Shown in pieces: positions 1 through 64,000 of a stretch of 64,000 nucleotides of DNA. Under the pieces are notes generated by a model. The model was not told where the DNA came from. It saw only the letters and a program-made list of their open reading frames with translations, and made no database searches. Both the position numbers and the translations under genes were made by a program. How positions within the stretch are numbered: position 1 is the first letter of the stretch; every line of letters begins with the position of its first letter. The stretch spans positions 248,001-312,000 of the forward strand of contig NZ_JABEDH010000001.1 in assembly GCF_029285175.1 (NCBI RefSeq), in the 5' to 3' direction. The stretch is from Sulfitobacter sp. M05. GTDB taxonomy: Bacteria; Pseudomonadota; Alphaproteobacteria; Rhodobacterales; Rhodobacteraceae.

Positions 1-929
1 TCCCAGCCCTTCAGGGCAGGTTCGGACATCACGCGGTCGATCACATCGAGGGAAAGCGCAAGGCGGTCGGCCTCTTCTGCGTCCACGTTCAGGCCCATGC
101 CGGCGGATTTCGCCAATAGGCACAAGGCGCGCAGGCGCGGAACAAGATCGGTCATAACGGCCTCTTCCTGCGCCACCTCATAGCGGGGGTGCAGGGCGGA
201 CAGTTTGACCGAGATGCCCGGGTTTTTGCGGATGTCCGCCTCTGTGCAGGCGGTGGCAATGGCGCTGATCGCACGTGAATAGCTGAGGTGGTAGCGTTTG
301 GCGTCGCCTTCGGTGCGGGCCGCTTCGCCCAGCATGTCGTAGCTGTAGGTAAAGCCCTTTTTCTCCATGCCAGCGGCGCGTTTCATCGCGGCGGTGATGT
401 CTTCGCCCAGCACAAACTGGCGGCCCATTTCTTTCATAGCGCGCGAAACGGCGGTGCGGATGACCGGTTCGCCCAGACGTTTCACGGCGGCGCGCAGGTG
501 GCGCACCGGGCCGGGCTGTTCATCATCCAGAACACGACCCGTCAGCATCAAGGCCCATGTTGAGGCATTGACCAGTGACGAGGTGGAGTGGCCCATATGG
601 CGGCCCCAGTCGGAAGGGGCAATTTTATCTTCGATCAGGGCATCAATGGTATCGGCATCCGGCACCCGCAACAGAGCCTCCGCCAGACACATCAGTGCGA
701 CACCTTCGTCTGTGGAAAGCCCGTATTCGGCCAGAAACACTTCCATCAGCCCGGGTTGGGTGGTGCCCCGGATCGCGCGTACCAGATCGGCGGCCTGTCG
801 GGATATGGTGGCCCGGTCTTCTGCGGGTAAGGCCGCCGTGGCAAGCAATGTTTGCAACACGCCTTCGGGAGCGGCATACATGCCGGCATCAACTTGGTGG
901 CGCAGCGTCAGAGGTCTTGTGTCAGTCAT
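1..929 (-). CDS. putA: Bifunctional proline dehydrogenase / glutamate semialdehyde dehydrogenase PutA, N-terminal part (runs off left edge)
   Basis: The reverse strand codes about 309 residues from an ATG at 929 and has no stop before the window edge, so only the N-terminal quarter is present. PutA oxidises proline to P5C with FAD and then to glutamate with NAD. Visible family blocks are KIAPSDWGRHMGHSTSSLVN and NASTWALMLTGRVL in the arm region, GFTYSYDMLGEAART at the start of the proline dehydrogenase barrel, and GISVKLSALHPRYE further on. The protein starts directly in the arm region with no ribbon-helix-helix domain, so it is probably not its own repressor. That fits the Lrp-type regulator encoded divergently 108 bases away. 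The dehydrogenase half cannot be assessed. Confidence 0.95.
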   Translation of the reverse strand, partial: MTDTRPLTLRHQVDAGMYAAPEGVLQTLLATAALPAEDRATISRQAADLVRAIRGTTQPGLMEVFLAEYGLSTDEGVALMCLAEALLRVPDADTIDALIEDKIAPSDWGRHMGHSTSSLVNASTWALMLTGRVLDDEQPGPVRHLRAAVKRLGEPVIRTAVSRAMKEMGRQFVLGEDITAAMKRAAGMEKKGFTYSYDMLGEAARTEGDAKRYHLSYSRAISAIATACTEADIRKNPGISVKLSALHPRYEVAQEEAVMTDLVPRLRALCLLAKSAGMGLNVDAEEADRLALSLDVIDRVMSEPALKGW

Positions 930-1037
930 GGCTCTCTCCATCAGGCGTTTTGCCCATGATACACGAAGTCTGAAAGTCGAATTGCCTTAGATTGCCACGA
1001 AATGCAGAATAAATATCACAAACTGGAGAGTATTGAG
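930..1037. promoter_or_regulatory. Divergent putA / Lrp-regulator control region
   Basis: This 108-base gap separates the starts of putA (minus) and an Lrp/AsnC regulator (plus). It is more A+T-rich than either gene and must hold both promoters. In alphaproteobacteria such a regulator (PutR) typically activates putA with proline as ligand, so its sites are expected here. I see no unambiguous -35/-10 pair. A GGAGAG ribosome site at 1024-1029 serves the plus-strand gene. Confidence 0.45.
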
Positions 1038-1514
1038 ATGCAAAATGATCAATTTGCGCTGGACCGTTTTGACCACGCGATTCTCTCTGTGCTGGCCGAG
1101 GACGGTCGGATCAGCATCACGGACCTTGCAAAACGTATCGGTCTGTCGAAGTCACCCACGCAGGCGCGTCTGCGCCGGTTGGAAGAGCAGGGGGTCGTGT
1201 TGGGATACCGTGCTTTGCTGGACCCGATCCGTCTGGGATTGGATCACGTTGCCTTTGTCGAGGTGCGTTTGTCGGATACCCGCGAAAAGGCGCTGCGCGA
1301 GTTTAATGCAGCGGTGGCCAAGGTGCCCGAGATTGAACAGGCCCATATGATCGCAAGTCATTTTGATTACCTGCTGAAGGTGCGCACGCGTAATATGTCG
1401 GCCTATCGCCGGTTTTTGGGCGAAACGATTTCATCCCTGCCGCATATTGCCAATACATCGACCTATGTCGCGATGGAGGCTGTCAAAGAGACCATGCTGG
1501 CCGACGGAAGCTGA
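1038..1514 (+). CDS. Lrp/AsnC family transcriptional regulator, probable proline-responsive PutR
   Basis: The protein has 158 residues if started at ATG 1038, which follows GGAGAG by 8 bases; a start at 1002 would add 12 residues but has no good ribosome site. The N-terminal helix-turn-helix includes LDRFDHAILSVLAEDGRI, ITDLAKRIGLSKSPTQARL and RRLEEQGVVLGYRALLDP, the usual Lrp/AsnC pattern. The C-terminal half is the RAM ligand-binding and oligomerisation domain, with FVEVRLSDTREKALREFN and HFDYLLKVRTRNMSAYRRF. It lies divergent to putA, so activation of putA by proline is the likely role. The exact ligand is inferred from context. Confidence 0.88.
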   Translation: MQNDQFALDRFDHAILSVLAEDGRISITDLAKRIGLSKSPTQARLRRLEEQGVVLGYRALLDPIRLGLDHVAFVEVRLSDTREKALREFNAAVAKVPEIEQAHMIASHFDYLLKVRTRNMSAYRRFLGETISSLPHIANTSTYVAMEAVKETMLADGS

Positions 1515-1626
1515 CGCCGGGCGAGGCGGGACGCGCCTTTGGCGGGGGAGGGCGCGGCAATCAGGTGCGCTGCACGGGCCGCGGGCCATTTACACTCCCC
1601 CCGCCTTGGGATTATCTGCACCTGCT

Positions 1627-1713
1627 GCGGGCGTGATGGAATGGTAGACATACCAGACTTAAAATCTGTTGGGCCTTGTGCCCGTGTGGGTTCGAGTCCC
1701 ACCGCCCGCACCA
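1627..1713 (+). tRNA. tRNA-Leu (anticodon UAA)
   Basis: The 5' acceptor strand GCGGGCG (1627-1633) pairs with CGCCCGC (1703-1709), followed by A and an encoded CCA. The anticodon loop reads CTTAAAA, giving UAA. There is a long variable arm (GGGCCTTGTGCCC) as expected for a class II tRNA, and a T-loop of TTCGAGT. Length is 87 bases with CCA. Confidence 0.97.
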
Positions 1714-1715
1714 CT

Positions 1716-1733
1716 ACAGACCTTCGGGTCTGT
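1716..1733 (+). terminator. Hairpin just downstream of tRNA-Leu
   Basis: A perfect 7-bp stem, ACAGACC and GGTCTGT, closes a TTCG tetraloop three bases after the tRNA 3' end. It is very stable for its size but is followed by AAGCCC rather than a T run, so it may be a tRNA 3' processing or stop structure rather than a classical intrinsic terminator. Confidence 0.5.
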
Positions 1734-1849
1734 AAGCCCATTTAACACTTTGAATGTAAACGTTATTTCGGCGGTTCTGGTTTTTCGGCGTAAGCCCCTT
1801 GCGGCGTGCCCTGATTTGCCAGCTGTTCGCCTAAGATTATCTTGCTGCG

Positions 1850-1960
1850 CTACAATTCGGTAATTTTATCCTCGTAGGCTTCAATCACCGTGATGTTGTT
1901 CGATTCCATGGTGCGGCCCAGCAAGGCCTCAATCTGCTTTTCAACCAGAGAGAATGGGCA
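1850..1960 (-). pseudogene. Serine recombinase (resolvase/invertase) C-terminal remnant
   Basis: The reverse strand codes a short stretch that includes LVEKQIEALLGRTMES and TVIEAYEDKITEL before a stop at 1850. This resembles the coiled-coil tail of serine site-specific recombinases, which commonly reads KQIEALLDRIVEA followed by VIAAYEKRIAKLE. An in-frame stop lies a few codons upstream and no catalytic domain is present, so it is a decayed fragment. It sits 140 bases after tRNA-Leu, a common integration neighbourhood. The assignment rests on one short similarity. Confidence 0.5.
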
Positions 1961-2095
1961 TCGACGTCAGACACTGACGTATGGGGTGATGGGACGATAG
2001 CGTTTTGCGCAAGGCTTGCCCGCTCATTCGCGGCCTTTCCCTTTGGGCGTAGGTGGAAAAGGGAGTGTGATATCTCTCGCAAAACCTGAAAAGCC

Positions 2096-3349
2096 TTAGC
2101 CCTGTGGTAATTCGGGGGTGCGGCCGGCACGTTCGGCCAGTTTGGTAATTGTCAGCCCCTGAACGATGATTGAAAAGATCACCACGATATAGGTCGCGGT
2201 GAGGATCAGGGGTTTCCATTCTGTGTCAGGCAGGGACAGGGCCAGCGCCACGGAAATCCCGCCTTTCAGGCCGCCCCATGTCATGATCGGCACCACGCCA
2301 GCGCTGAAGGCCTGAAACGGGCGCAGCATCAGCACCGGGATCGATACGGCAGCCAGCCTTGCGATCAGGGAGATCACAATTGCCATAACACCGGCAAGGG
2401 CAAAGTCGGCCTTGAAGGCCACGGCAAAGACTTCAAAGCCGATCATCAGAAACAGGACCGCGTTCAGAATTTCATCCACCAGCTTCCAGAAGGCATCAAC
2501 ATAATTGCGGGTTTCTTCGGACATACCATGTTTTGCGCCAATGTCGCCGATCAACAGGCCGGCACAGACCGCCATGATGGGGGCCGATACATGCAGCCAG
2601 ACCGCCAGTTCATACCCGCCGAACGCAAGGCCCAGCGTGATCAGAACCTCCAGTGAATAGTCATCAATCAACCGCATCACGCGAAAGGCCAGCCAACCCA
2701 ACAGGATGCCAAGCACCGCGCCGCCCAGGGCCTCCTGCACAAACAATCTGGCCGCCCCGCCAAGGCCGGAGGCATGGTGGTCACCGCTTGGGAAAGCCAG
2801 TCCGACCAGCACCAGAAAGACCACATAGCCGACGCCGTCGTTGAACAGGCTTTCTCCGGCGATCTTTGTTTCCAATGACTTGGGCAGGTCTGCATCGCGC
2901 AACACGCCCAACACCGCCACTGGATCAGTGGGGGAAATCAGCGCGCCGAAGATCAGTGCAAGCATCAGCGGCATTCCTGTGATCCAGCTGAAGGCAACGC
3001 CGACGATGACGGTTGAAACCGCAATGCCCATCGTCGCCATCAGCAGGATCAGCAGCCATGCCTTGCGCAGATCGGACAGTTTGACATGCAGGGCACCGGC
3101 AAAGAGCAACAGGCCCAGCATCCCTTCCAGCAGGGCTTCGGAGAACTCCAGTTCCAGCACTTGGGCGCGGATGCTCTCCTCGACCGTCAGGGCCGGAAAA
3201 ATAGCGTCGGTAGCGATCACCATGAAGGATGCGAACAGGGCGACGACAAGGATGCCGATGGCCGAGGGGAGTTTCAGGAACAGATAGTTGATGGCCCCGA
3301 ACACGCCGGCCAGCACGATCAAAAGGGAGGCGATTTGTAACAATGTCAT
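2096..3349 (-). CDS. Na+/H+ antiporter of the CPA1 (NhaP-type) family
   Basis: This is a 417-residue inner-membrane protein with about 12 hydrophobic segments. The CPA1 core is visible: ISPTDPVAVLGVL (around residues 139-150) and GESLFNDGVGYVVF (around 165-178), whose TDP and ND residues form the ion site in this family. It would exchange Na+ or K+ for protons, controlling pH and sodium tolerance, useful in seawater. The ATG at 3349 is preferred over a TTG 30 bases upstream because the hydrophobic part begins directly with MTLLQIASLL. It has no operon partner; a MITE-like element lies 33 bases upstream. Confidence 0.9.
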   Translation of the reverse strand: MTLLQIASLLIVLAGVFGAINYLFLKLPSAIGILVVALFASFMVIATDAIFPALTVEESIRAQVLELEFSEALLEGMLGLLLFAGALHVKLSDLRKAWLLILLMATMGIAVSTVIVGVAFSWITGMPLMLALIFGALISPTDPVAVLGVLRDADLPKSLETKIAGESLFNDGVGYVVFLVLVGLAFPSGDHHASGLGGAARLFVQEALGGAVLGILLGWLAFRVMRLIDDYSLEVLITLGLAFGGYELAVWLHVSAPIMAVCAGLLIGDIGAKHGMSEETRNYVDAFWKLVDEILNAVLFLMIGFEVFAVAFKADFALAGVMAIVISLIARLAAVSIPVLMLRPFQAFSAGVVPIMTWGGLKGGISVALALSLPDTEWKPLILTATYIVVIFSIIVQGLTITKLAERAGRTPELPQG

Positions 3350-3382
3350 GGGGGAGGTGTCCTGTCCTGTTCGCCCCAACGC

Positions 3383-3650
3383 CTAGGGTCAGGACCCATT
3401 AATCCGGTATCGTCAGCGGCAATTTCACGAAATTTCAATGGTTTGGGCCGCGCGGTCAATAGTGGTTCTATTTGCAAGCGGTCCAAGGCGCTGAAATGAA
3501 GTGAAATTACCGCCCTGCGGGTTCGCCCGATTTTGCCGTTTCCATCGTCACATCTGTTTGAAGTAGAATCATTATTTCTGCACAGATGCTCCTTGTTAGC
3601 GAAAAAAACGGGCAAACTGACGGTACAGGATTAATGGGTCCTGACCCTAG
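3383..3650. repeat. MITE-like element with 23-bp perfect terminal inverted repeats
   Basis: The 268-bp segment begins with CTAGGGTCAGGACCCATTAA at 3383 and ends with its reverse complement at 3650; 23 bases match perfectly on each side (3383-3405 and 3628-3650). Each arm also contains the near-palindrome GGGTCAGGACCC. No transposase is coded inside and I see no clear target-site duplication. This looks like a non-autonomous transposable element or the two ends of a deleted IS. A related right-hand half is found near 26709-26830, supporting a dispersed family. Confidence 0.65.
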
Positions 3651-3722
3651 CAGCAACCCGCCCTTGCACCAACGCCAAAGTCCGCACAGGTGAAATTGGG
3701 GGCCTGACCCTGAGTCTTGAGA

Positions 3723-4652
3723 CTAGGCGAGGGCTTCCAGCCAGAACCAGACGCTGAAGATGGAACTGGCAGTTGCGATCAGCACCGCAGAGGCGGCCAC
3801 ACGGCGGGCGCGGCCATACATGTTTGCAAAGATATAGGCGTTGAACCCCGGGGCCATGGCAGAGGTCAGCACAGCCGCACGAAACAGGTCACGATCTAGC
3901 GTCAGCGCACTGCCCATGCCCCAGACGATTGCAGGATGCACCAGCAGCGACAGGGCACAGACCATCGTAATCGCTTTCATGTCGCCTTCGGGTTTATATT
4001 GGATCAACACCCCGCCAAGCGCAAACAGGGCAGCCGGCAAGGCGGCCCGCGCAATCAGCGACAGGGCATCATCGACAACCCCGGGCAGGGCCACCCCCGT
4101 CAGGTTGACCGTAAAGCCGGCCAGAATGCCCAGCACCAGCGCATTGCGAAACATCGCGCGGGTCACAGAGCGCAGCAGTGCCACACCGGATTGACCGCGC
4201 CCGCGCACGATTTCCATGACGGTGATGCCAAGCCCGTAACAAAACGGCGAGTGAAAGGCGATGATGGCAAAGTTTCCCGTCAAGGCGTCAGGGCCATAGG
4301 CCCGTTCCGAGATTGGCAGGCCCAGCAGGACGGTATTGGAGAACAGGCAGCAAAACCCGATGGCGACGCAGTCTTCCCAGTCGCGTTTGAACAGCAGGCG
4401 GGCGCCGAAAATGCCAAGTGCAAAACAGGCCGCCGCACCGGTGTAAAAGCTGATCAGCAGCCGCGGATCGAAAGACGCGGCGATGTCTATTTTCGCAATC
4501 GCCTGAAACAGCAGGCAGGGCACGGCAAAATTCTGTGCAAAGCGCAGGACCCCGTCGATGCCCGCCATTGGAAAAAGCCCGCGCCACACCGCGACATAGC
4601 CAAAGCCGATGACCAGAAAAACGGGTAGGATGACGTCCAGAAGCGTTTGCAC
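3723..4652 (-). CDS. AEC (auxin efflux carrier) family transporter
   Basis: The 309-residue protein is hydrophobic throughout, with about ten membrane segments. It opens with LLDVILPVFLVIGFGYVAVW and has NFAVPCLLFQAI, FSNTVLLGLPI and the C-terminal TSAMAPGFNAYIFANMYG, which together match the AEC family. Members move organic acids such as malate, malonate or small amino acids; the substrate here cannot be read from the sequence. It precedes the metallo-hydrolase gene by 33 bases on the far side of the housekeeping run, so it may be the last gene of that transcript. Confidence 0.88.
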   Translation of the reverse strand: MQTLLDVILPVFLVIGFGYVAVWRGLFPMAGIDGVLRFAQNFAVPCLLFQAIAKIDIAASFDPRLLISFYTGAAACFALGIFGARLLFKRDWEDCVAIGFCCLFSNTVLLGLPISERAYGPDALTGNFAIIAFHSPFCYGLGITVMEIVRGRGQSGVALLRSVTRAMFRNALVLGILAGFTVNLTGVALPGVVDDALSLIARAALPAALFALGGVLIQYKPEGDMKAITMVCALSLLVHPAIVWGMGSALTLDRDLFRAAVLTSAMAPGFNAYIFANMYGRARRVAASAVLIATASSIFSVWFWLEALA

Positions 4653-4685
4653 AAACGGGCCTTGATGACAGGGGCCGGGCGGGTC

Positions 4686-5486
4686 TTAGTCCAGCGGGAA
4701 GGTCAGGACCATGCCGTCAAAGGCAGGGTCGATATGATCGGGGGTTTCGGCGGCGATGGTCTGATAGTCGAGATCGTTGTGCATATTGGTCAGGACGGCC
4801 CGCGCGGGGGCCATGTCGCTGATCCAGTCCAGCGTTTGATCCAGATGGCTGTGGGTGGGGTGTGGATCACGGCGCAGGGCATCGACGATCCAGCAGGACA
4901 GGCCTTGCAGGTGTGGCCAGACATCATCGGGAATCTTTGCAACATCAGGTAGATAGGCGACGTCGTTCACCCGGAACCCCAAGGCATCCATGCCGCCATG
5001 GTTGACCAGAAACGACGAAAAGGTCAGCGCCCCGCCGGGACCATCAACGGTGGTGTTCCCGTCAATGTCATGTAGATCAAGGATCGGCGGATACATCGAC
5101 CCTTGAGGTTGCACAAAGGCATAGCCAAAGCGTTCTAGCAGCGCCGCCTTGGTCGGGGCATCCGCCCAGACCGGCAGGCGTGCCCGCATGTTGATCACGA
5201 TCATCCGCAGATCATCCAGCCCATGCACGTGATCGGCATGGGCATGGGTGTAAAGCACCCCGTCAAGCCGCCCGACGCCGGCATCCAGAAGCTGGCTGCG
5301 CATGTCGGGGGACGTGTCGATCAGAACGGATGTTGTGCCGGTGTCGGTGACGCGTTCAACCAGTATCGAGCAGCGTCGTCGGGCATTTTTTGGCTCTTCA
5401 GGATCGCAGGCCCCCCAATGGCCGCCAAGACGCGGCACCCCGCCAGAGGATCCGCAGCCCAGAATGGTGATGCGCATTTCGGCCAT
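4686..5486 (-). CDS. MBL-fold metallo-hydrolase (PhnP-like)
   Basis: This is a 266-residue metallo-beta-lactamase fold protein. The N-terminus ITILGCGSSGGVPRLGG is typical of the PhnP / tRNase Z-like subgroup, and the metal motif THAHADHVHG gives the H-x-H-x-D-H ligands; a later H in NMHNDLDYQT may complete the site. Such proteins hydrolyse phosphodiesters, including cyclic phosphates. The ATG at 5486 overlaps the stop of tatD, and AAGGAG lies upstream, so the two are translationally coupled. The pairing with tatD and holB is common in Rhodobacterales; the physiological substrate is not known. Confidence 0.88.
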   Translation of the reverse strand: MAEMRITILGCGSSGGVPRLGGHWGACDPEEPKNARRRCSILVERVTDTGTTSVLIDTSPDMRSQLLDAGVGRLDGVLYTHAHADHVHGLDDLRMIVINMRARLPVWADAPTKAALLERFGYAFVQPQGSMYPPILDLHDIDGNTTVDGPGGALTFSSFLVNHGGMDALGFRVNDVAYLPDVAKIPDDVWPHLQGLSCWIVDALRRDPHPTHSHLDQTLDWISDMAPARAVLTNMHNDLDYQTIAAETPDHIDPAFDGMVLTFPLD

Positions 5487-6331
5487 CAGCTGGCTCCTTG
5501 ATAGGCGGCAACCTTGTGGAACAGGCGTTCGAAGTTCTGTTCGGTCTGGGCTGCGAAATCGGCATAATCCATGCCAAAGGTCTCGGCAGCGCGTCGCGCA
5601 GTATGGGCGACAAAGGCGGGTTCGTTGCGTTTGCCGCGATGGGGCGGCGGGGCCAGATAGGGCGCGTCGGTTTCCACCAATATGCGGTCCAGCGGTGCGG
5701 CGGCAAAGATGTCGCGCAGGTCGGCGGATTTGGGAAAGGCGGTGATGCCTGACATGCTGAGATAGAACCCAAGATCAAGCGCGGCGCGGGCCAGCTCCGG
5801 CGAAGATGAAAAGCAATGCATGACGCAGGAGTAGGCCCCGTTGCGATGCTCTTCGCTCAGGATGCGCGCCATGTCGTCGTCCGCGTCACGGGCATGGATG
5901 ATCAGCGGTAAACCGGTCTCGCGGGCGGCTGTGATATGTATCCGCAAAGAGGTTTGCTGAATGTCTTTGCTGTCGGCAGTATAGTGGTAATCGAGTCCGG
6001 TTTCGCCAATGCCGACCATCTTGGGGTGGGCGGTCAGGGCAATCAGGTCATCGACACTGACCAGAGGTTCGTCGGCCACGGACATCGGATGTGTGCCGGC
6101 AGCGAAAAACACCGGCGCATGGGCCTCGGCAATGGCACGCACGGTTTCGACCTGACGCAGCTTGGTGCAGATTGTGACCATGCGCGTGACACCGGCGTCC
6201 GCTGCGCGGGCGATGGCCTCGGGCAGCTGATCTTGGAAATCGGGGAAATCGAGGTGGCAATGGCTGTCCGTGATCAGGGGGGCAACCATGGTGTCGGTCA
6301 TCTGGGAGGCGTCAGTCATACTGTCCGTCAT
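5486..6331 (-). CDS. tatD: TatD family metal-dependent hydrolase / DNase
   Basis: About 281 residues, a TIM-barrel amidohydrolase-like protein. Motifs are ITDSHCHLDF (the two N-terminal metal-binding histidines), VGIGETGLDYHY, PLIIHARDADDD, and RILVETDAPYLAP near the C-terminus, all diagnostic for TatD. TatD proteins are magnesium-dependent 3'-5' DNases/RNases linked to DNA repair and quality control. The start is uncertain because several ATGs follow each other (6331, 6319, 6289), and a GTG at 6352 would overlap the end of holB; 6331 lies just after the holB stop. The order holB-tatD-hydrolase suggests one transcript. Confidence 0.92.
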   Translation of the reverse strand: MTDSMTDASQMTDTMVAPLITDSHCHLDFPDFQDQLPEAIARAADAGVTRMVTICTKLRQVETVRAIAEAHAPVFFAAGTHPMSVADEPLVSVDDLIALTAHPKMVGIGETGLDYHYTADSKDIQQTSLRIHITAARETGLPLIIHARDADDDMARILSEEHRNGAYSCVMHCFSSSPELARAALDLGFYLSMSGITAFPKSADLRDIFAAAPLDRILVETDAPYLAPPPHRGKRNEPAFVAHTARRAAETFGMDYADFAAQTEQNFERLFHKVAAYQGAS

Positions 6332-6332
6332 T

Positions 6333-7445
6333 CTACCTTGGGGCGCAGTCACTTATCTTTTGCAGGGTATCTAGGACCAAGGCGGTAGGGTCAAGGTTCA
6401 CGGCCATGCCATGTTGCACCCGCGCTGAAACTTCCTGTGCCAGATCGGCCCATTTGCGGCCCTGAAACGGGGTTGGAGACAGGCGCAGCAGCAGCTCGGC
6501 TTCGCCCGGTGTTGCCTCGGCCTGTGGCACCACGCCGGTGGCACCGGTACGCGCCAGACGGGCCAGCAACAGATCAACAAGAGCAAACAGCAGTATCAGC
6601 TTTTCTTCGGCACCGCGCTGGGCTGCGGCCTCGGCCAGTTTGATCACCCGGGCGCGGTCCATGCGTGGCAGCGAAGACATCAGCGCGACCAGTTCGGCGT
6701 AAATCTGAAGCCCACCCATCAGCGACAGCCGCAGGGCACCGCCAACAGAGCCGCCCGACAACGCCGCAAGGGCGGCTGGATCGCCTTGCATCTCGACACC
6801 TGAGGCGGCGAGGGCGGCTTGCATCTCTGTGGTGTCCAGCGGGTGCAGCCGCAACACCCGACAGCGCGAGCGGATCGTGGGCAACAGGCCAGAGGGTTGG
6901 TGGCTGAGCAACAACAACACGGCGCGTTCGGGCGGTTCCTCCAGCATTTTCAACAGGGCGTTGGCCGCATTCGGGTTCATTTCGTCGGCGTCGTCGATGA
7001 TCACCACACGCCGCCCGCCATCCGCCGCTGACATCTGGAAGAACCCGTTCAGCGCGCGGATGTCGTCCACGACAATCTGCTTGCGCATCTTTTTGGTGTC
7101 GGGGTTCACAGAGCGGGTGACCGACCGCAGCGCCCCTTCGCCATTGGCGGCGATACGGCGCGCCACGGGATGGTCGGGGGCAATATCAAGTGTGTCGGGT
7201 GTCGGGGCGGCAAACATTCCCCCGTCATCGTTTGGTGTGGCCAGCAGGAAACGCGCAATGCGCCAGGCCAGCGTCGCTTTGCCAACACCGCGCGGGCCGG
7301 TCAGCATCCATGCGTGATGCAGTTTGCCTGAATTGAAAGCATCCAGAAAGGCCGCTTCGGCGGCATCTTGCCCGATCAGACGGGGGGTGTCACGCGGATG
7401 GGGGGCACCGGCAAGGCGGTCGGGTTGTGGGGCGTCGTCACTCAT
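6333..7445 (-). CDS. holB: DNA polymerase III subunit delta'
   Basis: The 370-residue clamp-loader subunit shows a Walker A-like loop, GPRGVGKATLAWRIARFLL, in the first 70 residues, then IVVDDIRALNGFF, VVIIDDADEMNPNAANALLK and the conserved LLLSHQPSGLLPTIRSRC with the SRC motif of the clamp-loader family. It opens the beta clamp together with gamma/tau and delta. It is 37 bases after tmk on the same strand, a frequent pairing in bacteria. The first 45 residues form a leader typical of alphaproteobacterial HolB. Confidence 0.93.
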   Translation of the reverse strand: MSDDAPQPDRLAGAPHPRDTPRLIGQDAAEAAFLDAFNSGKLHHAWMLTGPRGVGKATLAWRIARFLLATPNDDGGMFAAPTPDTLDIAPDHPVARRIAANGEGALRSVTRSVNPDTKKMRKQIVVDDIRALNGFFQMSAADGGRRVVIIDDADEMNPNAANALLKMLEEPPERAVLLLLSHQPSGLLPTIRSRCRVLRLHPLDTTEMQAALAASGVEMQGDPAALAALSGGSVGGALRLSLMGGLQIYAELVALMSSLPRMDRARVIKLAEAAAQRGAEEKLILLFALVDLLLARLARTGATGVVPQAEATPGEAELLLRLSPTPFQGRKWADLAQEVSARVQHGMAVNLDPTALVLDTLQKISDCAPR

Positions 7446-7482
7446 GATCCGGGTCTAGCAGGTTTGGCGCAGGAGGGAAGGC

Positions 7483-8112
7483 TCAGCACGGCAGGCGTGC
7501 GCTGACCGCCTGCTGCACGTCGGTGGCCACGGTTTCGATGGCCCGCCCGCCGTCGATGGTGACAAAGCGCTCTGCAAAATCGTCAGCGAGGGCCAGAAAC
7601 CCTTTGCGCATCGCCTGTTGCAGTCCTTCGCCGAAGTCCTCAAACCGTTCTTCGACGGTTTGACGGGCCAGCGCCCGCGACAATCCCTGTGCCGGGTCCA
7701 TGTCGATCAGCACCGTAAGGTCCGGTTCCACGCCAATCATCAGCTGGTGCAACTTATCAACCTCAGCGCGCAGATCACCGCGTGACAGTCCCTGATACAT
7801 GCGGGTTGAATCGGCAAACCGATCACAGATTACCACCTTGCCCGCGTCCAGCGCCGGCTGGATCGTGCGTTCCAGATGGTCGCGCCGGGCGGCGGTAAAC
7901 AACAGGATTTCTGTGCGCGCCGACCAGCGGTCAGGATCGCCCTGCAAGACCAGTGCGCGAATTTCTTCGGCTCCCGGCGAGCCGCCCGGTTCACGGGTCA
8001 GAACCACGTCATGACCGAGGCTGCGCAGGTGATCTGCCAGCAGGCGCGCCTGTGTAGACTTGCCCGACCCGTCGATCCCTTCAAAGCTGATAAACAGACC
8101 CGCGTGGTTCAC
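7483..8112 (-). CDS. tmk: Thymidylate kinase (dTMP kinase)
   Basis: This is a 209-residue kinase that makes dTDP from dTMP. The P-loop FEGIDGSGKSTQARLLADHL is at the N-terminus, followed by the LTREPGGSPGAEEIR dTMP-binding DR(E)PGG-type motif and VICDRFADSTRMYQG. The start is GTG at 8112 inside a GTGA overlap with the stop of the upstream carboxypeptidase gene, so translation is coupled. Length and motif order are normal for the family. Confidence 0.96.
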   Translation of the reverse strand: MNHAGLFISFEGIDGSGKSTQARLLADHLRSLGHDVVLTREPGGSPGAEEIRALVLQGDPDRWSARTEILLFTAARRDHLERTIQPALDAGKVVICDRFADSTRMYQGLSRGDLRAEVDKLHQLMIGVEPDLTVLIDMDPAQGLSRALARQTVEERFEDFGEGLQQAMRKGFLALADDFAERFVTIDGGRAIETVATDVQQAVSARLPC

Positions 8113-9275
8113 GAAGCGTCCTGTGGTCCGGCATTCAGGCGGGCCAGAAGATGTTTGGCTGCGGCGGTCATTTTTACCATGAAGCCACCGGGTTGCACGT
8201 TCTGGGACGCGACCAGAGGCACCTTGATTTCTGGCAGGCCGTCGCGTGTCAGGATCAGTTCCGCGATGGCATCCCCTTTGGTGATCGGGGCACGGAAGGG
8301 GCCGGTAAACACAACTTCGCCGGTCAATCCGCCACTGGCGGAAATCGGGGTCAAAACCGAAAGATCTTCTGCCAGTTCCAACCCGACAGTCGGCTGATCA
8401 CCCATGGCGACGGGGGCCTCGGCCAGCTGTGTGCCGGCGGTGCCAAGGGTTTTCTGGCTGAACTGGCGAAATGCCCAGTTCACGATGGATTCAGATTCGC
8501 GCGCCCGTCCTGCTGCACTGTCCAGGCCGCTGATCACAAAGATCACCCGGCGATCCCCCTGTTTGGCGCTGCCCACAAGCCCATATCCGGCCTCATTGGT
8601 ATGTCCGGTTTTTAGACCGTCTGCACCAATATCCAATTTCAACAGGGGGTTGCGGTTAAACCGGTTCGAACTTTCATTTGCATCGAACAGGAATTCACGC
8701 TCTGCGAACATCGGATAGAACTGTGGGAAATCCGAGATCAGCCGGTTTGCCAGAAGCCCCAGATCGCGCATCGACATACGGTGTCCGGGCTTGGGCCAGC
8801 CGTTCGAATTCATAAAGGTCGAGTTTGTCATGCCCAGCTGTTGGGCACGCATGGTCATGTCACGGGCGAAGCGGTTCTCGGTGCCTGACAGTGCTTCGGC
8901 AATTACCACGCAGGCGTCATTGCCTGACAAGACGATGATGCCGCGCAACAGGTCTTCGACGGACACCCGCTCGCCTTCCTGAAGGAACATGGTTGACCCG
9001 CTATAGGCCGCAGCATCAGCCGAAACCGGCAGTTTTTGATCCAGCTCCAACCGCCCGGATGCAACAGCCTCAAACGCCAGATAGAGCGTCATCAGCTTGG
9101 ACATCGACGCCGGCGGCAAAGGCGTGTCTGCGTCTTTGGCCAGCAGCACGGTGCCGGTGGTTTGATCGACAACATAGGCCGCTGTTGCCTTGGTCTCAAA
9201 GGCGGCGGCGGTCGAGACCGACAGGGCCAGCGTCAGGCCGGCTGCAAGGGCTGTGGCAGAAAGGATGCGAAACAT
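8109..9275 (-). CDS. D-alanyl-D-alanine carboxypeptidase (PBP5/DacA-type)
   Basis: This 388-residue periplasmic low-molecular-mass penicillin-binding protein has an N-terminal signal peptide (hydrophobic residues 3-24, cleavage likely after TAAA). The three catalytic motifs are present: SMSK (S57-K60), SGN in VLSGNDACVV, and KTG in GLKTGHTNEAG. The C-terminal third is the PBP5 beta domain with a final amphipathic helix (MVKMTAAAKHLLARL) for membrane association. It trims the terminal D-alanine of peptidoglycan pentapeptides. It follows the SPOR lipoprotein gene by 17 bases and overlaps tmk, so the three are probably co-transcribed. Confidence 0.94.
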   Translation of the reverse strand: MFRILSATALAAGLTLALSVSTAAAFETKATAAYVVDQTTGTVLLAKDADTPLPPASMSKLMTLYLAFEAVASGRLELDQKLPVSADAAAYSGSTMFLQEGERVSVEDLLRGIIVLSGNDACVVIAEALSGTENRFARDMTMRAQQLGMTNSTFMNSNGWPKPGHRMSMRDLGLLANRLISDFPQFYPMFAEREFLFDANESSNRFNRNPLLKLDIGADGLKTGHTNEAGYGLVGSAKQGDRRVIFVISGLDSAAGRARESESIVNWAFRQFSQKTLGTAGTQLAEAPVAMGDQPTVGLELAEDLSVLTPISASGGLTGEVVFTGPFRAPITKGDAIAELILTRDGLPEIKVPLVASQNVQPGGFMVKMTAAAKHLLARLNAGPQDAS

Positions 9276-9292
9276 GGACAGGCGGGCTCCCG

Positions 9293-10162
9293 TTAGTTGG
9301 TGACCGCATAGGCGTCGGAAAAGCCTTCGGCTTTGATCGCCTTGATGAGGTTGTTAAGTTCTGATTTTGACATGGCCGGGCCGACAAGCACACGCCAGAA
9401 CGGTTTGCCGTTGATCTCGGATTGTTTGACCGAAGGGACCATTCCGGCAGAGCGCATTTGTTTGGCGACGCGGGTTGCATTGCCTTCGATCGAGAAAATG
9501 CCAAGCTGAACAAAGGGTTTGTTCAATGAGGATGCCGCGCGCGGTTTGGTGGGTTTTGGCGGTGATGAGGGGGTTGGTGCCGCATCAATCGCAGCACCGG
9601 CTGCGGCGATCGGATCAAGGGAGGTCTGGGACACTTTGGCGGGTGCGTCGACCGTTCCGGTTGCGGTTTCGTCACCCGGTGCGGCTTCCTCGGTTTCCTC
9701 GCGGCGCAGGGCCGTCACGTTCAGCGGGGCAGGGGCACCGGCCAGAATACTAAGCGCTGCTGCGGCATCTGATGAAATTTGCAATTTGGGACCGGGCAGG
9801 TCGCGTTCTTTGCGGAACAACGCGCCGATGACAAACTTGCCATTGGCCTCGTTGCGGATAATCACCCGCTCTGGTTCAGTGACATCCGGATGGGCCACCC
9901 AAACCCCACCAAGCGAGGGACGCCCGTCCCACAATCCCTGATCGGTGGCGGAGAATACTTCGGGTGCCTCAACGTCACGTTCGACCAGTTTGGTGGATTT
10001 TGTGCTGCCGGCTGTTGTCGCGGCGGGGCCGGCATTGGGCATCGGTATTTTGAATTTTCCGTTTTCGTCGCACCCGGCAAGCAGGGTCAGGGCAAGCGTT
10101 GCCGCGACGGTCATCCGGGCGGTTTGCCGGGGGCTGCGCGTCATATCCATAGGCCTGCTCAT
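9293..10162 (-). CDS. SPOR-domain lipoprotein
   Basis: About 289 residues starting at ATG 10162 after AAGGAC; longer in-frame extensions upstream lack a ribosome site. The N-terminus has basic residues, a hydrophobic stretch and the lipobox TLLAGC, so it is a lipoprotein. The middle is low-complexity and rich in Pro, Ala, Thr and Glu (linker). The last 75 residues form a SPOR domain (FVQLGIFSIEGNATRVAKQM, KPFWRVLVGPAMSKSE), which binds denuded glycan strands at the septum. Its neighbour encodes a peptidoglycan carboxypeptidase, which fits a role in septal wall remodelling. Confidence 0.88.
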   Translation of the reverse strand: MSRPMDMTRSPRQTARMTVAATLALTLLAGCDENGKFKIPMPNAGPAATTAGSTKSTKLVERDVEAPEVFSATDQGLWDGRPSLGGVWVAHPDVTEPERVIIRNEANGKFVIGALFRKERDLPGPKLQISSDAAAALSILAGAPAPLNVTALRREETEEAAPGDETATGTVDAPAKVSQTSLDPIAAAGAAIDAAPTPSSPPKPTKPRAASSLNKPFVQLGIFSIEGNATRVAKQMRSAGMVPSVKQSEINGKPFWRVLVGPAMSKSELNNLIKAIKAEGFSDAYAVTN

Positions 10163-10401
10163 CTGTTTTCGTCCTTGCCTGTGGGCCACTGTTGACCTCG
10201 TTATGCCGTTGATTACGGCTCGCCTTTGGTCCCCTTGCTGGGGATCTTGGGCGCACATTAACCTGCAACGCCACACCTGAAAAGGCTGCAAGAGGGGGAT
10301 CGGCGATTTTCCCCAAATGACGGCATTTTTCCTTCTGGCCTGAAATGGGGTGAATTCCGGTTTGCCGAATCAATTTTTGCACATTAGGAGGGGCGAACAG
10401 C

Positions 10402-10491
10402 GGAGGTTTGGCAGAGTGGTCGAATGCACCGGTCTTGAAAACCGACGGGCGTGAGAGCGTCCCCAGGGTTCGAATCCCTGAGCCTCCGCCA
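10402..10491 (+). tRNA. tRNA-Ser (anticodon UGA)
   Basis: The acceptor strand GGAGGTT (10402-10408) pairs with AGCCTCC (10481-10487), followed by G and an encoded CCA. The anticodon loop CTTGAAA gives UGA. A long variable arm (GGGCGTGAGAGCGTCCC) and TTCGAAT T-loop mark a class II tRNA of 90 bases. Its 3' end faces an integrase remnant 90 bases away, so it is the likely attachment site for the accessory region that follows. Confidence 0.97.
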
Positions 10492-10582
10492 TTAATTCAG
10501 TGTAATGTGTTGATTTTGAAGTAATAATTCAGAATTGCGCCACATCGTTCCCACATCATGCCTTTGCTTGATTTGCCTTGTC

Positions 10583-11191
10583 TCAGTCTAAATCAGAGGT
10601 GTTTCCAGTAATCAGTTTGCGTTGATCTTCACGGCTGATTTGGCCGTAACTGCGCAATGTAGTCAAAACATCGGTGTGTCCAAGGTTCTGCGATGCGGCG
10701 ACCAGTTCAGCCACAGAACTCGCATTTTTGGCTGCATGGCGCGCCAGCATGTGACGAAAGGCGTAGGGGCCGTAGTTAGGGACGCCTGCAGCTTCAAACG
10801 CGCTGCGAACGATCTTGCGCACAGGTTCGGTGCTTTTCCAATGGCCGCGTGTAAAGCCGCTTGCCTCAAACCCCGAATTTGACTTGGCGGTGATTGCAGT
10901 TGCAGGGAACAGCGGGTCATCTGGCCCGTAGAGCGCTACTTCGTCGCAATATGTCACCCATTCGGCAAGAGCGGTTTCGGCTTCTTCAAACTCTTTAGCA
11001 AAGAAAGTGTCGATGACCTTGCCAAACTTGGTTGCGACTTCGCGGGGGTTTTGGGTGACGGATTGTTCGCGCAAATCAACGTGTTTGATCTTGAGGGATA
11101 CCAAGGCGGCGATCCCCGCCAGCCGCGCGGCTTCATCAGGGGAAACTGCGATAGGGGGTGTTGAGTGGGCTGATTGCTTCGTGGTTGTCAT
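10583..11191 (-). pseudogene. Tyrosine recombinase (phage-type integrase), N-terminally truncated
   Basis: The 202-residue reading frame matches only the catalytic half of P4/phage-type integrases of about 400 residues. LKIKHVDL with the following REVATKFGKVIDTFF marks the start of the catalytic domain, YGPDDPLFPAT is a common family block, AFRHMLARHA carries the second catalytic arginine, NLGH the histidine and RSYGQIS the nucleophilic tyrosine. The arm-binding and core-binding domains are missing. An ATG preceded by GGAGA suggests it may still be translated. It points toward tRNA-Ser, the usual arrangement of an integrase next to its att site. It is most likely a decayed island integrase. 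Confidence 0.75.
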
Positions 11192-11272
11192 GGTTCATTC
11201 TCCATCATTTGGTGACAGATGAACCTAGGCGGACGCAGGCTGGATCAAAACAGACGGTGCGTTTTGATCCAG

Positions 11273-11830
11273 TTATGATCCACTTCTGACTTCGGATACA
11301 TATCTCTTAACCGTCGGTAATGATGGGCATTTCATGTCTGTAAATTGTTTTTCAAGCTCTGCCTGCAGCGCCTTTGCTTCTGCGTTACGTCCCTGCAGTG
11401 CGGGACCTTGGCTGGTTCGAAGCGCCCTTAACTCACGTATCGGGTTTTCATAGTCATTGGATCGCCCGCCAGCGCGTGTTTCAGGAACGCCTGCGATGGC
11501 ACGAAGGTCGGCGACTGCTATGAGTTTTCCGGCCTTCGGGTCAAACCTCAATACGTCGTCTAGCTGAGCCGTCACGAAGGGGAGGACGGCTAGGGTGCCT
11601 TGGGACGTTAGGATCACGCCAAAGGGGGATTTCACTTCGCTGGCAAGGGCAGCTTGGACGTCCTGAATGCCCTGCAACCCTTCTAGATCAATGCGCTGGG
11701 CGCTGCATATTTGTTCCGCTGCGGTCATGGTTTGTGGTGTGGCCAAGCTGGCAAGGTGGTCCAATTCCGCTTTGACGCGACCTTGCACAGTGTCCGAAAG
11801 TTCGGCAATCAGGCTGTTGATATCATTCAC
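11273..11830 (-). CDS. Unknown 185-residue protein in the tRNA-Ser island
   Basis: I do not recognise this protein. It begins with a weak GTG start and reads as an acidic, mostly helical protein: an N-terminal helix (INSLIAELSDTVQGRVKAEL), a short beta-rich middle (FGVILTSQGTLAVLPFVT), a region with RAGGRSNDYENPIRELRALR, and a C-terminal helix-turn segment ending SLPTVKRYVSEVR that resembles the recognition end of a small DNA-binding module. It lies 81 bases upstream of the integrase fragment on the same strand. A link with island maintenance or recombination is conceivable but unproven. Codon use looks genuinely coding and the frame is intact. Confidence 0.6.
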   Translation of the reverse strand: MNDINSLIAELSDTVQGRVKAELDHLASLATPQTMTAAEQICSAQRIDLEGLQGIQDVQAALASEVKSPFGVILTSQGTLAVLPFVTAQLDDVLRFDPKAGKLIAVADLRAIAGVPETRAGGRSNDYENPIRELRALRTSQGPALQGRNAEAKALQAELEKQFTDMKCPSLPTVKRYVSEVRSGS

Positions 11831-12262
11831 AAGCGCTGTTCCGCGCCCCTCGCTTTGCCAATTGAAGCCATCGGGGCATGAACCCCTTTTGCGTTTAGAA
11901 ACGATGCCAAACGTGCGTCGTGGGATTTACGGATAAAGCCGCTGAATGAAGCCGTGAATTGTGCCTTCGGTTGTTTCACGGGCTACATGTGGTGTTCACA
12001 GGCGTGTGACAAAAGTCATGAGTGGCTTAAAATGGTTGAATAGCATTCGCGAGACCTCAAATGAGAAGTTCAGTGATCGAACTTTGCCGTCGGACGCGTT
12101 CAAGACGTCGTTGCAAAACCATGAGACATGAAAAGATGACAACAACAGCGTTTAGCTATTTACTCTGGGCGAAGCGACAATGGAGCGAATTAGTCACGGC
12201 ATTGGCGACAGGGTGAGACTTAGGTTTCCCCAACCGTATTTGAACACGGCTTCTTAAACGAG
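11831..12262. other. Gene-free stretch between island protein and tracrRNA
   Basis: About 430 bases without a convincing gene on either strand. It is more A+T-rich than the flanking housekeeping DNA. A small inverted repeat, GTTC and GAAC around AGTGATC, lies near 12070. A 26-codon plus-strand frame near 12136 has no support. The region presumably holds the promoter of the minus-strand unknown gene; no further structure was recognised. Confidence 0.4.
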
Positions 12263-12284
12263 AAAACGCAGGCCGTAGCCTGCG
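12263..12284 (-). terminator. Intrinsic terminator of the tracrRNA
   Basis: On the minus strand CGCAGGC and GCCTGCG form a perfect 7-bp stem with a four-base loop (12267-12284), directly followed by TTTT and then CTCGTTT. It ends the predicted tracrRNA, and such a terminal hairpin is the normal 3' end of tracrRNAs. Confidence 0.8.
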
Positions 12285-12347
12285 CTTTGATGTGGTGCAA
12301 TCGAATGCTTGTTAACGGCTCGACCACGGATTTTGAACTCCCCTAAC
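12263..12347 (-). ncRNA. tracrRNA of the type II-C CRISPR-Cas9 system
   Basis: Read on the minus strand, bases 12339 to 12316 match the CRISPR repeat at 22 of 24 positions: AGTTCAAAATCCG, then T for A, GGTC, G for C, AGCCG. This is the anti-repeat that would pair with crRNA repeats, which are also read from the minus strand. The match then breaks (TTAAC for CAAC), about 30 bases of linker follow, and the RNA ends in a GC-rich hairpin with a T run. The 5' end is approximate; a weak promoter candidate is TTGACC (12372-12367) and TAAGTT (12350-12345) with a 16-base spacer. A transcript of about 80-90 nt is the usual size. It lies about 90 bases from cas9 and diverges from it, so both may share a control region. 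Confidence 0.85.
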
Positions 12348-12438
12348 TTAGTCGTTGACCGTGCTGGGTCAAGCACTCTTTCTGGTTGAGCTGCAATTGC
12401 TCGGATGCAAAGGTTTGATTTTTGGGTGGGGTCCTCGA

Positions 12439-15400
12439 ATGCGTCTCGGACTTGATATTGGCACTAATTCTATCGGTTGGTGGCTGTATGCCACTAAAGA
12501 AGGGAGCATTTCTTCAGTAGTGGACGGTGGTGTCCGGGTGTTTTCGGATGGGCGTGATCCTAAGTCGGGGGCTTCGCTCGCAGTGGATCGTCGAGAAGCT
12601 CGAAGTCAGCGTCGTCGACGTGACCGTTTTTTGCGCCGCAAGGCTGCCTTGATGAAACGTATGGCGGCCGTGGGTCTGATGCCTGCGGACCCAGCTGAAG
12701 CAAAGGCGCTGGAACTGCTCGATCCTTATGCATTGCGGGCAGAGGGGTTGGAGCAGGAATTGCCGTTGACGCATTTCGGGCGGGCCTTGTTCCATCTCAA
12801 CCAACGGCGGGGGTTTAAATCGAACCGCAAAACAGACCGTGGCGACAATGAAAGCGGTAAGATCAAGGATGCGACAGCGCGGCTTGATCAAGCGATGATG
12901 GCTAAAGGTGCGCGAACCTATGGTGAGTTTTTGCATATGTTCCGCAGCGCCGCGACGGATGCAAAGCAGATTCCAAGCGTGCGCACACGGCTTACGGTGG
13001 CGCGCCGTGATCACGCCGAAAAAGAAGAGGCGGGCTATGATTATTACCCCGACCGGCGGCATTTATCGGAAGAATTTGGCAAGTTATGGGCTTCTCAATC
13101 ACAATATGCCCCTGATATCCTGACCAACGAATTACGTGATGAAATTCGCTTGATTATTTTTCATCAACGGCCGTTGAAGACACCTGAAGTCGGGCTGTGC
13201 CTGTTCACTGATGAACGGCGCATCCCAAGTGCGCATCCGCTGAATCAGCGACGCATTTTAATGGAAACTGTTAATGGTTTGCGCATTGCTGCATTGGGCG
13301 AACCGAAGCGTAGCCTGACCCTCGAGGAACGTGACCAAATAGTCCATGCACTCGACAACAAGGCGCATACAAAGTCGCTCGCGGGCATGGCGATGAAACT
13401 CAAGGCGCTTGGCAAGGTAATCAAACTGCGTTCAGATCAGAGCTTTACTTTGGAAACGGCCAACCGTGATGGGATTGCCTGCGATCCGGTTCGTGCCAGC
13501 CTGTCGCATCCCGACCGCTTTGGTAGTCGTTGGTCTGCGCTTGACATAGTTGGGCAATGGGACGTGATCGAGCGTATCCGCGCGGTGCAAAGTGACAGTG
13601 AATTTCAGGCGCTTGTTAGTTATTTTATGGCAGATCATGGGCTTGACCGTGTCCATGCCGAAGGGGCTGTAAATACTCCGCTGCCAGAGGGCTATGGCCG
13701 CTTGGGCCTGTCTGCTACAAAACGGATTCTCGCCGCACTTGAGGCAGATGTCATATCCTACAGTGCAGCCGTGGCCGCTTGTGGCTGGCATCATTCGGAT
13801 GGCCGTACGGGGGCTGTATTCGAAAATTTGCCCTATTACGGTGAAATCCTTGATCGTCATGTGATCCCGGGCACATATGACCCAAAGGACGACGATGTCA
13901 CCCGCTATGGACGGATCACAAATCCAACCGTGCATATCGGTCTAAACCAGCTCCGCCGCCTCGTGAACCGCATCGTGACGGCCTATGGCAAGCCAGATGA
14001 GATCGTGGTGGAACTGGCTCGTGATTTGAAGATGTCGGAGGATCAAAAGCGTGAGGTCCAGCGTGTCATCAAGAAAAACACCGATGCGGCAAAGGCGCGT
14101 GGCGTGAAATTGGTGGAGGAGTTGGGCGTGAAAGACACCGGTGCAAACCGGATGATCATGCGGCTTTGGGAAGACCTGAGTCACGATGTGATGCACCGAA
14201 AATGTCCCTATACAGGGCAGCAGATTTCGGCAGGGATGTTGTTTGATGGGTCTTGTGATGTGGACCACATCCTGCCCTTTTCGCGCACGCTTGATGATGG
14301 GTTTGCGAATAAGACTTTGTGTCTGAAAGAGGCGAACCGCCAAAAGACCAACAAAACCCCGTGGGAAGTATGGGGCGACACCGATCAATGGAATGTGATT
14401 GCGGCGAACCTCAAGAACCTGCCAGCCAACAAGACATGGCGCTTTGCCCCTGATGCGATGGAACGGTTCGAGGGCGAAAACGAATTTTCCGCTCGTGCCT
14501 TGAAAGACACCCAATATCTGTCCCGTATTGCCCGCAGTTATCTGGATGCTTTGTATGATGGGGGCGATGGAAAAAACCATGTCTGGGTCGTGCCCGGTCG
14601 CCTGACTGAGATGCTGCGTCGACACTGGGGATTGAATGGGCTGACAGCTTTGACAGATAGTGAAGCGCAGACGGTTAAGGCGAAAAACCGCACCGATCAT
14701 CGCCACCACGCGATTGACGCGGCGGTGATTGCTGCGACGGACCGCAGTCTGATCCAGCGGATTTCAAAAATCGCTGGGCAGGATGAACTGGACGGGGCCG
14801 AACAGGTAGCACGATCTGTGCCACCGCCATGGGAAGGCTTTCGGAGAGACATTGGGGCGCAGATTGCCAAAATCATTGTCAGCCATCGCGCCGATCACGG
14901 GCGTATAGATCCGGTTGCACGTCAATCGGGGAAAGATAGCACGTCGGGCCAACTTCACAATGATACCGCCTATGGGATTAAAGGCGGCAATACGGTGGTT
15001 AGCCGCAAGCCGTTGATGTCATTGAAACCAAACGATATCGCCATATCAACCCGAGGTGCGAATATACGGGATGTTGATCTGCAACGGCACCTTCAACGTA
15101 TCACCATAGGGCTAGAGGGTAAGTTGTTTGAAGCGGCGCTTTCGGATTTTGCATCGGCTGAAAGACTTCCCGATGGATCAAACAACCCTTATTTCGGACT
15201 GCGGCGTGTGCGCCTTGCGGAAACACTACAAGAAACCGCAAGGGTCGAAATCAAGGATAAAAACGGCAAGCACTTTAAAGCCTATAAGGGGGATAGCAAT
15301 TACTGCTATGAGATTTGGCGGCTGCCAGATGGCAAGATCAAGGCTCAGGTTGTGACCACCTTTGAAGCGCATCAAGCAGGGGATGAAAAAAAACCGCATC

Positions 15401-15684
15401 CCGCCGCAAAACGGCTGTTGCGCGTGTTCAAAAGGGACATGGTACGCTTTGAACGGGATGGTAAGACTTTGTTGGGCTATGTGCAGAAACTTGATCTTGG
15501 CAATGGCCTCTGTATCGCACCGCATACTGAAGCCAATGCGGATGCGCGGAACCGCGATAGAGCCGATCCATTTCGGTTTATCCAGATGAGTGCTGGTCCG
15601 TTGATTAAAGCAAATGCCCGCCGCGTCTATGTCGATGAAATGGGCCGTTTGCGTGACCCCGGTGCGCCGAAAATAGCTACTTGA
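12439..15684 (+). CDS. cas9: CRISPR-associated endonuclease Cas9, type II-C
   Basis: About 1081 residues from ATG 12439, where the protein opens with the canonical RuvC-I strand MRLGLDIGTNSIGW (catalytic D6); a TTG extension from 12355 is disfavoured because it would add a non-conserved leader. The arginine-rich bridge helix follows (RREARSQRRRRDRFLRRK). RuvC-II is GKPDEIVVELARD with E525. The HNH motif DVDHILPFSRTLDD has catalytic H610. RuvC-III is HRHHAIDAAVIAATD with H757 and D760. All catalytic residues are present. The compact size, and the absence of csn2 and cas4 next to cas1-cas2, define subtype II-C. The protein cuts DNA guided by crRNA plus tracrRNA. The PAM-interacting C-terminal domain is present, but the PAM cannot be read from sequence. 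Confidence 0.97.
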   Translation: MRLGLDIGTNSIGWWLYATKEGSISSVVDGGVRVFSDGRDPKSGASLAVDRREARSQRRRRDRFLRRKAALMKRMAAVGLMPADPAEAKALELLDPYALRAEGLEQELPLTHFGRALFHLNQRRGFKSNRKTDRGDNESGKIKDATARLDQAMMAKGARTYGEFLHMFRSAATDAKQIPSVRTRLTVARRDHAEKEEAGYDYYPDRRHLSEEFGKLWASQSQYAPDILTNELRDEIRLIIFHQRPLKTPEVGLCLFTDERRIPSAHPLNQRRILMETVNGLRIAALGEPKRSLTLEERDQIVHALDNKAHTKSLAGMAMKLKALGKVIKLRSDQSFTLETANRDGIACDPVRASLSHPDRFGSRWSALDIVGQWDVIERIRAVQSDSEFQALVSYFMADHGLDRVHAEGAVNTPLPEGYGRLGLSATKRILAALEADVISYSAAVAACGWHHSDGRTGAVFENLPYYGEILDRHVIPGTYDPKDDDVTRYGRITNPTVHIGLNQLRRLVNRIVTAYGKPDEIVVELARDLKMSEDQKREVQRVIKKNTDAAKARGVKLVEELGVKDTGANRMIMRLWEDLSHDVMHRKCPYTGQQISAGMLFDGSCDVDHILPFSRTLDDGFANKTLCLKEANRQKTNKTPWEVWGDTDQWNVIAANLKNLPANKTWRFAPDAMERFEGENEFSARALKDTQYLSRIARSYLDALYDGGDGKNHVWVVPGRLTEMLRRHWGLNGLTALTDSEAQTVKAKNRTDHRHHAIDAAVIAATDRSLIQRISKIAGQDELDGAEQVARSVPPPWEGFRRDIGAQIAKIIVSHRADHGRIDPVARQSGKDSTSGQLHNDTAYGIKGGNTVVSRKPLMSLKPNDIAISTRGANIRDVDLQRHLQRITIGLEGKLFEAALSDFASAERLPDGSNNPYFGLRRVRLAETLQETARVEIKDKNGKHFKAYKGDSNYCYEIWRLPDGKIKAQVVTTFEAHQAGDEKKPHPAAKRLLRVFKRDMVRFERDGKTLLGYVQKLDLGNGLCIAPHTEANADARNRDRADPFRFIQMSAGPLIKANARRVYVDEMGRLRDPGAPKIAT

Positions 15685-15756
15685 TTTGGTGATTGCGCCA
15701 ACCTCGACTACAATCCTGGGGTGAGCCGATTTGTGTGGGGGCACGAAAGGTAACCG

Positions 15757-16668
15757 GTGGACCAGATTATTGATATTGCGACAGATGGACGGCATCTGTC
15801 GCGTGACCGTGGCTTTTTGAAGGTGTCAGAGAACGAGACCGAAATTGGCCGTGCCCCTTTAGATCAGATCGCAGCTGTGATCGTTCATGCCCATGGTACG
15901 ACTTGGTCAATGTCACTACTCACTGAACTGGCTGAGCGGGGTGCCCCCGTTGTTTTGTGCAGCGCTAATCACGCCCCGAAATCCGTTCTTTTACCAATTG
16001 AGGGCCACCATGCCCAAGGTGCGCGGATGCGTGCGCAATGGCAGGCAAAAACACCCATGATCAAGCAGGCGTGGAAACAAGTCGTGACCGCAAAGGTGGC
16101 AATGCAAGCTGCAGTACTTGATGCGATGGGCGAAGCGCCAGCACCGCTGCATATGATGCTGCGCAAGATTACCTCCGGTGACAGCAGCAATATTGAGGCA
16201 CAAGCTGCCCGTTATTATTGGCCGCGTATGATGGGGCCTGACTTTCGGCGTGATGCGGGGCAGGAGGGCGAAAATGCGCTTCTCAACTATGGATACACGG
16301 TGCTTCGTGCCGCAACTGCACGGGCTGTTGTGGCTGCGGGCCTACACCCAACCATTGGCTTGTTTCATTCGAACCGCAGTAATGCCTTCGCACTAGCCGA
16401 TGACCTAATGGAGCCATTTCGCCCTTTAGTTGATTGCGCGGTTCGCACCATAATTGCAAGGTATGGCGTGGCGGTCGATACCAATGCCAAGCAAACGCTT
16501 GCCCGTCTCATCGCCACCGATTTGCCCTTGGGCGACGGTGTTACGCCTGTCTCTCTGGCCTTGCAAAAGCTTGCGACCTCGTTGGGGCAAAGTTTTGAAG
16601 GCGGCAAATTGCGTCTAGCCTTGCCACGGCCACCCGATCCGCTGACGCTTGCAGGTTTGGGTCTATGA
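15757..16668 (+). CDS. cas1: CRISPR adaptation endonuclease Cas1 (type II)
   Basis: 303 residues with a GTG start at 15757, preceded by AAAGG 6 bases upstream, 72 bases after cas9. Catalytic residues of the Cas1 integrase are visible: E147 in SSNIEAQAARYYWPRMMG, H204 in GLFHSNRSNAFALADD and the acidic cluster D215/D216/E219 in ADDLMEPFRP. Cas1 with Cas2 inserts new spacers at the repeat. The stop overlaps the cas2 start (ATGA), so translation is coupled. Length is normal for type II Cas1. Confidence 0.96.
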   Translation: MDQIIDIATDGRHLSRDRGFLKVSENETEIGRAPLDQIAAVIVHAHGTTWSMSLLTELAERGAPVVLCSANHAPKSVLLPIEGHHAQGARMRAQWQAKTPMIKQAWKQVVTAKVAMQAAVLDAMGEAPAPLHMMLRKITSGDSSNIEAQAARYYWPRMMGPDFRRDAGQEGENALLNYGYTVLRAATARAVVAAGLHPTIGLFHSNRSNAFALADDLMEPFRPLVDCAVRTIIARYGVAVDTNAKQTLARLIATDLPLGDGVTPVSLALQKLATSLGQSFEGGKLRLALPRPPDPLTLAGLGL

Positions 16669-17009
16669 GCGGTCAACGGACGATTTTATCAGGATATAGA
16701 TTGATGTGGATTCTTGTAATGTTTGATTTACCCACGGATAGTAAACTGCAACGCAAATCCGCGACGGCGTTCCGCAATTTTCTCTTGGATGAGGGCTTTG
16801 AGCGTAGCCAGTTTTCAGTCTATGCGCGATTTGTGAATGGAAAAGAGGCTTTTGTGACCCGCGTAAACCAAATTGAGCGGCACCTGCCGGACGCAGGCGA
16901 CGTGCAAATCCTGAATTTTACAGACAGGCAATATCGTGATATTGTACATTTCTCGGATCAGGGCCGGAAAAGTGCCCGCAAGAATCCAGAACAATTGGTC
17001 ATGTTTTAA
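16665..17009 (+). CDS. cas2: CRISPR adaptation protein Cas2
   Basis: 114 residues. The core motif LMWILVMFDLPTDSK contains the conserved beta1 strand and aspartate of Cas2, followed by RKSATAFRNFLLDEGFERSQFSVYARF, characteristic of type II Cas2. It starts in an ATGA overlap with cas1. The first 12 residues (MSGQRTILSGYR) are a short extension; an internal ATG at the LMWILV block is an alternative start. It forms the Cas1-Cas2 integration complex. The array begins 73 bases downstream. Confidence 0.95.
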   Translation: MSGQRTILSGYRLMWILVMFDLPTDSKLQRKSATAFRNFLLDEGFERSQFSVYARFVNGKEAFVTRVNQIERHLPDAGDVQILNFTDRQYRDIVHFSDQGRKSARKNPEQLVMF

Positions 17010-17082
17010 TGAAATTCGCTGCGAAATACCACAATAGCACTCGGGTTAACTCTAATGTTATCAGAGGGTTACCTGGAGGGCT

Positions 17083-17449
17083 ATTGTAGCAGTTCAAAAT
17101 CCGAGGTCCAGCCGCAACACGAATGCCCCCAGAACCACCAGCACCGATATTGTAGCAGTTCAAAATCCGAGGTCCAGCCGCAACGAACATGTCGCCCGAC
17201 TCTCGCGAGAGTTGGATTGTAGCAGTTCAAAATCCGAGGTCCAGCCGCAACTGGTTCGATCCAAGCTGCAGTTCAAGCGTGATTGTAGCAGTTCAAAATC
17301 CGAGGTCCAGCCGCAACGACGCGGGCAAGGAGGGATAGGGTATGCTTATTGTAGCAGTTCAAAATCCGAGGTCCAGCCGCAACTAAGCTTAGCAACGCGA
17401 CGGCGCTCAAGTTATTGTAGCAGTTCAAAATCCAAGGTCCAGCCGCAAA
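17083..17449 (-). CRISPR. Type II-C CRISPR array, 6 repeats and 5 spacers
   Basis: Six 36-bp repeats lie at 17083, 17149, 17216, 17282, 17348 and 17414. On the plus strand each begins ATTGTAGCAGTTCAAAATCC and ends GGTCCAGCCGCAAC. The first five are identical; the sixth has two changes (CCAAGG for CCGAGG, and a final A for C). Spacers are 30, 31, 30, 30 and 30 bp. By comparison with the Neisseria II-C repeat, which starts GTTG and ends TGCTACAAT, the crRNA strand is the minus strand. This is confirmed by the anti-repeat of the tracrRNA. The array is therefore read toward cas2. TGCTACAAT at each repeat end is an extended -10 box, so each spacer may have its own promoter, as known for Neisseria. 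Confidence 0.97.
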
Positions 17450-17486
17450 CCACGGCTGTTGGGTTGGCCACGTGTTGATCGTAACC

Positions 17487-18006
17487 GGCTCTGTTGCGCA
17501 AGTCGGGAGAGGGATTCATCTCATGAATCCAGCGTGATAGCTTGAAGGCATGAGCAGGCCCCCCCGACCTACAAGATCAAGAACTGGCGCGCCTATAACG
17601 ACGCGCTGAAGCGTCGTGGCTCGATGACGATCTGGTTCGATCCCGAGATGACGTGGGAGGCCCGGCCGACCAGTAAGAGAGGCCGACAGCCCATCTATAG
17701 CGACACCGTAGGCGCGATTGCGTGCAATGAAGCGCTCGGGCGTCGAAATACCTTGGCCGAGCGCTTTGGCGGAAATGGAGTGGATACCACCGCCGAAGTC
17801 GTGCCGAAACCAAGATGCACGGCATGAAACTGCTGGGACAAAGACTGATGGCACGGGATTATGGACGTCAGGTTGCCGAGCTTCAGCTCGGTGTTGCGGT
17901 CATGAACGGATTCACCGCGCTTGGCATACCCGTCACAGGGGCCGTGGGATAAATCCGTCTGGGGAAAGGGAAACCTTGGCCCTCGACCGATTTGCGCAAC
18001 AGAGTC
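17487..18006 (+). mobile_element. Internally deleted IS5-family insertion sequence
   Basis: The ends GGCTCTGTTGCGCAA (17487-17501) and TTGCGCAACAGAGTC (17992-18006) are inverted repeats matching at 14 of 15 bases, and the similarity continues further in (GTCGGGAGAGGG against ATCGGTCGAGGG). At 520 bp the element is about half the length of an intact IS5-family copy. It holds N- and C-terminal pieces of a DDE transposase with the middle missing. No target duplication was seen. It begins 37 bases beyond the last CRISPR repeat. Confidence 0.85.
17550..17952 (+). pseudogene. IS5-family transposase remnant (N- and C-terminal fragments)
   Basis: A start near 17550 is followed by a run of seven C after which the family frame is shifted: YKIKNWRAYNDALKRRGS, MTIWFDPEMTWEA and GRQPIYSDT match the N-terminus of IS5/IS903-type transposases. 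After about 17730 the frame jumps to the family C-terminus, with ETKMHGMKLLGQRLMARDYG, RQVAELQLGVAVMNGFTALG and IPVTGAVG before a stop at 17952. The central catalytic region is lost, so the element cannot transpose by itself. Confidence 0.85.
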
Positions 18007-18087
18007 AGGTGAGGATAAAAAATTTACTACGCATCTGAGTGTATTGAGGTAGGAGAGGATCAATCTCTGCTTGCCGGTGAGAAAATT

Positions 18088-18228
18088 TCAATCGGTATTT
18101 AAGTAGTTTGACCATTTTTCCATCATCGCGCGACGACGTTCAATCATATCTCCACGACGGGATGCGGCTTCAACCTTGTTGCCCATAGCATGAGCCAATG
18201 CCATCTCCGCCATTTCAATTCTATTTCT
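18088..18228 (-). pseudogene. C-terminal remnant of a P4-type tyrosine integrase
   Basis: On the minus strand bases 18228-18088 code DRNRIEMAEMALAHAMGNKV, then EAASRRGDMIERRRAMMEKW and SNYLNTD before a stop. This matches the end of P4-type integrases (typically ALAH..G.KVEAAYRRGDL..KRR.MM..W). The catalytic domain upstream is absent and a stop interrupts the frame. The fragment is unrelated in sequence to the integrase remnant at 10583, so at least two elements have decayed in this region. Confidence 0.7.
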
Positions 18229-18356
18229 ATCAAGTGCCTATCATCGTCGCCTGTGTTGCGATGTGGCTTTTTTGCGTGAGCAGCTTGTCACACCTGGCAA
18301 TCGCGAACTGAGGGGCAAACCGGGCTTGCAAGCCGTCAAGTCCTGTTAGGGTGCGG

Positions 18357-18390
18357 AAAAACACCCACCCGAGGAAATCCCGGGTGGGTG
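18357..18390 (-). terminator. Intrinsic terminator downstream of the BCCT gene
   Basis: A perfect 10-bp stem (CACCCACCCG at 18362-18371 with CGGGTGGGTG at 18381-18390) closes a nine-base loop and, on the minus strand, is followed by TTTTT (18361-18357). It lies 63 bases after the BCCT transporter stop and probably ends the catabolic operon. It may also shield the operon from the decayed island beyond. Confidence 0.85.
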
Positions 18391-18452
18391 GTGCAACCTG
18401 TTATTCAGGTTTGGTAGGGCGCGCAGGTGGCGCGGTCCTTATGTGTCGCGGG

Positions 18453-20267
18453 TCAGTCGTTTTTTGCCCGGATGCTGTCACGATACAGCGCCTTCACAAG
18501 CGAGATCATCATGAACATCATCACGATTGTGAACGGCAGTGCGCCGATGATCATGGCATTTTGCAGCGCCCCAAAAGGATTGGACTCAGCCCCGCTGTTG
18601 CCGGCGATGATCAATGCGCCGATGACGGCGGTCAGGATCAGGCCCCAGATGATGCGGTGCTTGATGCCGGTTTCCTGCTCACCGCCGGACATGATCGTGT
18701 TCATCACCAGAATGCCCGAGTCCGCGGAGGTCACGAGGAAGGTCATGATCAGAACCACACACATGATGGTGATGGCTGACAGGAACCCGCCAGAGATCAT
18801 TTGTCCAAGGGTTGCAAACAACTTGGCAGTGTTGGTTGCGCCGATCAGCGACCCGGCAGCGTCGCCGTTCAGTTCCAGATCAATTGCCGTACCGCCCAGA
18901 ATGGTCATCCACAAGAAGCAGACGATTGCAGGTGCAATCACGCAGCCAAGGATGAATTCACGCACCGTGCGGCCTTTGGAAATCCGCGCGAGGAACAAGC
19001 CTACGAAGGGTGAGAACGCAATCCACCATGCCCAGTAGAACGTGGTCCAGCCGGCCTGCCAGCCGAACTGACGGCCCGGCTCGCCTGCAGCGTAAAGTGC
19101 TTCGGCGTCCAGAGCGGCAGCAGAAGCAGGCAGCCCTTCGGTGAACCCGCTCAGGGAACCCCAAGGTGAGGTGGCAGAGCCATAGATTGCTGCGATGTCT
19201 TCAGCTGGAAGCGCCTGTGCCGCCTCGGGAAGTGCCGTTGCAAAGGCATCCGCCGCTTGCGGGCCATAAGCGCCGAAGGACAGTTGCACGAAGTGCAGGA
19301 TGTAATCGACCAGACCGGCACCGAATTTTGTCATGGCAAAGGCGAAGGAGCCGAAAATGACAAAGGTCAACAGCAGGATCACCGACAGAACCAGATTAAG
19401 GTTCGAGAGGTATTTGATCCCGCGGCCAACACCAGATACCGCCGAGAGGATCGACAAGCCCATGATCACCAGCAGAGCGGCAATCAGACCAACAGTACTT
19501 GGCTTGGGCGCATCCGCGTCCCCGTTCATCAGCCATTCCATGCCGGAAACCGCATAGACGCCATCAACGAACTGGCTGACACCAAAGCCGATGGTGACAG
19601 AAACACCAAGGATGGTTGCCACAACGCCCAGCACATCCACCAGATGTCCGAAGAAACCGTTTGCTGCTTTACCCAATAGAGGTGTCAGCGCCGAGCGGAT
19701 CGTCAGGGGCATCTCGCGGGTATAGGCGTAATAGGCAAGCGACAGGCCGGTCAGAACGTAAATCGCCCAGGCATGGAACCCGTAGTGCAGGAAGGTGTAG
19801 CGATACGCTGATTGCACTGCTTCCTCAGTATTCGGGGCAACTGCGCCGGAAAGGATCTCGGGGTTTGACCCCCAAAGGCCAAGCGGTTCGGCAGTGGCGA
19901 AAACCATAAGCCCAACACCCAGACCGGCACCAAACATCATGGAAAACCAGGAGAAGTTGGAAAACTCGGGAACAGTGTCCGCCGTACCCAGTTTCTTGCT
20001 GCCGGTTGCAGGCAGCAGGGCCAGAACAAACAGAAAAATGGCAAATGCACCGACCGATACGATGTAAAAGCTGTTGAAACCGTTCAACAAGCTGCCGTTG
20101 ACCGAAGACAGAACGCTGCTGGCATTTCCGGGCCAGACAAGGGCCCAGACAACCAGCGCGACCATAATGGCCTTACTGATCACTGCGATGGGAAGGCTAT
20201 AGCCTTCGTAAAAACCGGATGGAGCTTTTTCAATCTCCAACTCGGTAAAGGGTGGTTTTATAGACAT
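18453..20267 (-). CDS. BCCT family transporter (betaine/carnitine/choline type)
   Basis: The 604-residue inner-membrane protein has about 12 segments. The family signatures are clear: the glycine-rich MMFGAGLGVGLMVFATAEPL of TM3, the YRYTFLHYGFHAWAIYVLTG block, and the TM8 aromatic box GWTTFYWAWWIAFSPFVG, which forms the quaternary-ammonium cage in BetP. It probably imports a zwitterionic or quaternary-ammonium compound with Na+ or H+. It lies 85 bases after the DUF3726 gene on the same strand, at the end of a catabolic operon, so it may feed that pathway rather than serve only osmoprotection. The exact substrate is not readable. Confidence 0.93.
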   Translation of the reverse strand: MSIKPPFTELEIEKAPSGFYEGYSLPIAVISKAIMVALVVWALVWPGNASSVLSSVNGSLLNGFNSFYIVSVGAFAIFLFVLALLPATGSKKLGTADTVPEFSNFSWFSMMFGAGLGVGLMVFATAEPLGLWGSNPEILSGAVAPNTEEAVQSAYRYTFLHYGFHAWAIYVLTGLSLAYYAYTREMPLTIRSALTPLLGKAANGFFGHLVDVLGVVATILGVSVTIGFGVSQFVDGVYAVSGMEWLMNGDADAPKPSTVGLIAALLVIMGLSILSAVSGVGRGIKYLSNLNLVLSVILLLTFVIFGSFAFAMTKFGAGLVDYILHFVQLSFGAYGPQAADAFATALPEAAQALPAEDIAAIYGSATSPWGSLSGFTEGLPASAAALDAEALYAAGEPGRQFGWQAGWTTFYWAWWIAFSPFVGLFLARISKGRTVREFILGCVIAPAIVCFLWMTILGGTAIDLELNGDAAGSLIGATNTAKLFATLGQMISGGFLSAITIMCVVLIMTFLVTSADSGILVMNTIMSGGEQETGIKHRIIWGLILTAVIGALIIAGNSGAESNPFGALQNAMIIGALPFTIVMMFMMISLVKALYRDSIRAKND

Positions 20268-20352
20268 TTATGGTCCCCTGTTCTTTCGTTGCGCCGTGCT
20301 TCGATGTCCCGCAGCCGTTTGACGCTTTGACTGCGGGCTAACTTGTTTCGTG

Positions 20353-21003
20353 TCAGTCGTTGTCCGAGACACCAGCCCCCGCGCCAAGCAGGCGCGACGC
20401 TTCGGTGGCAGGTGCAAATGTGCGTTTTGCAAACATGTCGAGCCGGGCCCATAGATCCGGGCCGACAGTGCCGCGCTGGGCGGGGCGACTGCCGGCGTCC
20501 CTGCGCGGCGCGGCAAGTTGGCAGCTCAGTGTCTCTGCCCGGTCTGTGTCGAGGTCACCTTGCGCGGCGTTGACCCAAATCGTGTCACCATCGGTGTCGA
20601 TTTGTACGTTTTGCCAGATCACCCGCACGGGTTGTTTCAGATGGATCGCGGCCCAGGCTGCGAAAGGCAGGATCAGCAACGGATGCGCCACATTGACCAT
20701 CGTAACGGGCTGCCCATGGGCAAGCCGGTCTGCGCAATCGTTCAGGGCTGCGCCTGCGGTAAGCGGGCAAAGGTCACCCTTGGGCGCGTGCCATTCACCG
20801 TCCAAGGACACCGGCGCGACCGCCAAATGGGGTGCCCCGTCATTTTTGGTCAGCACGTTACACAGGGCGGCGGGCCCCGCAAGATCATGCGAGGCAAGCC
20901 ACCGTGTGGCACGCCCTGTCTCCTCTGCCATTCCCCAAGACAGACCAGCCCCGCGTGCGGCGCGGATTGCATGGGCGGAAATTTCATTCAAAGAGCGGTT
21001 CAT
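20353..21003 (-). CDS. DUF3726 family protein
   Basis: A 216-residue soluble protein opening with SLNEISAHAIRAARGAGLSW and GMAEETGRATRWLASHDLAG, the characteristic start of DUF3726. No catalytic motif is recognisable; a hydrophobic strand (PLLILPFAAWAAIHL) and a tryptophan-containing beta region (VRVIWQNVQIDTDGDTIW) follow. Its ATG overlaps the stop of the upstream 567-residue gene (ATGA), so the two are translationally coupled and likely work together. Function of the family is not known to me. The C-terminal 40 residues are Arg/Ala-rich and look disordered. Confidence 0.75.
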   Translation of the reverse strand: MNRSLNEISAHAIRAARGAGLSWGMAEETGRATRWLASHDLAGPAALCNVLTKNDGAPHLAVAPVSLDGEWHAPKGDLCPLTAGAALNDCADRLAHGQPVTMVNVAHPLLILPFAAWAAIHLKQPVRVIWQNVQIDTDGDTIWVNAAQGDLDTDRAETLSCQLAAPRRDAGSRPAQRGTVGPDLWARLDMFAKRTFAPATEASRLLGAGAGVSDND

Positions 21004-22703
21004 GTCGCGGACCTTGTCGCAGGAGGGTAGGACCAGTCATCGCCTTTTGCCGAAGCCAGCTCTTCGGGGTAGGGCGCATTGCCGAACATGCAAATCCGCA
21101 CCCAACGGTCCGACCTTGGGTCGAAATGCGTCGCCCCAAAGAACGACAGTTTACAGCGCAGCATATCAATCGGCATCAGCTCCGATCCGATCGTGTTGTC
21201 GCGGATTTCCGCATAGGGGGCCTGTGCCACGATCTGGGCCCGCCGCACACTGTGGCGATGCTCGGGGTGGGCCAAAAGGAAGGCTGCCAGCGTGTTGTTG
21301 CCATCCTCGTCTTTCAACGCGGCATAAAGCCCGGCTGCATCCCGTCCGGGGGCCAAAGGCTGCTCATAGCAGGCGATGGGTTCTTCGAAACGTTCCCCCA
21401 AACGCGGCTCAAGCTTTTCGGCAGAGACATACCATGCGCGGGCGCATTGGTTTTTTTGTGACCAGTCAATATTCAGCGCCCAACCGTAAGAGCGCTCCAG
21501 AACCGCGCGCAGGTCGGACACCCGCATTGTGCCATCTATGCGAAACGCCTGCCGGTCCTTGTCTGACATCTGATCGGCCAGATGGTCGACGAGCCGCCCA
21601 TAGGGTTCCAAGATCAAAGAGGCCAGACATTCCTGCGCATCTTCGCCCAAGGTGTCTTCTGCCCAAGTATAAAGCCTGTCCCATGGGCGGGCATTCTGAA
21701 GGTTGGCCTCTGCAACATGGGCGGCCAGTGCCGAGAGGTCGCGGCGTAGGTGTTTCAGTTTCGCGATCTGGACCGGATGCTCGGAATACCAGATGTCAGC
21801 GGAAAGGAGGGACCGATCGAGCAGGTCCCGGAACAGCGCAATCTCTGCGTCTGTTGCAACCTCCACATTGCGCACAAGAGCGATTGCCTCTTCGCGGGCT
21901 GCAATCCAGTTGTTGAATAATTTCGGGTGGTTGATCAAAAACGGTGCCATGCCCAACCCGGTGGAGTTTCCAATACCCATGCTGCGGGCGATCTCTGCAT
22001 CCAACGTCACCGCATCTGCGCCCCCTTTAAGGGCAGCCATATGTTGTACCAGATCACGCACATAGGTGCGGGTGAGAAAGACCGAGAGCATCTCGATCTG
22101 GAACGGGGCGGCGCATTCGGCGCGGTCTGCGATCACCTCGCGGTCTGCCGCACCCAGTTTGCCGGACCCGTAAACCGCTGTGGTGCGCATAAGATAGCCG
22201 ACTTTATCGACCTCGTGTTGATCCGGCTGCGTGCCAGCGGCAAGGCGTGACACCACATGATCCCACAGCCGGACGGACCGGTTCGCGCGAGAGACAGAGA
22301 GTTCGGTTTCGCGCACGCGGCCCGCTTCCTGAAGCGGGATATTGGCGCGCAGCCTTTCGATGTCAGCCTTATCGGGAACGCCGTCAAACATCGTAAAGGT
22401 GCTGTCCCAAGCCGTTGCAATCACCCTGTCAGAGCGGTCTTGCGGCGGCAGGTCATGGCCAAAGGCGATGAGGGAATAGGTGCGGTCGGGGGTCTGCGCG
22501 CAGTAGACGGCATGGCCGACCCCCTTGTCGTCAAATTCAAAGACCGGACGGGAAAAGGTCCAGTTTTCGCGGGTCATTCGGCGGGTCAGAATTCGCATGA
22601 AGGACAGGCGAGACTGATGAAACGACCCCAGTCGAGAAAGCCGCATGACCCGTTCGGGATCACGTTTGGCAATGGTCTGTGATGTCTCTGCCTTTGGCTG
22701 CAT
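21000..22703 (-). CDS. Unknown 567-residue soluble protein of the catabolic operon
   Basis: I cannot place this protein in a named enzyme family. It is soluble, without signal peptide or membrane segments, and rich in charged residues. It contains notable conserved-looking stretches such as YCAQTPDRTYSLIAFGHDLP, NSTGLGMAPFLINHPKLFNN, SLILEPYGRLVDHLADQM and SELMPIDMLRCKLSFFGATH. It is followed by DUF3726 in an ATGA overlap and preceded by the M19-like gene with 25 bases between. The fixed pairing with DUF3726 suggests a two-subunit enzyme. The ATG at 22703 has GGACAGG upstream. Real coding is not in doubt given the long intact frame. Confidence 0.75.
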   Translation of the reverse strand: MQPKAETSQTIAKRDPERVMRLSRLGSFHQSRLSFMRILTRRMTRENWTFSRPVFEFDDKGVGHAVYCAQTPDRTYSLIAFGHDLPPQDRSDRVIATAWDSTFTMFDGVPDKADIERLRANIPLQEAGRVRETELSVSRANRSVRLWDHVVSRLAAGTQPDQHEVDKVGYLMRTTAVYGSGKLGAADREVIADRAECAAPFQIEMLSVFLTRTYVRDLVQHMAALKGGADAVTLDAEIARSMGIGNSTGLGMAPFLINHPKLFNNWIAAREEAIALVRNVEVATDAEIALFRDLLDRSLLSADIWYSEHPVQIAKLKHLRRDLSALAAHVAEANLQNARPWDRLYTWAEDTLGEDAQECLASLILEPYGRLVDHLADQMSDKDRQAFRIDGTMRVSDLRAVLERSYGWALNIDWSQKNQCARAWYVSAEKLEPRLGERFEEPIACYEQPLAPGRDAAGLYAALKDEDGNNTLAAFLLAHPEHRHSVRRAQIVAQAPYAEIRDNTIGSELMPIDMLRCKLSFFGATHFDPRSDRWVRICMFGNAPYPEELASAKGDDWSYPPATRSAT

Positions 22704-22728
22704 GGCCTGTCCTCCCCGACGGATCCTG

Positions 22729-23706
22729 TTAGCTTAGTGGTGTAAAGTTTTCCGCATAAAACCTGTGCCAGTTGTCTCCCATGATGCCTGCGACCTCCCC
22801 GTCGCTCAGCCCCGTGGCGCGCAAACCGGCCTTGATATTCCCAAAGTCCCGGTTGTCGTTGAACCAATGCGGCATCGGCGGGAACCCGGGTGCTGCCGCT
22901 GATCCCTCGCCATAGTCTATTTCCTTGCTCCAGCGGCCGACGCGCATCCATTCTACAATACTGTCGGGCTGGTCCTGACACAGATCCGTCCCAATCCCGA
23001 GGTTTTGCGACCCGAACTTCTCAGCTGTGCGGGCAATCATCTCGCAAAAGCTCTCGAGGGTGCAGTCGGATTTGCCCTTGAGGTGGTGCGGATAGACAGA
23101 GAATCCCAACATTCCGCCGTTCTGCGTCACCGCGCGGATCACGTCGTCCTTTTTGTTGCGCAAGGCGGGTGACCATTCATAAGGGTTGGCATGGGTAATC
23201 GCGATGGGGCGCTCAGAGATGTCTGCCGCTTCAATGGTTGAACGATCCGCCGAATGGCTCATGTCAACGACCAGCCCAACCCGGTTCATTTCCTTGATCA
23301 CCTGACGGCCCATGCGGGTGATGCCCGTGTCTTCGGCCTCGTAACAGCCCGTCGCCAGCAAGGACTGGTTGTTATAGGTCAGCTGCATAAAGCGCGCGCC
23401 AAGGGTATGCACGATTTCGACCAGCCCAATGTCGTCCTCAATCGGGCTGGGGTTCTGGAAACCGAAGAAGATCGCGGTCTTGCCCTCGGCCTTGGCGCGG
23501 TCCACGTCGCTGGCCCATTGGCCCTTGATGATCAGGTCGGGATATTGTTCGAACCAGCGGTTCCACTGCTCAAAATTCAACACCGTCTCGCGGAAGTTCT
23601 CGTGATAAGCGATGGTAACATGCACCGCGTCCACGCCGCCCGCGCGCATCTGACGAAAGATTTTCTCTGACCAGTTGGCGTATTGAAGGTTATCGATCAG
23701 CATCAT
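22729..23706 (-). CDS. Membrane dipeptidase-like (peptidase M19 family) protein with altered metal site
   Basis: 325 residues of the M19 amidohydrolase fold. FMQLTYNNQSLLATGCYE, GLVVDMSHSADRSTIEAADI, PIAITHANPYEWSPALRNKK and LGIGTDLCQDQPD match the renal-dipeptidase family. The ATG at 23706 overlaps the aldehyde dehydrogenase stop (ATGA). Unusually, the N-terminal metal-binding H-x-D motif of true dipeptidases (usually DGHxD) is missing: the protein starts MMLIDNLQYANWSEKIF. So the binuclear zinc site is changed and the substrate is probably not an ordinary dipeptide. Its operon partners suggest a role in catabolism of a small N-containing compound. Confidence 0.85.
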   Translation of the reverse strand: MMLIDNLQYANWSEKIFRQMRAGGVDAVHVTIAYHENFRETVLNFEQWNRWFEQYPDLIIKGQWASDVDRAKAEGKTAIFFGFQNPSPIEDDIGLVEIVHTLGARFMQLTYNNQSLLATGCYEAEDTGITRMGRQVIKEMNRVGLVVDMSHSADRSTIEAADISERPIAITHANPYEWSPALRNKKDDVIRAVTQNGGMLGFSVYPHHLKGKSDCTLESFCEMIARTAEKFGSQNLGIGTDLCQDQPDSIVEWMRVGRWSKEIDYGEGSAAAPGFPPMPHWFNDNRDFGNIKAGLRATGLSDGEVAGIMGDNWHRFYAENFTPLS

Positions 23707-25154
23707 GATGGCACACCCGAAGAAATATAAGCCGTTTTCACAATCGTATAGAACTCAGCCGCTGAACGCCCCTGTTCGCGTGGTCCGTAGGAACTGTCAC
23801 CGCGCCCGCCAAACGGCACGTGATAGTCGGTGCCGGCGGTTGGCAGGTTGACCATAACACAGCCTGATTGCGCATTGCGGCGGAAATGGGTGGCGCGGGC
23901 CAGATTGGTGGTGACAATCCCTGCGGTCAGGCCAAAATTGGTGTCGTTGACCACATGCAGCGCCTCGTCATAGCTGGCAACAGGGATGACACAGGCGAGG
24001 GGGGCAAACATCTCTTCACGGTTGATCCGCATGTCATTGTTGGTGCCCACAAAGACGCCGGGTGACATATAGTAACCCTCGGTCGGCATTTCCAAACGTT
24101 GACCGCCGCACAACAGCTCTGCCCCTTCGGAGGCCGCAAGATCGACGTAAGCAAGGTTTTCGTTCAATTGCTGTTCAGACACAACCGGGCCCATCTGGGT
24201 GCCGGCCTCAAGCGCGTGACCGACTTTCATCGCCTTGGCACCCGCAACCAATTTTTCGACAAACTGATCATGCACGGACTGATGCACAACCAGACGGGAG
24301 GAGGCGGTGCATTTTTGCCCCGATCCGCCAAATGCGCCGCCCAATGCCAGCGAAACAGCCAGATCCAGATCGGCGTCATCCATCACGGCGAGGGCGTTCT
24401 TTGAGCCCATCTCCATCTGGACACGTGTGAGGTTCTGGATGGCGCTGGCGGCGATGCCTTTGCCAACAGGAACCGATCCGGTAAAGCTGATGGCGTTTAC
24501 TTTGGGGCTTTCGACCAAGCGTTGACCGATCGCGCTGCCCGCACCCATCACAAGCGACACAAGGCCCTTGGGGATGTCCTGACGCGCGATGATCTCAACC
24601 AGAGCCACAGCAGAGGCCGGCGTGACATTTGCGGGTTTCCAGACCACGGCATTGCCGTAACACAGGGCCGGTGCGATTTTCCATGAGGCGGTTGCCGTTG
24701 GGAAGTTCCATGGCGAGATGACAGCCACAACACCCACAGGTTCGCGGCGCACGTCAATTTCGATCCCGTCGCGCACAGAATCCGCAGTCTCGCCCATCTG
24801 GCGCAGTGTTTCAGCGGCGTAATAGGTAAAGAACTGGCCGGCGCGGTAGACTTCACCTTTGCCCTCCGCTAGCGGCTTGCCTTCTTCGCGGGCCAGCAGG
24901 GTGCCCAACTCTTCGGCGCGTTGCATCATCTCGGTGCCGATGGCCATCAGGACGTTGTATTTGCGTTCGATCCCGTAGGCCGCCCATTCCACCTGCGCAC
25001 GCCGTGCCTGTTCCAGCGTCGCATCCAGCTGGTCCGGCGTTGCCTGTGCGAACATCCCAATGAGATCGGTCAGGTCGGAAGGGTTGCGGTTTTCGATCTC
25101 AGATGCACCCGGCACCCATTCACCTGCGATTAAGTTCAAGTTGGTGTCCGGCAT
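23703..25154 (-). CDS. Aldehyde dehydrogenase (semialdehyde-type, NAD(P)+-dependent)
   Basis: 483 residues from ATG 25154, which has AAGGG 7 bases upstream; a longer frame from 25232 lacks support. Family motifs in order: VVAVISPWNFPTATASWKIA, WKPANVTPASAVALVEI, ISFTGSVPVGKGIA (nucleotide-binding), EMGSKNALAVMDDADLDLAV with the catalytic glutamate, and GGSGQKCTASSRLV with the catalytic cysteine. The closest described group is alpha-ketoglutaric semialdehyde / succinic semialdehyde dehydrogenases, but the substrate is not certain. It is the first gene of the operon that ends with the BCCT transporter, and probably oxidises an aldehyde made by the upstream reactions of that pathway. Confidence 0.92.
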   Translation of the reverse strand: MPDTNLNLIAGEWVPGASEIENRNPSDLTDLIGMFAQATPDQLDATLEQARRAQVEWAAYGIERKYNVLMAIGTEMMQRAEELGTLLAREEGKPLAEGKGEVYRAGQFFTYYAAETLRQMGETADSVRDGIEIDVRREPVGVVAVISPWNFPTATASWKIAPALCYGNAVVWKPANVTPASAVALVEIIARQDIPKGLVSLVMGAGSAIGQRLVESPKVNAISFTGSVPVGKGIAASAIQNLTRVQMEMGSKNALAVMDDADLDLAVSLALGGAFGGSGQKCTASSRLVVHQSVHDQFVEKLVAGAKAMKVGHALEAGTQMGPVVSEQQLNENLAYVDLAASEGAELLCGGQRLEMPTEGYYMSPGVFVGTNNDMRINREEMFAPLACVIPVASYDEALHVVNDTNFGLTAGIVTTNLARATHFRRNAQSGCVMVNLPTAGTDYHVPFGGRGDSSYGPREQGRSAAEFYTIVKTAYISSGVPS

Positions 25155-25263
25155 GATGTATCCCTTTTTATCTGAAGTCGCAGCAGCGCGCAGGGGGAGG
25201 ATAGCCTGAACTGTTGATTCAGGCATTTGCAATTTACTTTATTTTTATTCAGGATTTCTGAAG

Positions 25264-26154
25264 TCAGGCTGAAGGCACCAGACTGCCATCCCGCTTCATC
25301 TCGGTCACAAGTTTGAAAAATTCGCGGGCTGCGGGCATCAACAGGTTGTTTGGGCGCGACATCATATGCACCGTGCGCCGCGTGGTCACGTCAGCGAGGG
25401 GCAGGAATGCGAATTCGTCCAGCCGGTTGATCACGGCCAGCTGCGGCAGAACCGTTATCCCGATTCCCTGTCGTACAAGCCCCAGCAAGGACGCCGTATT
25501 GGGGACCATTAAACGTGAACGCGCCAATATGGGGGCAAAATCCGGGTCGGTGATCAAATGACAAAGGCCGTTTGCGATGATCATCTGATCGCCCATCGTG
25601 CGCCATGCCAGCTGATCCCAATTTGCGACAAGGGGATGATCTTTGCAGCAGACCAGACCAAAGGCGTCGCTGAAAAGCTCGCTCCGGCGCATCCCGTCAA
25701 TTTCAGGAAAAGAACCAATCCCGATATCTGCGCGTTCATGGCCTAGTTCGCGTGCGATTGTTGCGGAATCCATGTCGCGCAGATCAATCTGAACCTTAGG
25801 GTACTTCGCTGCAAACTTTGAGATAACCGGGGGCAAGACCGTTGTTGCCACAGAGGGGGTTACAGCCAGCCGCAGGTAGCCAAGTTCTGATTGTGACAAC
25901 CCCTCGATGACGGAAACCGTGTTCTCGAAATGGCTGACTTCGCGGCGTGCTTCTACCAGGATCAGCTCTCCGATCGGGGTCAGGCGCGACTTGCGCGCGG
26001 TTTCGAACAAGGCAGAGCCGACATGCTCTTCGAATTGCTTCAACATCATGGACAACGCAGAGGGGGTGCGCCCCAGCGCTTCGGCGGCTTCTGAAAGGCT
26101 GCCATGGGCGGCCACCATGACAAAACAGCGGAGCATATCAATCTTGATCGCCAA
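25264..26154 (-). CDS. LysR family transcriptional regulator
   Basis: 296 residues with an N-terminal winged helix (MLRCFVMVAAHGSLSEAAEA, GRTPSALSMMLKQFEEHVGS) and a LysR substrate-binding domain (LRLAVTPSVATTVLPPVISK, RADIGIGSFPEIDGMRRSEL, LGLVRQGIGITVLPQLAVIN). It lies upstream of the aldehyde dehydrogenase on the same strand (110-base gap) and divergent from ridA (121-base gap). It therefore probably controls both, responding to the imported compound or an intermediate. Confidence 0.93.
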   Translation of the reverse strand: MAIKIDMLRCFVMVAAHGSLSEAAEALGRTPSALSMMLKQFEEHVGSALFETARKSRLTPIGELILVEARREVSHFENTVSVIEGLSQSELGYLRLAVTPSVATTVLPPVISKFAAKYPKVQIDLRDMDSATIARELGHERADIGIGSFPEIDGMRRSELFSDAFGLVCCKDHPLVANWDQLAWRTMGDQMIIANGLCHLITDPDFAPILARSRLMVPNTASLLGLVRQGIGITVLPQLAVINRLDEFAFLPLADVTTRRTVHMMSRPNNLLMPAAREFFKLVTEMKRDGSLVPSA

Positions 26155-26275
26155 CTTAAATATTCCTGAAATAGATTCAATGAAATCGAGTTTGCCTCAA
26201 TTTTGAACTCGTGACCATATGGCAATCTCAGCATCCCTTAGGGGATGCAGCACAACATAAACGCAAGGAATTCCC

Positions 26276-26617
26276 ATGATCGAACGCATCGACACCGGCA
26301 CACGGTCTTCGAAAATCGTGAAACATAATGGTTTGGTCTACCTGACCGGCCAAGTGGCCGAGGGAGACACGATCCAAGATCAGGTACGCACATGTCTGGC
26401 CAATATCGATACCCTTTTAGAGCGCGCGGGATCGTCCCGTGAAAACATGCTGCGGGTCACCATCTGGTTGGCAGACATGAAGGACTTTGACGGGTTGAAC
26501 GAAGTCTGGAACGCTTGGGTCCCCGCCGGCCACGCACCGGCCCGCGCCTGTGGTGAAGCCAGATTGGCCCGCCCCGAGTTGAAAGTAGAGTTCATTGTCG
26601 ACGCGGTGTATTCATAA
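26276..26617 (+). CDS. RidA family protein (reactive intermediate deaminase-like)
   Basis: 113 residues of the YjgF/YER057c/UK114 fold. [51 protein letters not shown] and [14 protein letters not shown] match the family. R90 in APARACGE corresponds to the arginine that binds the substrate carboxylate in RidA. RidA hydrolyses imine/enamine intermediates to oxo-acids and ammonia. Placement divergent from the LysR gene of a catabolic operon fits handling of an imine made there. AAGGAATTCCC lies upstream of the ATG. Confidence 0.9.
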
Positions 26618-26708
26618 ATCTGAGCATCCCCACGACATCCAACCCGAAGCAGGTACCGGCAGGTTTATGCCGGTACGTGACGGGGGGCTGGCTCTGCCTC
26701 TGACCTGC

Positions 26709-26830
26709 GCCATATCTGCTTGAAGTAAAAACTACTCCTGCGCAGGGGCTGCTCATCAGGAACGCAATCGGATAAACCGGGAGGGCAGGTTTACGGAGGG
26801 GGCAGGATTAATGGGGCTTGAGCCCAAAGT
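26709..26830. repeat. Second, diverged copy of the 3.4-kb dispersed repeat (right half)
   Basis: This gene-free stretch shows patchy similarity to 3547-3650: ATCTGCTTGAAGTA against ATCTGTTTGAAGTA, AAACCGGGAGGGCAGGTTT against a similar AAACGGGCAAACTG block, and GCAGGATTAATGGGG against ACAGGATTAATGGG. The terminal GGGGCTTGAGCCC is a diverged palindrome at the position of GGGTCCTGACCC. No left-hand arm was found. It is likely a decayed member of the same element family. Confidence 0.45.
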
Positions 26831-26898
26831 TGATCTAGGTCATGGCCTTGTGTGTCTGATCTGTCAGGCTACCCATCACACCAAAACGGGAGCGCATT

Positions 26899-27309
26899 AT
26901 GAACGTCACGACTTTTTCTTTGGGGGCCGGAGCGGCGCTTGCTGTATTGGTGGCCTGTGCCCCTGTATCCATGCCAGAACCTTCCGAGGGGCAGGCGTTT
27001 TTTGCGCAGAACTGTGCGTCTTGTCACGGCAACAGTGGCCGCGGGAACGGCCCGGTCAGCGCTGATTTGACGCCCAAGCCCAGTGACCTTACGGTTCTGG
27101 CGCGCGGCAACGGCGGCACTTTTCCGACCGCCCGTGCGCTCAGCTATATCTGGGGCGATCCGGCGGACAACCACCTGACCCGTGTGATGCCGGAATTCGG
27201 CCCGGCCATGGCCGACGATCTGGTGCCGGTAGAGGTTGACGGGGTGCTGACCCCGACACCGCGCGCCTTGGCTGGTTTGCTGGGCTATCTGGAAAGCATC
27301 CAGCGTTAA
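26899..27309 (+). CDS. Cytochrome c-type lipoprotein, small
   Basis: 136 residues. The N-terminus is a lipoprotein signal with LAVLVAC (Cys20). A single heme-attachment motif CASCH (C39, C42, H43) follows, with EGQAFFAQNCASCHGNSGRG and, further on, RVMPEFGPAM, whose methionine is a candidate sixth ligand. It is thus a monoheme c-type cytochrome anchored in a membrane and facing the periplasm, with an electron-transfer role that cannot be narrowed. The stop overlaps by 4 bases the stop of the convergent gene on the minus strand. Confidence 0.88.
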   Translation: MNVTTFSLGAGAALAVLVACAPVSMPEPSEGQAFFAQNCASCHGNSGRGNGPVSADLTPKPSDLTVLARGNGGTFPTARALSYIWGDPADNHLTRVMPEFGPAMADDLVPVEVDGVLTPTPRALAGLLGYLESIQR

Positions 27310-27998
27310 CCGCAGATTCCGCGCACCTCAAGCCCGTCCCACGGCAGGCGCACACTCCATTCGCGTGTCTGGGGCAGGGGTTTGACCGGCATCACCTGAG
27401 CAATCAGCCCGTGCAGGCGTTGCGTGCGCGGGGCGGTGGGCGCAAGGGCGCGGCAACACACGTATTCCTCGACAATTGAGCCTTGCTGTTCAAATCCGAA
27501 GTCGCCGAATTTGCGCATCTTGTCGATCTCAAAGAGATAGGGGTCGGCACCGCCGCCATGTTCGGACGCCGCCCGCAGCGGTGAATAGCCGGTGGTGGCG
27601 CGGTTCTGCCATTGCCAGACATGGGTCATCTCATGGGCGAACAGCATGGCGGCGATAAGGCCGATGGTATCGGGGTATTCAGGCAGGTAGTCGTCGATAA
27701 ACCAGTCCTTATCAAAGAGGACACGGTTATAGAGCGCCACAGCGGCGGGTTTTGTCGTTACAATTTCTTCTGTCGGCGGGGGCAGGATCAATTCGCGACA
27801 GGTGGTGCGCGGGCGCGGTTTGCGCCGGAATGTGACCGCGCGCGTGGGTGCCCCATCATGCAGGCGCACGCGGTCATAGTTCAAAGTATCGCCGTGGATC
27901 GTGCCCAGAAAGGCGCGTTCATTCTCGGTCAGGGGCCGGCCACAGGCGGCCAGCAACAGACAGAGGGCCAGGGCGCGGATGATTTGATGTCCGATCAT
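27306..27998 (-). CDS. Lipoprotein with HExxH metalloprotease-like motif
   Basis: 230 residues. A signal peptide ends in the lipobox LLAACG (Cys19). The central part has LIAAMLFAHEMTHVWQWQNR, an HExxH zinc-binding motif that is followed by YSPLRAASEHGG; a downstream glutamate could be the third ligand. A C-terminal CCRALAP segment adds cysteines. It resembles putative zinc metallopeptidases found near Rhodobacterales envelope genes, but I cannot name a family with certainty. It overlaps the thioesterase gene (ATGA) on the same strand. Confidence 0.75.
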   Translation of the reverse strand: MIGHQIIRALALCLLLAACGRPLTENERAFLGTIHGDTLNYDRVRLHDGAPTRAVTFRRKPRPRTTCRELILPPPTEEIVTTKPAAVALYNRVLFDKDWFIDDYLPEYPDTIGLIAAMLFAHEMTHVWQWQNRATTGYSPLRAASEHGGGADPYLFEIDKMRKFGDFGFEQQGSIVEEYVCCRALAPTAPRTQRLHGLIAQVMPVKPLPQTREWSVRLPWDGLEVRGICG

Positions 27999-28396
27999 CG
28001 GGCGAAAGTGGCGGTGGCCAGGGCCACAGGCTTGCCCGAGGGTTCGGCGATCAGAGTGCAGCGGGCAAAGAGCATTGATTTCCCGGCGCGGGTCACCTCC
28101 GCCTCGCAGCGGATGCTGTCGCCCGTCGCGGGCCGCAGGAACTGGGTGTCCAGCGTCACAGTGCCCACGGGTTCGGGCGCGTCCAGATGGCCGAAACAGG
28201 CAAAGACCATGGCGGTATCAGCCAGCGCGGTGAGGGCCTGACCACAGACGATGTCGCCAATGCGTTTGATGTCGGGGCTGATTGGGATGGTCATGACAGT
28301 CTTGGTCGCGGAGATTTCATTGATCACGGGGGACAGGGCCTTGATCCAAGGGGCGAACCCCTGATCAAGGATGGTCTGGGCGGTTTCGGGTGTCAT
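27995..28396 (-). CDS. PaaI-type hotdog thioesterase
   Basis: 133 residues of the hotdog fold. The family blocks are GFAPWIKALSPVINEISATK, RIGDIVCGQALTALADTAMV and VTLDTQFLRPATGDSIRCEAEV. Members hydrolyse acyl-CoA thioesters; the acid in the central helix is D/N-type (ADTAM). The specific acyl group is unknown. It is coupled to the downstream lipoprotein gene by a 4-base overlap. Confidence 0.85.
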   Translation of the reverse strand: MTPETAQTILDQGFAPWIKALSPVINEISATKTVMTIPISPDIKRIGDIVCGQALTALADTAMVFACFGHLDAPEPVGTVTLDTQFLRPATGDSIRCEAEVTRAGKSMLFARCTLIAEPSGKPVALATATFAR

Positions 28397-28687
28397 GTCT
28401 GCGGGTTCCGTTATGGGTGGGGTGCGTCCACCCTAGGGCGTGATTTCGCAGGTGCAACCCACGCGCGCCCTTGATCGGAGTTCCCCCGTAGCCACAGATG
28501 CTATGTCCACCAATGCGCCAAACGTAACCGTTGTTAAATGCCCGTTGCACAGCCTCACTTAGGTTGCGTTGAAGCCCCTTCCCCATGGGGGGAAGGGAAG
28601 GGGCTATGCGCCAAAGGCGCATTGGGATGCGGTAACGAGTGTTGGGAGCGGAAGGCCGACAGCGTGATGATAGCAGGAGGGCGCGGT
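28397..28687. other. Intergenic stretch with strong hairpin, no recognisable gene
   Basis: About 290 bases between the thioesterase and NYN genes. A 9-bp GC-rich stem (CCCTTCCCC at 28576-28584 and GGGGAAGGG at 28589-28597) with a four-base loop is the main structure; no T run follows on either strand. A second small repeat GCGCC/GGCGC lies at about 28609-28621. A minus-strand frame through the region shows no family similarity that I recognise. It could be a decayed element or hold an RNA; the evidence is structure only. Confidence 0.4.
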
Positions 28688-29494
28688 TCACCCGCTAGAA
28701 AACATTTTTACGAGCAACCTTTTTGCCCTTTCGTCCGAAACGTTAAAGTTGTGGATTTCACTCTGATTGCTGGAAGGGAAATGCAGAACAACAGCAATTA
28801 AATCGGTGTCACGCTGTACAATCGCCACTTCTGTTCCGTCAATGGTGCTGTTTGCGATGACAGTTGCTGCGGTTCCAAGTTTTGAAACGTTATAATGCTC
28901 TTGGGCGCGTTCTATGCTGGTAACGGCATTTGTAGTTACGCCCGGAATGCAGCGGGCAAGTAACAATCTACCGATGCGAACATAATTATCCGAATTGTCT
29001 CGCATTCTTGGCGAAACGCTGCCGATATTTGGATTGCCGAAGGCGCAAACGGTTGTAGAGATACCTAAATCGACTAACGCATTTATTAAAGGCAAGAGAT
29101 CTCCGTCGTCACTGAAGATAATCGCTCCAGACAGTTTGTCCTGAGCTGCTAATTGCATGGCTTCAACAGCTAGGCGAACATCGACTCCTTCTTCCTTACT
29201 CTTCTCCCCTATTTTCTTTAGAAGAGTGAACCGCACAATATGTGAAGGGACGGTTTGCAATTTCCTCACAAAGCCATTTGGCTCGCCATTCTTTCTTATT
29301 GCGCAATAAAGGTAAATCCGTTTTGCGTTACAGGTTTTTGTGACGCCAGAAAAATAAAATTCTTGAATCTCTTCGTTTTCAAAGCCAAAACTTCTCAATT
29401 TTTCCCACAATTTCTGGCGAACATTTTCAGCGTCTATGAACCCGTAGACGACATCTTGACTATTTCGCGGGAAATTCCATGAACCAATGGTCAA
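28688..29494 (-). CDS. NYN domain (PIN-like nuclease) protein
   Basis: 268 residues with an N-terminal NYN/DUF88 domain. The acidic residues of the PIN-like active site are visible: D in VVYGFIDAENVRQ, D in EEGVDVRLAVEAMQLAAQ, and DD in AIIFSDDGDLLPLINAL. The rest (about 110 residues) has no named domain. NYN proteins act as metal-dependent ribonucleases or are linked to RNA handling and phage defence. A TTG start at 29494 overlaps the parE stop (TTGA), so it may be translated by coupling. The gene is clearly more A+T-rich than parE and uses different codons, which suggests later acquisition. Confidence 0.8.
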   Translation of the reverse strand: MTIGSWNFPRNSQDVVYGFIDAENVRQKLWEKLRSFGFENEEIQEFYFSGVTKTCNAKRIYLYCAIRKNGEPNGFVRKLQTVPSHIVRFTLLKKIGEKSKEEGVDVRLAVEAMQLAAQDKLSGAIIFSDDGDLLPLINALVDLGISTTVCAFGNPNIGSVSPRMRDNSDNYVRIGRLLLARCIPGVTTNAVTSIERAQEHYNVSKLGTAATVIANSTIDGTEVAIVQRDTDLIAVVLHFPSSNQSEIHNFNVSDERAKRLLVKMFSSG

Positions 29495-31452
29495 ACATCC
29501 AACTCCTCCATAGCCGCAAACTTCGCGTTCTCCTGAATGTACTGGAACCGCAACTCCGGCTTTTTCCCCATCAAACGCTCTACCAGATCGCCGGTTTCAC
29601 CCGGTACATCCTCTTGCACCGATACCCTAATCAACTTGCGCGTTGCGGGGTCCATTGTGGTTTCTTTCAGGTCCTTCGCGTCCATCTCGCCCAGACCCTT
29701 AAAGCGTTGCAAATCAATCTTGCCCTTGCCGCCAAGACCCTTTTCCAACCAGTGGTTTTTCTCTGCGTCATCCGCCACATAGAGCCGTTTCGCCCCCTGT
29801 GTCAGGCGGAACAGCGGCGGGCAGGCCAGATAGAGGTGGCCGCCGTCAATCAAGGGGCGCATCTGCGTGTAGAAAAACGTCATCAACAGTGCCGCGATAT
29901 GCGCCCCGTCGACATCCGCATCGGTCATAATGATGATCTTGTCATAGCGCAGGTCATCAAGGTTGAATTTGGTGCCCATGCCACAGCCCAGCGCCTCGCA
30001 AAGGTCGCTGATTTCCGCATTTGTTGTCAGCTTGGACGAGGCCGCCCCCAGCACGTTCAGAATTTTGCCCTTCAGCGGCAGCAACGCTTGTGTCTTGCGG
30101 TCCCGCGCGCCTTTGCCCGAGCCACCGGCAGAGTCGCCCTCGACGATGAACAACTCGGTGCCAGTGCGGTCCTTGTTGGTGCAATCGGTTAGTTTGCCGG
30201 GCAGGCGCAGTTTTTTCGTTGCGGATTTGCGCGCGGTTTCCTTTTCCTGACGGCGGCGCAGGCGTTCTTCGGCCCGCAGCACCAGAAAATCAAGAATGGC
30301 ACCGGCGGATTTTGTATCTGCCGCCAGCCAGTTGTCGAAATGGTCGCGCACCGCGCCCTCGGTCATTTTCTGGGCGGATTCCGTTGACAAGCGGTCCTTG
30401 GTCTGGCCCACAAAGGCCGGATCAGCGATGAAGCAGGACACAAGGGCACAGCCGCCTGAAACCAGGTCTTCACGGGTGATCTGTGCGGCCTTTTTGTTAT
30501 GCGACAATTCGCCGTAAGCCTTGATCCCCTTGAGGATCGCAGCCCAGAAACCGGCGACATGGGTGCCGCCCTCGGGGGTGGGAACCGTGTTACAATAGGA
30601 CTGGATGAACCCGTCTTTGGTCGGGGTCCAGTTGATCGCCCATTCCACTTTACCCGGTGCGCCGAATTTCTCCTGAAAATCCACGGTGCCGGCAAAGGGC
30701 GCATCGGCATAGGTCATCGCCCCGCCCAGCGTCTCCTTGAGGTAATCAGACAGGCCGCCGGGGAAATGAAAAGTCGCCTCTTGCGGAGTGTCGCCATCTG
30801 CGATCTCGGATTTCCAACGGATTTCGACGCCGGAGAACAAATAGGCCTTGGACTGGACAGATTTATAAAGTTTCGAGGGTTTGAAGCGATGCCCGCCAAA
30901 GATATCTGGGTCGGCGTGGAAGGTCACCGTGGTGCCGCGCCGATTGGGGGCCGCACCCAGCTTTTCCAAGGGGCCCAGCGGCACACCGCGCGAAAACCGT
31001 TGTTCGAACAATTCGCGGTTGCGCGCGACCTGTACAACCATGCTGTCGGACAGGGCGTTCACCACTGAAGAGCCCACACCGTTCAAACCGCCCGAGGTCT
31101 GATAGGCCTTGCCTGAAAACTTGCCGCCCGCGTGCAGCGTACAAAGGATCACCTCAAGTGCGGATTTGTCGGGGAATTTGGGGTGGGGATCAATCGGAAT
31201 ACCGCGCCCGTTATCGCGGATGGTGATGGCGTAATCTGCGTGCAGCTCGACCTCAATCCGGTTGGCATGGCCGGCGACGGCCTCGTCCATGGAGTTGTCC
31301 AGCACCTCGGCCACCATGTGATGCAGCGCGCGTTCGTCGGTGCCGCCAATGTACATACCGGGGCGCAGGCGCACGGCCTCCAGCCCCTCCAGCACCTCGA
31401 TCGAGGAGGCGTCGTATTTTTCAGGTTCCTGGCCGGACAGAAGATCGCTCAT
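29491..31452 (-). CDS. parE: DNA topoisomerase IV subunit B
   Basis: 653 residues. The GHKL ATPase has EVLDNSMDEAVAGHANRIEV, IRDNGRGIPIDPHPKFPDKS and SGGLNGVGSSVVNALSD. The TOPRIM domain has LFIVEGDSAGGSGKGARDRK, LLPLKGKILNV and IIIMTDADVDGAHIAALLMT, with the catalytic E and DxD residues. ParE rather than GyrB is favoured by the short length (GyrB is about 800 residues) and by the AARKSATKKLRLPGKLTD-like region before TOPRIM. With ParC it decatenates daughter chromosomes. Its stop is overlapped by the NYN gene. Confidence 0.93.
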   Translation of the reverse strand: MSDLLSGQEPEKYDASSIEVLEGLEAVRLRPGMYIGGTDERALHHMVAEVLDNSMDEAVAGHANRIEVELHADYAITIRDNGRGIPIDPHPKFPDKSALEVILCTLHAGGKFSGKAYQTSGGLNGVGSSVVNALSDSMVVQVARNRELFEQRFSRGVPLGPLEKLGAAPNRRGTTVTFHADPDIFGGHRFKPSKLYKSVQSKAYLFSGVEIRWKSEIADGDTPQEATFHFPGGLSDYLKETLGGAMTYADAPFAGTVDFQEKFGAPGKVEWAINWTPTKDGFIQSYCNTVPTPEGGTHVAGFWAAILKGIKAYGELSHNKKAAQITREDLVSGGCALVSCFIADPAFVGQTKDRLSTESAQKMTEGAVRDHFDNWLAADTKSAGAILDFLVLRAEERLRRRQEKETARKSATKKLRLPGKLTDCTNKDRTGTELFIVEGDSAGGSGKGARDRKTQALLPLKGKILNVLGAASSKLTTNAEISDLCEALGCGMGTKFNLDDLRYDKIIIMTDADVDGAHIAALLMTFFYTQMRPLIDGGHLYLACPPLFRLTQGAKRLYVADDAEKNHWLEKGLGGKGKIDLQRFKGLGEMDAKDLKETTMDPATRKLIRVSVQEDVPGETGDLVERLMGKKPELRFQYIQENAKFAAMEELDV

Positions 31453-31692
31453 GGGGCTGCTCGCTGTTTTTGGTTTGCGCTATTCTGACAGGCGCGACAG
31501 GGGCGCGCAATCATGCTTCTGGGATCATCCACAGGTTTGATGCGTGAACGGGGCGGCAGGCGGGGCATCGAGGAGATATGGGCAAATCGATTGCCGGCTT
31601 TGGCGTACCCGCTGTGCGAATTTGCAAGCGAAGGGGTTGCGTTGTGCGGTGTTTCACGTTTCTTTTCCAAGATCCAAGCAAGGAGCCCTGAT

Positions 31693-32301
31693 ATGGCATG
31701 GATCAAAACAATTCCTTTCGACGCCGCCACCGGCAAACTGCGCGCGCTGTACAAACGTGTGACCGGGCCGAACAGCAATGTCGACAACATCATGATGATG
31801 CATTCGCTGCGCCCGCACACGATGGAAGGGCACATGGCGATTTACAAATATGTACTGCATCACAAGGACAATGCGGTGCCAAAGTGGTTTCTGGAAACGC
31901 TGGGGGTTTGGGTATCTTCGCTAAATACCTGTTCCTACTGCGTGGAGCATCACTTTGCCGGCCTGAAACGTCTGTTGCGCGATGATGTGCGGGCCGATGG
32001 GTTGCGGGCTGCAATCGAGGCGCGTGATATCGCCGAGGCCCCTTTGGACGGGCGGGAGCAGGAAGCACTGCGCTATGCCCAAAAGCTGACGGTTAATCCG
32101 GCGGATTTGGTCCAGAGCGATGTGCAAGCGCTGCGGGATGCAGGTTGGGAGGACGGCGAGATCCTCGAGATTAATCAGGTTAGCGCGTATTTTTCCTATG
32201 CCAACCGCACGGTTCTGGGGCTGGGGTGTTCGACGCAGGGCGACGTGATCGGCCTGAGCCCGGGCAACAATGATGATCCCGATGACTGGGGTCATGCGTA
32301 G
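31693..32301 (+). CDS. Peroxidase-related / AhpD-type carboxymuconolactone decarboxylase family protein
   Basis: 202 residues from ATG 31693 after AAGGAG; upstream in-frame codons lack a ribosome site. The central LNTCSYCVEHHFAGLKRLL carries the redox C80-x-x-C83 and histidines of the AhpD/CMD fold. DGREQEALRYAQKLTVNP and DGEILEINQVSAYFSYANRT match the 'uncharacterised peroxidase-related enzyme' branch. The likely role is alkylhydroperoxidase-like disulfide reduction, but the electron donor is unknown. The gene is divergent from parE. Confidence 0.88.
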   Translation: MAWIKTIPFDAATGKLRALYKRVTGPNSNVDNIMMMHSLRPHTMEGHMAIYKYVLHHKDNAVPKWFLETLGVWVSSLNTCSYCVEHHFAGLKRLLRDDVRADGLRAAIEARDIAEAPLDGREQEALRYAQKLTVNPADLVQSDVQALRDAGWEDGEILEINQVSAYFSYANRTVLGLGCSTQGDVIGLSPGNNDDPDDWGHA

Positions 32302-32372
32302 GGCGGGATCAGTCCCGCCACACCCTGTCTTGCTGCTGTAGGGCGGGATTTATCCCGCCATCCACCCATCTA

Positions 32373-33245
32373 TCAAGCAACCCAGTTCAGGATTGCCTGT
32401 GCTACGGCCTCGGGTTGCTGATGGTGCAACCAGTGATCTGCGCCGGTGATGTCAACGCGGGTCAACTCCGGGGCAAAATCCTCAAGCCCCTCTGTCGCTT
32501 CGGGCAACAGCGCCGTGTCCTCGGCCCCCCAGATCAGCAAATGAGGACAGCGCACATGCAGCTTGTCCAAGGGCAGCTCCGGCATTTGCACAACCTCACC
32601 AACCTTTGGCACCACCAGAGGAGAGGCGCGGTACCAGTTCACCATGCCGCGCATCCGTCCGGGGCGTGCCCATTCCGTGCGATAGGCGGCAGCGGTTGCC
32701 GCATCCGCCCAAGCATGATTCATACTGGCCGAAAACAAGGTGGAAAGCTTGGCAAAGTCATTTTCGGCCAGCCGGTTTTCAGAGCCTTCGCTGCGCAGGT
32801 AGTGGATGTATTGCGAGGCCTCGGCCTGCGCGCCGCCCTTGGCCAACGCGCGCTGGAACGGCACCGGATGCACCCCGTTCATGATGATCAGTTTTTGCAC
32901 CAGTTCAGGGCGGAACATCGCCAGACCATAGGCAACCGCTGCGCCCCAGTCATGGCCCAGCACATGGATCGGCACATCACCAATCAGTGCGGCCATATCG
33001 GCCACCAGCTTTGACGTGGCATATTGGGACACCTCGGCGGGGGCCCAGCTTTGGCCAAATCCGCGCTGGTCTGGTGCAATGCAATGAAAGCGCTGCGCCA
33101 ATAGGGGGGCAAGCTGTCCCCAGGCACCGCCGTATTCGGGAAACCCGTGCAGCATCAAAAGAACCGGCAGGTTCTCATCCCCCCAATGGCGAATAAAGAA
33201 CGGGTTGCCATGTAACTCAACAGTCTCTGTTCTGGGCGCGCTCAT
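32373..33245 (-). CDS. Alpha/beta hydrolase (epoxide hydrolase / haloalkane dehalogenase-like)
   Basis: 290 residues with the alpha/beta-hydrolase core. MLHGFPEYGGAW gives the oxyanion HGxP motif. HVLGHDWGAAVAYG has an aspartate (D99) in the nucleophile position, typical of epoxide hydrolases and dehalogenases rather than serine esterases. ITGADHWLHHQQPEAVAQAI supplies the catalytic histidine near the C-terminus. The acid is probably the aspartate in LIWGAEDTALLPE. The substrate is unknown. It stands alone on this strand. Confidence 0.88.
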   Translation of the reverse strand: MSAPRTETVELHGNPFFIRHWGDENLPVLLMLHGFPEYGGAWGQLAPLLAQRFHCIAPDQRGFGQSWAPAEVSQYATSKLVADMAALIGDVPIHVLGHDWGAAVAYGLAMFRPELVQKLIIMNGVHPVPFQRALAKGGAQAEASQYIHYLRSEGSENRLAENDFAKLSTLFSASMNHAWADAATAAAYRTEWARPGRMRGMVNWYRASPLVVPKVGEVVQMPELPLDKLHVRCPHLLIWGAEDTALLPEATEGLEDFAPELTRVDITGADHWLHHQQPEAVAQAILNWVA

Positions 33246-33554
33246 ACATCTGTCCTTCCGGCATTAATCAAATTTGCGCGGGCTTCCTGTGGCCGATAGG
33301 GCGGATCGGTGCATTTCGGTTGCAACGATCCTTGGACAAATCCGCGCCAATGTCTCAAACTATCCTCACCCAAGCATATCATTGCCGTATGTACCACTGA
33401 CGACGCTGGGTTACAGCGACCGGACCCGGCAAGGCAGCGCCTCGTGCGTCCCTATCCGTCGGGATGACCGCATTATTTTGATGGATCAGAGGCCAGGACG
33501 ATTTCGCGCAGTTGCCCCCTTTCCCTTGGTATCGCCGAGGCGTATGCCTATCAA
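33246..33554. other. Gene-free stretch upstream of the MATE gene
   Basis: About 310 bases between divergent hydrolase and MATE genes. It presumably contains both promoters. No tRNA, repeat, hairpin with T run or convincing small gene was recognised. Confidence 0.5.
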
Positions 33555-34925
33555 ATGAGCACTTCAATGACATATCCCGGCCACGTCCGCGCGGTCCTCA
33601 CTCTTGGCCTGCCGCTGATCGGTGGGCACTTGGGGCAAATTGCCATCACGGTGACCGATACGGTCATGGTGGGGTGGTATTCCGTCGAAGCACTGGCCGC
33701 GGTCACGCTTGCCGGGACCTGTTTCTTTGTGTTGTTCATTTTCGGATCGGGCTTTGCCTTTGCGGTGATGCCGATGGTGGCGTCTTTTGCTGCCGAAGAG
33801 GATGAGGTCGCGATCCGCCGTGCCACGCGTATGGGGCTGTGGTTGTCGCTGGCCTTTGGTGTCGTGGCGCTGCCGGTTCTGATTTTCTCGCAACCCATGC
33901 TGCGCCTTTTGGGGCAGGGCGAGGTCGTTGCGGAACAGGCGGCGGCCTATCTTGCGGTGGCGGGTTGGGGAATTTTGCCTGCCCTTCTGGTGATGGTGCT
34001 GAAATCCTATCTGGCGGCGCTTGAGCGGACACAGGTGGTGCTGGGCATCACCCTTTTGGCGGCGGCGGTAAATGCACTGGCCAATTATGCGTTTATCTTT
34101 GGCAACTGGGGCGCGCCGGAACTGGGCATTGTCGGCGCGGCGCTGGCCTCGGTCACGACACAGCTGGTGTCGCTGGTTGGCGTGGTGATCTATATTCTGG
34201 TGGTTGTGCCGCAACACCAGCTGTTTGTGCGGTTCTGGCGGGCGGATTGGCAGATGTTGGTGCGGGTATTCCGTCTGGGCCTGCCGATCGGGTTGACCAC
34301 GCTCAGCGAAGTGGGGCTGTTTGCCGCCGCTGCGGTGATGATGGGCTGGCTGGGCACCATCCCGCTGGCGGCGCATGGGATTGTGATGCAGCTGGCGTCG
34401 ATCACGTTCATGGTGCATCTGGGCTTCAGCAATGTGGCCACGATCCGAGCGGGGAACGCGCTGGGCCGGCGGGACACGATGCATATGGCCCGGGGTGCAT
34501 CGGTTGTGACAACGATGTCCGTGGTTTTTGCCGTTGCGACAATTGCGATTTTCGTCAGCTGGCCAGAGCCGCTGATCCAACTGTTCATGCAGGAGAACGA
34601 ACCGGCGCGGGCAGAAATTCTGACCGTTGGGGTTGGGCTGTTGGCGATGGCGGCATTGTTCCAGCTGGTCGATGGCGCACAGGTGATTGCCCTTGGCGTG
34701 TTGCGCGGGGTGCAGGACACCAACGTGCCCATGTGGATGGCCGCGTTCAGTTATTGGGGCGTTGGCGTACCCTGTTCCTACCTGCTGGGTTTTGTGCTGG
34801 GCTGGGACGGCATTGGCGTCTGGGGCGGGTTGGTTATCGGGCTGGCCTTTGCCGCTGTGCTGCTGAATGTCCGGTTCTGGAAATTCACCATGCCGTCCTT
34901 GCACAAAAAGTCGCAACAGGCCTGA
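33555..34925 (+). CDS. MATE family multidrug efflux transporter
   Basis: 456 residues with about 12 membrane segments in two homologous halves. VLTLGLPLIGGHLGQIAITV, TDTVMVGWYSVEALAAVTLA and, in the second half, FRLGLPIGLTTLSEVGLFAA, AAHGIVMQLASITFMVHLGF, SNVATIRAGNALGRRD and DGAQVIALGVLRGVQDTNVP fit the MATE family. It exchanges Na+ or H+ for cationic drugs or metabolites. The gene ends 10 bases before the convergent small gene. A long antisense frame overlaps it almost exactly but has composition typical of a shadow. Confidence 0.92.
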   Translation: MSTSMTYPGHVRAVLTLGLPLIGGHLGQIAITVTDTVMVGWYSVEALAAVTLAGTCFFVLFIFGSGFAFAVMPMVASFAAEEDEVAIRRATRMGLWLSLAFGVVALPVLIFSQPMLRLLGQGEVVAEQAAAYLAVAGWGILPALLVMVLKSYLAALERTQVVLGITLLAAAVNALANYAFIFGNWGAPELGIVGAALASVTTQLVSLVGVVIYILVVVPQHQLFVRFWRADWQMLVRVFRLGLPIGLTTLSEVGLFAAAAVMMGWLGTIPLAAHGIVMQLASITFMVHLGFSNVATIRAGNALGRRDTMHMARGASVVTTMSVVFAVATIAIFVSWPEPLIQLFMQENEPARAEILTVGVGLLAMAALFQLVDGAQVIALGVLRGVQDTNVPMWMAAFSYWGVGVPCSYLLGFVLGWDGIGVWGGLVIGLAFAAVLLNVRFWKFTMPSLHKKSQQA

Positions 34926-34935
34926 GGCGGCAGCG

Positions 34936-35343
34936 CTACCTTTTCTTTTTGAGCAGGCGGTCGGCCTTTTTGCGGACCAATGTGCTGCGCAGGTCGTGCA
35001 TCGCTAGCAGCAGCTGGTCGGTGACCGCCTCAAGCTGTTCGTCACTGGCCTTGGACTGTGCCCATTGTGTGGTCAGGTTCATATGGTCCACCGCGCGGAA
35101 AATGTCGTCGATGTCGCGGCGGGCCAAAACCGCCATGCGCTCGGACATCCAGGTCCGGATGGTTGTTCTGTCCTCTTCGGACAGAGCGCGGTCACCATGC
35201 GGTTTGACTTCGCCGTTTTTGATGTTCACAACCGCGATCTGATCCATTTCGATCCGGCGTTGGCGGTTTTCAGTGTCGACGCGAAAGACCGCCGCGCCGT
35301 TTTCACGGACGCGGAAGTAATATTCTGGCAGTTCTGCCGACAT
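34936..35343 (-). CDS. Conserved hypothetical protein, 135 residues
   Basis: A small basic soluble protein with no named domain that I recognise. The N-terminal half looks like a beta module (YYFRVRENGAAVFRVDTENR, RRIEMDQIAVVNIKNGEVKP) and the C-terminal half is helical and charged, ending KKADRLLKKKR. It is 16 bases upstream of the aspartate aminotransferase stop on the same strand and convergent to the MATE gene. It resembles short roseobacter conserved proteins of unknown function. Confidence 0.65.
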   Translation of the reverse strand: MSAELPEYYFRVRENGAAVFRVDTENRQRRIEMDQIAVVNIKNGEVKPHGDRALSEEDRTTIRTWMSERMAVLARRDIDDIFRAVDHMNLTTQWAQSKASDEQLEAVTDQLLLAMHDLRSTLVRKKADRLLKKKR

Positions 35344-35359
35344 GGATAACGCTCCCTCT

Positions 35360-37051
<1,692 letters not shown>

Positions 37052-37059
<8 letters not shown>

Positions 37060-37318
37060 GGAACAGAGGGATCATAAAGTCAAACGGCTGTACATGCGTT
37101 CGATCCGGCGTGGCATCAAGGAAATGGACCTGATACTGACCTCATTCGCGGATCGTCATCTGGCGCAGATGGCCGATCCGGGGCTCGACCTTTATGATGC
37201 GATGCTTAACGAGAATGATCATGATCTTTATCAATGGGTCACAGGGCAACAACCAGCTCCGGCGCAATTTGCTGGCTTGATTGCTGAAATCAGCGCCGAT
37301 TTTGCACCGCTTAAATAA
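37052..37318 (+). CDS. sdhE: FAD assembly factor SdhE (succinate dehydrogenase assembly factor 2 family)
   Basis: 88 residues starting at ATG 37052, inside the end of the XRE gene (8-base overlap). The family core is KRLYMRSIRRGIKEMDLILT with the RGxxE-type motif (R-R-G-I-K-E), then SFADRHLAQMADPGLDLYDA, MLNENDHDLYQW. SdhE covalently flavinylates the SdhA subunit of succinate dehydrogenase. Length matches the family. The pairing with an XRE regulator is unexpected but the coupling suggests joint expression. Confidence 0.92.
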
Positions 37319-37404
37319 TCCGCGGCGCGGCATCGGCGCGGTTTAACGAAATATTCTGTTTTATTCTTCAGTTTCTGGCTCAACAAATGAGTCGGAGACC
37401 TCGG

Positions 37405-37905
37405 ATGAGTATTCAAGACCCCATCGGGCAAAGCGCTCGAAACAACGATTTTATGATCGGCTATCTCGAAGCGCTTTCATTGGTCGAACGATTGCACCGC
37501 TTGCTGCTGGATGTGATAAAAGACGAGTTCGAGCGCGTTGGCGCTCTTGAAATTAACGCGGTTCAGGCGCTTTTGCTCTTCAACATTGGCGACAATGAAG
37601 TGACCGCCGGCGAATTGAAAAGCCGCGGTTATTATCAGGGAAGCAACGTCAGCTATAACCTGAAAAAGCTGGTCGAAATGGGATACATGCACCATCAGCG
37701 GTGTGAGATTGATCGCCGTTCGGTGCGGGTGCGTCTGACCGAAAAGGGCCGCAACATCCGCGATGTGGTATCAGATCTTTTTGAACGCCATGCGGACGGT
37801 TTGCGTGACAAGGGGGTATTGGGACAGGACGGCATCTCCGAAATCACCGGATCGCTGAAACGGATGGAACGTTATTGGACGGATCAGATCCGCTATATCT
37901 ACTGA
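37405..37905 (+). CDS. MarR family regulator, LdtR-like
   Basis: 166 residues from ATG 37405 with GGAG 7 bases upstream. It carries a winged-helix core: LEINAVQALLLFNIGDNEVT, GELKSRGYYQGSNVSYNLKK, LVEMGYMHHQRCEIDRRSVR, RVRLTEKGRNIRDVVSDLF. The LEALSLVERLHRLLLDVIKD stretch is the dimer helix. This exact pattern resembles the LdtR subgroup, which in alphaproteobacteria controls an L,D-transpeptidase and envelope stress genes. No such target is next to it here, so the function is by family analogy. Confidence 0.82.
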   Translation: MSIQDPIGQSARNNDFMIGYLEALSLVERLHRLLLDVIKDEFERVGALEINAVQALLLFNIGDNEVTAGELKSRGYYQGSNVSYNLKKLVEMGYMHHQRCEIDRRSVRVRLTEKGRNIRDVVSDLFERHADGLRDKGVLGQDGISEITGSLKRMERYWTDQIRYIY

Positions 37906-37917
37906 TCTGCTGGACGA

Positions 37918-38367
37918 TCAGCCGAGGGTGTCCCAATGGGCCTGCGCCTTGGCAATGATTGTTGCGGCATCCTTGTCAAATGCCTTGCCGCCTTTCGGCC
38001 GGGCAAAGAGATAAAGCTTTGCCTCAAAAATACGCCAGACCATAGGGTCGCTATCCACGACCTTTTTGAATGACATGGCGCGGGTGCAAAATCCGCCAAA
38101 CTGTGGGGCAAAGCGGGCAGGGGTTGCGGCAAACATTTCGGCCTCGGTGGCCGTGGAAAACTGCCACGGCGCGCCGCGCCATTCGACCAGATGAGAGGGG
38201 TCACCCATATGAGCGGCCCCTTTGCCCCAATAGGCGTGGGTGTCGTAGCCCTGTATCGCCACCCCGTTGCTGCCTGTTGAAACAGGGTGGCCGATGGCAA
38301 AAGCAGGCCGTGCTAAGCAGAGGCTGGCAGCGGCGGTGATAAATGAACGGCGGGTCAAATCAAGCAT
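37918..38367 (-). CDS. YHS domain-containing protein, Tat-exported
   Basis: 149 residues. The N-terminus LTRRSFITAAASLCLARPAF has the twin-arginine (RRSF) export motif and a hydrophobic stretch, with cleavage probably after AFA. The rest is a YHS-type domain: GVAIQGYDTHAYWGKGAAHM, FSTATEAEMFAATPARFAPQ, FGGFCTRAM. YHS domains are found in heavy-metal and copper-related proteins, with a cysteine in FGGFCTRAM as a possible ligand. The gene is convergent with the MarR gene, 12 bases apart. Confidence 0.85.
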   Translation of the reverse strand: MLDLTRRSFITAAASLCLARPAFAIGHPVSTGSNGVAIQGYDTHAYWGKGAAHMGDPSHLVEWRGAPWQFSTATEAEMFAATPARFAPQFGGFCTRAMSFKKVVDSDPMVWRIFEAKLYLFARPKGGKAFDKDAATIIAKAQAHWDTLG

Positions 38368-38446
38368 ATGACGGTCCTTCGAGATGGCTCACGAGATACC
38401 ATCCGTTGGCGCGCCTCCAAATGCACAATCCTGTGACCCCCTAGGT

Positions 38447-39157
38447 TCAGAGGCCGGACAGCACCAGCCCCTCCAGCTCCCGCATCAGCTTTTGCGTCAT
38501 CGCGCGGGCATAGTCAGTAAATCCCAGTGCGGTTTGCACAAATGCATCCTGCCCCAACACCACCTCAGCGCGAAAATAGGATGACAGCTCTGCAATCTCG
38601 GCCTGTCGAATGTCCCCTGTTTGCGGATCATCGACCCCAATCACCAAGGCGTTGATCGTGATCCCGCTGCCGCTCAGGTGCGCCTGCATGTCACGGGGGC
38701 GGGGGCCAAGGTTGGATTTCCCATCCCCGGAAAGGTCCAGCGTTCGTTTCCAGCAGCGCCCTTGCGCGTGAAGATGTCTTGCGCCCTCGCTCATCGCAAC
38801 GCCAAGCGCAGTGCCTGGGCTGGCATCGCGCCGCTGCGTAGCGCGCAGGGTTGCAATGATCCCGTCCAGAGCCGTCGCGTTGTCGATAACCGTCCAAGGA
38901 ACCACAACCGCTTGATCGGAAGGGCCGGACCATTCGTAAACCATCAGGCGCACCGGTGCGGCGGGCATGACCATCAGCTTGTCGCGCACCTGCGGCGCAT
39001 TCAACGCCGTGGCCAGACCATCCAATTGCAACCGGTATTCCCGTGCATCTACCGATCCCGACACATCCAAACCGAGTGCCAGCGCCTGCCGGCACTCGGC
39101 GACGGCGGATGTCGCTGCCACGGCCATTCCCGCCGCCAGCGCCAAGGTCCGCATCAT
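38447..39157 (-). CDS. DUF1194 / von Willebrand A-like secreted protein
   Basis: 236 residues with an N-terminal signal peptide (LALAAGMAVAATSAVA, cleavage before ECRQ). The domain begins QALALGLDVSGSVDAREYRL, a MIDAS metal-binding motif DxSxS, and continues QAVVVPWTVIDN, CWKRTLDLSGDGKSNLGPRP and ITINALVIGVDDP, the DUF1194 pattern. The start overlaps the stop of the upstream paralogue (ATGA). Function of the family is unknown; secretion and a MIDAS site suggest protein-protein or metal-dependent adhesion in the periplasm. Confidence 0.85.
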   Translation of the reverse strand: MMRTLALAAGMAVAATSAVAECRQALALGLDVSGSVDAREYRLQLDGLATALNAPQVRDKLMVMPAAPVRLMVYEWSGPSDQAVVVPWTVIDNATALDGIIATLRATQRRDASPGTALGVAMSEGARHLHAQGRCWKRTLDLSGDGKSNLGPRPRDMQAHLSGSGITINALVIGVDDPQTGDIRQAEIAELSSYFRAEVVLGQDAFVQTALGFTDYARAMTQKLMRELEGLVLSGL

Positions 39158-39855
39158 TGCTTTTCCCGGTCCAGCCGCCCAATCACCACGGGGGAAACTT
39201 CGCGTACCAGCTTGCGCCGCATCGCGCGCTCATAGTCGGCAAATCCGTTGGCAATCTCAAGGAAGGCACCGCGCCCGTGCAACACTTCTGCGCGGTAAAA
39301 CGGGATCAGGCCCAGCTCGCCTTCAAAATCGCCGGCATTGACCACCAGCCCGTTTACCGTCACCTCATCGAAAGGATAGGCGTTATAGGCATTCTGCGGG
39401 CCAAAGCCCTCGTTGTTCTGCCCGTCGCCGGCCATGTCCAACGTGTGGCGGGCGCAGGGCGGTGCCGATTCAAGCAGACGTGCGCCAAAGCCAAGGGCAT
39501 GGCCCATAGCCGTGGGATAATCCGCATGCCCGCGCCGCGAGCCGGCCACTGTTTCCGCCGCCGCAATCAAGGCCCTAGGCCCGTCAATCAGAGTCCATTC
39601 CAGCAAAACATCCTGCTGGTGACGCCCGGACCATTCATAAACCGCAAGGGCAACCGATTGATCCGTGGCGAAAAATGCATCTGCGACCTCTGGCGCAGTC
39701 AAGGCCGCGACAACGCCGCCCCGTTGCAATGCGTCTTCGCTGGGATCAACAGAGCTGGAGACATCCAGCGCCAGTACCAAAGCAAGACGGCATTCCGTTG
39801 CCGCCGCCCCCGATGCGGCCAAGAGCAACGCAAAAAGGGCGACAGCGGTTTTCAC
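39154..39855 (-). CDS. DUF1194 / von Willebrand A-like secreted protein, paralogue
   Basis: About 233 residues from GTG 39855, which overlaps the stop of gloA as GTGA; an ATG 30 bases upstream is possible but would run inside gloA. A signal peptide (TAVALFALLLAASGAAA) is followed by LALVLALDVSSSVDPSED with the MIDAS DxSxS motif, and CARHTLDMAGDGQNNEGFGP. It is clearly a paralogue of the neighbour, as the blocks and order match. A chain of 4-base overlaps (gloA, this gene, the next) implies coupled translation. Confidence 0.85.
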   Translation of the reverse strand: MKTAVALFALLLAASGAAATECRLALVLALDVSSSVDPSEDALQRGGVVAALTAPEVADAFFATDQSVALAVYEWSGRHQQDVLLEWTLIDGPRALIAAAETVAGSRRGHADYPTAMGHALGFGARLLESAPPCARHTLDMAGDGQNNEGFGPQNAYNAYPFDEVTVNGLVVNAGDFEGELGLIPFYRAEVLHGRGAFLEIANGFADYERAMRRKLVREVSPVVIGRLDREKQ

Positions 39856-40286
39856 CAGTGACCGGTGTTTTCCATGCTGGCCCATGGTTCCGCGGGTGCC
39901 AGCGGCTCACCTTGCTGCAACAGCTCTACCGATACGTTGTCGGGGCTGCGAACAAAGGCCATGTTCCCGTCACGCGGCGGGCGGTTGATCGTGACGCCAT
40001 TGTCCATAAGGTGTTGGCATGCCTCATAAATATTCTCGACCGAATAGGCCAGATGCCCGAAATGGCGGCTGTCGCTGGGCAAGGCATCGTCGCCATCCCA
40101 ATTATAAGTCAATTCAACGTCCGCATGGCCGTCGTCCATGCCCGGAGGGCAGAGGAACACCAACGTGAAACGCCCGCCCTCGTTTTCGATCCGGCGGCGT
40201 TCTACAAGGCCCAGAAGATTGTAAAATGCAATTGAAGCGTCAAGGTCTTTGACGCGCACCATTGTGTGCAGGAATTTGATTGGCAT
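39852..40286 (-). CDS. gloA: Lactoylglutathione lyase (glyoxalase I)
   Basis: 144 residues from ATG 40286 with GAGGA upstream; a frame beginning at 40397 has no ribosome site. The two betaalphabetabetabeta modules are visible: KFLHTMVRVKDLDASIAFYN with metal ligand H7, FTLVFLCPPGMDDGHADVEL with a glutamate ligand, HFGHLAYSVENIYEACQHLM with histidine, and SPDNVSVELLQQGEPLAP with the last glutamate. The enzyme converts the methylglyoxal-glutathione hemithioacetal to lactoylglutathione. The C-terminus ends NTGHW and its stop is part of a GTGA overlap with the DUF1194 gene. Confidence 0.93.
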   Translation of the reverse strand: MPIKFLHTMVRVKDLDASIAFYNLLGLVERRRIENEGGRFTLVFLCPPGMDDGHADVELTYNWDGDDALPSDSRHFGHLAYSVENIYEACQHLMDNGVTINRPPRDGNMAFVRSPDNVSVELLQQGEPLAPAEPWASMENTGHW

Positions 40287-40365
40287 GTGATGGTCCTCAG
40301 GTTCTGTTTCGCCCGAGCTTATCATAGCGAAGCGCCGTTGCCAGCTGCTCGCGACAAGTTGACCG

Positions 40366-41754
40366 TCAAAACGCAGATTTGATTCCAATGCTGACACCTA
40401 CGCGGTTCACGTCATACAGTCCGATATTACTGTCGGTATGTGTCGCCGAAAGTGTCAGAGCCGGGTTGAAACCGTAATAGTCGATGTCTTTGAAGGTTGC
40501 CGTGACATCGGCAAAAATGCGTTTGTCCTGACGCCCGTCGCGAGAATGGCGCGAGATGTCATAATCGCGCCAGCCCGCGCCCAGACCAAATTGGATCTGC
40601 GCCCCCATCACCGGCTTTCTAAGGGCCAGCCCCGTGCGCATCAGCACCTCGGAATATTCGTTGTCTCTGTCCGGCGAATAGGTGCGCGTAAGATAAAGTC
40701 CGGCAAACCCTGAACTGCCCGAGGCGAAGGCCTGTGTGATGCTTGCGGACAGGCCAAGTGTGTCGCGATCAGGTGTGGCTTGTCCCCATTGGCGCTCTGC
40801 CTCGCCGCCAAAGCGCAGCTGTCGGCGGCGTGAAAAGGCCAGTGTCTGTTGCACTTGGGTACGCAGGAAGCTTGCATAGCGATTGCCGCCATACCAGCTT
40901 TGACCGGCTTCAATATCCGCAGCAAATTCTCCCTTTTTATCAAGGACAAAGCGGCGATACCCATAGCCGATCGAGACACTGCCAAAGGCAAAGTCGGACC
41001 CGCTGGCATCAGAGTTTTCAAGGTCGTCGGTTATGTTGAACGTCCGGTATAGCAGCGAAAATTTCGCGTCATGGGCGGAAACTGGTGTTTGGTGGAACCG
41101 GTAGCGCGACCGCAGTGCGCCACCGATCTCGATACCGGCTATCGCCTGCGCTTCAGGGCTCAATTCATACTCCAGCGGTTCTCCGTGCAGGATTTCGGAA
41201 ATGGCATAGTTCAGCCGTGTCCAGTCCCGCGCCGACCCGTTGTTGATGTTTGAATTTGGCGCAAAAGTGAAAGTAATATCTGTTTTCCAGGGGTTTTGCT
41301 GTTTCACATACCCAAAGTCGCGTCTGGCCCGCGCGCGCAAGGCATCGTTTGGGGCGTGCTGTGCGGCGCGGCGCAGCCACCATTGGGCCCGGGTGCGCTT
41401 GTTTTGGGATGACAACACCTGTGCGGTGATCAGTGCTGTTGCGTATTTGTCGGCTTTGCTTTCTGACAGTCGCCAGGCCCGCCGTGTCATTTCGCGGGCT
41501 TCTGGCAGGCGGCCAAGGTCGCGCAGGGCACGTCCCCGGACCAGCAGGGCGGTCAGATCATTTTTATCCCGCAACAACAAGGCATTGGCGAGTGCTTCGG
41601 CCTGATTTGGGTTGCCTTGTTTGAGGCTTTGGCCAGCCGCCGCCCGCATTTCGTCAACGGTTAGCACGTCCTGCGCAAAAACGCTCCCGCCGACCCCAAG
41701 GAGGCCGCCAAGAGCGAGGATCGCGCCGAGACGTCGCAATTTATGACCGGCCAT
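40366..41754 (-). CDS. Slam-type surface lipoprotein assembly modifier (outer-membrane barrel with TPR)
   Basis: 462 residues. The signal peptide (LGAILALGGLLGVGGSVFAQ) leads to an N-terminal helical TPR-like region of about 120 residues (LLRDKNDLTALLVRGRALRD, LGRLPEAREMTRRAWRL). From about residue 150 it is a beta-barrel with alternating aromatic strands, WKTDITFTFAPNSNINNGSA being the usual entry, and a terminal SIGIKSAF ending in Phe, as in outer-membrane porins. This is the DUF560/Slam architecture: Slam moves specific lipoproteins across the outer membrane to the surface. The gene follows a lipoprotein gene by 9 bases, its likely client. Two-gene client-Slam clusters are the hallmark of the system. 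Confidence 0.88.
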   Translation of the reverse strand: MAGHKLRRLGAILALGGLLGVGGSVFAQDVLTVDEMRAAAGQSLKQGNPNQAEALANALLLRDKNDLTALLVRGRALRDLGRLPEAREMTRRAWRLSESKADKYATALITAQVLSSQNKRTRAQWWLRRAAQHAPNDALRARARRDFGYVKQQNPWKTDITFTFAPNSNINNGSARDWTRLNYAISEILHGEPLEYELSPEAQAIAGIEIGGALRSRYRFHQTPVSAHDAKFSLLYRTFNITDDLENSDASGSDFAFGSVSIGYGYRRFVLDKKGEFAADIEAGQSWYGGNRYASFLRTQVQQTLAFSRRRQLRFGGEAERQWGQATPDRDTLGLSASITQAFASGSSGFAGLYLTRTYSPDRDNEYSEVLMRTGLALRKPVMGAQIQFGLGAGWRDYDISRHSRDGRQDKRIFADVTATFKDIDYYGFNPALTLSATHTDSNIGLYDVNRVGVSIGIKSAF

Positions 41755-41763
41755 TTTGTGGAC

Positions 41764-42837
41764 CTAGTCGCGGTAAACGATAAAGCCGCTGGTGTCCCTT
41801 ACAGTAACATTGTCCAGTTCGGCGGTGTTTTCTGTGACAAGGACTCCAACGATTTCGTTGCTGTCGTCGCCTGACATGATCGCGTAATATTTGCCGGCCT
41901 CATATTCCCGCACCCGACCGTTGTCGTCGACAAAGTTGCTGAAGACACTGCCGATGATTTCGCCGTTCGGGTCAATCACGCCGGGGCCAACTTCAAAACG
42001 CGCGTCCGGAATACCGGCGATGCTTGCGTCGTTCTTGCTGTTGATCCGGCTTACAATCGTGTCTGTGATGTCGGCACCGCTCAGGTCATAGACGCGACGA
42101 TCAGAGAATGTCCCGCGAACGGCATCACCACGTACGCCGCTGGAGGCGTTGAAGCCGTCGAAATCAATGGCAATTTGCACATTGGCGGTTGAATAATCCA
42201 ATCCGCCACTGCCGTCGTAATCCCGCAGACCGGCGCTTTTGCCGTTAAAGATGGCCTGACCGTTCGAGGGCAGGTCAACCGATCCCTCGCGCTGATAGAC
42301 AAAACCACCAAAACCGTAAGGGATATATGCGCCGGTCCGCACAATTGCGAATTGGGTTGCGGGGTTGCCCTCGGCGTCGAGGTTCCGGCTGACACCATAA
42401 ATAGCGCGGTGGGTGAACTGGTTGATCGGATCGGAATTCGAGCTGTCGGGGAACTGCTGAAACGCTTCGTACACCGCAAATTCGTCGTTCAGGCTGCTGA
42501 CATTTTCGCCGCGCGCATACCGGTTTCCGCCGTCAAAAGCGAGGCCGTCAACGGTAAAGACATCCGTGGCACCATCATAACGGATGCCGGTTGCAGAACC
42601 GTCACCGGTTTTGCCACCCTCGGATTCTGTGGGTTCGGAACGCACGATGCGTGAGTTGGGCGAGGGCGATGGGGTGCCCGGTGGCAGACCCTCGCGAACG
42701 ATCCCGCCTCCGTCACCTGTGCCGCCACCTGTGCCGGTGCCGCCGTCGGTCCCTGAATCTTCACCAAAGGGGGCATCACCGCCACCGCACCCGACGAGAA
42801 ATGTGCAAAGCAAAAGCCCTGCTGCATTGATTTTCAT
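41764..42837 (-). CDS. Probable Slam-dependent surface lipoprotein
   Basis: 357 residues. The lipobox LVGC has Cys17, followed by a flexible Gly/Asp/Thr-rich linker (about residues 18-45). The rest is rich in beta strands, with [52 protein letters not shown] and [17 protein letters not shown]. The end ([14 protein letters not shown]) resembles the C-terminal barrel of TbpB-like Slam clients, which is the signal recognised by Slam. The next gene codes the Slam. No sequence identity to a transferrin or heme receptor is claimed, so the ligand is unknown. Confidence 0.75.
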
Positions 42838-43057
42838 GATTGCCTGCCTGCTTTCGAAATTCCCGCCAACAATCCCAAGAAGAGCTGCCCTTTGTCAACG
42901 GCTCCTCTTAAAATTCGACGAATTAGCGGGGCCATTGGTTTTCCTGACACAGACCCCAAATCACGGTTTACGGTTTCCCAAAATGTTGATTCCTGATTTA
43001 CCTGCGCGCAGATTAATTCCGCCCGCGAATCCCAGACCCTTGCCAAGGACGCCGCCC

Positions 43058-43984
43058 ATGCCCCTGTCACCCGAGCAACAAGCCGAAATTGATGCCCTGC
43101 GCAGTCAGCCCACACAAACCCTGCGCGCCACCGTGCCGGGGATGGAGGCCCATTTGTACACGGCTTATGATGTGCTTGATCACGGGTTTATCCGTGTCAT
43201 CGACTATATGGGCGACGATTCCGCAATCTGTCAGGCGGCGCGTGTGTCTTACGGCAAAGGCACCAAATCCGTGCAAAACGATGAAGGGCTGATCCGTTAT
43301 CTGATGCGCCACTGGCATTCGACGCCGTTTGAAATGTGCGAAATCAAACTGCACGTCAAATTGCCGGTCTTTGTTGCACGCCAGTGGATTCGCCACCGTA
43401 CTGCCAACGTCAATGAATATTCTGCCCGCTATTCGATCCTTGATCGTGAATTTTATATTCCTGCACCCGAGCATGTGAATGCCCAAAGCGTGGTAAACAA
43501 TCAGGGCAGGGGCGGCGTGCTTCAGGGCGAGGAAGCAGCCCGTGTTCTGGAAGTTCTGAAGTCTGACAGCAACCGCGCCTATGATCACTATGAAAGCATG
43601 ATCGCGACAGACGGGCCCGACGGTCCACAAGACGGCCTTGCCCGTGAACTGGCACGTATGAATCTGCCGTCAAATATCTATACGCAATGGTACTGGAAAG
43701 TGGACCTCCACAACCTGTTTCATTTCTTGCGGCTGCGGGCAGATCAGCACGCGCAATATGAAATAAGGGTTTACGCCGACGCGATTTGTAAAGTTGTGGC
43801 CGATTGGGTGCCTGCGGCCTATGCCGCCTTTGAGGATTATCGTCTGGGAGGGGCCACGATGTCCGGCAAGGCGCTGGATTGTGTGCGTCGCATGATCGCA
43901 GGCGAAGAGGTGACACAGGAAAATTCTGGCATGTCCAAAGGGGAGTGGCGCGAGTTTCAGGGCGTCTTGAACGACCCAGCCTAA
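43058..43984 (+). CDS. thyX: FAD-dependent thymidylate synthase ThyX
   Basis: 308 residues from ATG 43058 with AAGGAC upstream; an open frame extending back to 42584 is antisense to the lipoprotein gene and is not part of the protein. The ThyX signature [11 protein letters not shown] (RHRx7S, R112 to S122) is present, as are [15 protein letters not shown] and [20 protein letters not shown]. It makes dTMP from dUMP using methylene-THF and FADH2, replacing ThyA. Flavin- and dUMP-binding blocks follow the normal order. The gene stands alone. Confidence 0.95.
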
Positions 43985-44146
43985 GCGTCTGGCTCTAGGG
44001 CGTCCCGCCTTAAACATGTACTACCAATACCCTGCCAGGCTGCGCTCTCTCAGGGAATTGGTGATGTGAAATGCGTCAGGGTAAAGGCCGGCGCATTAAG
44101 CGGGCAAGATCAGGCCGGCCATTCCCGTGCCGGTGTTGCGGTGGTT

Positions 44147-45118
44147 TTACGCGGCACCGGGGATTTGTACCCGCCGGCTGCCTTCCTGAAATGCATCCAT
44201 TCCCAGATGCCATGTCGTGCCGGGCCAGCGGATTTCCATTTCGCCCAGCCTTGGCCGGTAAACGGCGGTATAAAGTGTGCCGAAACCGGCGCTAAAGGCC
44301 GTGGAGTATAGTGGCGGGCGCAGGAAGGCGTTGATGAACGTATCCTGAGGATCGCGGTGTAAGGCCAGACGCTGTAACAGAAACCTTTCGCGCTCAACGG
44401 TTGCGGTGAACCGGGCATGGCTGATCCACTCGATATTTTCCTGATGGTTCGTTGCCACCGCTGCATGGGTGATCACGGCAGGTCGATCCGGTGCCATCAT
44501 CGCCGTTAGATAGGTGCGCTGCGCGTCCAGCACGGTAACGTTATAGCTCATATGGGTGGGCACGCGGGCCAGCACGGCACCGGCCTGTTCTGCGGTGGTG
44601 CAGGTTTGCAGGACATAACGCAGGATCAGCGGCACGCCGAAACCGGTGCCAACCACCCGCCGCCCCCCAAAGGTCAGCGAAATCGCAAGCCCTGCGTCAT
44701 TCATGCCATCCACCAATCCCCACAGCCCGTCCGAGGTGCCGACCACGCGCCGCCCCTGCCAGTTGGTGCGCAGCACAAGGCTGTCGAAGGCGTTGGCGTT
44801 ATAGTCATAATTGCGCACCATGACCGGTTCCGCGCCGCTCCAGATCGCCTGAGAACAACCGGCCAGATAGGGCGGCGGGCAGTAGAAACTCAGGAAGCGC
44901 GCGGCCTGATCGCCACCGCCAGCCAGTTCGCACAGGGTGTCATACAGGGGCACGATTTCCGGCATATGTGTGAGCAGGGCGCGACGACTGACCAGATAGT
45001 TCGCGCGGGCAGGGTCGCCCTCTCTCAGCCACCAGCGCTTATAGGCGGGCCAGTATTCTGCGAAAAGCCCGGCCCACTTGGGACCGGGCAATTCTTCGCT
45101 GAGGGCGCGCCAGAGCAT
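44147..45118 (-). CDS. C45-type Ntn-hydrolase (acyl-CoA:6-APA acyltransferase-like)
   Basis: 323 residues. FLSFYCPPPYLAGCSQAIWS and GAEPVMVRNYDYNANAFDSL match the C45 acyltransferase family, in which a Cys after Gly (here G87-C88) becomes the N-terminal nucleophile by self-cleavage. GTSDGLWGLVDGMNDAGLAI and THAAVATNHQENIEWISHAR are later family blocks. Members transfer or hydrolyse acyl groups on amines. It is last in a minus-strand operon of amidase, decarboxylase and ATP-grasp ligase, starting 9 bases after the ligase. That context suggests formation or trimming of an amide-linked product, not penicillin chemistry. Confidence 0.82.
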   Translation of the reverse strand: MLWRALSEELPGPKWAGLFAEYWPAYKRWWLREGDPARANYLVSRRALLTHMPEIVPLYDTLCELAGGGDQAARFLSFYCPPPYLAGCSQAIWSGAEPVMVRNYDYNANAFDSLVLRTNWQGRRVVGTSDGLWGLVDGMNDAGLAISLTFGGRRVVGTGFGVPLILRYVLQTCTTAEQAGAVLARVPTHMSYNVTVLDAQRTYLTAMMAPDRPAVITHAAVATNHQENIEWISHARFTATVERERFLLQRLALHRDPQDTFINAFLRPPLYSTAFSAGFGTLYTAVYRPRLGEMEIRWPGTTWHLGMDAFQEGSRRVQIPGAA

Positions 45119-45127
45119 GGCTCCTCC

Positions 45128-46585
45128 TTACAGGATTTTGAAAGCGGGATCGGCCACCACCGGCCCCGCGTTGGCCGCAGGCAGGGGTTTGCCTTCAACG
45201 GTTTTCTTGATGCCGTGGATCCACTTTTTAGCCCGTTCGTTCAACTGGAAAGATTTGGTCATCGAACGGCCCCGCGTCACCAAAATACCGATGTCGGCCC
45301 CCTCATAGCGGTAATCACCCGGTTGCAGGATACGCAGGAAAAAGGCCTCGTTCTCGGATTCGACAGCACGACGGTGATAGTCGAACCGGTCATAGACCAC
45401 TGATCCGTCTTCCAGCATCTTATAGATGCCGGTTTCAGGGGCGTCGGTGCAAATATCGACACTGTCGTCAGTATGTTTGATCACCATTTGTGACCAACTG
45501 TCGATCATTTCAGGGTCGGCCCAGCGATCGTTCAGCTCTGACGTATCCAGATCGAATTTCTTTTTCGAGAATTCCAATAGGTGGAACAGGAACAACGGGG
45601 CATCCGCATGGGCAAAGGCGGCGTGGTTGGTCATCGACGAGGCCCCGGTGATGCGTGGATTTAATTCCCCCAGCCAGATGTCACCGGTTTTCTTGTCGAT
45701 CAGGAAATCCAGTTCGAAATACCCGCGATAGCCTTCCTTGCGCAGCTGTTCACCGAACTTGAAGGTCAATTCCCGTGCCTTTTGCCGGACCTTGGGCGGA
45801 AAGGCGGTGGACAGAATTTCGTTGCCACACCACCCCCCGCGATAAGGCGTCAACTCCTTGAAACCGACCAGCTCGGTCATCAGGGGGCCGACGATGGTGC
45901 CTTCCTTCGTGGCGCAGGCTTCGATTGCGGAACCACGGCAATCAATCCGTTTCATGATCTTGATCTCGCCCTCGCCGACAATTTCATGTTCGTGGCGGCG
46001 AAAGTCGGCTTCGGATTTGATAAAGAACGTGGTGTGGCCCGAGTCACCAAAGGCAGATTGAAGCACAAGATCATCGCCGATCCCGGCTTTTTCACAGGTC
46101 TTTTTCAACCCTTCGTAACTTTTGACCTCGGCCAGAACATTGGGCACCGATGGCACACCGGCCTTGTTGCCAATGCGGACGGTTTCGATCTTGTTGTCCA
46201 TCTTGGTGCGCAGCTTGGCCTTGGGGAACCAGACATCTGCACCCAGCTCTTTGGACAGGCGTTCGGTCTCCTTGTCGAACATCAGAAACACAAATTTCGG
46301 TTTGCCACCGCGCCGTTTGATAAAGTCGATGACTTCCTTGTGCTGCAAAAGGTAGTTGTTGATGTCTTCAATGGATTGGAATTCTGCGTGCGGCTGTTCC
46401 GAGGGGCAAAAGACATTCGGGTGCTTGCCGCCATAGCAGTCGATGTAGCAGATATATTTGAAGTTCTTTACCCATTCATCGAGCCCGAGAAGGTTAAAGT
46501 TGGTCGCCGAAATGAAATAAACCGGGTCTTCGTTGCGGTGAAAAAAACGGCGGATTTCCGAGATATTTTTAAGAACTGTTGGCAT
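45128..46585 (-). CDS. ATP-grasp ligase
   Basis: 485 residues. The first 110 residues lack a recognised domain. The ATP-grasp core follows: ETVRIGNKAGVPSVPNVLAE, DDLVLQSAFGDSGHTTFFIK (ATP-binding loop), GEIKIMKRIDCRGSAIEACA and, near residue 320, YFELDFLIDKKTGDIWLGEL with NPRITGASSMTNHAAF, whose E and N are metal ligands. ATP-grasp enzymes join a carboxylate to an amine or thiol via an acyl-phosphate. It is 14 bases after the decarboxylase and 9 before the C45 gene, so the four are one operon. It may ligate an amino acid to the decarboxylation product; the substrate is inference. Confidence 0.85.
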   Translation of the reverse strand: MPTVLKNISEIRRFFHRNEDPVYFISATNFNLLGLDEWVKNFKYICYIDCYGGKHPNVFCPSEQPHAEFQSIEDINNYLLQHKEVIDFIKRRGGKPKFVFLMFDKETERLSKELGADVWFPKAKLRTKMDNKIETVRIGNKAGVPSVPNVLAEVKSYEGLKKTCEKAGIGDDLVLQSAFGDSGHTTFFIKSEADFRRHEHEIVGEGEIKIMKRIDCRGSAIEACATKEGTIVGPLMTELVGFKELTPYRGGWCGNEILSTAFPPKVRQKARELTFKFGEQLRKEGYRGYFELDFLIDKKTGDIWLGELNPRITGASSMTNHAAFAHADAPLFLFHLLEFSKKKFDLDTSELNDRWADPEMIDSWSQMVIKHTDDSVDICTDAPETGIYKMLEDGSVVYDRFDYHRRAVESENEAFFLRILQPGDYRYEGADIGILVTRGRSMTKSFQLNERAKKWIHGIKKTVEGKPLPAANAGPVVADPAFKIL

Positions 46586-46599
46586 GTTTTTTCCTTTTT

Positions 46600-49341
46600 T
46601 TATTCGGCGGCAGGTTTGATTGTTTTTGGTGAAATGACGCTTTCGAGGGCTTCGGTGGTAAAGACGCGCAAGCCCAGATCGGCGCGGTAGCCGTGGATTT
46701 CGCTGACATCCAGCGCCCGCATAAAGGCAAGGATTTCTTTGCTGACCACCTGTCCGGGGACGAGGATGGGGAACCCCGGCGGGTAGGGGATGATGAAACC
46801 AGCTGAAACCACTTCCTGGCCTGCGTCCAGCGCTTCTTGCAAAGACCCTTCCAGTTCAAGGTAGTCACAATTCGCTTCGGTATAGCTTAGGTAATAAGCC
46901 GTGCGGATATCCCCTTCGGGGGTCACGTCATCAGGGCGGAACGCATCGTGAAAGCGGCTGAAGTCGGGCAGGGGGGGATAGTTCTCGGTCAGGTTTTTTA
47001 CTCTGCGGTCGAACGACAGAAGCTCCATCTTGGAGGCATCATCCAGCAGGTCGTCCAGTTCATTGGCAATCTCGACCAGCACCTCGATTAGATAGGCAAC
47101 CGAGGACCGCGTGGTGCCGATATTGGTCATGAACAGAACCGTATTGCGCGAGGTTTTGTTGATCTGGATGCCGTATCTGTCCATCAGGATCTGGGTCTTG
47201 AAAGTATCCCCGTCCCAACCTGTGCCGCCCACCGCCAGCGTGACCCGCGTGGCGTCCAGCACAAAATCATCCTGTTCCCAACAGTCCCACATGTCGGTCC
47301 AGCCCTGATCATTGTCAAAGTAGCTGGACACGCCACTTTGGCGGTGATGTTCGGGGATCATGTCGCCCGCCGTCAGCACCCGAAAGTACTTTTGCAAGGT
47401 CGGGTGGCTGCTGATGGCTTTGCGCATCGACATTGCCGCCTCGATCTGGCGCTGCACAAATTCGAAGCCTTCCAGTTCGACCTGCCGCCGCCCCACATCC
47501 AGCGAGGCGATGATCTGGTAATTGGGCGATGTCGATGTATGGGTCATATAGGCCTCGTGAAAGGACTGTTCGACCTCGCCTTTGAAGTCCTGATCATTCA
47601 CGTGGATCATCGACCCCTGCCTGAGCGATGTCAGGGTTTTATGTGTGGATTGAGTGGCATAGACCCTGATCCTTGCATCGGGCGGTGCGATGAGGCGGGT
47701 GTTCAGCAGGGTCTCGTCTGACGCGCCATCCAGCTCGATCTGTTGCAGGTCATAATCACGCCGGTGATCCTCAGTGCGCAGCCGTCGGCGCAGGTTGTTG
47801 GCGGTGCGCATTCCGGTACGCTGGCGGTAGGTCGGGCTGAAACGGGCAAAGGCAAACCATGCTTCATCCCAGAGGAACACAAGATCCGGCTTGATTGCCA
47901 GACATTCCTCCATCACGCGCTCGACGTTGTAGACCAGTCCGTCAAAAGTGCAGTTGGTCAGCAAAAGCATCCGTACACGGTCCAGCTTGCCCGCGGCCTT
48001 AAGTGCCAAGAGCTGGTGTTTGATCTCCTTCAGCGGCACCGCGCCATACATTGAGTATTCATTCAGCGGATAACTGTCGAGATAGACCACTTCGGCCCCC
48101 GCCAGTACCATGCCGTAGTGATGGGATTTGTGGCAATCGCGGTCCACCAGCACAATGTCACCGGGGCGCACGACGGCCTGAACAACAATCTTGTTACAAG
48201 TCGAGGTGCCATTGGTGGCAAAGAAGGTCTGCTTTGATCCAAAGGCGCGGCTGGCCAGTTCCTGCGCCTCTTTGATGGGCCCATGGGGTTCCAGCAGGGA
48301 ATCTAGACCACCAGAGGTGGCAGAGGTTTCCGCAAGAAAGATGTTGGGCCCGTAAAACGCCCCCATGTCCTGAATCCAATGCGACCGCGTGATTGATTTG
48401 CCGCGGCTGATTGGCATGGCGTGGAAAACGCCGGTGGGCTGTTTGGAATATTCAACAAGGGCAGTGAAAAACGGTGTCTTGTTGCGTGCTGCCACACCGC
48501 GCAGGATGTTCAGGTGCAGCTCCATGAAGTCTTCTTGGTTGTAGAAAACCCGCCGGCAAATCCCCAGATCAAGGCCTGCAATATCCTCGACCGAGCGTTC
48601 CGTGACCAGATAGGCATCCAGTTCGGGCCGCACGCGCGCAATCAGGCGGCACAGTTCGGGGCCGTAATCTTCGGGGGCCATTGTGTCGATTGACTCTGTG
48701 TGGCTGGCGTTATGGGCGTATTTGGCCAGAATTTCATTGTCGTTCTTGGATTTCAGAACCAGACCGGGACGCACAACAATCGCCTGGATGTTGTGGTTGA
48801 ACAACACGGCAATCAACGCGTCTTCAAGGCTGGGCACCACCACGGCCTCGTAATGGAACGGGTCTTCGGGGCGGCGCATTCGCGAGACATTGCTTTTTAG
48901 CCAGCGGTCTTGTTGGTCGTTCACATTGTCGACGATCAACACCTCAAAATAGGGGCGGGCCATCGCCCGTGCCTCGGGGGACAGCATGGCCTCGTCGTTG
49001 TGTTCTTCGTCATCAGAACTGTCGCGTTCCAACGGGATTGTGCGGCGGCGATAAGCGCCCGTGGTCAGCGCCCGTTTGACGCGGTTGGTGGTAAAGGACA
49101 GATCATCAAAATGGCCGTTTTCGAATTGGCGGCGCATCTGATCAAAGGCGGCCATGCCGGGGAAGGCCCAATAGGGTTCTATCAGGGCCAGAGAGGCGAA
49201 CATCTCTTGAATATGCCGCTTGAGGCTTTCGGCCCTTCTTGCGTTGCCTTCGCGGCACAGCGACGTCACGCTTTCGCGTAACGCGCTCCACCTGTCGGCG
49301 CGCAACTGTGTTGCGGAATAGTAATCGCTGACGGAATCCAT
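46600..49341 (-). CDS. Orn/Lys/Arg decarboxylase family protein (PLP fold type I)
   Basis: 913 residues from ATG 49341 with GGGAGA upstream; a longer frame from 49515 has no ribosome site. It has an N-terminal response-regulator-like wing (VLIVDNVNDQQDRWL is the visible part), then the aminotransferase-like core. TSGGLDSLLEPHGPIKEAQE, FGSKQTFFATNGTSTCNKIV, VLVDRDCHKSHHYGMVLAGA and PDLVFLWDEAWFAF come before the PLP-lysine motif ATQSTHKTLTSLRQGSM (K568). It would make agmatine, cadaverine or putrescine, the choice not being readable. The length suits biodegradative-type arginine or lysine decarboxylases. It lies first after the amidase gene (61 bases). Confidence 0.9.
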   Translation of the reverse strand: MDSVSDYYSATQLRADRWSALRESVTSLCREGNARRAESLKRHIQEMFASLALIEPYWAFPGMAAFDQMRRQFENGHFDDLSFTTNRVKRALTTGAYRRRTIPLERDSSDDEEHNDEAMLSPEARAMARPYFEVLIVDNVNDQQDRWLKSNVSRMRRPEDPFHYEAVVVPSLEDALIAVLFNHNIQAIVVRPGLVLKSKNDNEILAKYAHNASHTESIDTMAPEDYGPELCRLIARVRPELDAYLVTERSVEDIAGLDLGICRRVFYNQEDFMELHLNILRGVAARNKTPFFTALVEYSKQPTGVFHAMPISRGKSITRSHWIQDMGAFYGPNIFLAETSATSGGLDSLLEPHGPIKEAQELASRAFGSKQTFFATNGTSTCNKIVVQAVVRPGDIVLVDRDCHKSHHYGMVLAGAEVVYLDSYPLNEYSMYGAVPLKEIKHQLLALKAAGKLDRVRMLLLTNCTFDGLVYNVERVMEECLAIKPDLVFLWDEAWFAFARFSPTYRQRTGMRTANNLRRRLRTEDHRRDYDLQQIELDGASDETLLNTRLIAPPDARIRVYATQSTHKTLTSLRQGSMIHVNDQDFKGEVEQSFHEAYMTHTSTSPNYQIIASLDVGRRQVELEGFEFVQRQIEAAMSMRKAISSHPTLQKYFRVLTAGDMIPEHHRQSGVSSYFDNDQGWTDMWDCWEQDDFVLDATRVTLAVGGTGWDGDTFKTQILMDRYGIQINKTSRNTVLFMTNIGTTRSSVAYLIEVLVEIANELDDLLDDASKMELLSFDRRVKNLTENYPPLPDFSRFHDAFRPDDVTPEGDIRTAYYLSYTEANCDYLELEGSLQEALDAGQEVVSAGFIIPYPPGFPILVPGQVVSKEILAFMRALDVSEIHGYRADLGLRVFTTEALESVISPKTIKPAAE

Positions 49342-49402
49342 CGTTCGTTCTCCCTGTTTGGGCCGAACAGATGGTCCGTAGCTTTTGCTACCGATCCTCT
49401 GT

Positions 49403-50377
49403 TCAGCTGCCTGTTGTCTTGCCAATGCCGGGCGAAATGCCGATCCCCAGTTTGGGATCATGGTCATGCAATTCGGCCTCGGCAGTGGCGGGCAGATCGA
49501 CGTGCAAACCGGCACGTGATCCTTGTTGCGGTACGGCCAGAGGCCCCAACGTATTCAAATAGCTGTCGACGCCGCTGTTACGGTCATAAACCGAAAAGTC
49601 GGTGGACCGGTCGCGGAAGGATTTCAAAACCTGCCCCAGACCTTTCATGCCGGTTTCGCGCTGACGGCGCACCATCGAAAGGTCGATTTCAATCGGGAAC
49701 ATATCTTCCTGGCCTTGCGACTGGTGCAGGACCAAGGAGGTCGGATCAACGATGCAAGATCGCCCGACACCACCAGCGCCCAAGCCGTTGACATCAATGA
49801 CATAACACTGGAATTGTGCAGCTGTTGCCCGGGCAATTGCCAGCTCCGCATCGCGGTCGGTTGTGCCGGTCAGCACAGGGTGCAACAACACCTCAACCCC
49901 TTGCGAGGTCAACTGCCGCGTGGTTTCGGGGAACCACATATCATAACAGATCGACAGGCCGAACCGCCCCACCTCCGGAACGTCAAACACACAGAAATCC
50001 GTACCTGCTGCGACGCCCTCTTCATAGGGCAGGAACGGGAACATTTTCGCATAACGCCGGATCACGTCACCGTCCGGATTGATCACCAGCGAGGTGTTGC
50101 GTACCAGCCCATCCTCGGGGCTGGTCAGGAACATCGACCCCGGGATCAGCCAGATTTTATGCCGGCGTGCGGCCTCGCAGAATTTGTCGATGATGTCATT
50201 TTCCGGTGGCAGTTTGAATTCTTCCAACGGGCCGAAAGGGGCCAGTTCGCTGAACAGCACCATTTGCGTCCAGGGAAAGCGCATCATCAAGAGATCGAGG
50301 CGCTGCAACATGCCCTCGACATTGGGGTGAAGGGCGTTGACGTACATCTGTACGCCGGCAATTGCAAAAGGGGTCAT
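49403..50377 (-). CDS. Carbon-nitrogen hydrolase (nitrilase superfamily)
   Basis: 324 residues. The E-K-C triad is visible: glutamate in VLFSELAPFGPLEEF, lysine in VIRRYAKMFPFLPYE and cysteine in GLSICYDMWFPETTRQLTSQ. GVEVLLHPVLTGTTDRDAEL and VNGLGAGGVGRSCIVDPTSL are family blocks. The C-terminal 60 residues form an extension typical of amidases that oligomerise. It is the first gene of the amidase-decarboxylase-ligase-acyltransferase operon. N-carbamoylputrescine amidase-like action on an agmatine-derived product is plausible, but its specificity is not determined. Confidence 0.87.
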   Translation of the reverse strand: MTPFAIAGVQMYVNALHPNVEGMLQRLDLLMMRFPWTQMVLFSELAPFGPLEEFKLPPENDIIDKFCEAARRHKIWLIPGSMFLTSPEDGLVRNTSLVINPDGDVIRRYAKMFPFLPYEEGVAAGTDFCVFDVPEVGRFGLSICYDMWFPETTRQLTSQGVEVLLHPVLTGTTDRDAELAIARATAAQFQCYVIDVNGLGAGGVGRSCIVDPTSLVLHQSQGQEDMFPIEIDLSMVRRQRETGMKGLGQVLKSFRDRSTDFSVYDRNSGVDSYLNTLGPLAVPQQGSRAGLHVDLPATAEAELHDHDPKLGIGISPGIGKTTGS

Positions 50378-51020
50378 AACCCGAAAACTCCGTTAAGGCA
50401 GAAGCGTCCCGTAGGGGGCGTCGAAATCTCTGCGTCAGGCATCCCTTATGCCCTAATTGCCGAAACGGAAACAGGTGATATGCGCCAGAAAGACAGGGCT
50501 GTCACCGCGGTTGATAACCGGTGCGTGCAGCGTTCTTCTTTAGGCGTTGTGTCAGTCATATCCCCCCGATTTTTTATCTTTGCAATTGCTGCTCAGCGCT
50601 ATTTCCCACAGCGAATGTGCAGGTTCGCAACGTCTTTGCGCGCGACTGTCTGGCGAGGTGTCCGAAAAACACCGCAACCGTCATCCGTCTGACGGTAAAG
50701 CTGCCGGCACCAGAAAGCAGCGGCTTTTGACGAGCCTGACAATTCAGCGTCGGGCTTGCAACCGGAATTTTCGATTTTTGGCAATTGTGTTTAATATTTT
50801 GATCGGATCGGTTGTTTTAAGTGCTGAACACTCGGATTTATCTGGGCTTTCTGGATATTGGAACGCGGGCAGTGAAGGAGTGCTTGCAAAATATTCACCG
50901 TCAAGACGTGGCGGAAGGGCGTGGTGCTTGTGTGGGGGGGCAGCGTGCGGCGGGATATGGTGTGCCGCCATCACTCATTCGCAATTACCTTTAGCAGGTA
51001 TTCCGTGATGTGCTTTGACG
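50378..51020. other. Gene-free stretch between amidase operon and gabT
   Basis: About 640 bases. It should hold the promoter of the amidase operon at its left end, but I see no clear -35/-10 boxes. A plus-strand frame near 50547-51008 has no family similarity. The part around 50730-50900 is visibly more A+T-rich than the surroundings. No tRNA, repeat or IS end was found. Confidence 0.45.
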
Positions 51021-51048
51021 AAAAAGGGCGGCCCAAACCGGACCGCCC
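51021..51048 (-). terminator. Intrinsic terminator of gabT
   Basis: On the minus strand GGGCGGTCC and GGGCCGCCC (51048-51026) form a GC-rich stem with a short loop, immediately followed by TTTTT (51025-51021). It lies 24 bases after the gabT stop. Confidence 0.85.
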
Positions 51049-51072
51049 AAATGATTGGTTTTTTAATTGGGT

Positions 51073-52491
51073 CTAGGCCTGCTGTTCGGCCATTGCCGCA
51101 ATTAGGGCCTCTTCGAAGATCGCGATGCCTTCATCAATGATTGCATCCGATGCGGTCAGCGGGACCATGATCCGCAAGGCGTTGCCGTGCATCCCACAGG
51201 CCAACAGGATCAAGCCGCGTTTCAAGGCATGTGCAACAACCGCTTTGGTCAGGGCCGCATCCGGTGTGGCGGTCTCGAAATCTGTGACAAATTCGATGGC
51301 CAGCATCGCGCCCAGCCCGCGAATATCCCACATGCGATAGGGGGCAACACGGGCACCGACCTCGGCAAAGCGCGCGCGGAAGGTCTCGCCCAATGCGGTG
51401 GAGCGGGCAAGCAGCCCTTCTTCCTCGATCGCTTCAATTGCCGCCAAAGCTGCGGCGCAGGCGACGGGGTTCCCGCCATAGGTGCCACCCAGACCACCGG
51501 GAATAACCGCGTCCATCACTTCGGCGCGGCCAATCACGCCGGCAATCGGATACCCGCCAGCCATGGATTTCGCGACAGTGATCAGATCCGGCACGACACC
51601 GGAGTGTTCAATCGCAAACCATGTGCCAGTACGACCAAAGCCGGCCTGAATTTCGTCTGCAATCAACATGATCCCATGCTGGTCACAGATGTCACGCAGG
51701 GCGGTCATCATCTCGAAGGGGACCGGCGTATACCCCCCCTCACCCAGAACAGGCTCGATGATGATACAGGCGATACGTTCTGGCTGGGCATCTGTCAGGA
51801 ACAGATTTTGCAAGCCTGTCAGCGCGTCCTGTACTGTGATGCCGTCGCGCAGCGACGGGAAGGGCGCGCGGAAGATATCGGAAGGGAAGGGGCCGACATC
51901 CTTTTTGTAGGGCGATACCTTGCCGGTCATGCCCAGCGTCAGCAACGTGCGGCCGTGATAACCACCAGTAAAGGCAATAACACCGGGACGGCCTGTTGCC
52001 GCACGGGCAATCTTTACTGCGTTTTCAACGGCCTCGGCACCTGTGGTGACCAGCAGGGATTTCTTGGCGTGATCCCCCGGTGCCAGTGCGTTCAGCTTTT
52101 CGGCCAAGGCAACATAGGGCTCGTAAGGCACAACCTGAAAGCTGGTGTGTGTATAGTGGTCTTCCTGCGCCTTGGCTGCGGCCACAACTTTCGGGTGACG
52201 ATGACCGGTGTTCAGAACCGCAATGCCGCCAGCAAAATCAACATAGCGGTTGCCTTCGACGTCCCACAGTTCGGCGTTTTCCGCGTGATCGGCATAGACC
52301 GGCGCAGCAGATGCAACGCCACGTGCAACCGCCGCGTCGCGGCGGGCCACAAGAGCGGCGTTCGTCTTGTCATTGGCTGCGGCGGCAGGCGCAGCGGCAT
52401 CCGTCACAACCGAGACCGCTGGCTTTGCCTTGGCTTTGGCCATGGTTTTGGTCGGTGTCTTGCGGGTCTTCTTTTTCACAGTGTTCGACAT
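51073..52491 (-). CDS. gabT: 4-aminobutyrate aminotransferase (GABA / putrescine pathway), with N-terminal extension
   Basis: 472 residues from ATG 52491, which has AGGAG upstream. Motifs of class III aminotransferases are in order: WDVEGNRYVDFAGGIAVLNT, LLVTTGAEAVENAVKIARAA, AFTGGYHGRTLLTLGMTG, MLIADEIQAGFGRTGTWFA, and DLITVAKSMAGGYPIAGVIG with the PLP lysine. It converts GABA to succinic semialdehyde. The first about 45 residues (KKKTRKTPTKTMAKAKAKPA) are a Lys/Ala/Pro-rich tail that most GabTs lack; the normal N-terminus resumes at ALVARRDAAVARGV. A PuuR-like regulator diverges from it, which fits control by polyamines or GABA. Confidence 0.92.
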   Translation of the reverse strand: MSNTVKKKTRKTPTKTMAKAKAKPAVSVVTDAAAPAAAANDKTNAALVARRDAAVARGVASAAPVYADHAENAELWDVEGNRYVDFAGGIAVLNTGHRHPKVVAAAKAQEDHYTHTSFQVVPYEPYVALAEKLNALAPGDHAKKSLLVTTGAEAVENAVKIARAATGRPGVIAFTGGYHGRTLLTLGMTGKVSPYKKDVGPFPSDIFRAPFPSLRDGITVQDALTGLQNLFLTDAQPERIACIIIEPVLGEGGYTPVPFEMMTALRDICDQHGIMLIADEIQAGFGRTGTWFAIEHSGVVPDLITVAKSMAGGYPIAGVIGRAEVMDAVIPGGLGGTYGGNPVACAAALAAIEAIEEEGLLARSTALGETFRARFAEVGARVAPYRMWDIRGLGAMLAIEFVTDFETATPDAALTKAVVAHALKRGLILLACGMHGNALRIMVPLTASDAIIDEGIAIFEEALIAAMAEQQA

Positions 52492-52724
52492 GGCGAGGCT
52501 CCTACGGCATCTGAACATGAATGCCCCCAAAGGATGATTCCAAAATTGGGCGCGTTTAAAATTCTCATAGTGCGTTTATTATATCTGTCAATGATGAACG
52601 TGATGGGGGCACAGCTGTCAGGCAGGTATGTTTCGTTTGTTTTCCGCATTTGGCTTTTGACCACCCTCAAGATGCGCTAGAGAAGCCGCTAACCCCGAAC
52701 AGCGAACAAACGAGGGAAAGTGTT

Positions 52725-53279
52725 GTGAACATTGGGAGAAGATTGCAGCAATTGCGCAAGGCACACGGGTTGTCTCAGCGCGAGCTGGCCGCGCGCGCCG
52801 GTTTGACCAACGGCACAATTTCGCTGATCGAGCAGAACAAGACGAGCCCCTCGGTGGCCTCTCTCAAGAGCCTGCTGGACGCGATCCCGATGAGCATCGC
52901 CGAGTTTTTTGCCAATATCGAGGAAGAAACCCAGCCCACGTATTTCTACAAAGCGGACGAATTTGTCGAACTTGCGCCCCAATCGGGCGGCCCAACGGTT
53001 TCATTGCGCCAACTTGGCAATGCCAGCAACCATGCCTTGCAGGTGCTGGATGAGACCTATCCGCCGCAGGCTGACACAGGGCCCGAATTATTGACCCACG
53101 CGGGCGAAGAGGCCGGGATTGTGATTGCCGGCGAGATCGAGATTACTGTCGCAGACCAGAGCCGGGTGTTGCGCAGCGGTGAAGGGTATCTGTTTGACAG
53201 CCGCCTGCCGCATCGTTTTCGCAACATCAGCGACGCGCCATGCAAAATAATAAGTGCCTGCACGCCGCCAACTTTCTAG
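52725..53279 (+). CDS. XRE-cupin transcriptional regulator (PuuR-like)
   Basis: 184 residues from GTG 52725, with GAGGGA 7 bases upstream; an upstream TTG at 52650 is a weaker choice. The helix-turn-helix has IGRRLQQLRKAHGLSQRELA, GLTNGTISLIEQNKTSPSVA and SLKSLLDAIPMSIAEFFANI. The C-terminal part is a cupin (GPELLTHAGEEAGIVIAGEI, GEGYLFDSRLPHRFRNISDA) that binds the effector. This is the PuuR-type architecture, and divergence from gabT points to regulation of GABA or putrescine degradation. The effector is likely a polyamine or amine intermediate. Confidence 0.88.
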   Translation: MNIGRRLQQLRKAHGLSQRELAARAGLTNGTISLIEQNKTSPSVASLKSLLDAIPMSIAEFFANIEEETQPTYFYKADEFVELAPQSGGPTVSLRQLGNASNHALQVLDETYPPQADTGPELLTHAGEEAGIVIAGEIEITVADQSRVLRSGEGYLFDSRLPHRFRNISDAPCKIISACTPPTF

Positions 53280-53417
53280 CGGCGGATAGCAGGGCCGCTT
53301 GACACGCCACGCACTGGCCCCAAGTGGTTTGCCCCCCGCGTCACTTTGGCCGGACACGCGCAATCGGCTGTCAATTCTGCCATGATCCGCTAAATCTTGT
53401 CGCAACAGGGGGTGGTT

Positions 53418-54074
53418 ATGGTGTTGGAATTTTCAAAGGTTCAAAAATCCTTTGCCACCAGCGACGGGGATGTGCCGGTGCTGCGCGGGATCAGCTTTGA
53501 TCTGGCGGCGGGGCAAACATTGGCGTTGACGGGGGAATCCGGTAGCGGCAAAAGCACGCTCTTGCATGTGGCGGCAGGTCTTGAGCCGTTCGAGGGCGGC
53601 AGCGTCAGTGTCGCGGGGCAAGACCTTGGCGGTATGGATGATGGTGCCCGCGCGGCCTTGCGGCGACGTGATATTGCGTTGATCTTTCAGCAATTTAACT
53701 TGATACCTTCGCTTACTGTGGCGGCAAATATCGCGTTTCAGGCGCGCCTGTCAGGACGGGCGGATGATGCCCATACTGACCGCGTGGCAAAGGCGCTGGG
53801 CCTGTCCGCCCATATGTCCAAATATCCCGAAACCCTGTCCGGCGGCCAACAGCAACGGGTGGCCATTGCCCGCGCTCTGGCAGCGAAACCAAAACTCTTG
53901 CTGGCGGACGAGCCGACCGGCAATCTGGACGAGGGCACCGCCGAAGAGGTGCTGGAACAGATGCTTGATCTTGTCAGCCAGACCGGTGCGTCTCTGATGG
54001 TGGTCACCCATTCCCCCGCCATCGCCGCCCGTATGCAGCGCCGGCTGCATCTGCAAAACGGTGTGTTGGCATGA
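53418..54074 (+). CDS. ABC transporter ATP-binding protein (LolD/MacB-like)
   Basis: 218 residues from ATG 53418, with AGGGGG upstream; an upstream TTG at 53397 is less likely. Walker A is GESGSGKSTLLH, the signature LSGGQQQRVAIARALA and Walker B LLLADEPTGNLDEGTAEEVL, with an HxSP-type switch (VVTHSPAIAAR). The size and LDEGTAEEVL fit ATPases that pair with FtsX-like permeases. It overlaps the permease start (ATGA). Confidence 0.92.
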   Translation: MVLEFSKVQKSFATSDGDVPVLRGISFDLAAGQTLALTGESGSGKSTLLHVAAGLEPFEGGSVSVAGQDLGGMDDGARAALRRRDIALIFQQFNLIPSLTVAANIAFQARLSGRADDAHTDRVAKALGLSAHMSKYPETLSGGQQQRVAIARALAAKPKLLLADEPTGNLDEGTAEEVLEQMLDLVSQTGASLMVVTHSPAIAARMQRRLHLQNGVLA

Positions 54075-56446
54075 TACGGGCCTGTTTTTCGGCGCTCTGG
54101 TCCCATTGGCGGCGAAATCCGGTTCAGCTGTTTGCCTATCTGGCGGGGCTGGCCTTGGCGACAGCGCTTTGGTCCGGTGTGCAGGCGATCAACGCCGAGG
54201 CCCGTGCCAGCTATGGCGCTGCCGCCGCGACCTTAGGTGAAGGTCAGCATGACCAGCTGGTGCCGCGTCAGGGCGACCGCATTCCACAAGAGCGTTTCAT
54301 CGCGCTGAGGCGGGCCGGTTGGCTGGTGTCACCGGTTACAGAGGGGCGACTTGCCGGGCTGCGCCTTATTGGCATTGATCCAGTGACGGCCCCCGGTGGC
54401 CTCGCCGGGCTTAAAGCAGATCAGCTTTTGACCCGCGGCACTGGTGGCGCAGAACAGGTCTTTGTGAACCCGCAAACGGCCCAAGAGTTCGGTGGTGGTC
54501 TGGCTGTAACACTTGATCCAGACATTGCCGTGGGGATCGGCATCGCCGATATCGGCAGAGTGCAGAACCTGTTGGGGCACAGCGATTTGTCACGGCTGAT
54601 TGTACTGCCCGATCAACCACTTGGTCGTCCGGATCTATCGGCCATCGCCCCGGATCTGCGCCTTCAGGCGGCGCAGCAAAGCGCGGATATCGGACAGTTG
54701 ACCGACAGTTTCCACCTCAACCTCACAGCCTTTGGTCTGCTCAGTTTTGCGGTGGGTTTGTTCATTGTGCATAGCACCATCGGTCTGGCATTCGAACAGC
54801 GGCGCGGGATGATCCGGACGCTGCGCTCTTTGGGGGTGCCCCTGCGGCTTTTGGTTACGCTGATTGCGGTCGAGATGATGGCGTGGGCCGCCATTGGGGC
54901 CAGTTTGGGGGTCGTGGCGGGCTATCTGATTGCGGCCCTGTTGCTGCCTGATGTCGCGGCGACCCTGCGCGGCCTCTATGGCGCCGAGATTTCCGGCACC
55001 CTGCAAATCCGACCTGAATGGTGGCTGTCGGGTCTGTTGATCGCGTTGCTGGGCACGGCTGGTGCGCTGGCGGGGCGCATCTGGCAGATCAGCCGGATGC
55101 CGCTGCTGGCAAGTGTGCGACCGCGTGCCTGGGTGATGGCCTCGGCTGCGCGGTTCCGCCTGCCGACTCTGGCCGCTGCGGTACTGTTAAGCGGGGCATT
55201 GGTGCTGGCGCTTGTCGGGCAAGGGTTGTTTGCAGGTTTTACCCTGTTGGGTTGTTTACTGATCGGTGCAGCCCTTGCCTTGCCTGCGGTGACCTCTGTG
55301 GTGCTGTCCGGTTTCGAAGGGCGCGCCCGTACCCCGTTGTGGGAATGGTTCTGGGCCGACACGCGCCAGCAATTGCCGGGCCTTAGCCTTGCGTTAATGG
55401 CGCTGTTGCTGGCGGTTTCGGCCAATATCGGTGTATCGACCATGGTGTCCAGTTTCCGTCTGACTTTTATCGGGTTTCTGGATCAACGCCTCGCTCCAGA
55501 GCTGTTTGTGCAGGTCGAAACCCCAGAGCAAAGCACCGCGCTGCTGGGCTATCTTGATACCAATGCCATTGAGGTGCTGCCGCTGATGTCGGTGCAAACC
55601 CGCGTCACCGGGCGCCCAACCGAGCTCTATGGTGTGCGGGTTGGCCCGACCTACCGCGAAAACTGGGCTTTTCTGGACGCAAGGGCACAGCCCTGGAACG
55701 CGGTAGAGGCGGGGCGGGCTGTCGTGGTCAATGAACAGCTGGCGCGCCGCGCGGGGCTTTGGGTTGGGGATAATATCGAGATCGACACAGGGGTGATCCT
55801 GCCTATTGCGGCGGTGGTCGGGGATTACGGCAACCCCAGCGGGCAGGTGGTGATTTCGCAGACACTGTTCCAAAGGCTGCATCCCACTCAGGTGCCGCTG
55901 CGCTTTGGTATCCGGACGCAAGACGCCAGCGGACTGCGCGCAGAGCTTTCGGCGCAATTTGGCATTGCGCCCAATGCGATGACGGATCAGGCGGCGATCA
56001 AGGCGCTGTCGATGCAGGTGTTTGAACGGACGTTTACCGTGACCGCCGCCCTGAACGCCCTGACGCTGATGGTTGCCGGTTTCGCCATCCTGATGAGCTT
56101 GCTGACATTGGCCGATCTGCGTGTCCCACAGCTTGCGCCGGTCTGGGCGCTTGGGTTGACCCGCCGCTGGCTGGGCTGGCTTGAGGTGTTGCGCGCAGTG
56201 GCGCTGGCGGCGTTGGTATTCCTTTGCGCGGTCCCGCTGGGGCTGGCGTTGGCTTGGGTCTTGCTGAGCATCATCAACGTCGAGGCCTTTGGCTGGCAAC
56301 TTCCGATGTATCTGTTTCCCGCGGAATATCTTTGGTTGGGCATCTATGCGCTGGGTGCGGCTGTGCTGGCGGCCCTCTGGCCGGCGCTACGCCTGATGCG
56401 CACGCCGCCCTCCGCATTGCTCAAGGTTTTTGCCAATGAACGTTAG
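54071..56446 (+). CDS. FtsX-like ABC transporter permease
   Basis: 791 residues. It has an N-terminal membrane segment followed by a large periplasmic domain (about residues 40-220), a first block of membrane segments (LLSFAVGLFIVHSTIGLAFE, LVTLIAVEMMAWAAIGASLG), further periplasmic parts and a last FtsX domain (LTLMVAGFAILMSLLTLADL, RVPQLAPVWALGLTRRWLGW). It is the tandem form with two FtsX-type cores. With the ATPase and the secreted lipocalin-like protein it likely exports or extracts a lipid or lipoprotein. Substrate unknown. Confidence 0.88.
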   Translation: MIRACFSALWSHWRRNPVQLFAYLAGLALATALWSGVQAINAEARASYGAAAATLGEGQHDQLVPRQGDRIPQERFIALRRAGWLVSPVTEGRLAGLRLIGIDPVTAPGGLAGLKADQLLTRGTGGAEQVFVNPQTAQEFGGGLAVTLDPDIAVGIGIADIGRVQNLLGHSDLSRLIVLPDQPLGRPDLSAIAPDLRLQAAQQSADIGQLTDSFHLNLTAFGLLSFAVGLFIVHSTIGLAFEQRRGMIRTLRSLGVPLRLLVTLIAVEMMAWAAIGASLGVVAGYLIAALLLPDVAATLRGLYGAEISGTLQIRPEWWLSGLLIALLGTAGALAGRIWQISRMPLLASVRPRAWVMASAARFRLPTLAAAVLLSGALVLALVGQGLFAGFTLLGCLLIGAALALPAVTSVVLSGFEGRARTPLWEWFWADTRQQLPGLSLALMALLLAVSANIGVSTMVSSFRLTFIGFLDQRLAPELFVQVETPEQSTALLGYLDTNAIEVLPLMSVQTRVTGRPTELYGVRVGPTYRENWAFLDARAQPWNAVEAGRAVVVNEQLARRAGLWVGDNIEIDTGVILPIAAVVGDYGNPSGQVVISQTLFQRLHPTQVPLRFGIRTQDASGLRAELSAQFGIAPNAMTDQAAIKALSMQVFERTFTVTAALNALTLMVAGFAILMSLLTLADLRVPQLAPVWALGLTRRWLGWLEVLRAVALAALVFLCAVPLGLALAWVLLSIINVEAFGWQLPMYLFPAEYLWLGIYALGAAVLAALWPALRLMRTPPSALLKVFANER

Positions 56447-57494
56447 GCTGTCGCACATGGTGCAACTCGCTACCTTTCTCTTGCTGTTCCCCATGACCCT
56501 CTGGGCGCAAGGGTTTTCCGGTCTCGGTGCAGAGGTGCAAGGGTTTGCGACCCCGCAACCGGACCCGCAATTCAGCTTTCCCGCCGATCACGGCGCGCAT
56601 CCTGATTACCGGATCGAATGGTGGTATCTGACCGCCAACCTGCAAGGCCCCGATGGCACGGCCTACGGGCTGCAATGGACGTTGTTTCGAACCGCACTGG
56701 CACCGGGCGAGGCGGCAGGCTGGTCCTCGCCGCAGATATGGTTTGCCCATGCCGCGGTGACCACGCCGGATGCCCATCACGCCACGGAACGCTTTGCCCG
56801 CGGGGGGATCGGACAGGCCGGGGTGCAGGCCGCACCGTTTCATGCGTGGATTGATGAATGGTCTCTGAAAGGCGCGGATTTCGACGCCATGTCCCTGACG
56901 GCAAGCGGCCCGGACTTTGGCTATGATATGGCTTTGACCGCGCGGGGGCCGTTGGTGTTTCACGGGGACGGGGGTTATTCCGTAAAGTCACAGCAGGGGC
57001 AGGCGAGCTATTATTATTCGCAGCCCTACTTTGACATCACCGGTACATTGTCGTTGCCTGACGGGGTGGTGGCGGTGACCGGTTCGGCCTGGCTTGATCG
57101 CGAATGGTCGTCCCAGCCCCTGGGCAAGATGCAAACCGGCTGGGATTGGTTTTCATTGTCCTTTGATGAGGGGGCCAAGCTGATGGGGTTCCAGCTGCGT
57201 CAGACCGATGGGGGGGGCTATAGCGCCTCTACATGGATCGCGCCGGACGGCACGGCGACGGCCTTGCCAGCTGGTGCCTTCGCGGCCGAACCGCTGCAAA
57301 CCCATTCGGTTGCGGGACGCGACGTTCCGGTTAAATGGCAGGTGCGCCTGCCGGCCCGTGGTGTTGATGTCAACGTTTCAGCATTGAACCGCGCAGCATG
57401 GATGGGCCTGTCGATCCCCTATTGGGAGGGGCCGGTGCGCATAGAGGGCAGCCATACAGGCGTCGGGTATCTGGAGATGACAGGTTATGAATGA
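56436..57494 (+). CDS. Lipocalin-like / AttH-type secreted protein
   Basis: 352 residues from ATG 56436, inside the last codons of the permease gene. A signal peptide (LATFLLLFPMTLWA) precedes two lipocalin-like barrels. The first has YRIEWWYLTANLQGPDGTAY and the second LDREWSSQPLGKMQTGWDWF, both marks of the AttH/CrtC-like family. Such proteins follow FtsX-like permeases in many proteobacteria and are thought to bind hydrophobic ligands in the periplasm. It overlaps the next gene by 8 bases, so the whole block is one operon. Confidence 0.85.
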   Translation: MNVRLSHMVQLATFLLLFPMTLWAQGFSGLGAEVQGFATPQPDPQFSFPADHGAHPDYRIEWWYLTANLQGPDGTAYGLQWTLFRTALAPGEAAGWSSPQIWFAHAAVTTPDAHHATERFARGGIGQAGVQAAPFHAWIDEWSLKGADFDAMSLTASGPDFGYDMALTARGPLVFHGDGGYSVKSQQGQASYYYSQPYFDITGTLSLPDGVVAVTGSAWLDREWSSQPLGKMQTGWDWFSLSFDEGAKLMGFQLRQTDGGGYSASTWIAPDGTATALPAGAFAAEPLQTHSVAGRDVPVKWQVRLPARGVDVNVSALNRAAWMGLSIPYWEGPVRIEGSHTGVGYLEMTGYE

Positions 57495-58041
57495 TGTGGA
57501 CGATCTGGGCGCGTTTCTGGACGGGGCATGGAGCCATCTGGAACATGGCGTGGCGCAGGCCACCTCTCTGGCGCGGTACCCGACCTTTGCGACGGTCAGT
57601 CCCGACGGCGTGCCACAGGCGCGCACCGTGGCCTTGCGCAGGGCGGATCGTGACAGGGGCAGGCTTGAGGTTCAGACGGATATTGAAACAGAAAAGGTGA
57701 CCGCCCTGCGGCACAATCCGACGGCGGCCTTACATGTCTGGTTGCCCGAAGCAGATTTGCAAATCAGGTTGACCGCGCGGGTGACGATCCTGACAGGGGC
57801 GGCGGTAGATGACGCATGGGCCAGAGTGCCCGCCACCTCGCGGGTTTCATATGGAACTGAGCCGCTGCCGGGCACACCGATTGCGCAGGTCTATGCCTAT
57901 GAAAAGCCTGCCAATCGCAGCCGCTTTGCGGTGTTGGACTGCCAGCTGACGCATATTGATCTGGTGCATCTCGATACCCGCCACCGGCGCGCGGCATTCT
58001 CTGTCACCGACGGCTGGCGAGGCAAATGGCTAGCCCCCTAA
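57487..58041 (+). CDS. Pyridoxamine 5'-phosphate oxidase family flavoprotein
   Basis: 184 residues. ARYPTFATVSPDGVPQARTV, ALRRADRDRGRLEVQTDIET and EKVTALRHNPTAALHVWLPE match the split-barrel FMN-binding fold. The C-terminal part with HLDTRHRRAAFSVTDGW is shorter than PdxH. It probably binds FMN or heme and acts as an oxidoreductase on an unknown substrate. It starts within the end of the lipocalin-like gene. Confidence 0.87.
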   Translation: MNDVDDLGAFLDGAWSHLEHGVAQATSLARYPTFATVSPDGVPQARTVALRRADRDRGRLEVQTDIETEKVTALRHNPTAALHVWLPEADLQIRLTARVTILTGAAVDDAWARVPATSRVSYGTEPLPGTPIAQVYAYEKPANRSRFAVLDCQLTHIDLVHLDTRHRRAAFSVTDGWRGKWLAP

Positions 58042-58130
58042 AGCTTTTCGAGTTTTGATCGAAACGCCATAAGCTGGCACTGAGGCGGGACGCTCTAATG
58101 GGTCCTGAAACCAAGAGCAGGCGCACCAAA

Positions 58131-58170
58131 GAAAACAGGCCCCTCCGATCTCTCGGAAGGGCCTGTTTTC
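58131..58170. terminator. Bidirectional intrinsic terminator between the PNPOx and katG genes
   Basis: A long near-perfect hairpin (AACAGGCCC and GGGCCTGTT with internal TCCGA/TCGGA) runs from 58131 to 58170 and carries GAAAA before and TTTTC after it, so it can work on both strands. It lies between convergent genes, 90 bases after the PNPOx stop and 17 before the katG stop. Confidence 0.9.
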
Positions 58171-58186
58171 TTTTGTCGTTAGCCGC

Positions 58187-60503
<2,317 letters not shown>

Positions 60504-61400
60504 ATGACAAACTTCACCATCCGTCAGTTGCGCTATTTTGAAGCTTTGGCCCAGCATAAACATTTTGGCCGTGCGGCAGAGGCCTCGTCGGTCTCGCAGC
60601 CGGCCTTGTCTGTTCAGATCAAGGAGTTGGAAGAAAGCCTTGGCACGCTACTGGTTGAGCGGGCGGCGCGGCAGGTCCAACTGACAGCATTCGGCGAGGC
60701 ATTTTTGGAGCGTGTGGCGGTGATCCTGCGCTCTGTTGATGAGCTGGACGATTTTGCCCGGGCAGCCAAGGGGCAGTTAAGTGGGCGTTTCCGCCTTGGT
60801 GTGATTCCGACCATTGCGCCCTATCTGTTGCCGGCGCTGATTGGGAAACTGAACCAAAGCCATCCGGCAATTGATCTGCATGTGCGCGAAACCCTGACAC
60901 CACGGTTGGTGCAGGAGGTGCAACAAGGCCGATTGGACACAGCCATCGTGGCGCTGCCGGTCTCGGAGCCGGCGCTGACCGAGATGGCTCTGTTCAGCGA
61001 AAACTTTCTTTTGGTGCGCCCGCAAAGTGCTGCGCATCAGCCTGCCCCAAGGGGGGAGGACCTGCGCGATATGCGGCTTTTGTTGTTGGAAGAGGGGCAT
61101 TGCCTGCGCGATCAGACCCTGTCGTTTTGCCATGCGCCTACCGCCATATCCCGCGACGGCCTTGATGGCAGTTCTCTGTCTACATTGGTGCAGATGGTGG
61201 GTGCGGGCATCGGTGTAACGATGATTCCACAGATGGCCGTCGAGGTCGAAACCCGGTCTGCGGATGTAAGTTGTACGTCCTTTTCCGGATCACAGCCGGG
61301 GCGGACCGTGGGGATGATTTGGCGAAAATCCAACCCGTTATCAGAGGCTTTCGCCAGCGTGGCAGAGGTCGTGCGCAGCTGCGGGCCGCCGCAGCTGTAG
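60504..61400 (+). CDS. oxyR: Hydrogen peroxide sensor OxyR
   Basis: 298 residues. The winged helix ([40 protein letters not shown]) precedes a substrate-binding domain with the redox pair C200 and C209 in [18 protein letters not shown], at the spacing known for OxyR. TGxGI-type blocks ([20 protein letters not shown]) follow. On oxidation a disulfide forms and katG is activated. The gene is divergent to katG. Confidence 0.95.
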
Positions 61401-61486
61401 CGGCGTTAATCGGCTGGAAACGAATGTCTGCCAAAAACCGCGCAACCGGTCCGCTTGGACCCCCTGTTGCGCAAAGGAAGTGCCAG

Positions 61487-64000
61487 ATGTCTGAAAATGC
61501 TGCCCCGGAAAACCGCGTTTCCTTTTTTAACAGCCTGTTTTTTCAAACAACCTCTGTTGTGATGATTTGTATTTTTCTGGTTGTATCGGTCATTGAATAC
61601 AAAAATCGCTCGGTCATGCTGGAAACGACCGAGCGCACAATGAGCGTGCGAGCGCAGGAGGTAACTGAACTTCTGGCCATGCAGATGGGCGGGTCGATTA
61701 AGTTCACCAATGTCGATGCTCTGTCTCATATTGTCAGCGGGGTACTGGAAAATTCAGGCGATGATGCGTTGGGCGGTATGGTTTTTGATCCGGGCGAAAG
61801 GGTGATCTATCAGACGGATGATATGGTGCCGGACGGGGTGCGTGCCCGGATGTCTGATCTGGCGCGGGAGGCCTTGGCAACCGGGGAACCGACGTTGTCC
61901 GGTGACGGGGTAATTGCCGCTATTCCCAGCCACTTCGGGGGAGAGAACGAAGTGGTTGGCGTGGTTGTGACAGCCTGGACGATGGAGCCCGCGCTTGCAG
62001 CATTGGCGCGAGAAGAGATGACTTTGCTGGCTTTTGGAGGTGTTGTTTTTCTGGTGGCGATGGTCTTTGCGACCGTATTTCTGCGGTTTCGCCTGTCGCA
62101 ACCTTTGGCAAGTCTTGGGCTGGCGATGGGGGCGGTTGCCCGCGGCGAATATGATACCGAGGTGCCTTTTACGGCGCGGCGCGATGAAATCGGGCAAATG
62201 GCAAATCGGCTGGACCAGTTCCGCGCCAAACTGGCACAAGCACGGGAGCAGGAATTCGAGAACCTTTTCAAAAGCGCCGCATTGGAAGGCTCTGCTGCGG
62301 CAATGATGATCGTGGATACCTCTTTCAAGATCACCTTTGTAAACCCGGCCTGTGTTGATCTGATGGAAAACTTGTTGCCCGATATCAAAGAGGTATGGCC
62401 GGATATCAAACCGGTCTCTCTTGTCAGCGAAGATCTGGGCAAGCTGTCCCAACTTAGGGAGATGCTGATCAAGGTGACAAACCCGGACGCTGACCTGTCC
62501 AAGGACGAGCGCACAGTGAATCTGCGTACGGGGGCGCGCATTCTACGCCTGAATGTCAATCCGGTACATAATGCCGAGGGGGAGTTGTTCGGATGTGTCG
62601 TCGAATGGGATGATCGGACCAATGCCGCGCAGGACGGGGCTTTGGTTCAGGCAATCAACGCGGCACAGGCCCGCATTGTCTTTGGAAAATCTGGCGATGT
62701 CATTGATGCAAATGAGATTTTCCTGTCGATGATCGGCGGCGTGTTCGAAGACACGGCTGTTTGCAGTCTGGCAAGTATTTTTAAGAGCAACCTGGAGGGG
62801 GATAGTACAGGTGATGAATTTTTCCGTCAGGTTCTGCAGGAAGAAATTCAGCAAGGCCGCTTTAACGCCTATAGCAAGTTTGCTGACAAATCCTTTGTTG
62901 TGGATGGCAGCTTTGCTGTGATTCGGACTGAGGAGGGCACACCTGACCGCGTTACCTTTATCGGCACAGATGTTACTGAGCAGGAAACCGCGATTAAGGC
63001 GGCCGAAGCCGAGCGAATCCGCGCGACTGAAGAACAGACCAAGGTTGTCCAAATCCTTGGCATAGGGTTGAACAAGCTCTCGGACGGCAATCTTGAATGT
63101 GTCATCGACGAAGAGGTGCCAGATGTCTATCTGAAACTGCGTGACGATTTCAACGCGACGGTAAAATCCCTGCGCGACGCAATTTCCGCTGTGATCCACA
63201 ATTCTGACTCGATTCGAAACGAAACCGGTGAAATCACCTCGGCGGCGGATGACCTGTCGCGCCGCACAGAGAAACAGGCCGCCACCTTGGAAGAAACGGC
63301 TGCCGCCTTGGATGAGCTGACGGTTTCAGTGCGTTCAGCTGCGGAAAGTGCGGATCACGCCAGCAAGATGTCAGCGGATGCGCAACGTAATGCGGATCAG
63401 GGCGGCGAAGTGGCCCGACGGGCGGTGACGGCGATGGACGGGATCAAAAACTCTTCGCAAGAAATCTCTAAAATCACCAGTGTGATTGACGATATCGCCT
63501 TTCAAACCAACCTTTTGGCCCTCAACGCGGGCGTTGAAGCGGCACGTGCCGGCGAGGCTGGACGCGGCTTCGCGGTGGTTGCCACCGAAGTGCGGGCTTT
63601 GGCGCAGCGGTCTTCTGACGCCGCGCGGGAAATTAACGAACTGATCAACTCAAGCGGCGAACAGGTGCAGCAGGGTGTCGATTTGGTGGACCGGACCGGC
63701 AAGGCGCTGGCATCCATCGTGACCTCGGTAGACGAGATTTCAAGCAGGGTGGCCAATATTGCAACATCTGCACGCGAGCAATCCAGTGGGTTGGCCGAAA
63801 TCAATACAGCCGTGAATGAACTGGACCATGTAACGCAACAGAATGCGGCAATGTTCGAGGAAACCACAGCAGCGAGCCATGCCTTGACCTCGGAAGCGGA
63901 TGCATTGGTGCAGGCGGTGTCGCGTTTCAAGCTGGATATGAACCGACAGGACAAGCGCAGTGCCGCAGTTGTGACGCCGGCACAAGACTCGTCCGCGACA
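61487..64000 (+). CDS. Methyl-accepting chemotaxis protein with PAS-like domains (3' end off edge)
   Basis: The frame is open from ATG 61487 (AAGGAAG upstream) to the right edge, 838 codons without stop, so the C-terminus is missing. An N-terminal membrane segment ([20 protein letters not shown]) is followed by a short periplasmic part and a second segment near residue 180 ([20 protein letters not shown]), then HAMP. Two PAS-like regions follow ([40 protein letters not shown]). The signalling tip is [20 protein letters not shown] with [20 protein letters not shown]. The tip has GVEA where most receptors read AIEA. It would signal to CheA. No ligand can be named. Confidence 0.92.

Follow-up and report, generated by a model that had tools for sequence, protein, structure and literature searches.

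The window, the whole 64,000-nucleotide stretch of Sulfitobacter sp. M05 DNA that was analysed, contains an operon of four genes, NIT-DEC-GRASP-C45, all on the minus strand and separated by gaps of 61, 14, and 9 bases. A GabT gene and a divergent regulator gene lie upstream. The features are as follows.

49403..50377, minus strand: NIT, first gene of the operon, a nitrilase-superfamily (carbon-nitrogen hydrolase) amidase of 324 aa with a Glu44-Lys111-Cys144 triad
46600..49341, minus strand: DEC, a PLP decarboxylase of 913 aa, Rv2531c subfamily of the Orn/Lys/Arg decarboxylase family; ATG at 49341
47640-47638, minus strand: codon for the PLP lysine of DEC, Lys568
47160-47158, minus strand: codon for DEC Asn728 (Glu in LdcI/AdiA)
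45128..46585, minus strand: GRASP, an ATP-grasp protein of 485 aa, NCBIfam NF005096/PRK06524, with Glu307/Asn309 and with Ala315 where biotin carboxylases have Glu
44147..45118, minus strand: C45, last gene of the operon, an Ntn acyltransferase/amidohydrolase of 323 aa, autoproteolytic C45 family
44857-44855, minus strand: codon for the C45 nucleophile, Cys88
51073..52530, minus strand: GabT, 4-aminobutyrate aminotransferase (TIGR00700), upstream of NIT; start codon uncertain
52716..53279, plus strand: PuuR-like HTH-cupin regulator, divergent from GabT; start codon uncertain

The gene set, strand, and gaps agree with the original prediction made from the sequence. Its statement that the catalytic centres appear intact also holds: the key residues are present and are conserved across related loci for all four proteins.

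The four genes are a real module, not a chance grouping. Among 149 sampled Rhodobacterales genomes, GRASP scores above its cut-off in 33, and DEC is found in the identical 33, which are spread over 19 of the 72 genera. In each of the 33, the four genes lie close together (the window and 32 fetched loci), and this shared distribution and location therefore place the module above chance. The order NIT-DEC-GRASP-C45 on one strand is present in 107 of 112 fetched Rhodobacterales loci, which were drawn from overlapping sources; of the other five, one reads DEC-NIT-GRASP-C45 and four run off the end of a contig. Over the 107 loci, the correlations between the genes in pairwise divergence have r values of 0.87-0.94, compared with a permuted maximum of 0.34. 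Thus, the genes do stay together in other Rhodobacterales, a check that the prediction had proposed, and they also do so beyond that order: the module recurs, with varied gene orders, in rhizobia, Cupriavidus, and other Pseudomonadota classes, and it is present on rhizobial and Cupriavidus plasmids. Each family is broad by itself, as would be expected if four unrelated enzymes were neighbours by chance. However, identical presence in the 33 genomes and conjunction in rearranged orders in other groups already contradict that explanation, whose probability is negligible.

NIT scores 97.3 bits against Pfam CN_hydrolase (cut-off 23.2), and its nearest solved relative is mouse Nit2 (104.1 bits). 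Glu44, Lys111, and Cys144 are each kept in 132/132 related sequences, a count that, like those for the other three proteins, includes near-duplicate loci and paralogues. NIT has the nitrilase fold and the Glu-Lys-Cys triad in common with Nit1/Nit2 and N-carbamoylputrescine amidase, but it lies below the curated cut-off of all nine NCBIfam models that it matched. Its scores against deaminated glutathione amidase (59.2 bits, cut-off 500) and AguB, N-carbamoylputrescine amidase (52.4 bits, cut-off 410.25), are far under the equivalog cut-offs and set it apart from both. C45 matches Pfam AAT with 101.4 bits (cut-off 23.2) and NF040521 with 171.7 bits (cut-off 85), and has the nucleophile Cys and the Ntn fold of the latter family. 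Cys88 is conserved in 151/151 related sequences, and the protein is predicted to cleave itself before this residue. Identity to isopenicillin N acyltransferase and other Ntn amidases (NAAA, acid ceramidase) is about 12%; the fold comparison covers the families on the fold list, and families absent from that list may still fit.

DEC belongs to the Orn/Lys/Arg decarboxylase family, with 265.1 bits against Pfam OKR_DC_1 (cut-off 27). Among aligned homologues, the PLP lysine, Lys568, is found in 144/144, and its partner residues Asp492 and His404 in 143/143 and 137/137. However, the position that is Glu in LdcI and AdiA (the VEKT motif) is Asn728 in DEC and Asn in 145/145 aligned homologues, so that DEC lacks the Glu of a decarboxylase of free Orn, Lys, or Arg. 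This Glu (LdcI Glu526, numbered by counting on the alignment; ornithine decarboxylase Glu532) is presumably the binder of the basic side chain. Because it is replaced by Asn in every aligned homologue, the name "basic amino-acid decarboxylase" that had been proposed for DEC is doubtful and probably misleading. A nearly full-length match (811.7 bits, residues 14-901) is found to Mycobacterium tuberculosis Rv2531c (PDB 9n0n/9n0o/9n0p), which, like DEC, has Asn at this position. The activity of Rv2531c is described as unclarified in one report (PMC12910592).

One explanation of the Asn is that the substrate is masked: a basic amino acid would first be acylated by GRASP at its side-chain nitrogen, DEC would then decarboxylate the masked form, and C45 or NIT would unmask the amine. 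The constancy of Asn728 would follow from such a substrate, and DEC and GRASP do occur in identical sets of the 149 genomes. However, DEC paralogues in two loci (L189 and L190) keep the Asn and have no GRASP, C45, or NIT relative around them in the 20 kb fetched. In addition, there are core loci that do not contain DEC (L051, L052, L164, L167, L168, and L170), and the side-chain role given to the Glu comes from work on ornithine decarboxylase. This explanation is decidedly unlikely. The same paralogues adjoin antiporter-like genes (all but one of these labels were given by eye), and next to that of L189 is a gene for an aspartate-alanine antiporter (TIGR03802, 627.7 bits, cut-off 546.95). Together with Asn728 and the GabT neighbours, this antiporter would fit a DEC whose substrate is an acidic or neutral amino acid (glutamate, for instance, which would yield GABA directly), the other three enzymes then working on amides formed from this amino acid or from GABA. 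Against this, paralogues of DEC may differ in substrate, and the DEC-less core of Shinella-type loci lies near enzymes of arginine pathways; we consider a substrate of this kind very improbable.

GRASP scores 755.7 bits against NF005096/PRK06524, "biotin carboxylase" (cut-off 684), and has no Pfam match at E 0.001. Glu307 and Asn309, conserved in 156/156 related sequences, give it the Glu-x-Asn motif of ATP-grasp ligases, which functions in Mg/ATP binding. A distant relationship to the biotin carboxylase domain is detected (pyruvate carboxylase, E 1.4e-06). In biotin carboxylase, the Glu of the RIQVEH segment (Glu296) is catalytic. This segment aligns with RITGAS of GRASP, in which the Glu is replaced by Ala315, and family-model scans revealed no biotin carrier match in any of the four operon proteins. 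Given the absence of this glutamate, the name "biotin carboxylase" is probably misleading. GRASP is plausibly an amide-forming enzyme. With 41 close homologues as input, AlphaFold gave a poor model (mean pLDDT 40.4), and the protein is placed by its sequence. The relationship to biotin carboxylase and the ureohydrolase genes near some loci could instead suggest a carboxylase that acts on urea or a guanidine without biotin, the amide then being hydrolysed in the manner of urea amidolyase. With Ala315 in place of the Glu, no carrier match, and a ureohydrolase in the flank of 6/135 distinct loci, this possibility is extremely slight.

The surroundings of the operon point to the metabolism of GABA, polyamines, or arginine. 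The GabT of the window scores 548.5 bits against TIGR00700 (cut-off 506.65), and the best NCBIfam match of the regulator is PuuR (PRK09943), with 158.7 bits, below the cut-off of 211. GabT (at least 50% identity) is found in the fetched flank of 36/103 distinct Rhodobacterales loci and of 3/32 others, and in one locus (L049) it lies inside the cluster; the flanks of the remaining 67/103 Rhodobacterales loci contain none. The genome of the window has a second GRASP-C45-NIT core, whose products are 44%, 44%, and 51% identical to the window copies. Within about 17 kb of it are PuuC-, PuuA-, PotF-, and PotG-like genes and another GabT, with three transporter-like genes standing between the PuuC-like gene and the core. 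This cluster would be a putrescine-uptake and Puu-like one, its Puu and Pot labels being best matches; those of PuuA, PuuC, and PotF, like that of PuuR, are under the curated cut-offs. Presence of a PuuA-like gene across genomes does not discriminate, as 97/149 have one (E 1e-150; nine matches with at least 71% identity).

Arginine enzymes appear around the core in other loci. The Shinella-type plasmid locus has no DEC in 21 kb and has instead 2-ketoarginine decarboxylase, aldehyde dehydrogenase, and ureohydrolase genes. In Shinella, GRASP-C45 follows an agmatinase gene (TIGR01230, 212.3 bits, cut-off 174.3), with genes for 5-guanidino-2-oxopentanoate decarboxylase (737.0 bits, cut-off 500) and an aldehyde dehydrogenase also upstream; D-amino-acid dehydrogenase and racemase genes stand after it. 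Elsewhere, a ureohydrolase gene comes directly after C45 (L059/L148) or is found upstream of NIT, at 0.9 kb in L172 and at 1.7 kb in L174, both from one genus. Since 144/149 genomes contain a ureohydrolase (E 1e-30), its phyletic pattern is non-discriminating, and the adjacency is only suggestive.

A different setting is seen in L077/L078, two loci of one family, in which the operon lies between doeA/doeB-type genes and doeC/doeD-like genes. DoeC and DoeD function in ectoine degradation. DoeA, DoeB, and EhuR of L078 pass their cut-offs; L077 was grouped with L078 and was not itself scanned. With these scores, an initial reading of the aldehyde dehydrogenase and aminotransferase genes of these loci as polyamine genes was dropped. 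With that setting confined to these two loci of a single family, we do not favour a role of the operon in ectoine metabolism.

Neighbour clusters present in at least 30 of 122 loci consist of transporter, UspA, and aminotransferase genes, the transporter and UspA labels having been given by eye. By-eye labels among the neighbours include TAXI/TRAP, UspA, Dpp, and CaiB, and the TRAP genes of L051 were also labelled in this way. The original prediction had read the operon as a small-molecule biosynthesis or polyamine-conjugate pathway. A biosynthetic pathway could make a small excreted or osmoprotective amide: DEC would form an amine, GRASP would couple it to a carboxylate, C45 would be an acyltransferase (compare isopenicillin N acyltransferase), and NIT would trim or recycle the product. 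However, no exporter, carrier protein, or synthase was recognised among these common neighbour clusters, and the identifiable neighbours (GabT; PuuR-like and Pot/Puu-like genes; genes for ureohydrolase and 2-ketoarginine decarboxylase; transporters) have a more catabolic appearance. Biosynthesis is thus not borne out and seems unlikely, though it deserves to be kept in view. What stands of the prediction is that the genes belong together and that their setting is probably one of polyamines or, as the arginine-route neighbours indicate, arginine; GabT, the PuuR-like regulator, and the Pot/Puu-like genes also support that setting.

Some likenesses to known systems can be drawn. In the Puu scheme (PuuA/B/C/D/E/R), putrescine is gamma-glutamylated, and the steps are ligation, oxidation, and hydrolysis. 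The window resembles it in having GabT and a regulator with a sub-threshold PuuR match beside the operon, together with a probable ATP-dependent ligase and amide hydrolases, and Pot/Puu-like genes stand close to the paralogous core of this genome. In contrast, the four genes include no glutamine-synthetase-like ligase, oxidase, or PuuD, a PuuA-like gene being found only near the second core; an ATP-grasp ligase and C45 plus nitrilase hydrolases replace the PuuA and PuuD types, and there is an extra amino-acid decarboxylase. The arginine/2-ketoarginine/4-guanidinobutyrate route, part of which is described in PMC7268258, has enzymes of the AruI, KauB, and GbuA type. Its genes are combined with GRASP, C45, and NIT in Shinella-type loci, whereas the operon in the window carries DEC but no further gene of the route. 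The known route is not known to need an ATP-grasp enzyme or C45. In fungal E-64 biosynthesis, as far as the available part of the account goes (PMC12568646), an amine arises by PLP-dependent decarboxylation, and an amino acid is linked to the epoxysuccinate warhead by an ATP-grasp enzyme, much as proposed for the operon. This likeness is one of described chemistry, and unlike the operon, the pathway as given in that part names no C45 or nitrilase enzyme. In open-access full-text literature searched by title and abstract start, with subscription journals mostly outside it, no paper on this gene set was among the matches listed.

The gene set points to an undescribed pathway of nitrogen metabolism. 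Tentatively, and at somewhat under an even chance, we favour a route that starts from arginine, or an amino acid akin to it, and leads toward GABA by way of an amide paid for with ATP, with the logic of Puu and unrelated enzymes. DEC would remove CO2 from an amino acid of the arginine/polyamine group or a derivative; GRASP would couple an amine to a carboxylate at the cost of ATP, giving a temporary amide; C45 and NIT would cut or transfer amide bonds, freeing a C4 amino or guanidino acid; and the adjacent GabT, where present, would pass that acid on. The starting points are the observed gene set, intact catalytic residues, co-occurrence, and neighbourhoods, from which we infer the substrates, the order of steps, the catabolic direction, and amide formation by GRASP. 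Several observations weigh against this route. The operon has no oxidase or aldehyde dehydrogenase, it encodes two amide-cutting enzymes where the Puu scheme needs a single one, and the Shinella version would form no free diamine in need of masking. Asn728 speaks against a free basic amino acid as the substrate of DEC. Outside Rhodobacterales, 14/32 loci lack NIT, contig ends truncating some of these. The sub-threshold Puu and Pot matches, the transporter-like genes beside the second core, the many loci without GabT, the merely suggestive ureohydrolase adjacency, and the ectoine-degradation setting of L077/L078 also count against it.

A more specific version takes the Glu-to-Asn change into account: GRASP would mask a basic amino acid at its side-chain nitrogen, the divergent DEC would decarboxylate the masked form, and C45/NIT would release the amine or C4 acid, leading from arginine or ornithine to GABA. 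We regard this protected decarboxylation as rather unlikely. If it is correct, it would give a first function to the Rv2531c-like subfamily, of known structure, through a previously undescribed route. If the operon encodes a protected-amine route, polyamine catabolism would exist in two forms, the second assembled independently. The module is carried by 33/149 sampled Rhodobacterales genomes, about one in five, yet two of its four proteins have names that are probably misleading. The set of candidate substrates is small, and the pathway is therefore testable with purified enzymes; the module also offers a direct way to seek the substrate of the Rv2531c decarboxylase subfamily.

The four genes lie on one strand with gaps of 61, 14 and 9 bases, which bears out the original prediction of a four-gene operon. 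Upstream of it stand a GABA aminotransferase gene and a divergent regulator:

49403-50377, minus strand: NIT, nitrilase-superfamily amidase (CN_hydrolase, 97.3 bits, cut-off 23.2)
46600-49341, minus strand: DEC, PLP decarboxylase of the Orn/Lys/Arg family (OKR_DC_1, 265.1 bits, cut-off 27)
45128-46585, minus strand: GRASP, ATP-grasp protein (NF005096/PRK06524, 755.7 bits, cut-off 684)
44147-45118, minus strand: C45, Ntn acyltransferase/amidohydrolase (Pfam AAT, 101.4 bits, cut-off 23.2; NF040521 C45, 171.7, cut-off 85)
51073-52530, minus strand, upstream of the operon: GabT, 4-aminobutyrate aminotransferase (TIGR00700, 548.5 bits, cut-off 506.65)
52716-53279, divergent from GabT: PuuR-like regulator (best match PuuR, 158.7 bits, cut-off 211)

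The four genes are one module. Among 149 sampled Rhodobacterales genomes, GRASP exceeds its cut-off in 33, and DEC (E 1e-100) is present in the very same 33, spread over 19 of 72 genera; for two independent lists, a perfect match would have a probability of ~1e-33, a figure that is illustrative only and ignores relatedness and linkage. The predicted grouping recurs in other Rhodobacterales: all four genes share a single neighbourhood in 32 fetched loci as well as the window, and all four are present in 76 of 80 named loci of a second collection (the best-scoring 80 of at least 462), the other four (L094, L100, L109, L138) being truncated by contig ends. The order NIT-DEC-GRASP-C45 is found in 107 of 112 Rhodobacterales loci pooled from two overlapping sources (103 distinct by GRASP sequence) and DEC-NIT-GRASP-C45 in one, with four incomplete; in locus L049, GabT and a PuuR-like gene stand between DEC and NIT. 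Divergences are correlated across the four genes, with r 0.87-0.94 over 107 complete loci (94 of them from Rhodobacterales) against a permuted maximum of 0.34. In the Rhodobacterales subset, r is 0.80-0.83 among DEC, GRASP and C45, and 0.54-0.55 between NIT and the others.

Beyond Rhodobacterales, the GRASP family is sparse. At E 1e-60 it occurs in 11 of 398 Pseudomonadota genomes, 11 of 385 genomes of a class-level sample, and 6 of 194 and 7 of 274 genomes of two further samples, all of which overlap mutually and with the 149-genome set. Close to GRASP in 32 distinct non-Rhodobacterales loci, some truncated by contig ends, are C45 (30), DEC (25) and NIT (18). Gene order varies there: L078 and L079, for example, read NIT-GRASP-C45-DEC, and L081 and L182 have DEC-GRASP-C45 with NIT missing. 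In the divergent version of L081, L182, L187 and L188 (the last two truncated by contig ends), GRASP identity is 40-44% and NIT was not found; two neighbour-gene clusters of unassigned function (c10, c20), secreted-looking by eye, recur downstream. In L077 and L078 the operon sits within an ectoine-degradation locus, between doeAB-type and doeC/doeD-like genes (EhuR, DoeA and DoeB above cut-offs in L078). GRASP relatives (E 1e-40) are also found in 32 plasmid records, in 24 of which the match spans 80% or more of the query, from Rhizobium, Sinorhizobium, Cupriavidus, Shinella and others. One R. leguminosarum plasmid (L165) has DEC split over two frames and C45 shortened close to transposase genes, and partial copies of GRASP are listed for seven plasmids of S. 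medicae and one of S. meliloti, which suggests module decay in these rhizobial copies.

Fetched flanks of the 103 distinct Rhodobacterales loci contain GabT in 36, the PuuR-like gene in 29 and both in 23. A second aminotransferase, of the class III PRK07483 type, is present in 29 of the 103; it lies directly 3' of C45 in many Rhodobacterales loci (e.g. L040, 6693-7946), adjoins GRASP in L177 and L179, and is probably a fifth, optional gene of the module. Genes labelled by eye as TRAP permease (61), TAXI binding protein (56) and UspA (30) occur among 122 loci, duplicates included, mostly upstream of NIT.

With GRASP a probable ATP-dependent ligase, the combination of a decarboxylase, such a ligase and two amide-cutting enzymes next to GABA/polyamine genes is most simply read as an amide-mediated route from an arginine-group amino acid toward GABA. 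Those neighbours that could be named favour a catabolic direction. The same enzymes could instead make a biosynthetic conjugate, a somewhat less likely reading, or the decarboxylation may act on a masked amino acid, which is less likely still.

Some other neighbourhoods hold arginine-type genes. In the Shinella-type order, genes for agmatinase, 5-guanidino-2-oxopentanoate decarboxylase and aldehyde dehydrogenase precede GRASP-C45, and D-amino-acid dehydrogenase and racemase genes follow; NIT lies ~7 kb away on the opposite strand, and DEC was not found in the fetched 21-25 kb of Shinella zoogloeoides and the same-order plasmids L167 and L170. A family scan of L164, the one such locus scanned, gave agmatinase TIGR01230 at 212.3 bits (cut-off 174.3) and the guanidino-oxopentanoate decarboxylase at 737.0 (500). 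In the same locus, the closest model for the 'alanine racemase' (13782-15569), which adjoins a D-amino-acid dehydrogenase, is ornithine racemase Orr at 393.3 bits (cut-off 480); a stretch with weak similarity to arginase (44.7 bits) comes next. In L059/L148 the gene immediately after C45 encodes a ureohydrolase 75% identical to that of Shinella; L172 and L174, from two genomes of a single genus, have one (43-45% identity) placed upstream of NIT, at distances of 0.9 and 1.7 kb. These neighbourhoods may have arginine, 4-guanidinobutyrate and GABA in common as metabolites. Ureohydrolases are widespread in any case (144 of 149 genomes).

DEC has second paralogues (48% identity) at 8187-11246 of L189 (G110) and 8569-11322 of L190 (G141). 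Both retain Asn728, and two antiporter-like genes adjoin each; in L189 a family scan identified the gene at 11351-13042 as an aspartate-alanine antiporter (TIGR03802, 627.7 bits, cut-off 546.95), and the remaining labels are by eye. Such an arrangement would point to an exchange system for acid stress or energy built around an unusual decarboxylase.

The Sulfitobacter genome itself, in which the window lies on contig C1, carries a second core on contig C14 (L051, 9007-12937; also L191), GRASP-C45-NIT without DEC, with identities of 44%, 44% and 51%. A small opposite-strand ORF lies between its GRASP and C45; a relative adjoins C45 in L186. Past three transporter-like genes, ~3.5 kb away, begins a run of Puu-like and polyamine-uptake (Pot-like) genes whose best NCBIfam matches fall below cut-off: PuuC 579.8 bits (850), gamma-glutamylputrescine synthetase 205.9 (650), PotF 470.4 (636) and PotG 480.5 (613). 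The Pot ATPase of this run does exceed the TIGR01187 cut-off (416.5 bits, cut-off 355.6), and a GabT ~15 kb away exceeds that of TIGR00700 (557.9, 506.65).

Full-text searching of an open-access library, with subscription journals mostly outside it, brought up no paper that seems to describe this set of genes. The operon is best placed with amide-protected amine metabolism, a kind already known, but outside the gamma-glutamylated putrescine (Puu) pathway, because the ligase and hydrolase that define that pathway were searched for among the operon's genes and not found.
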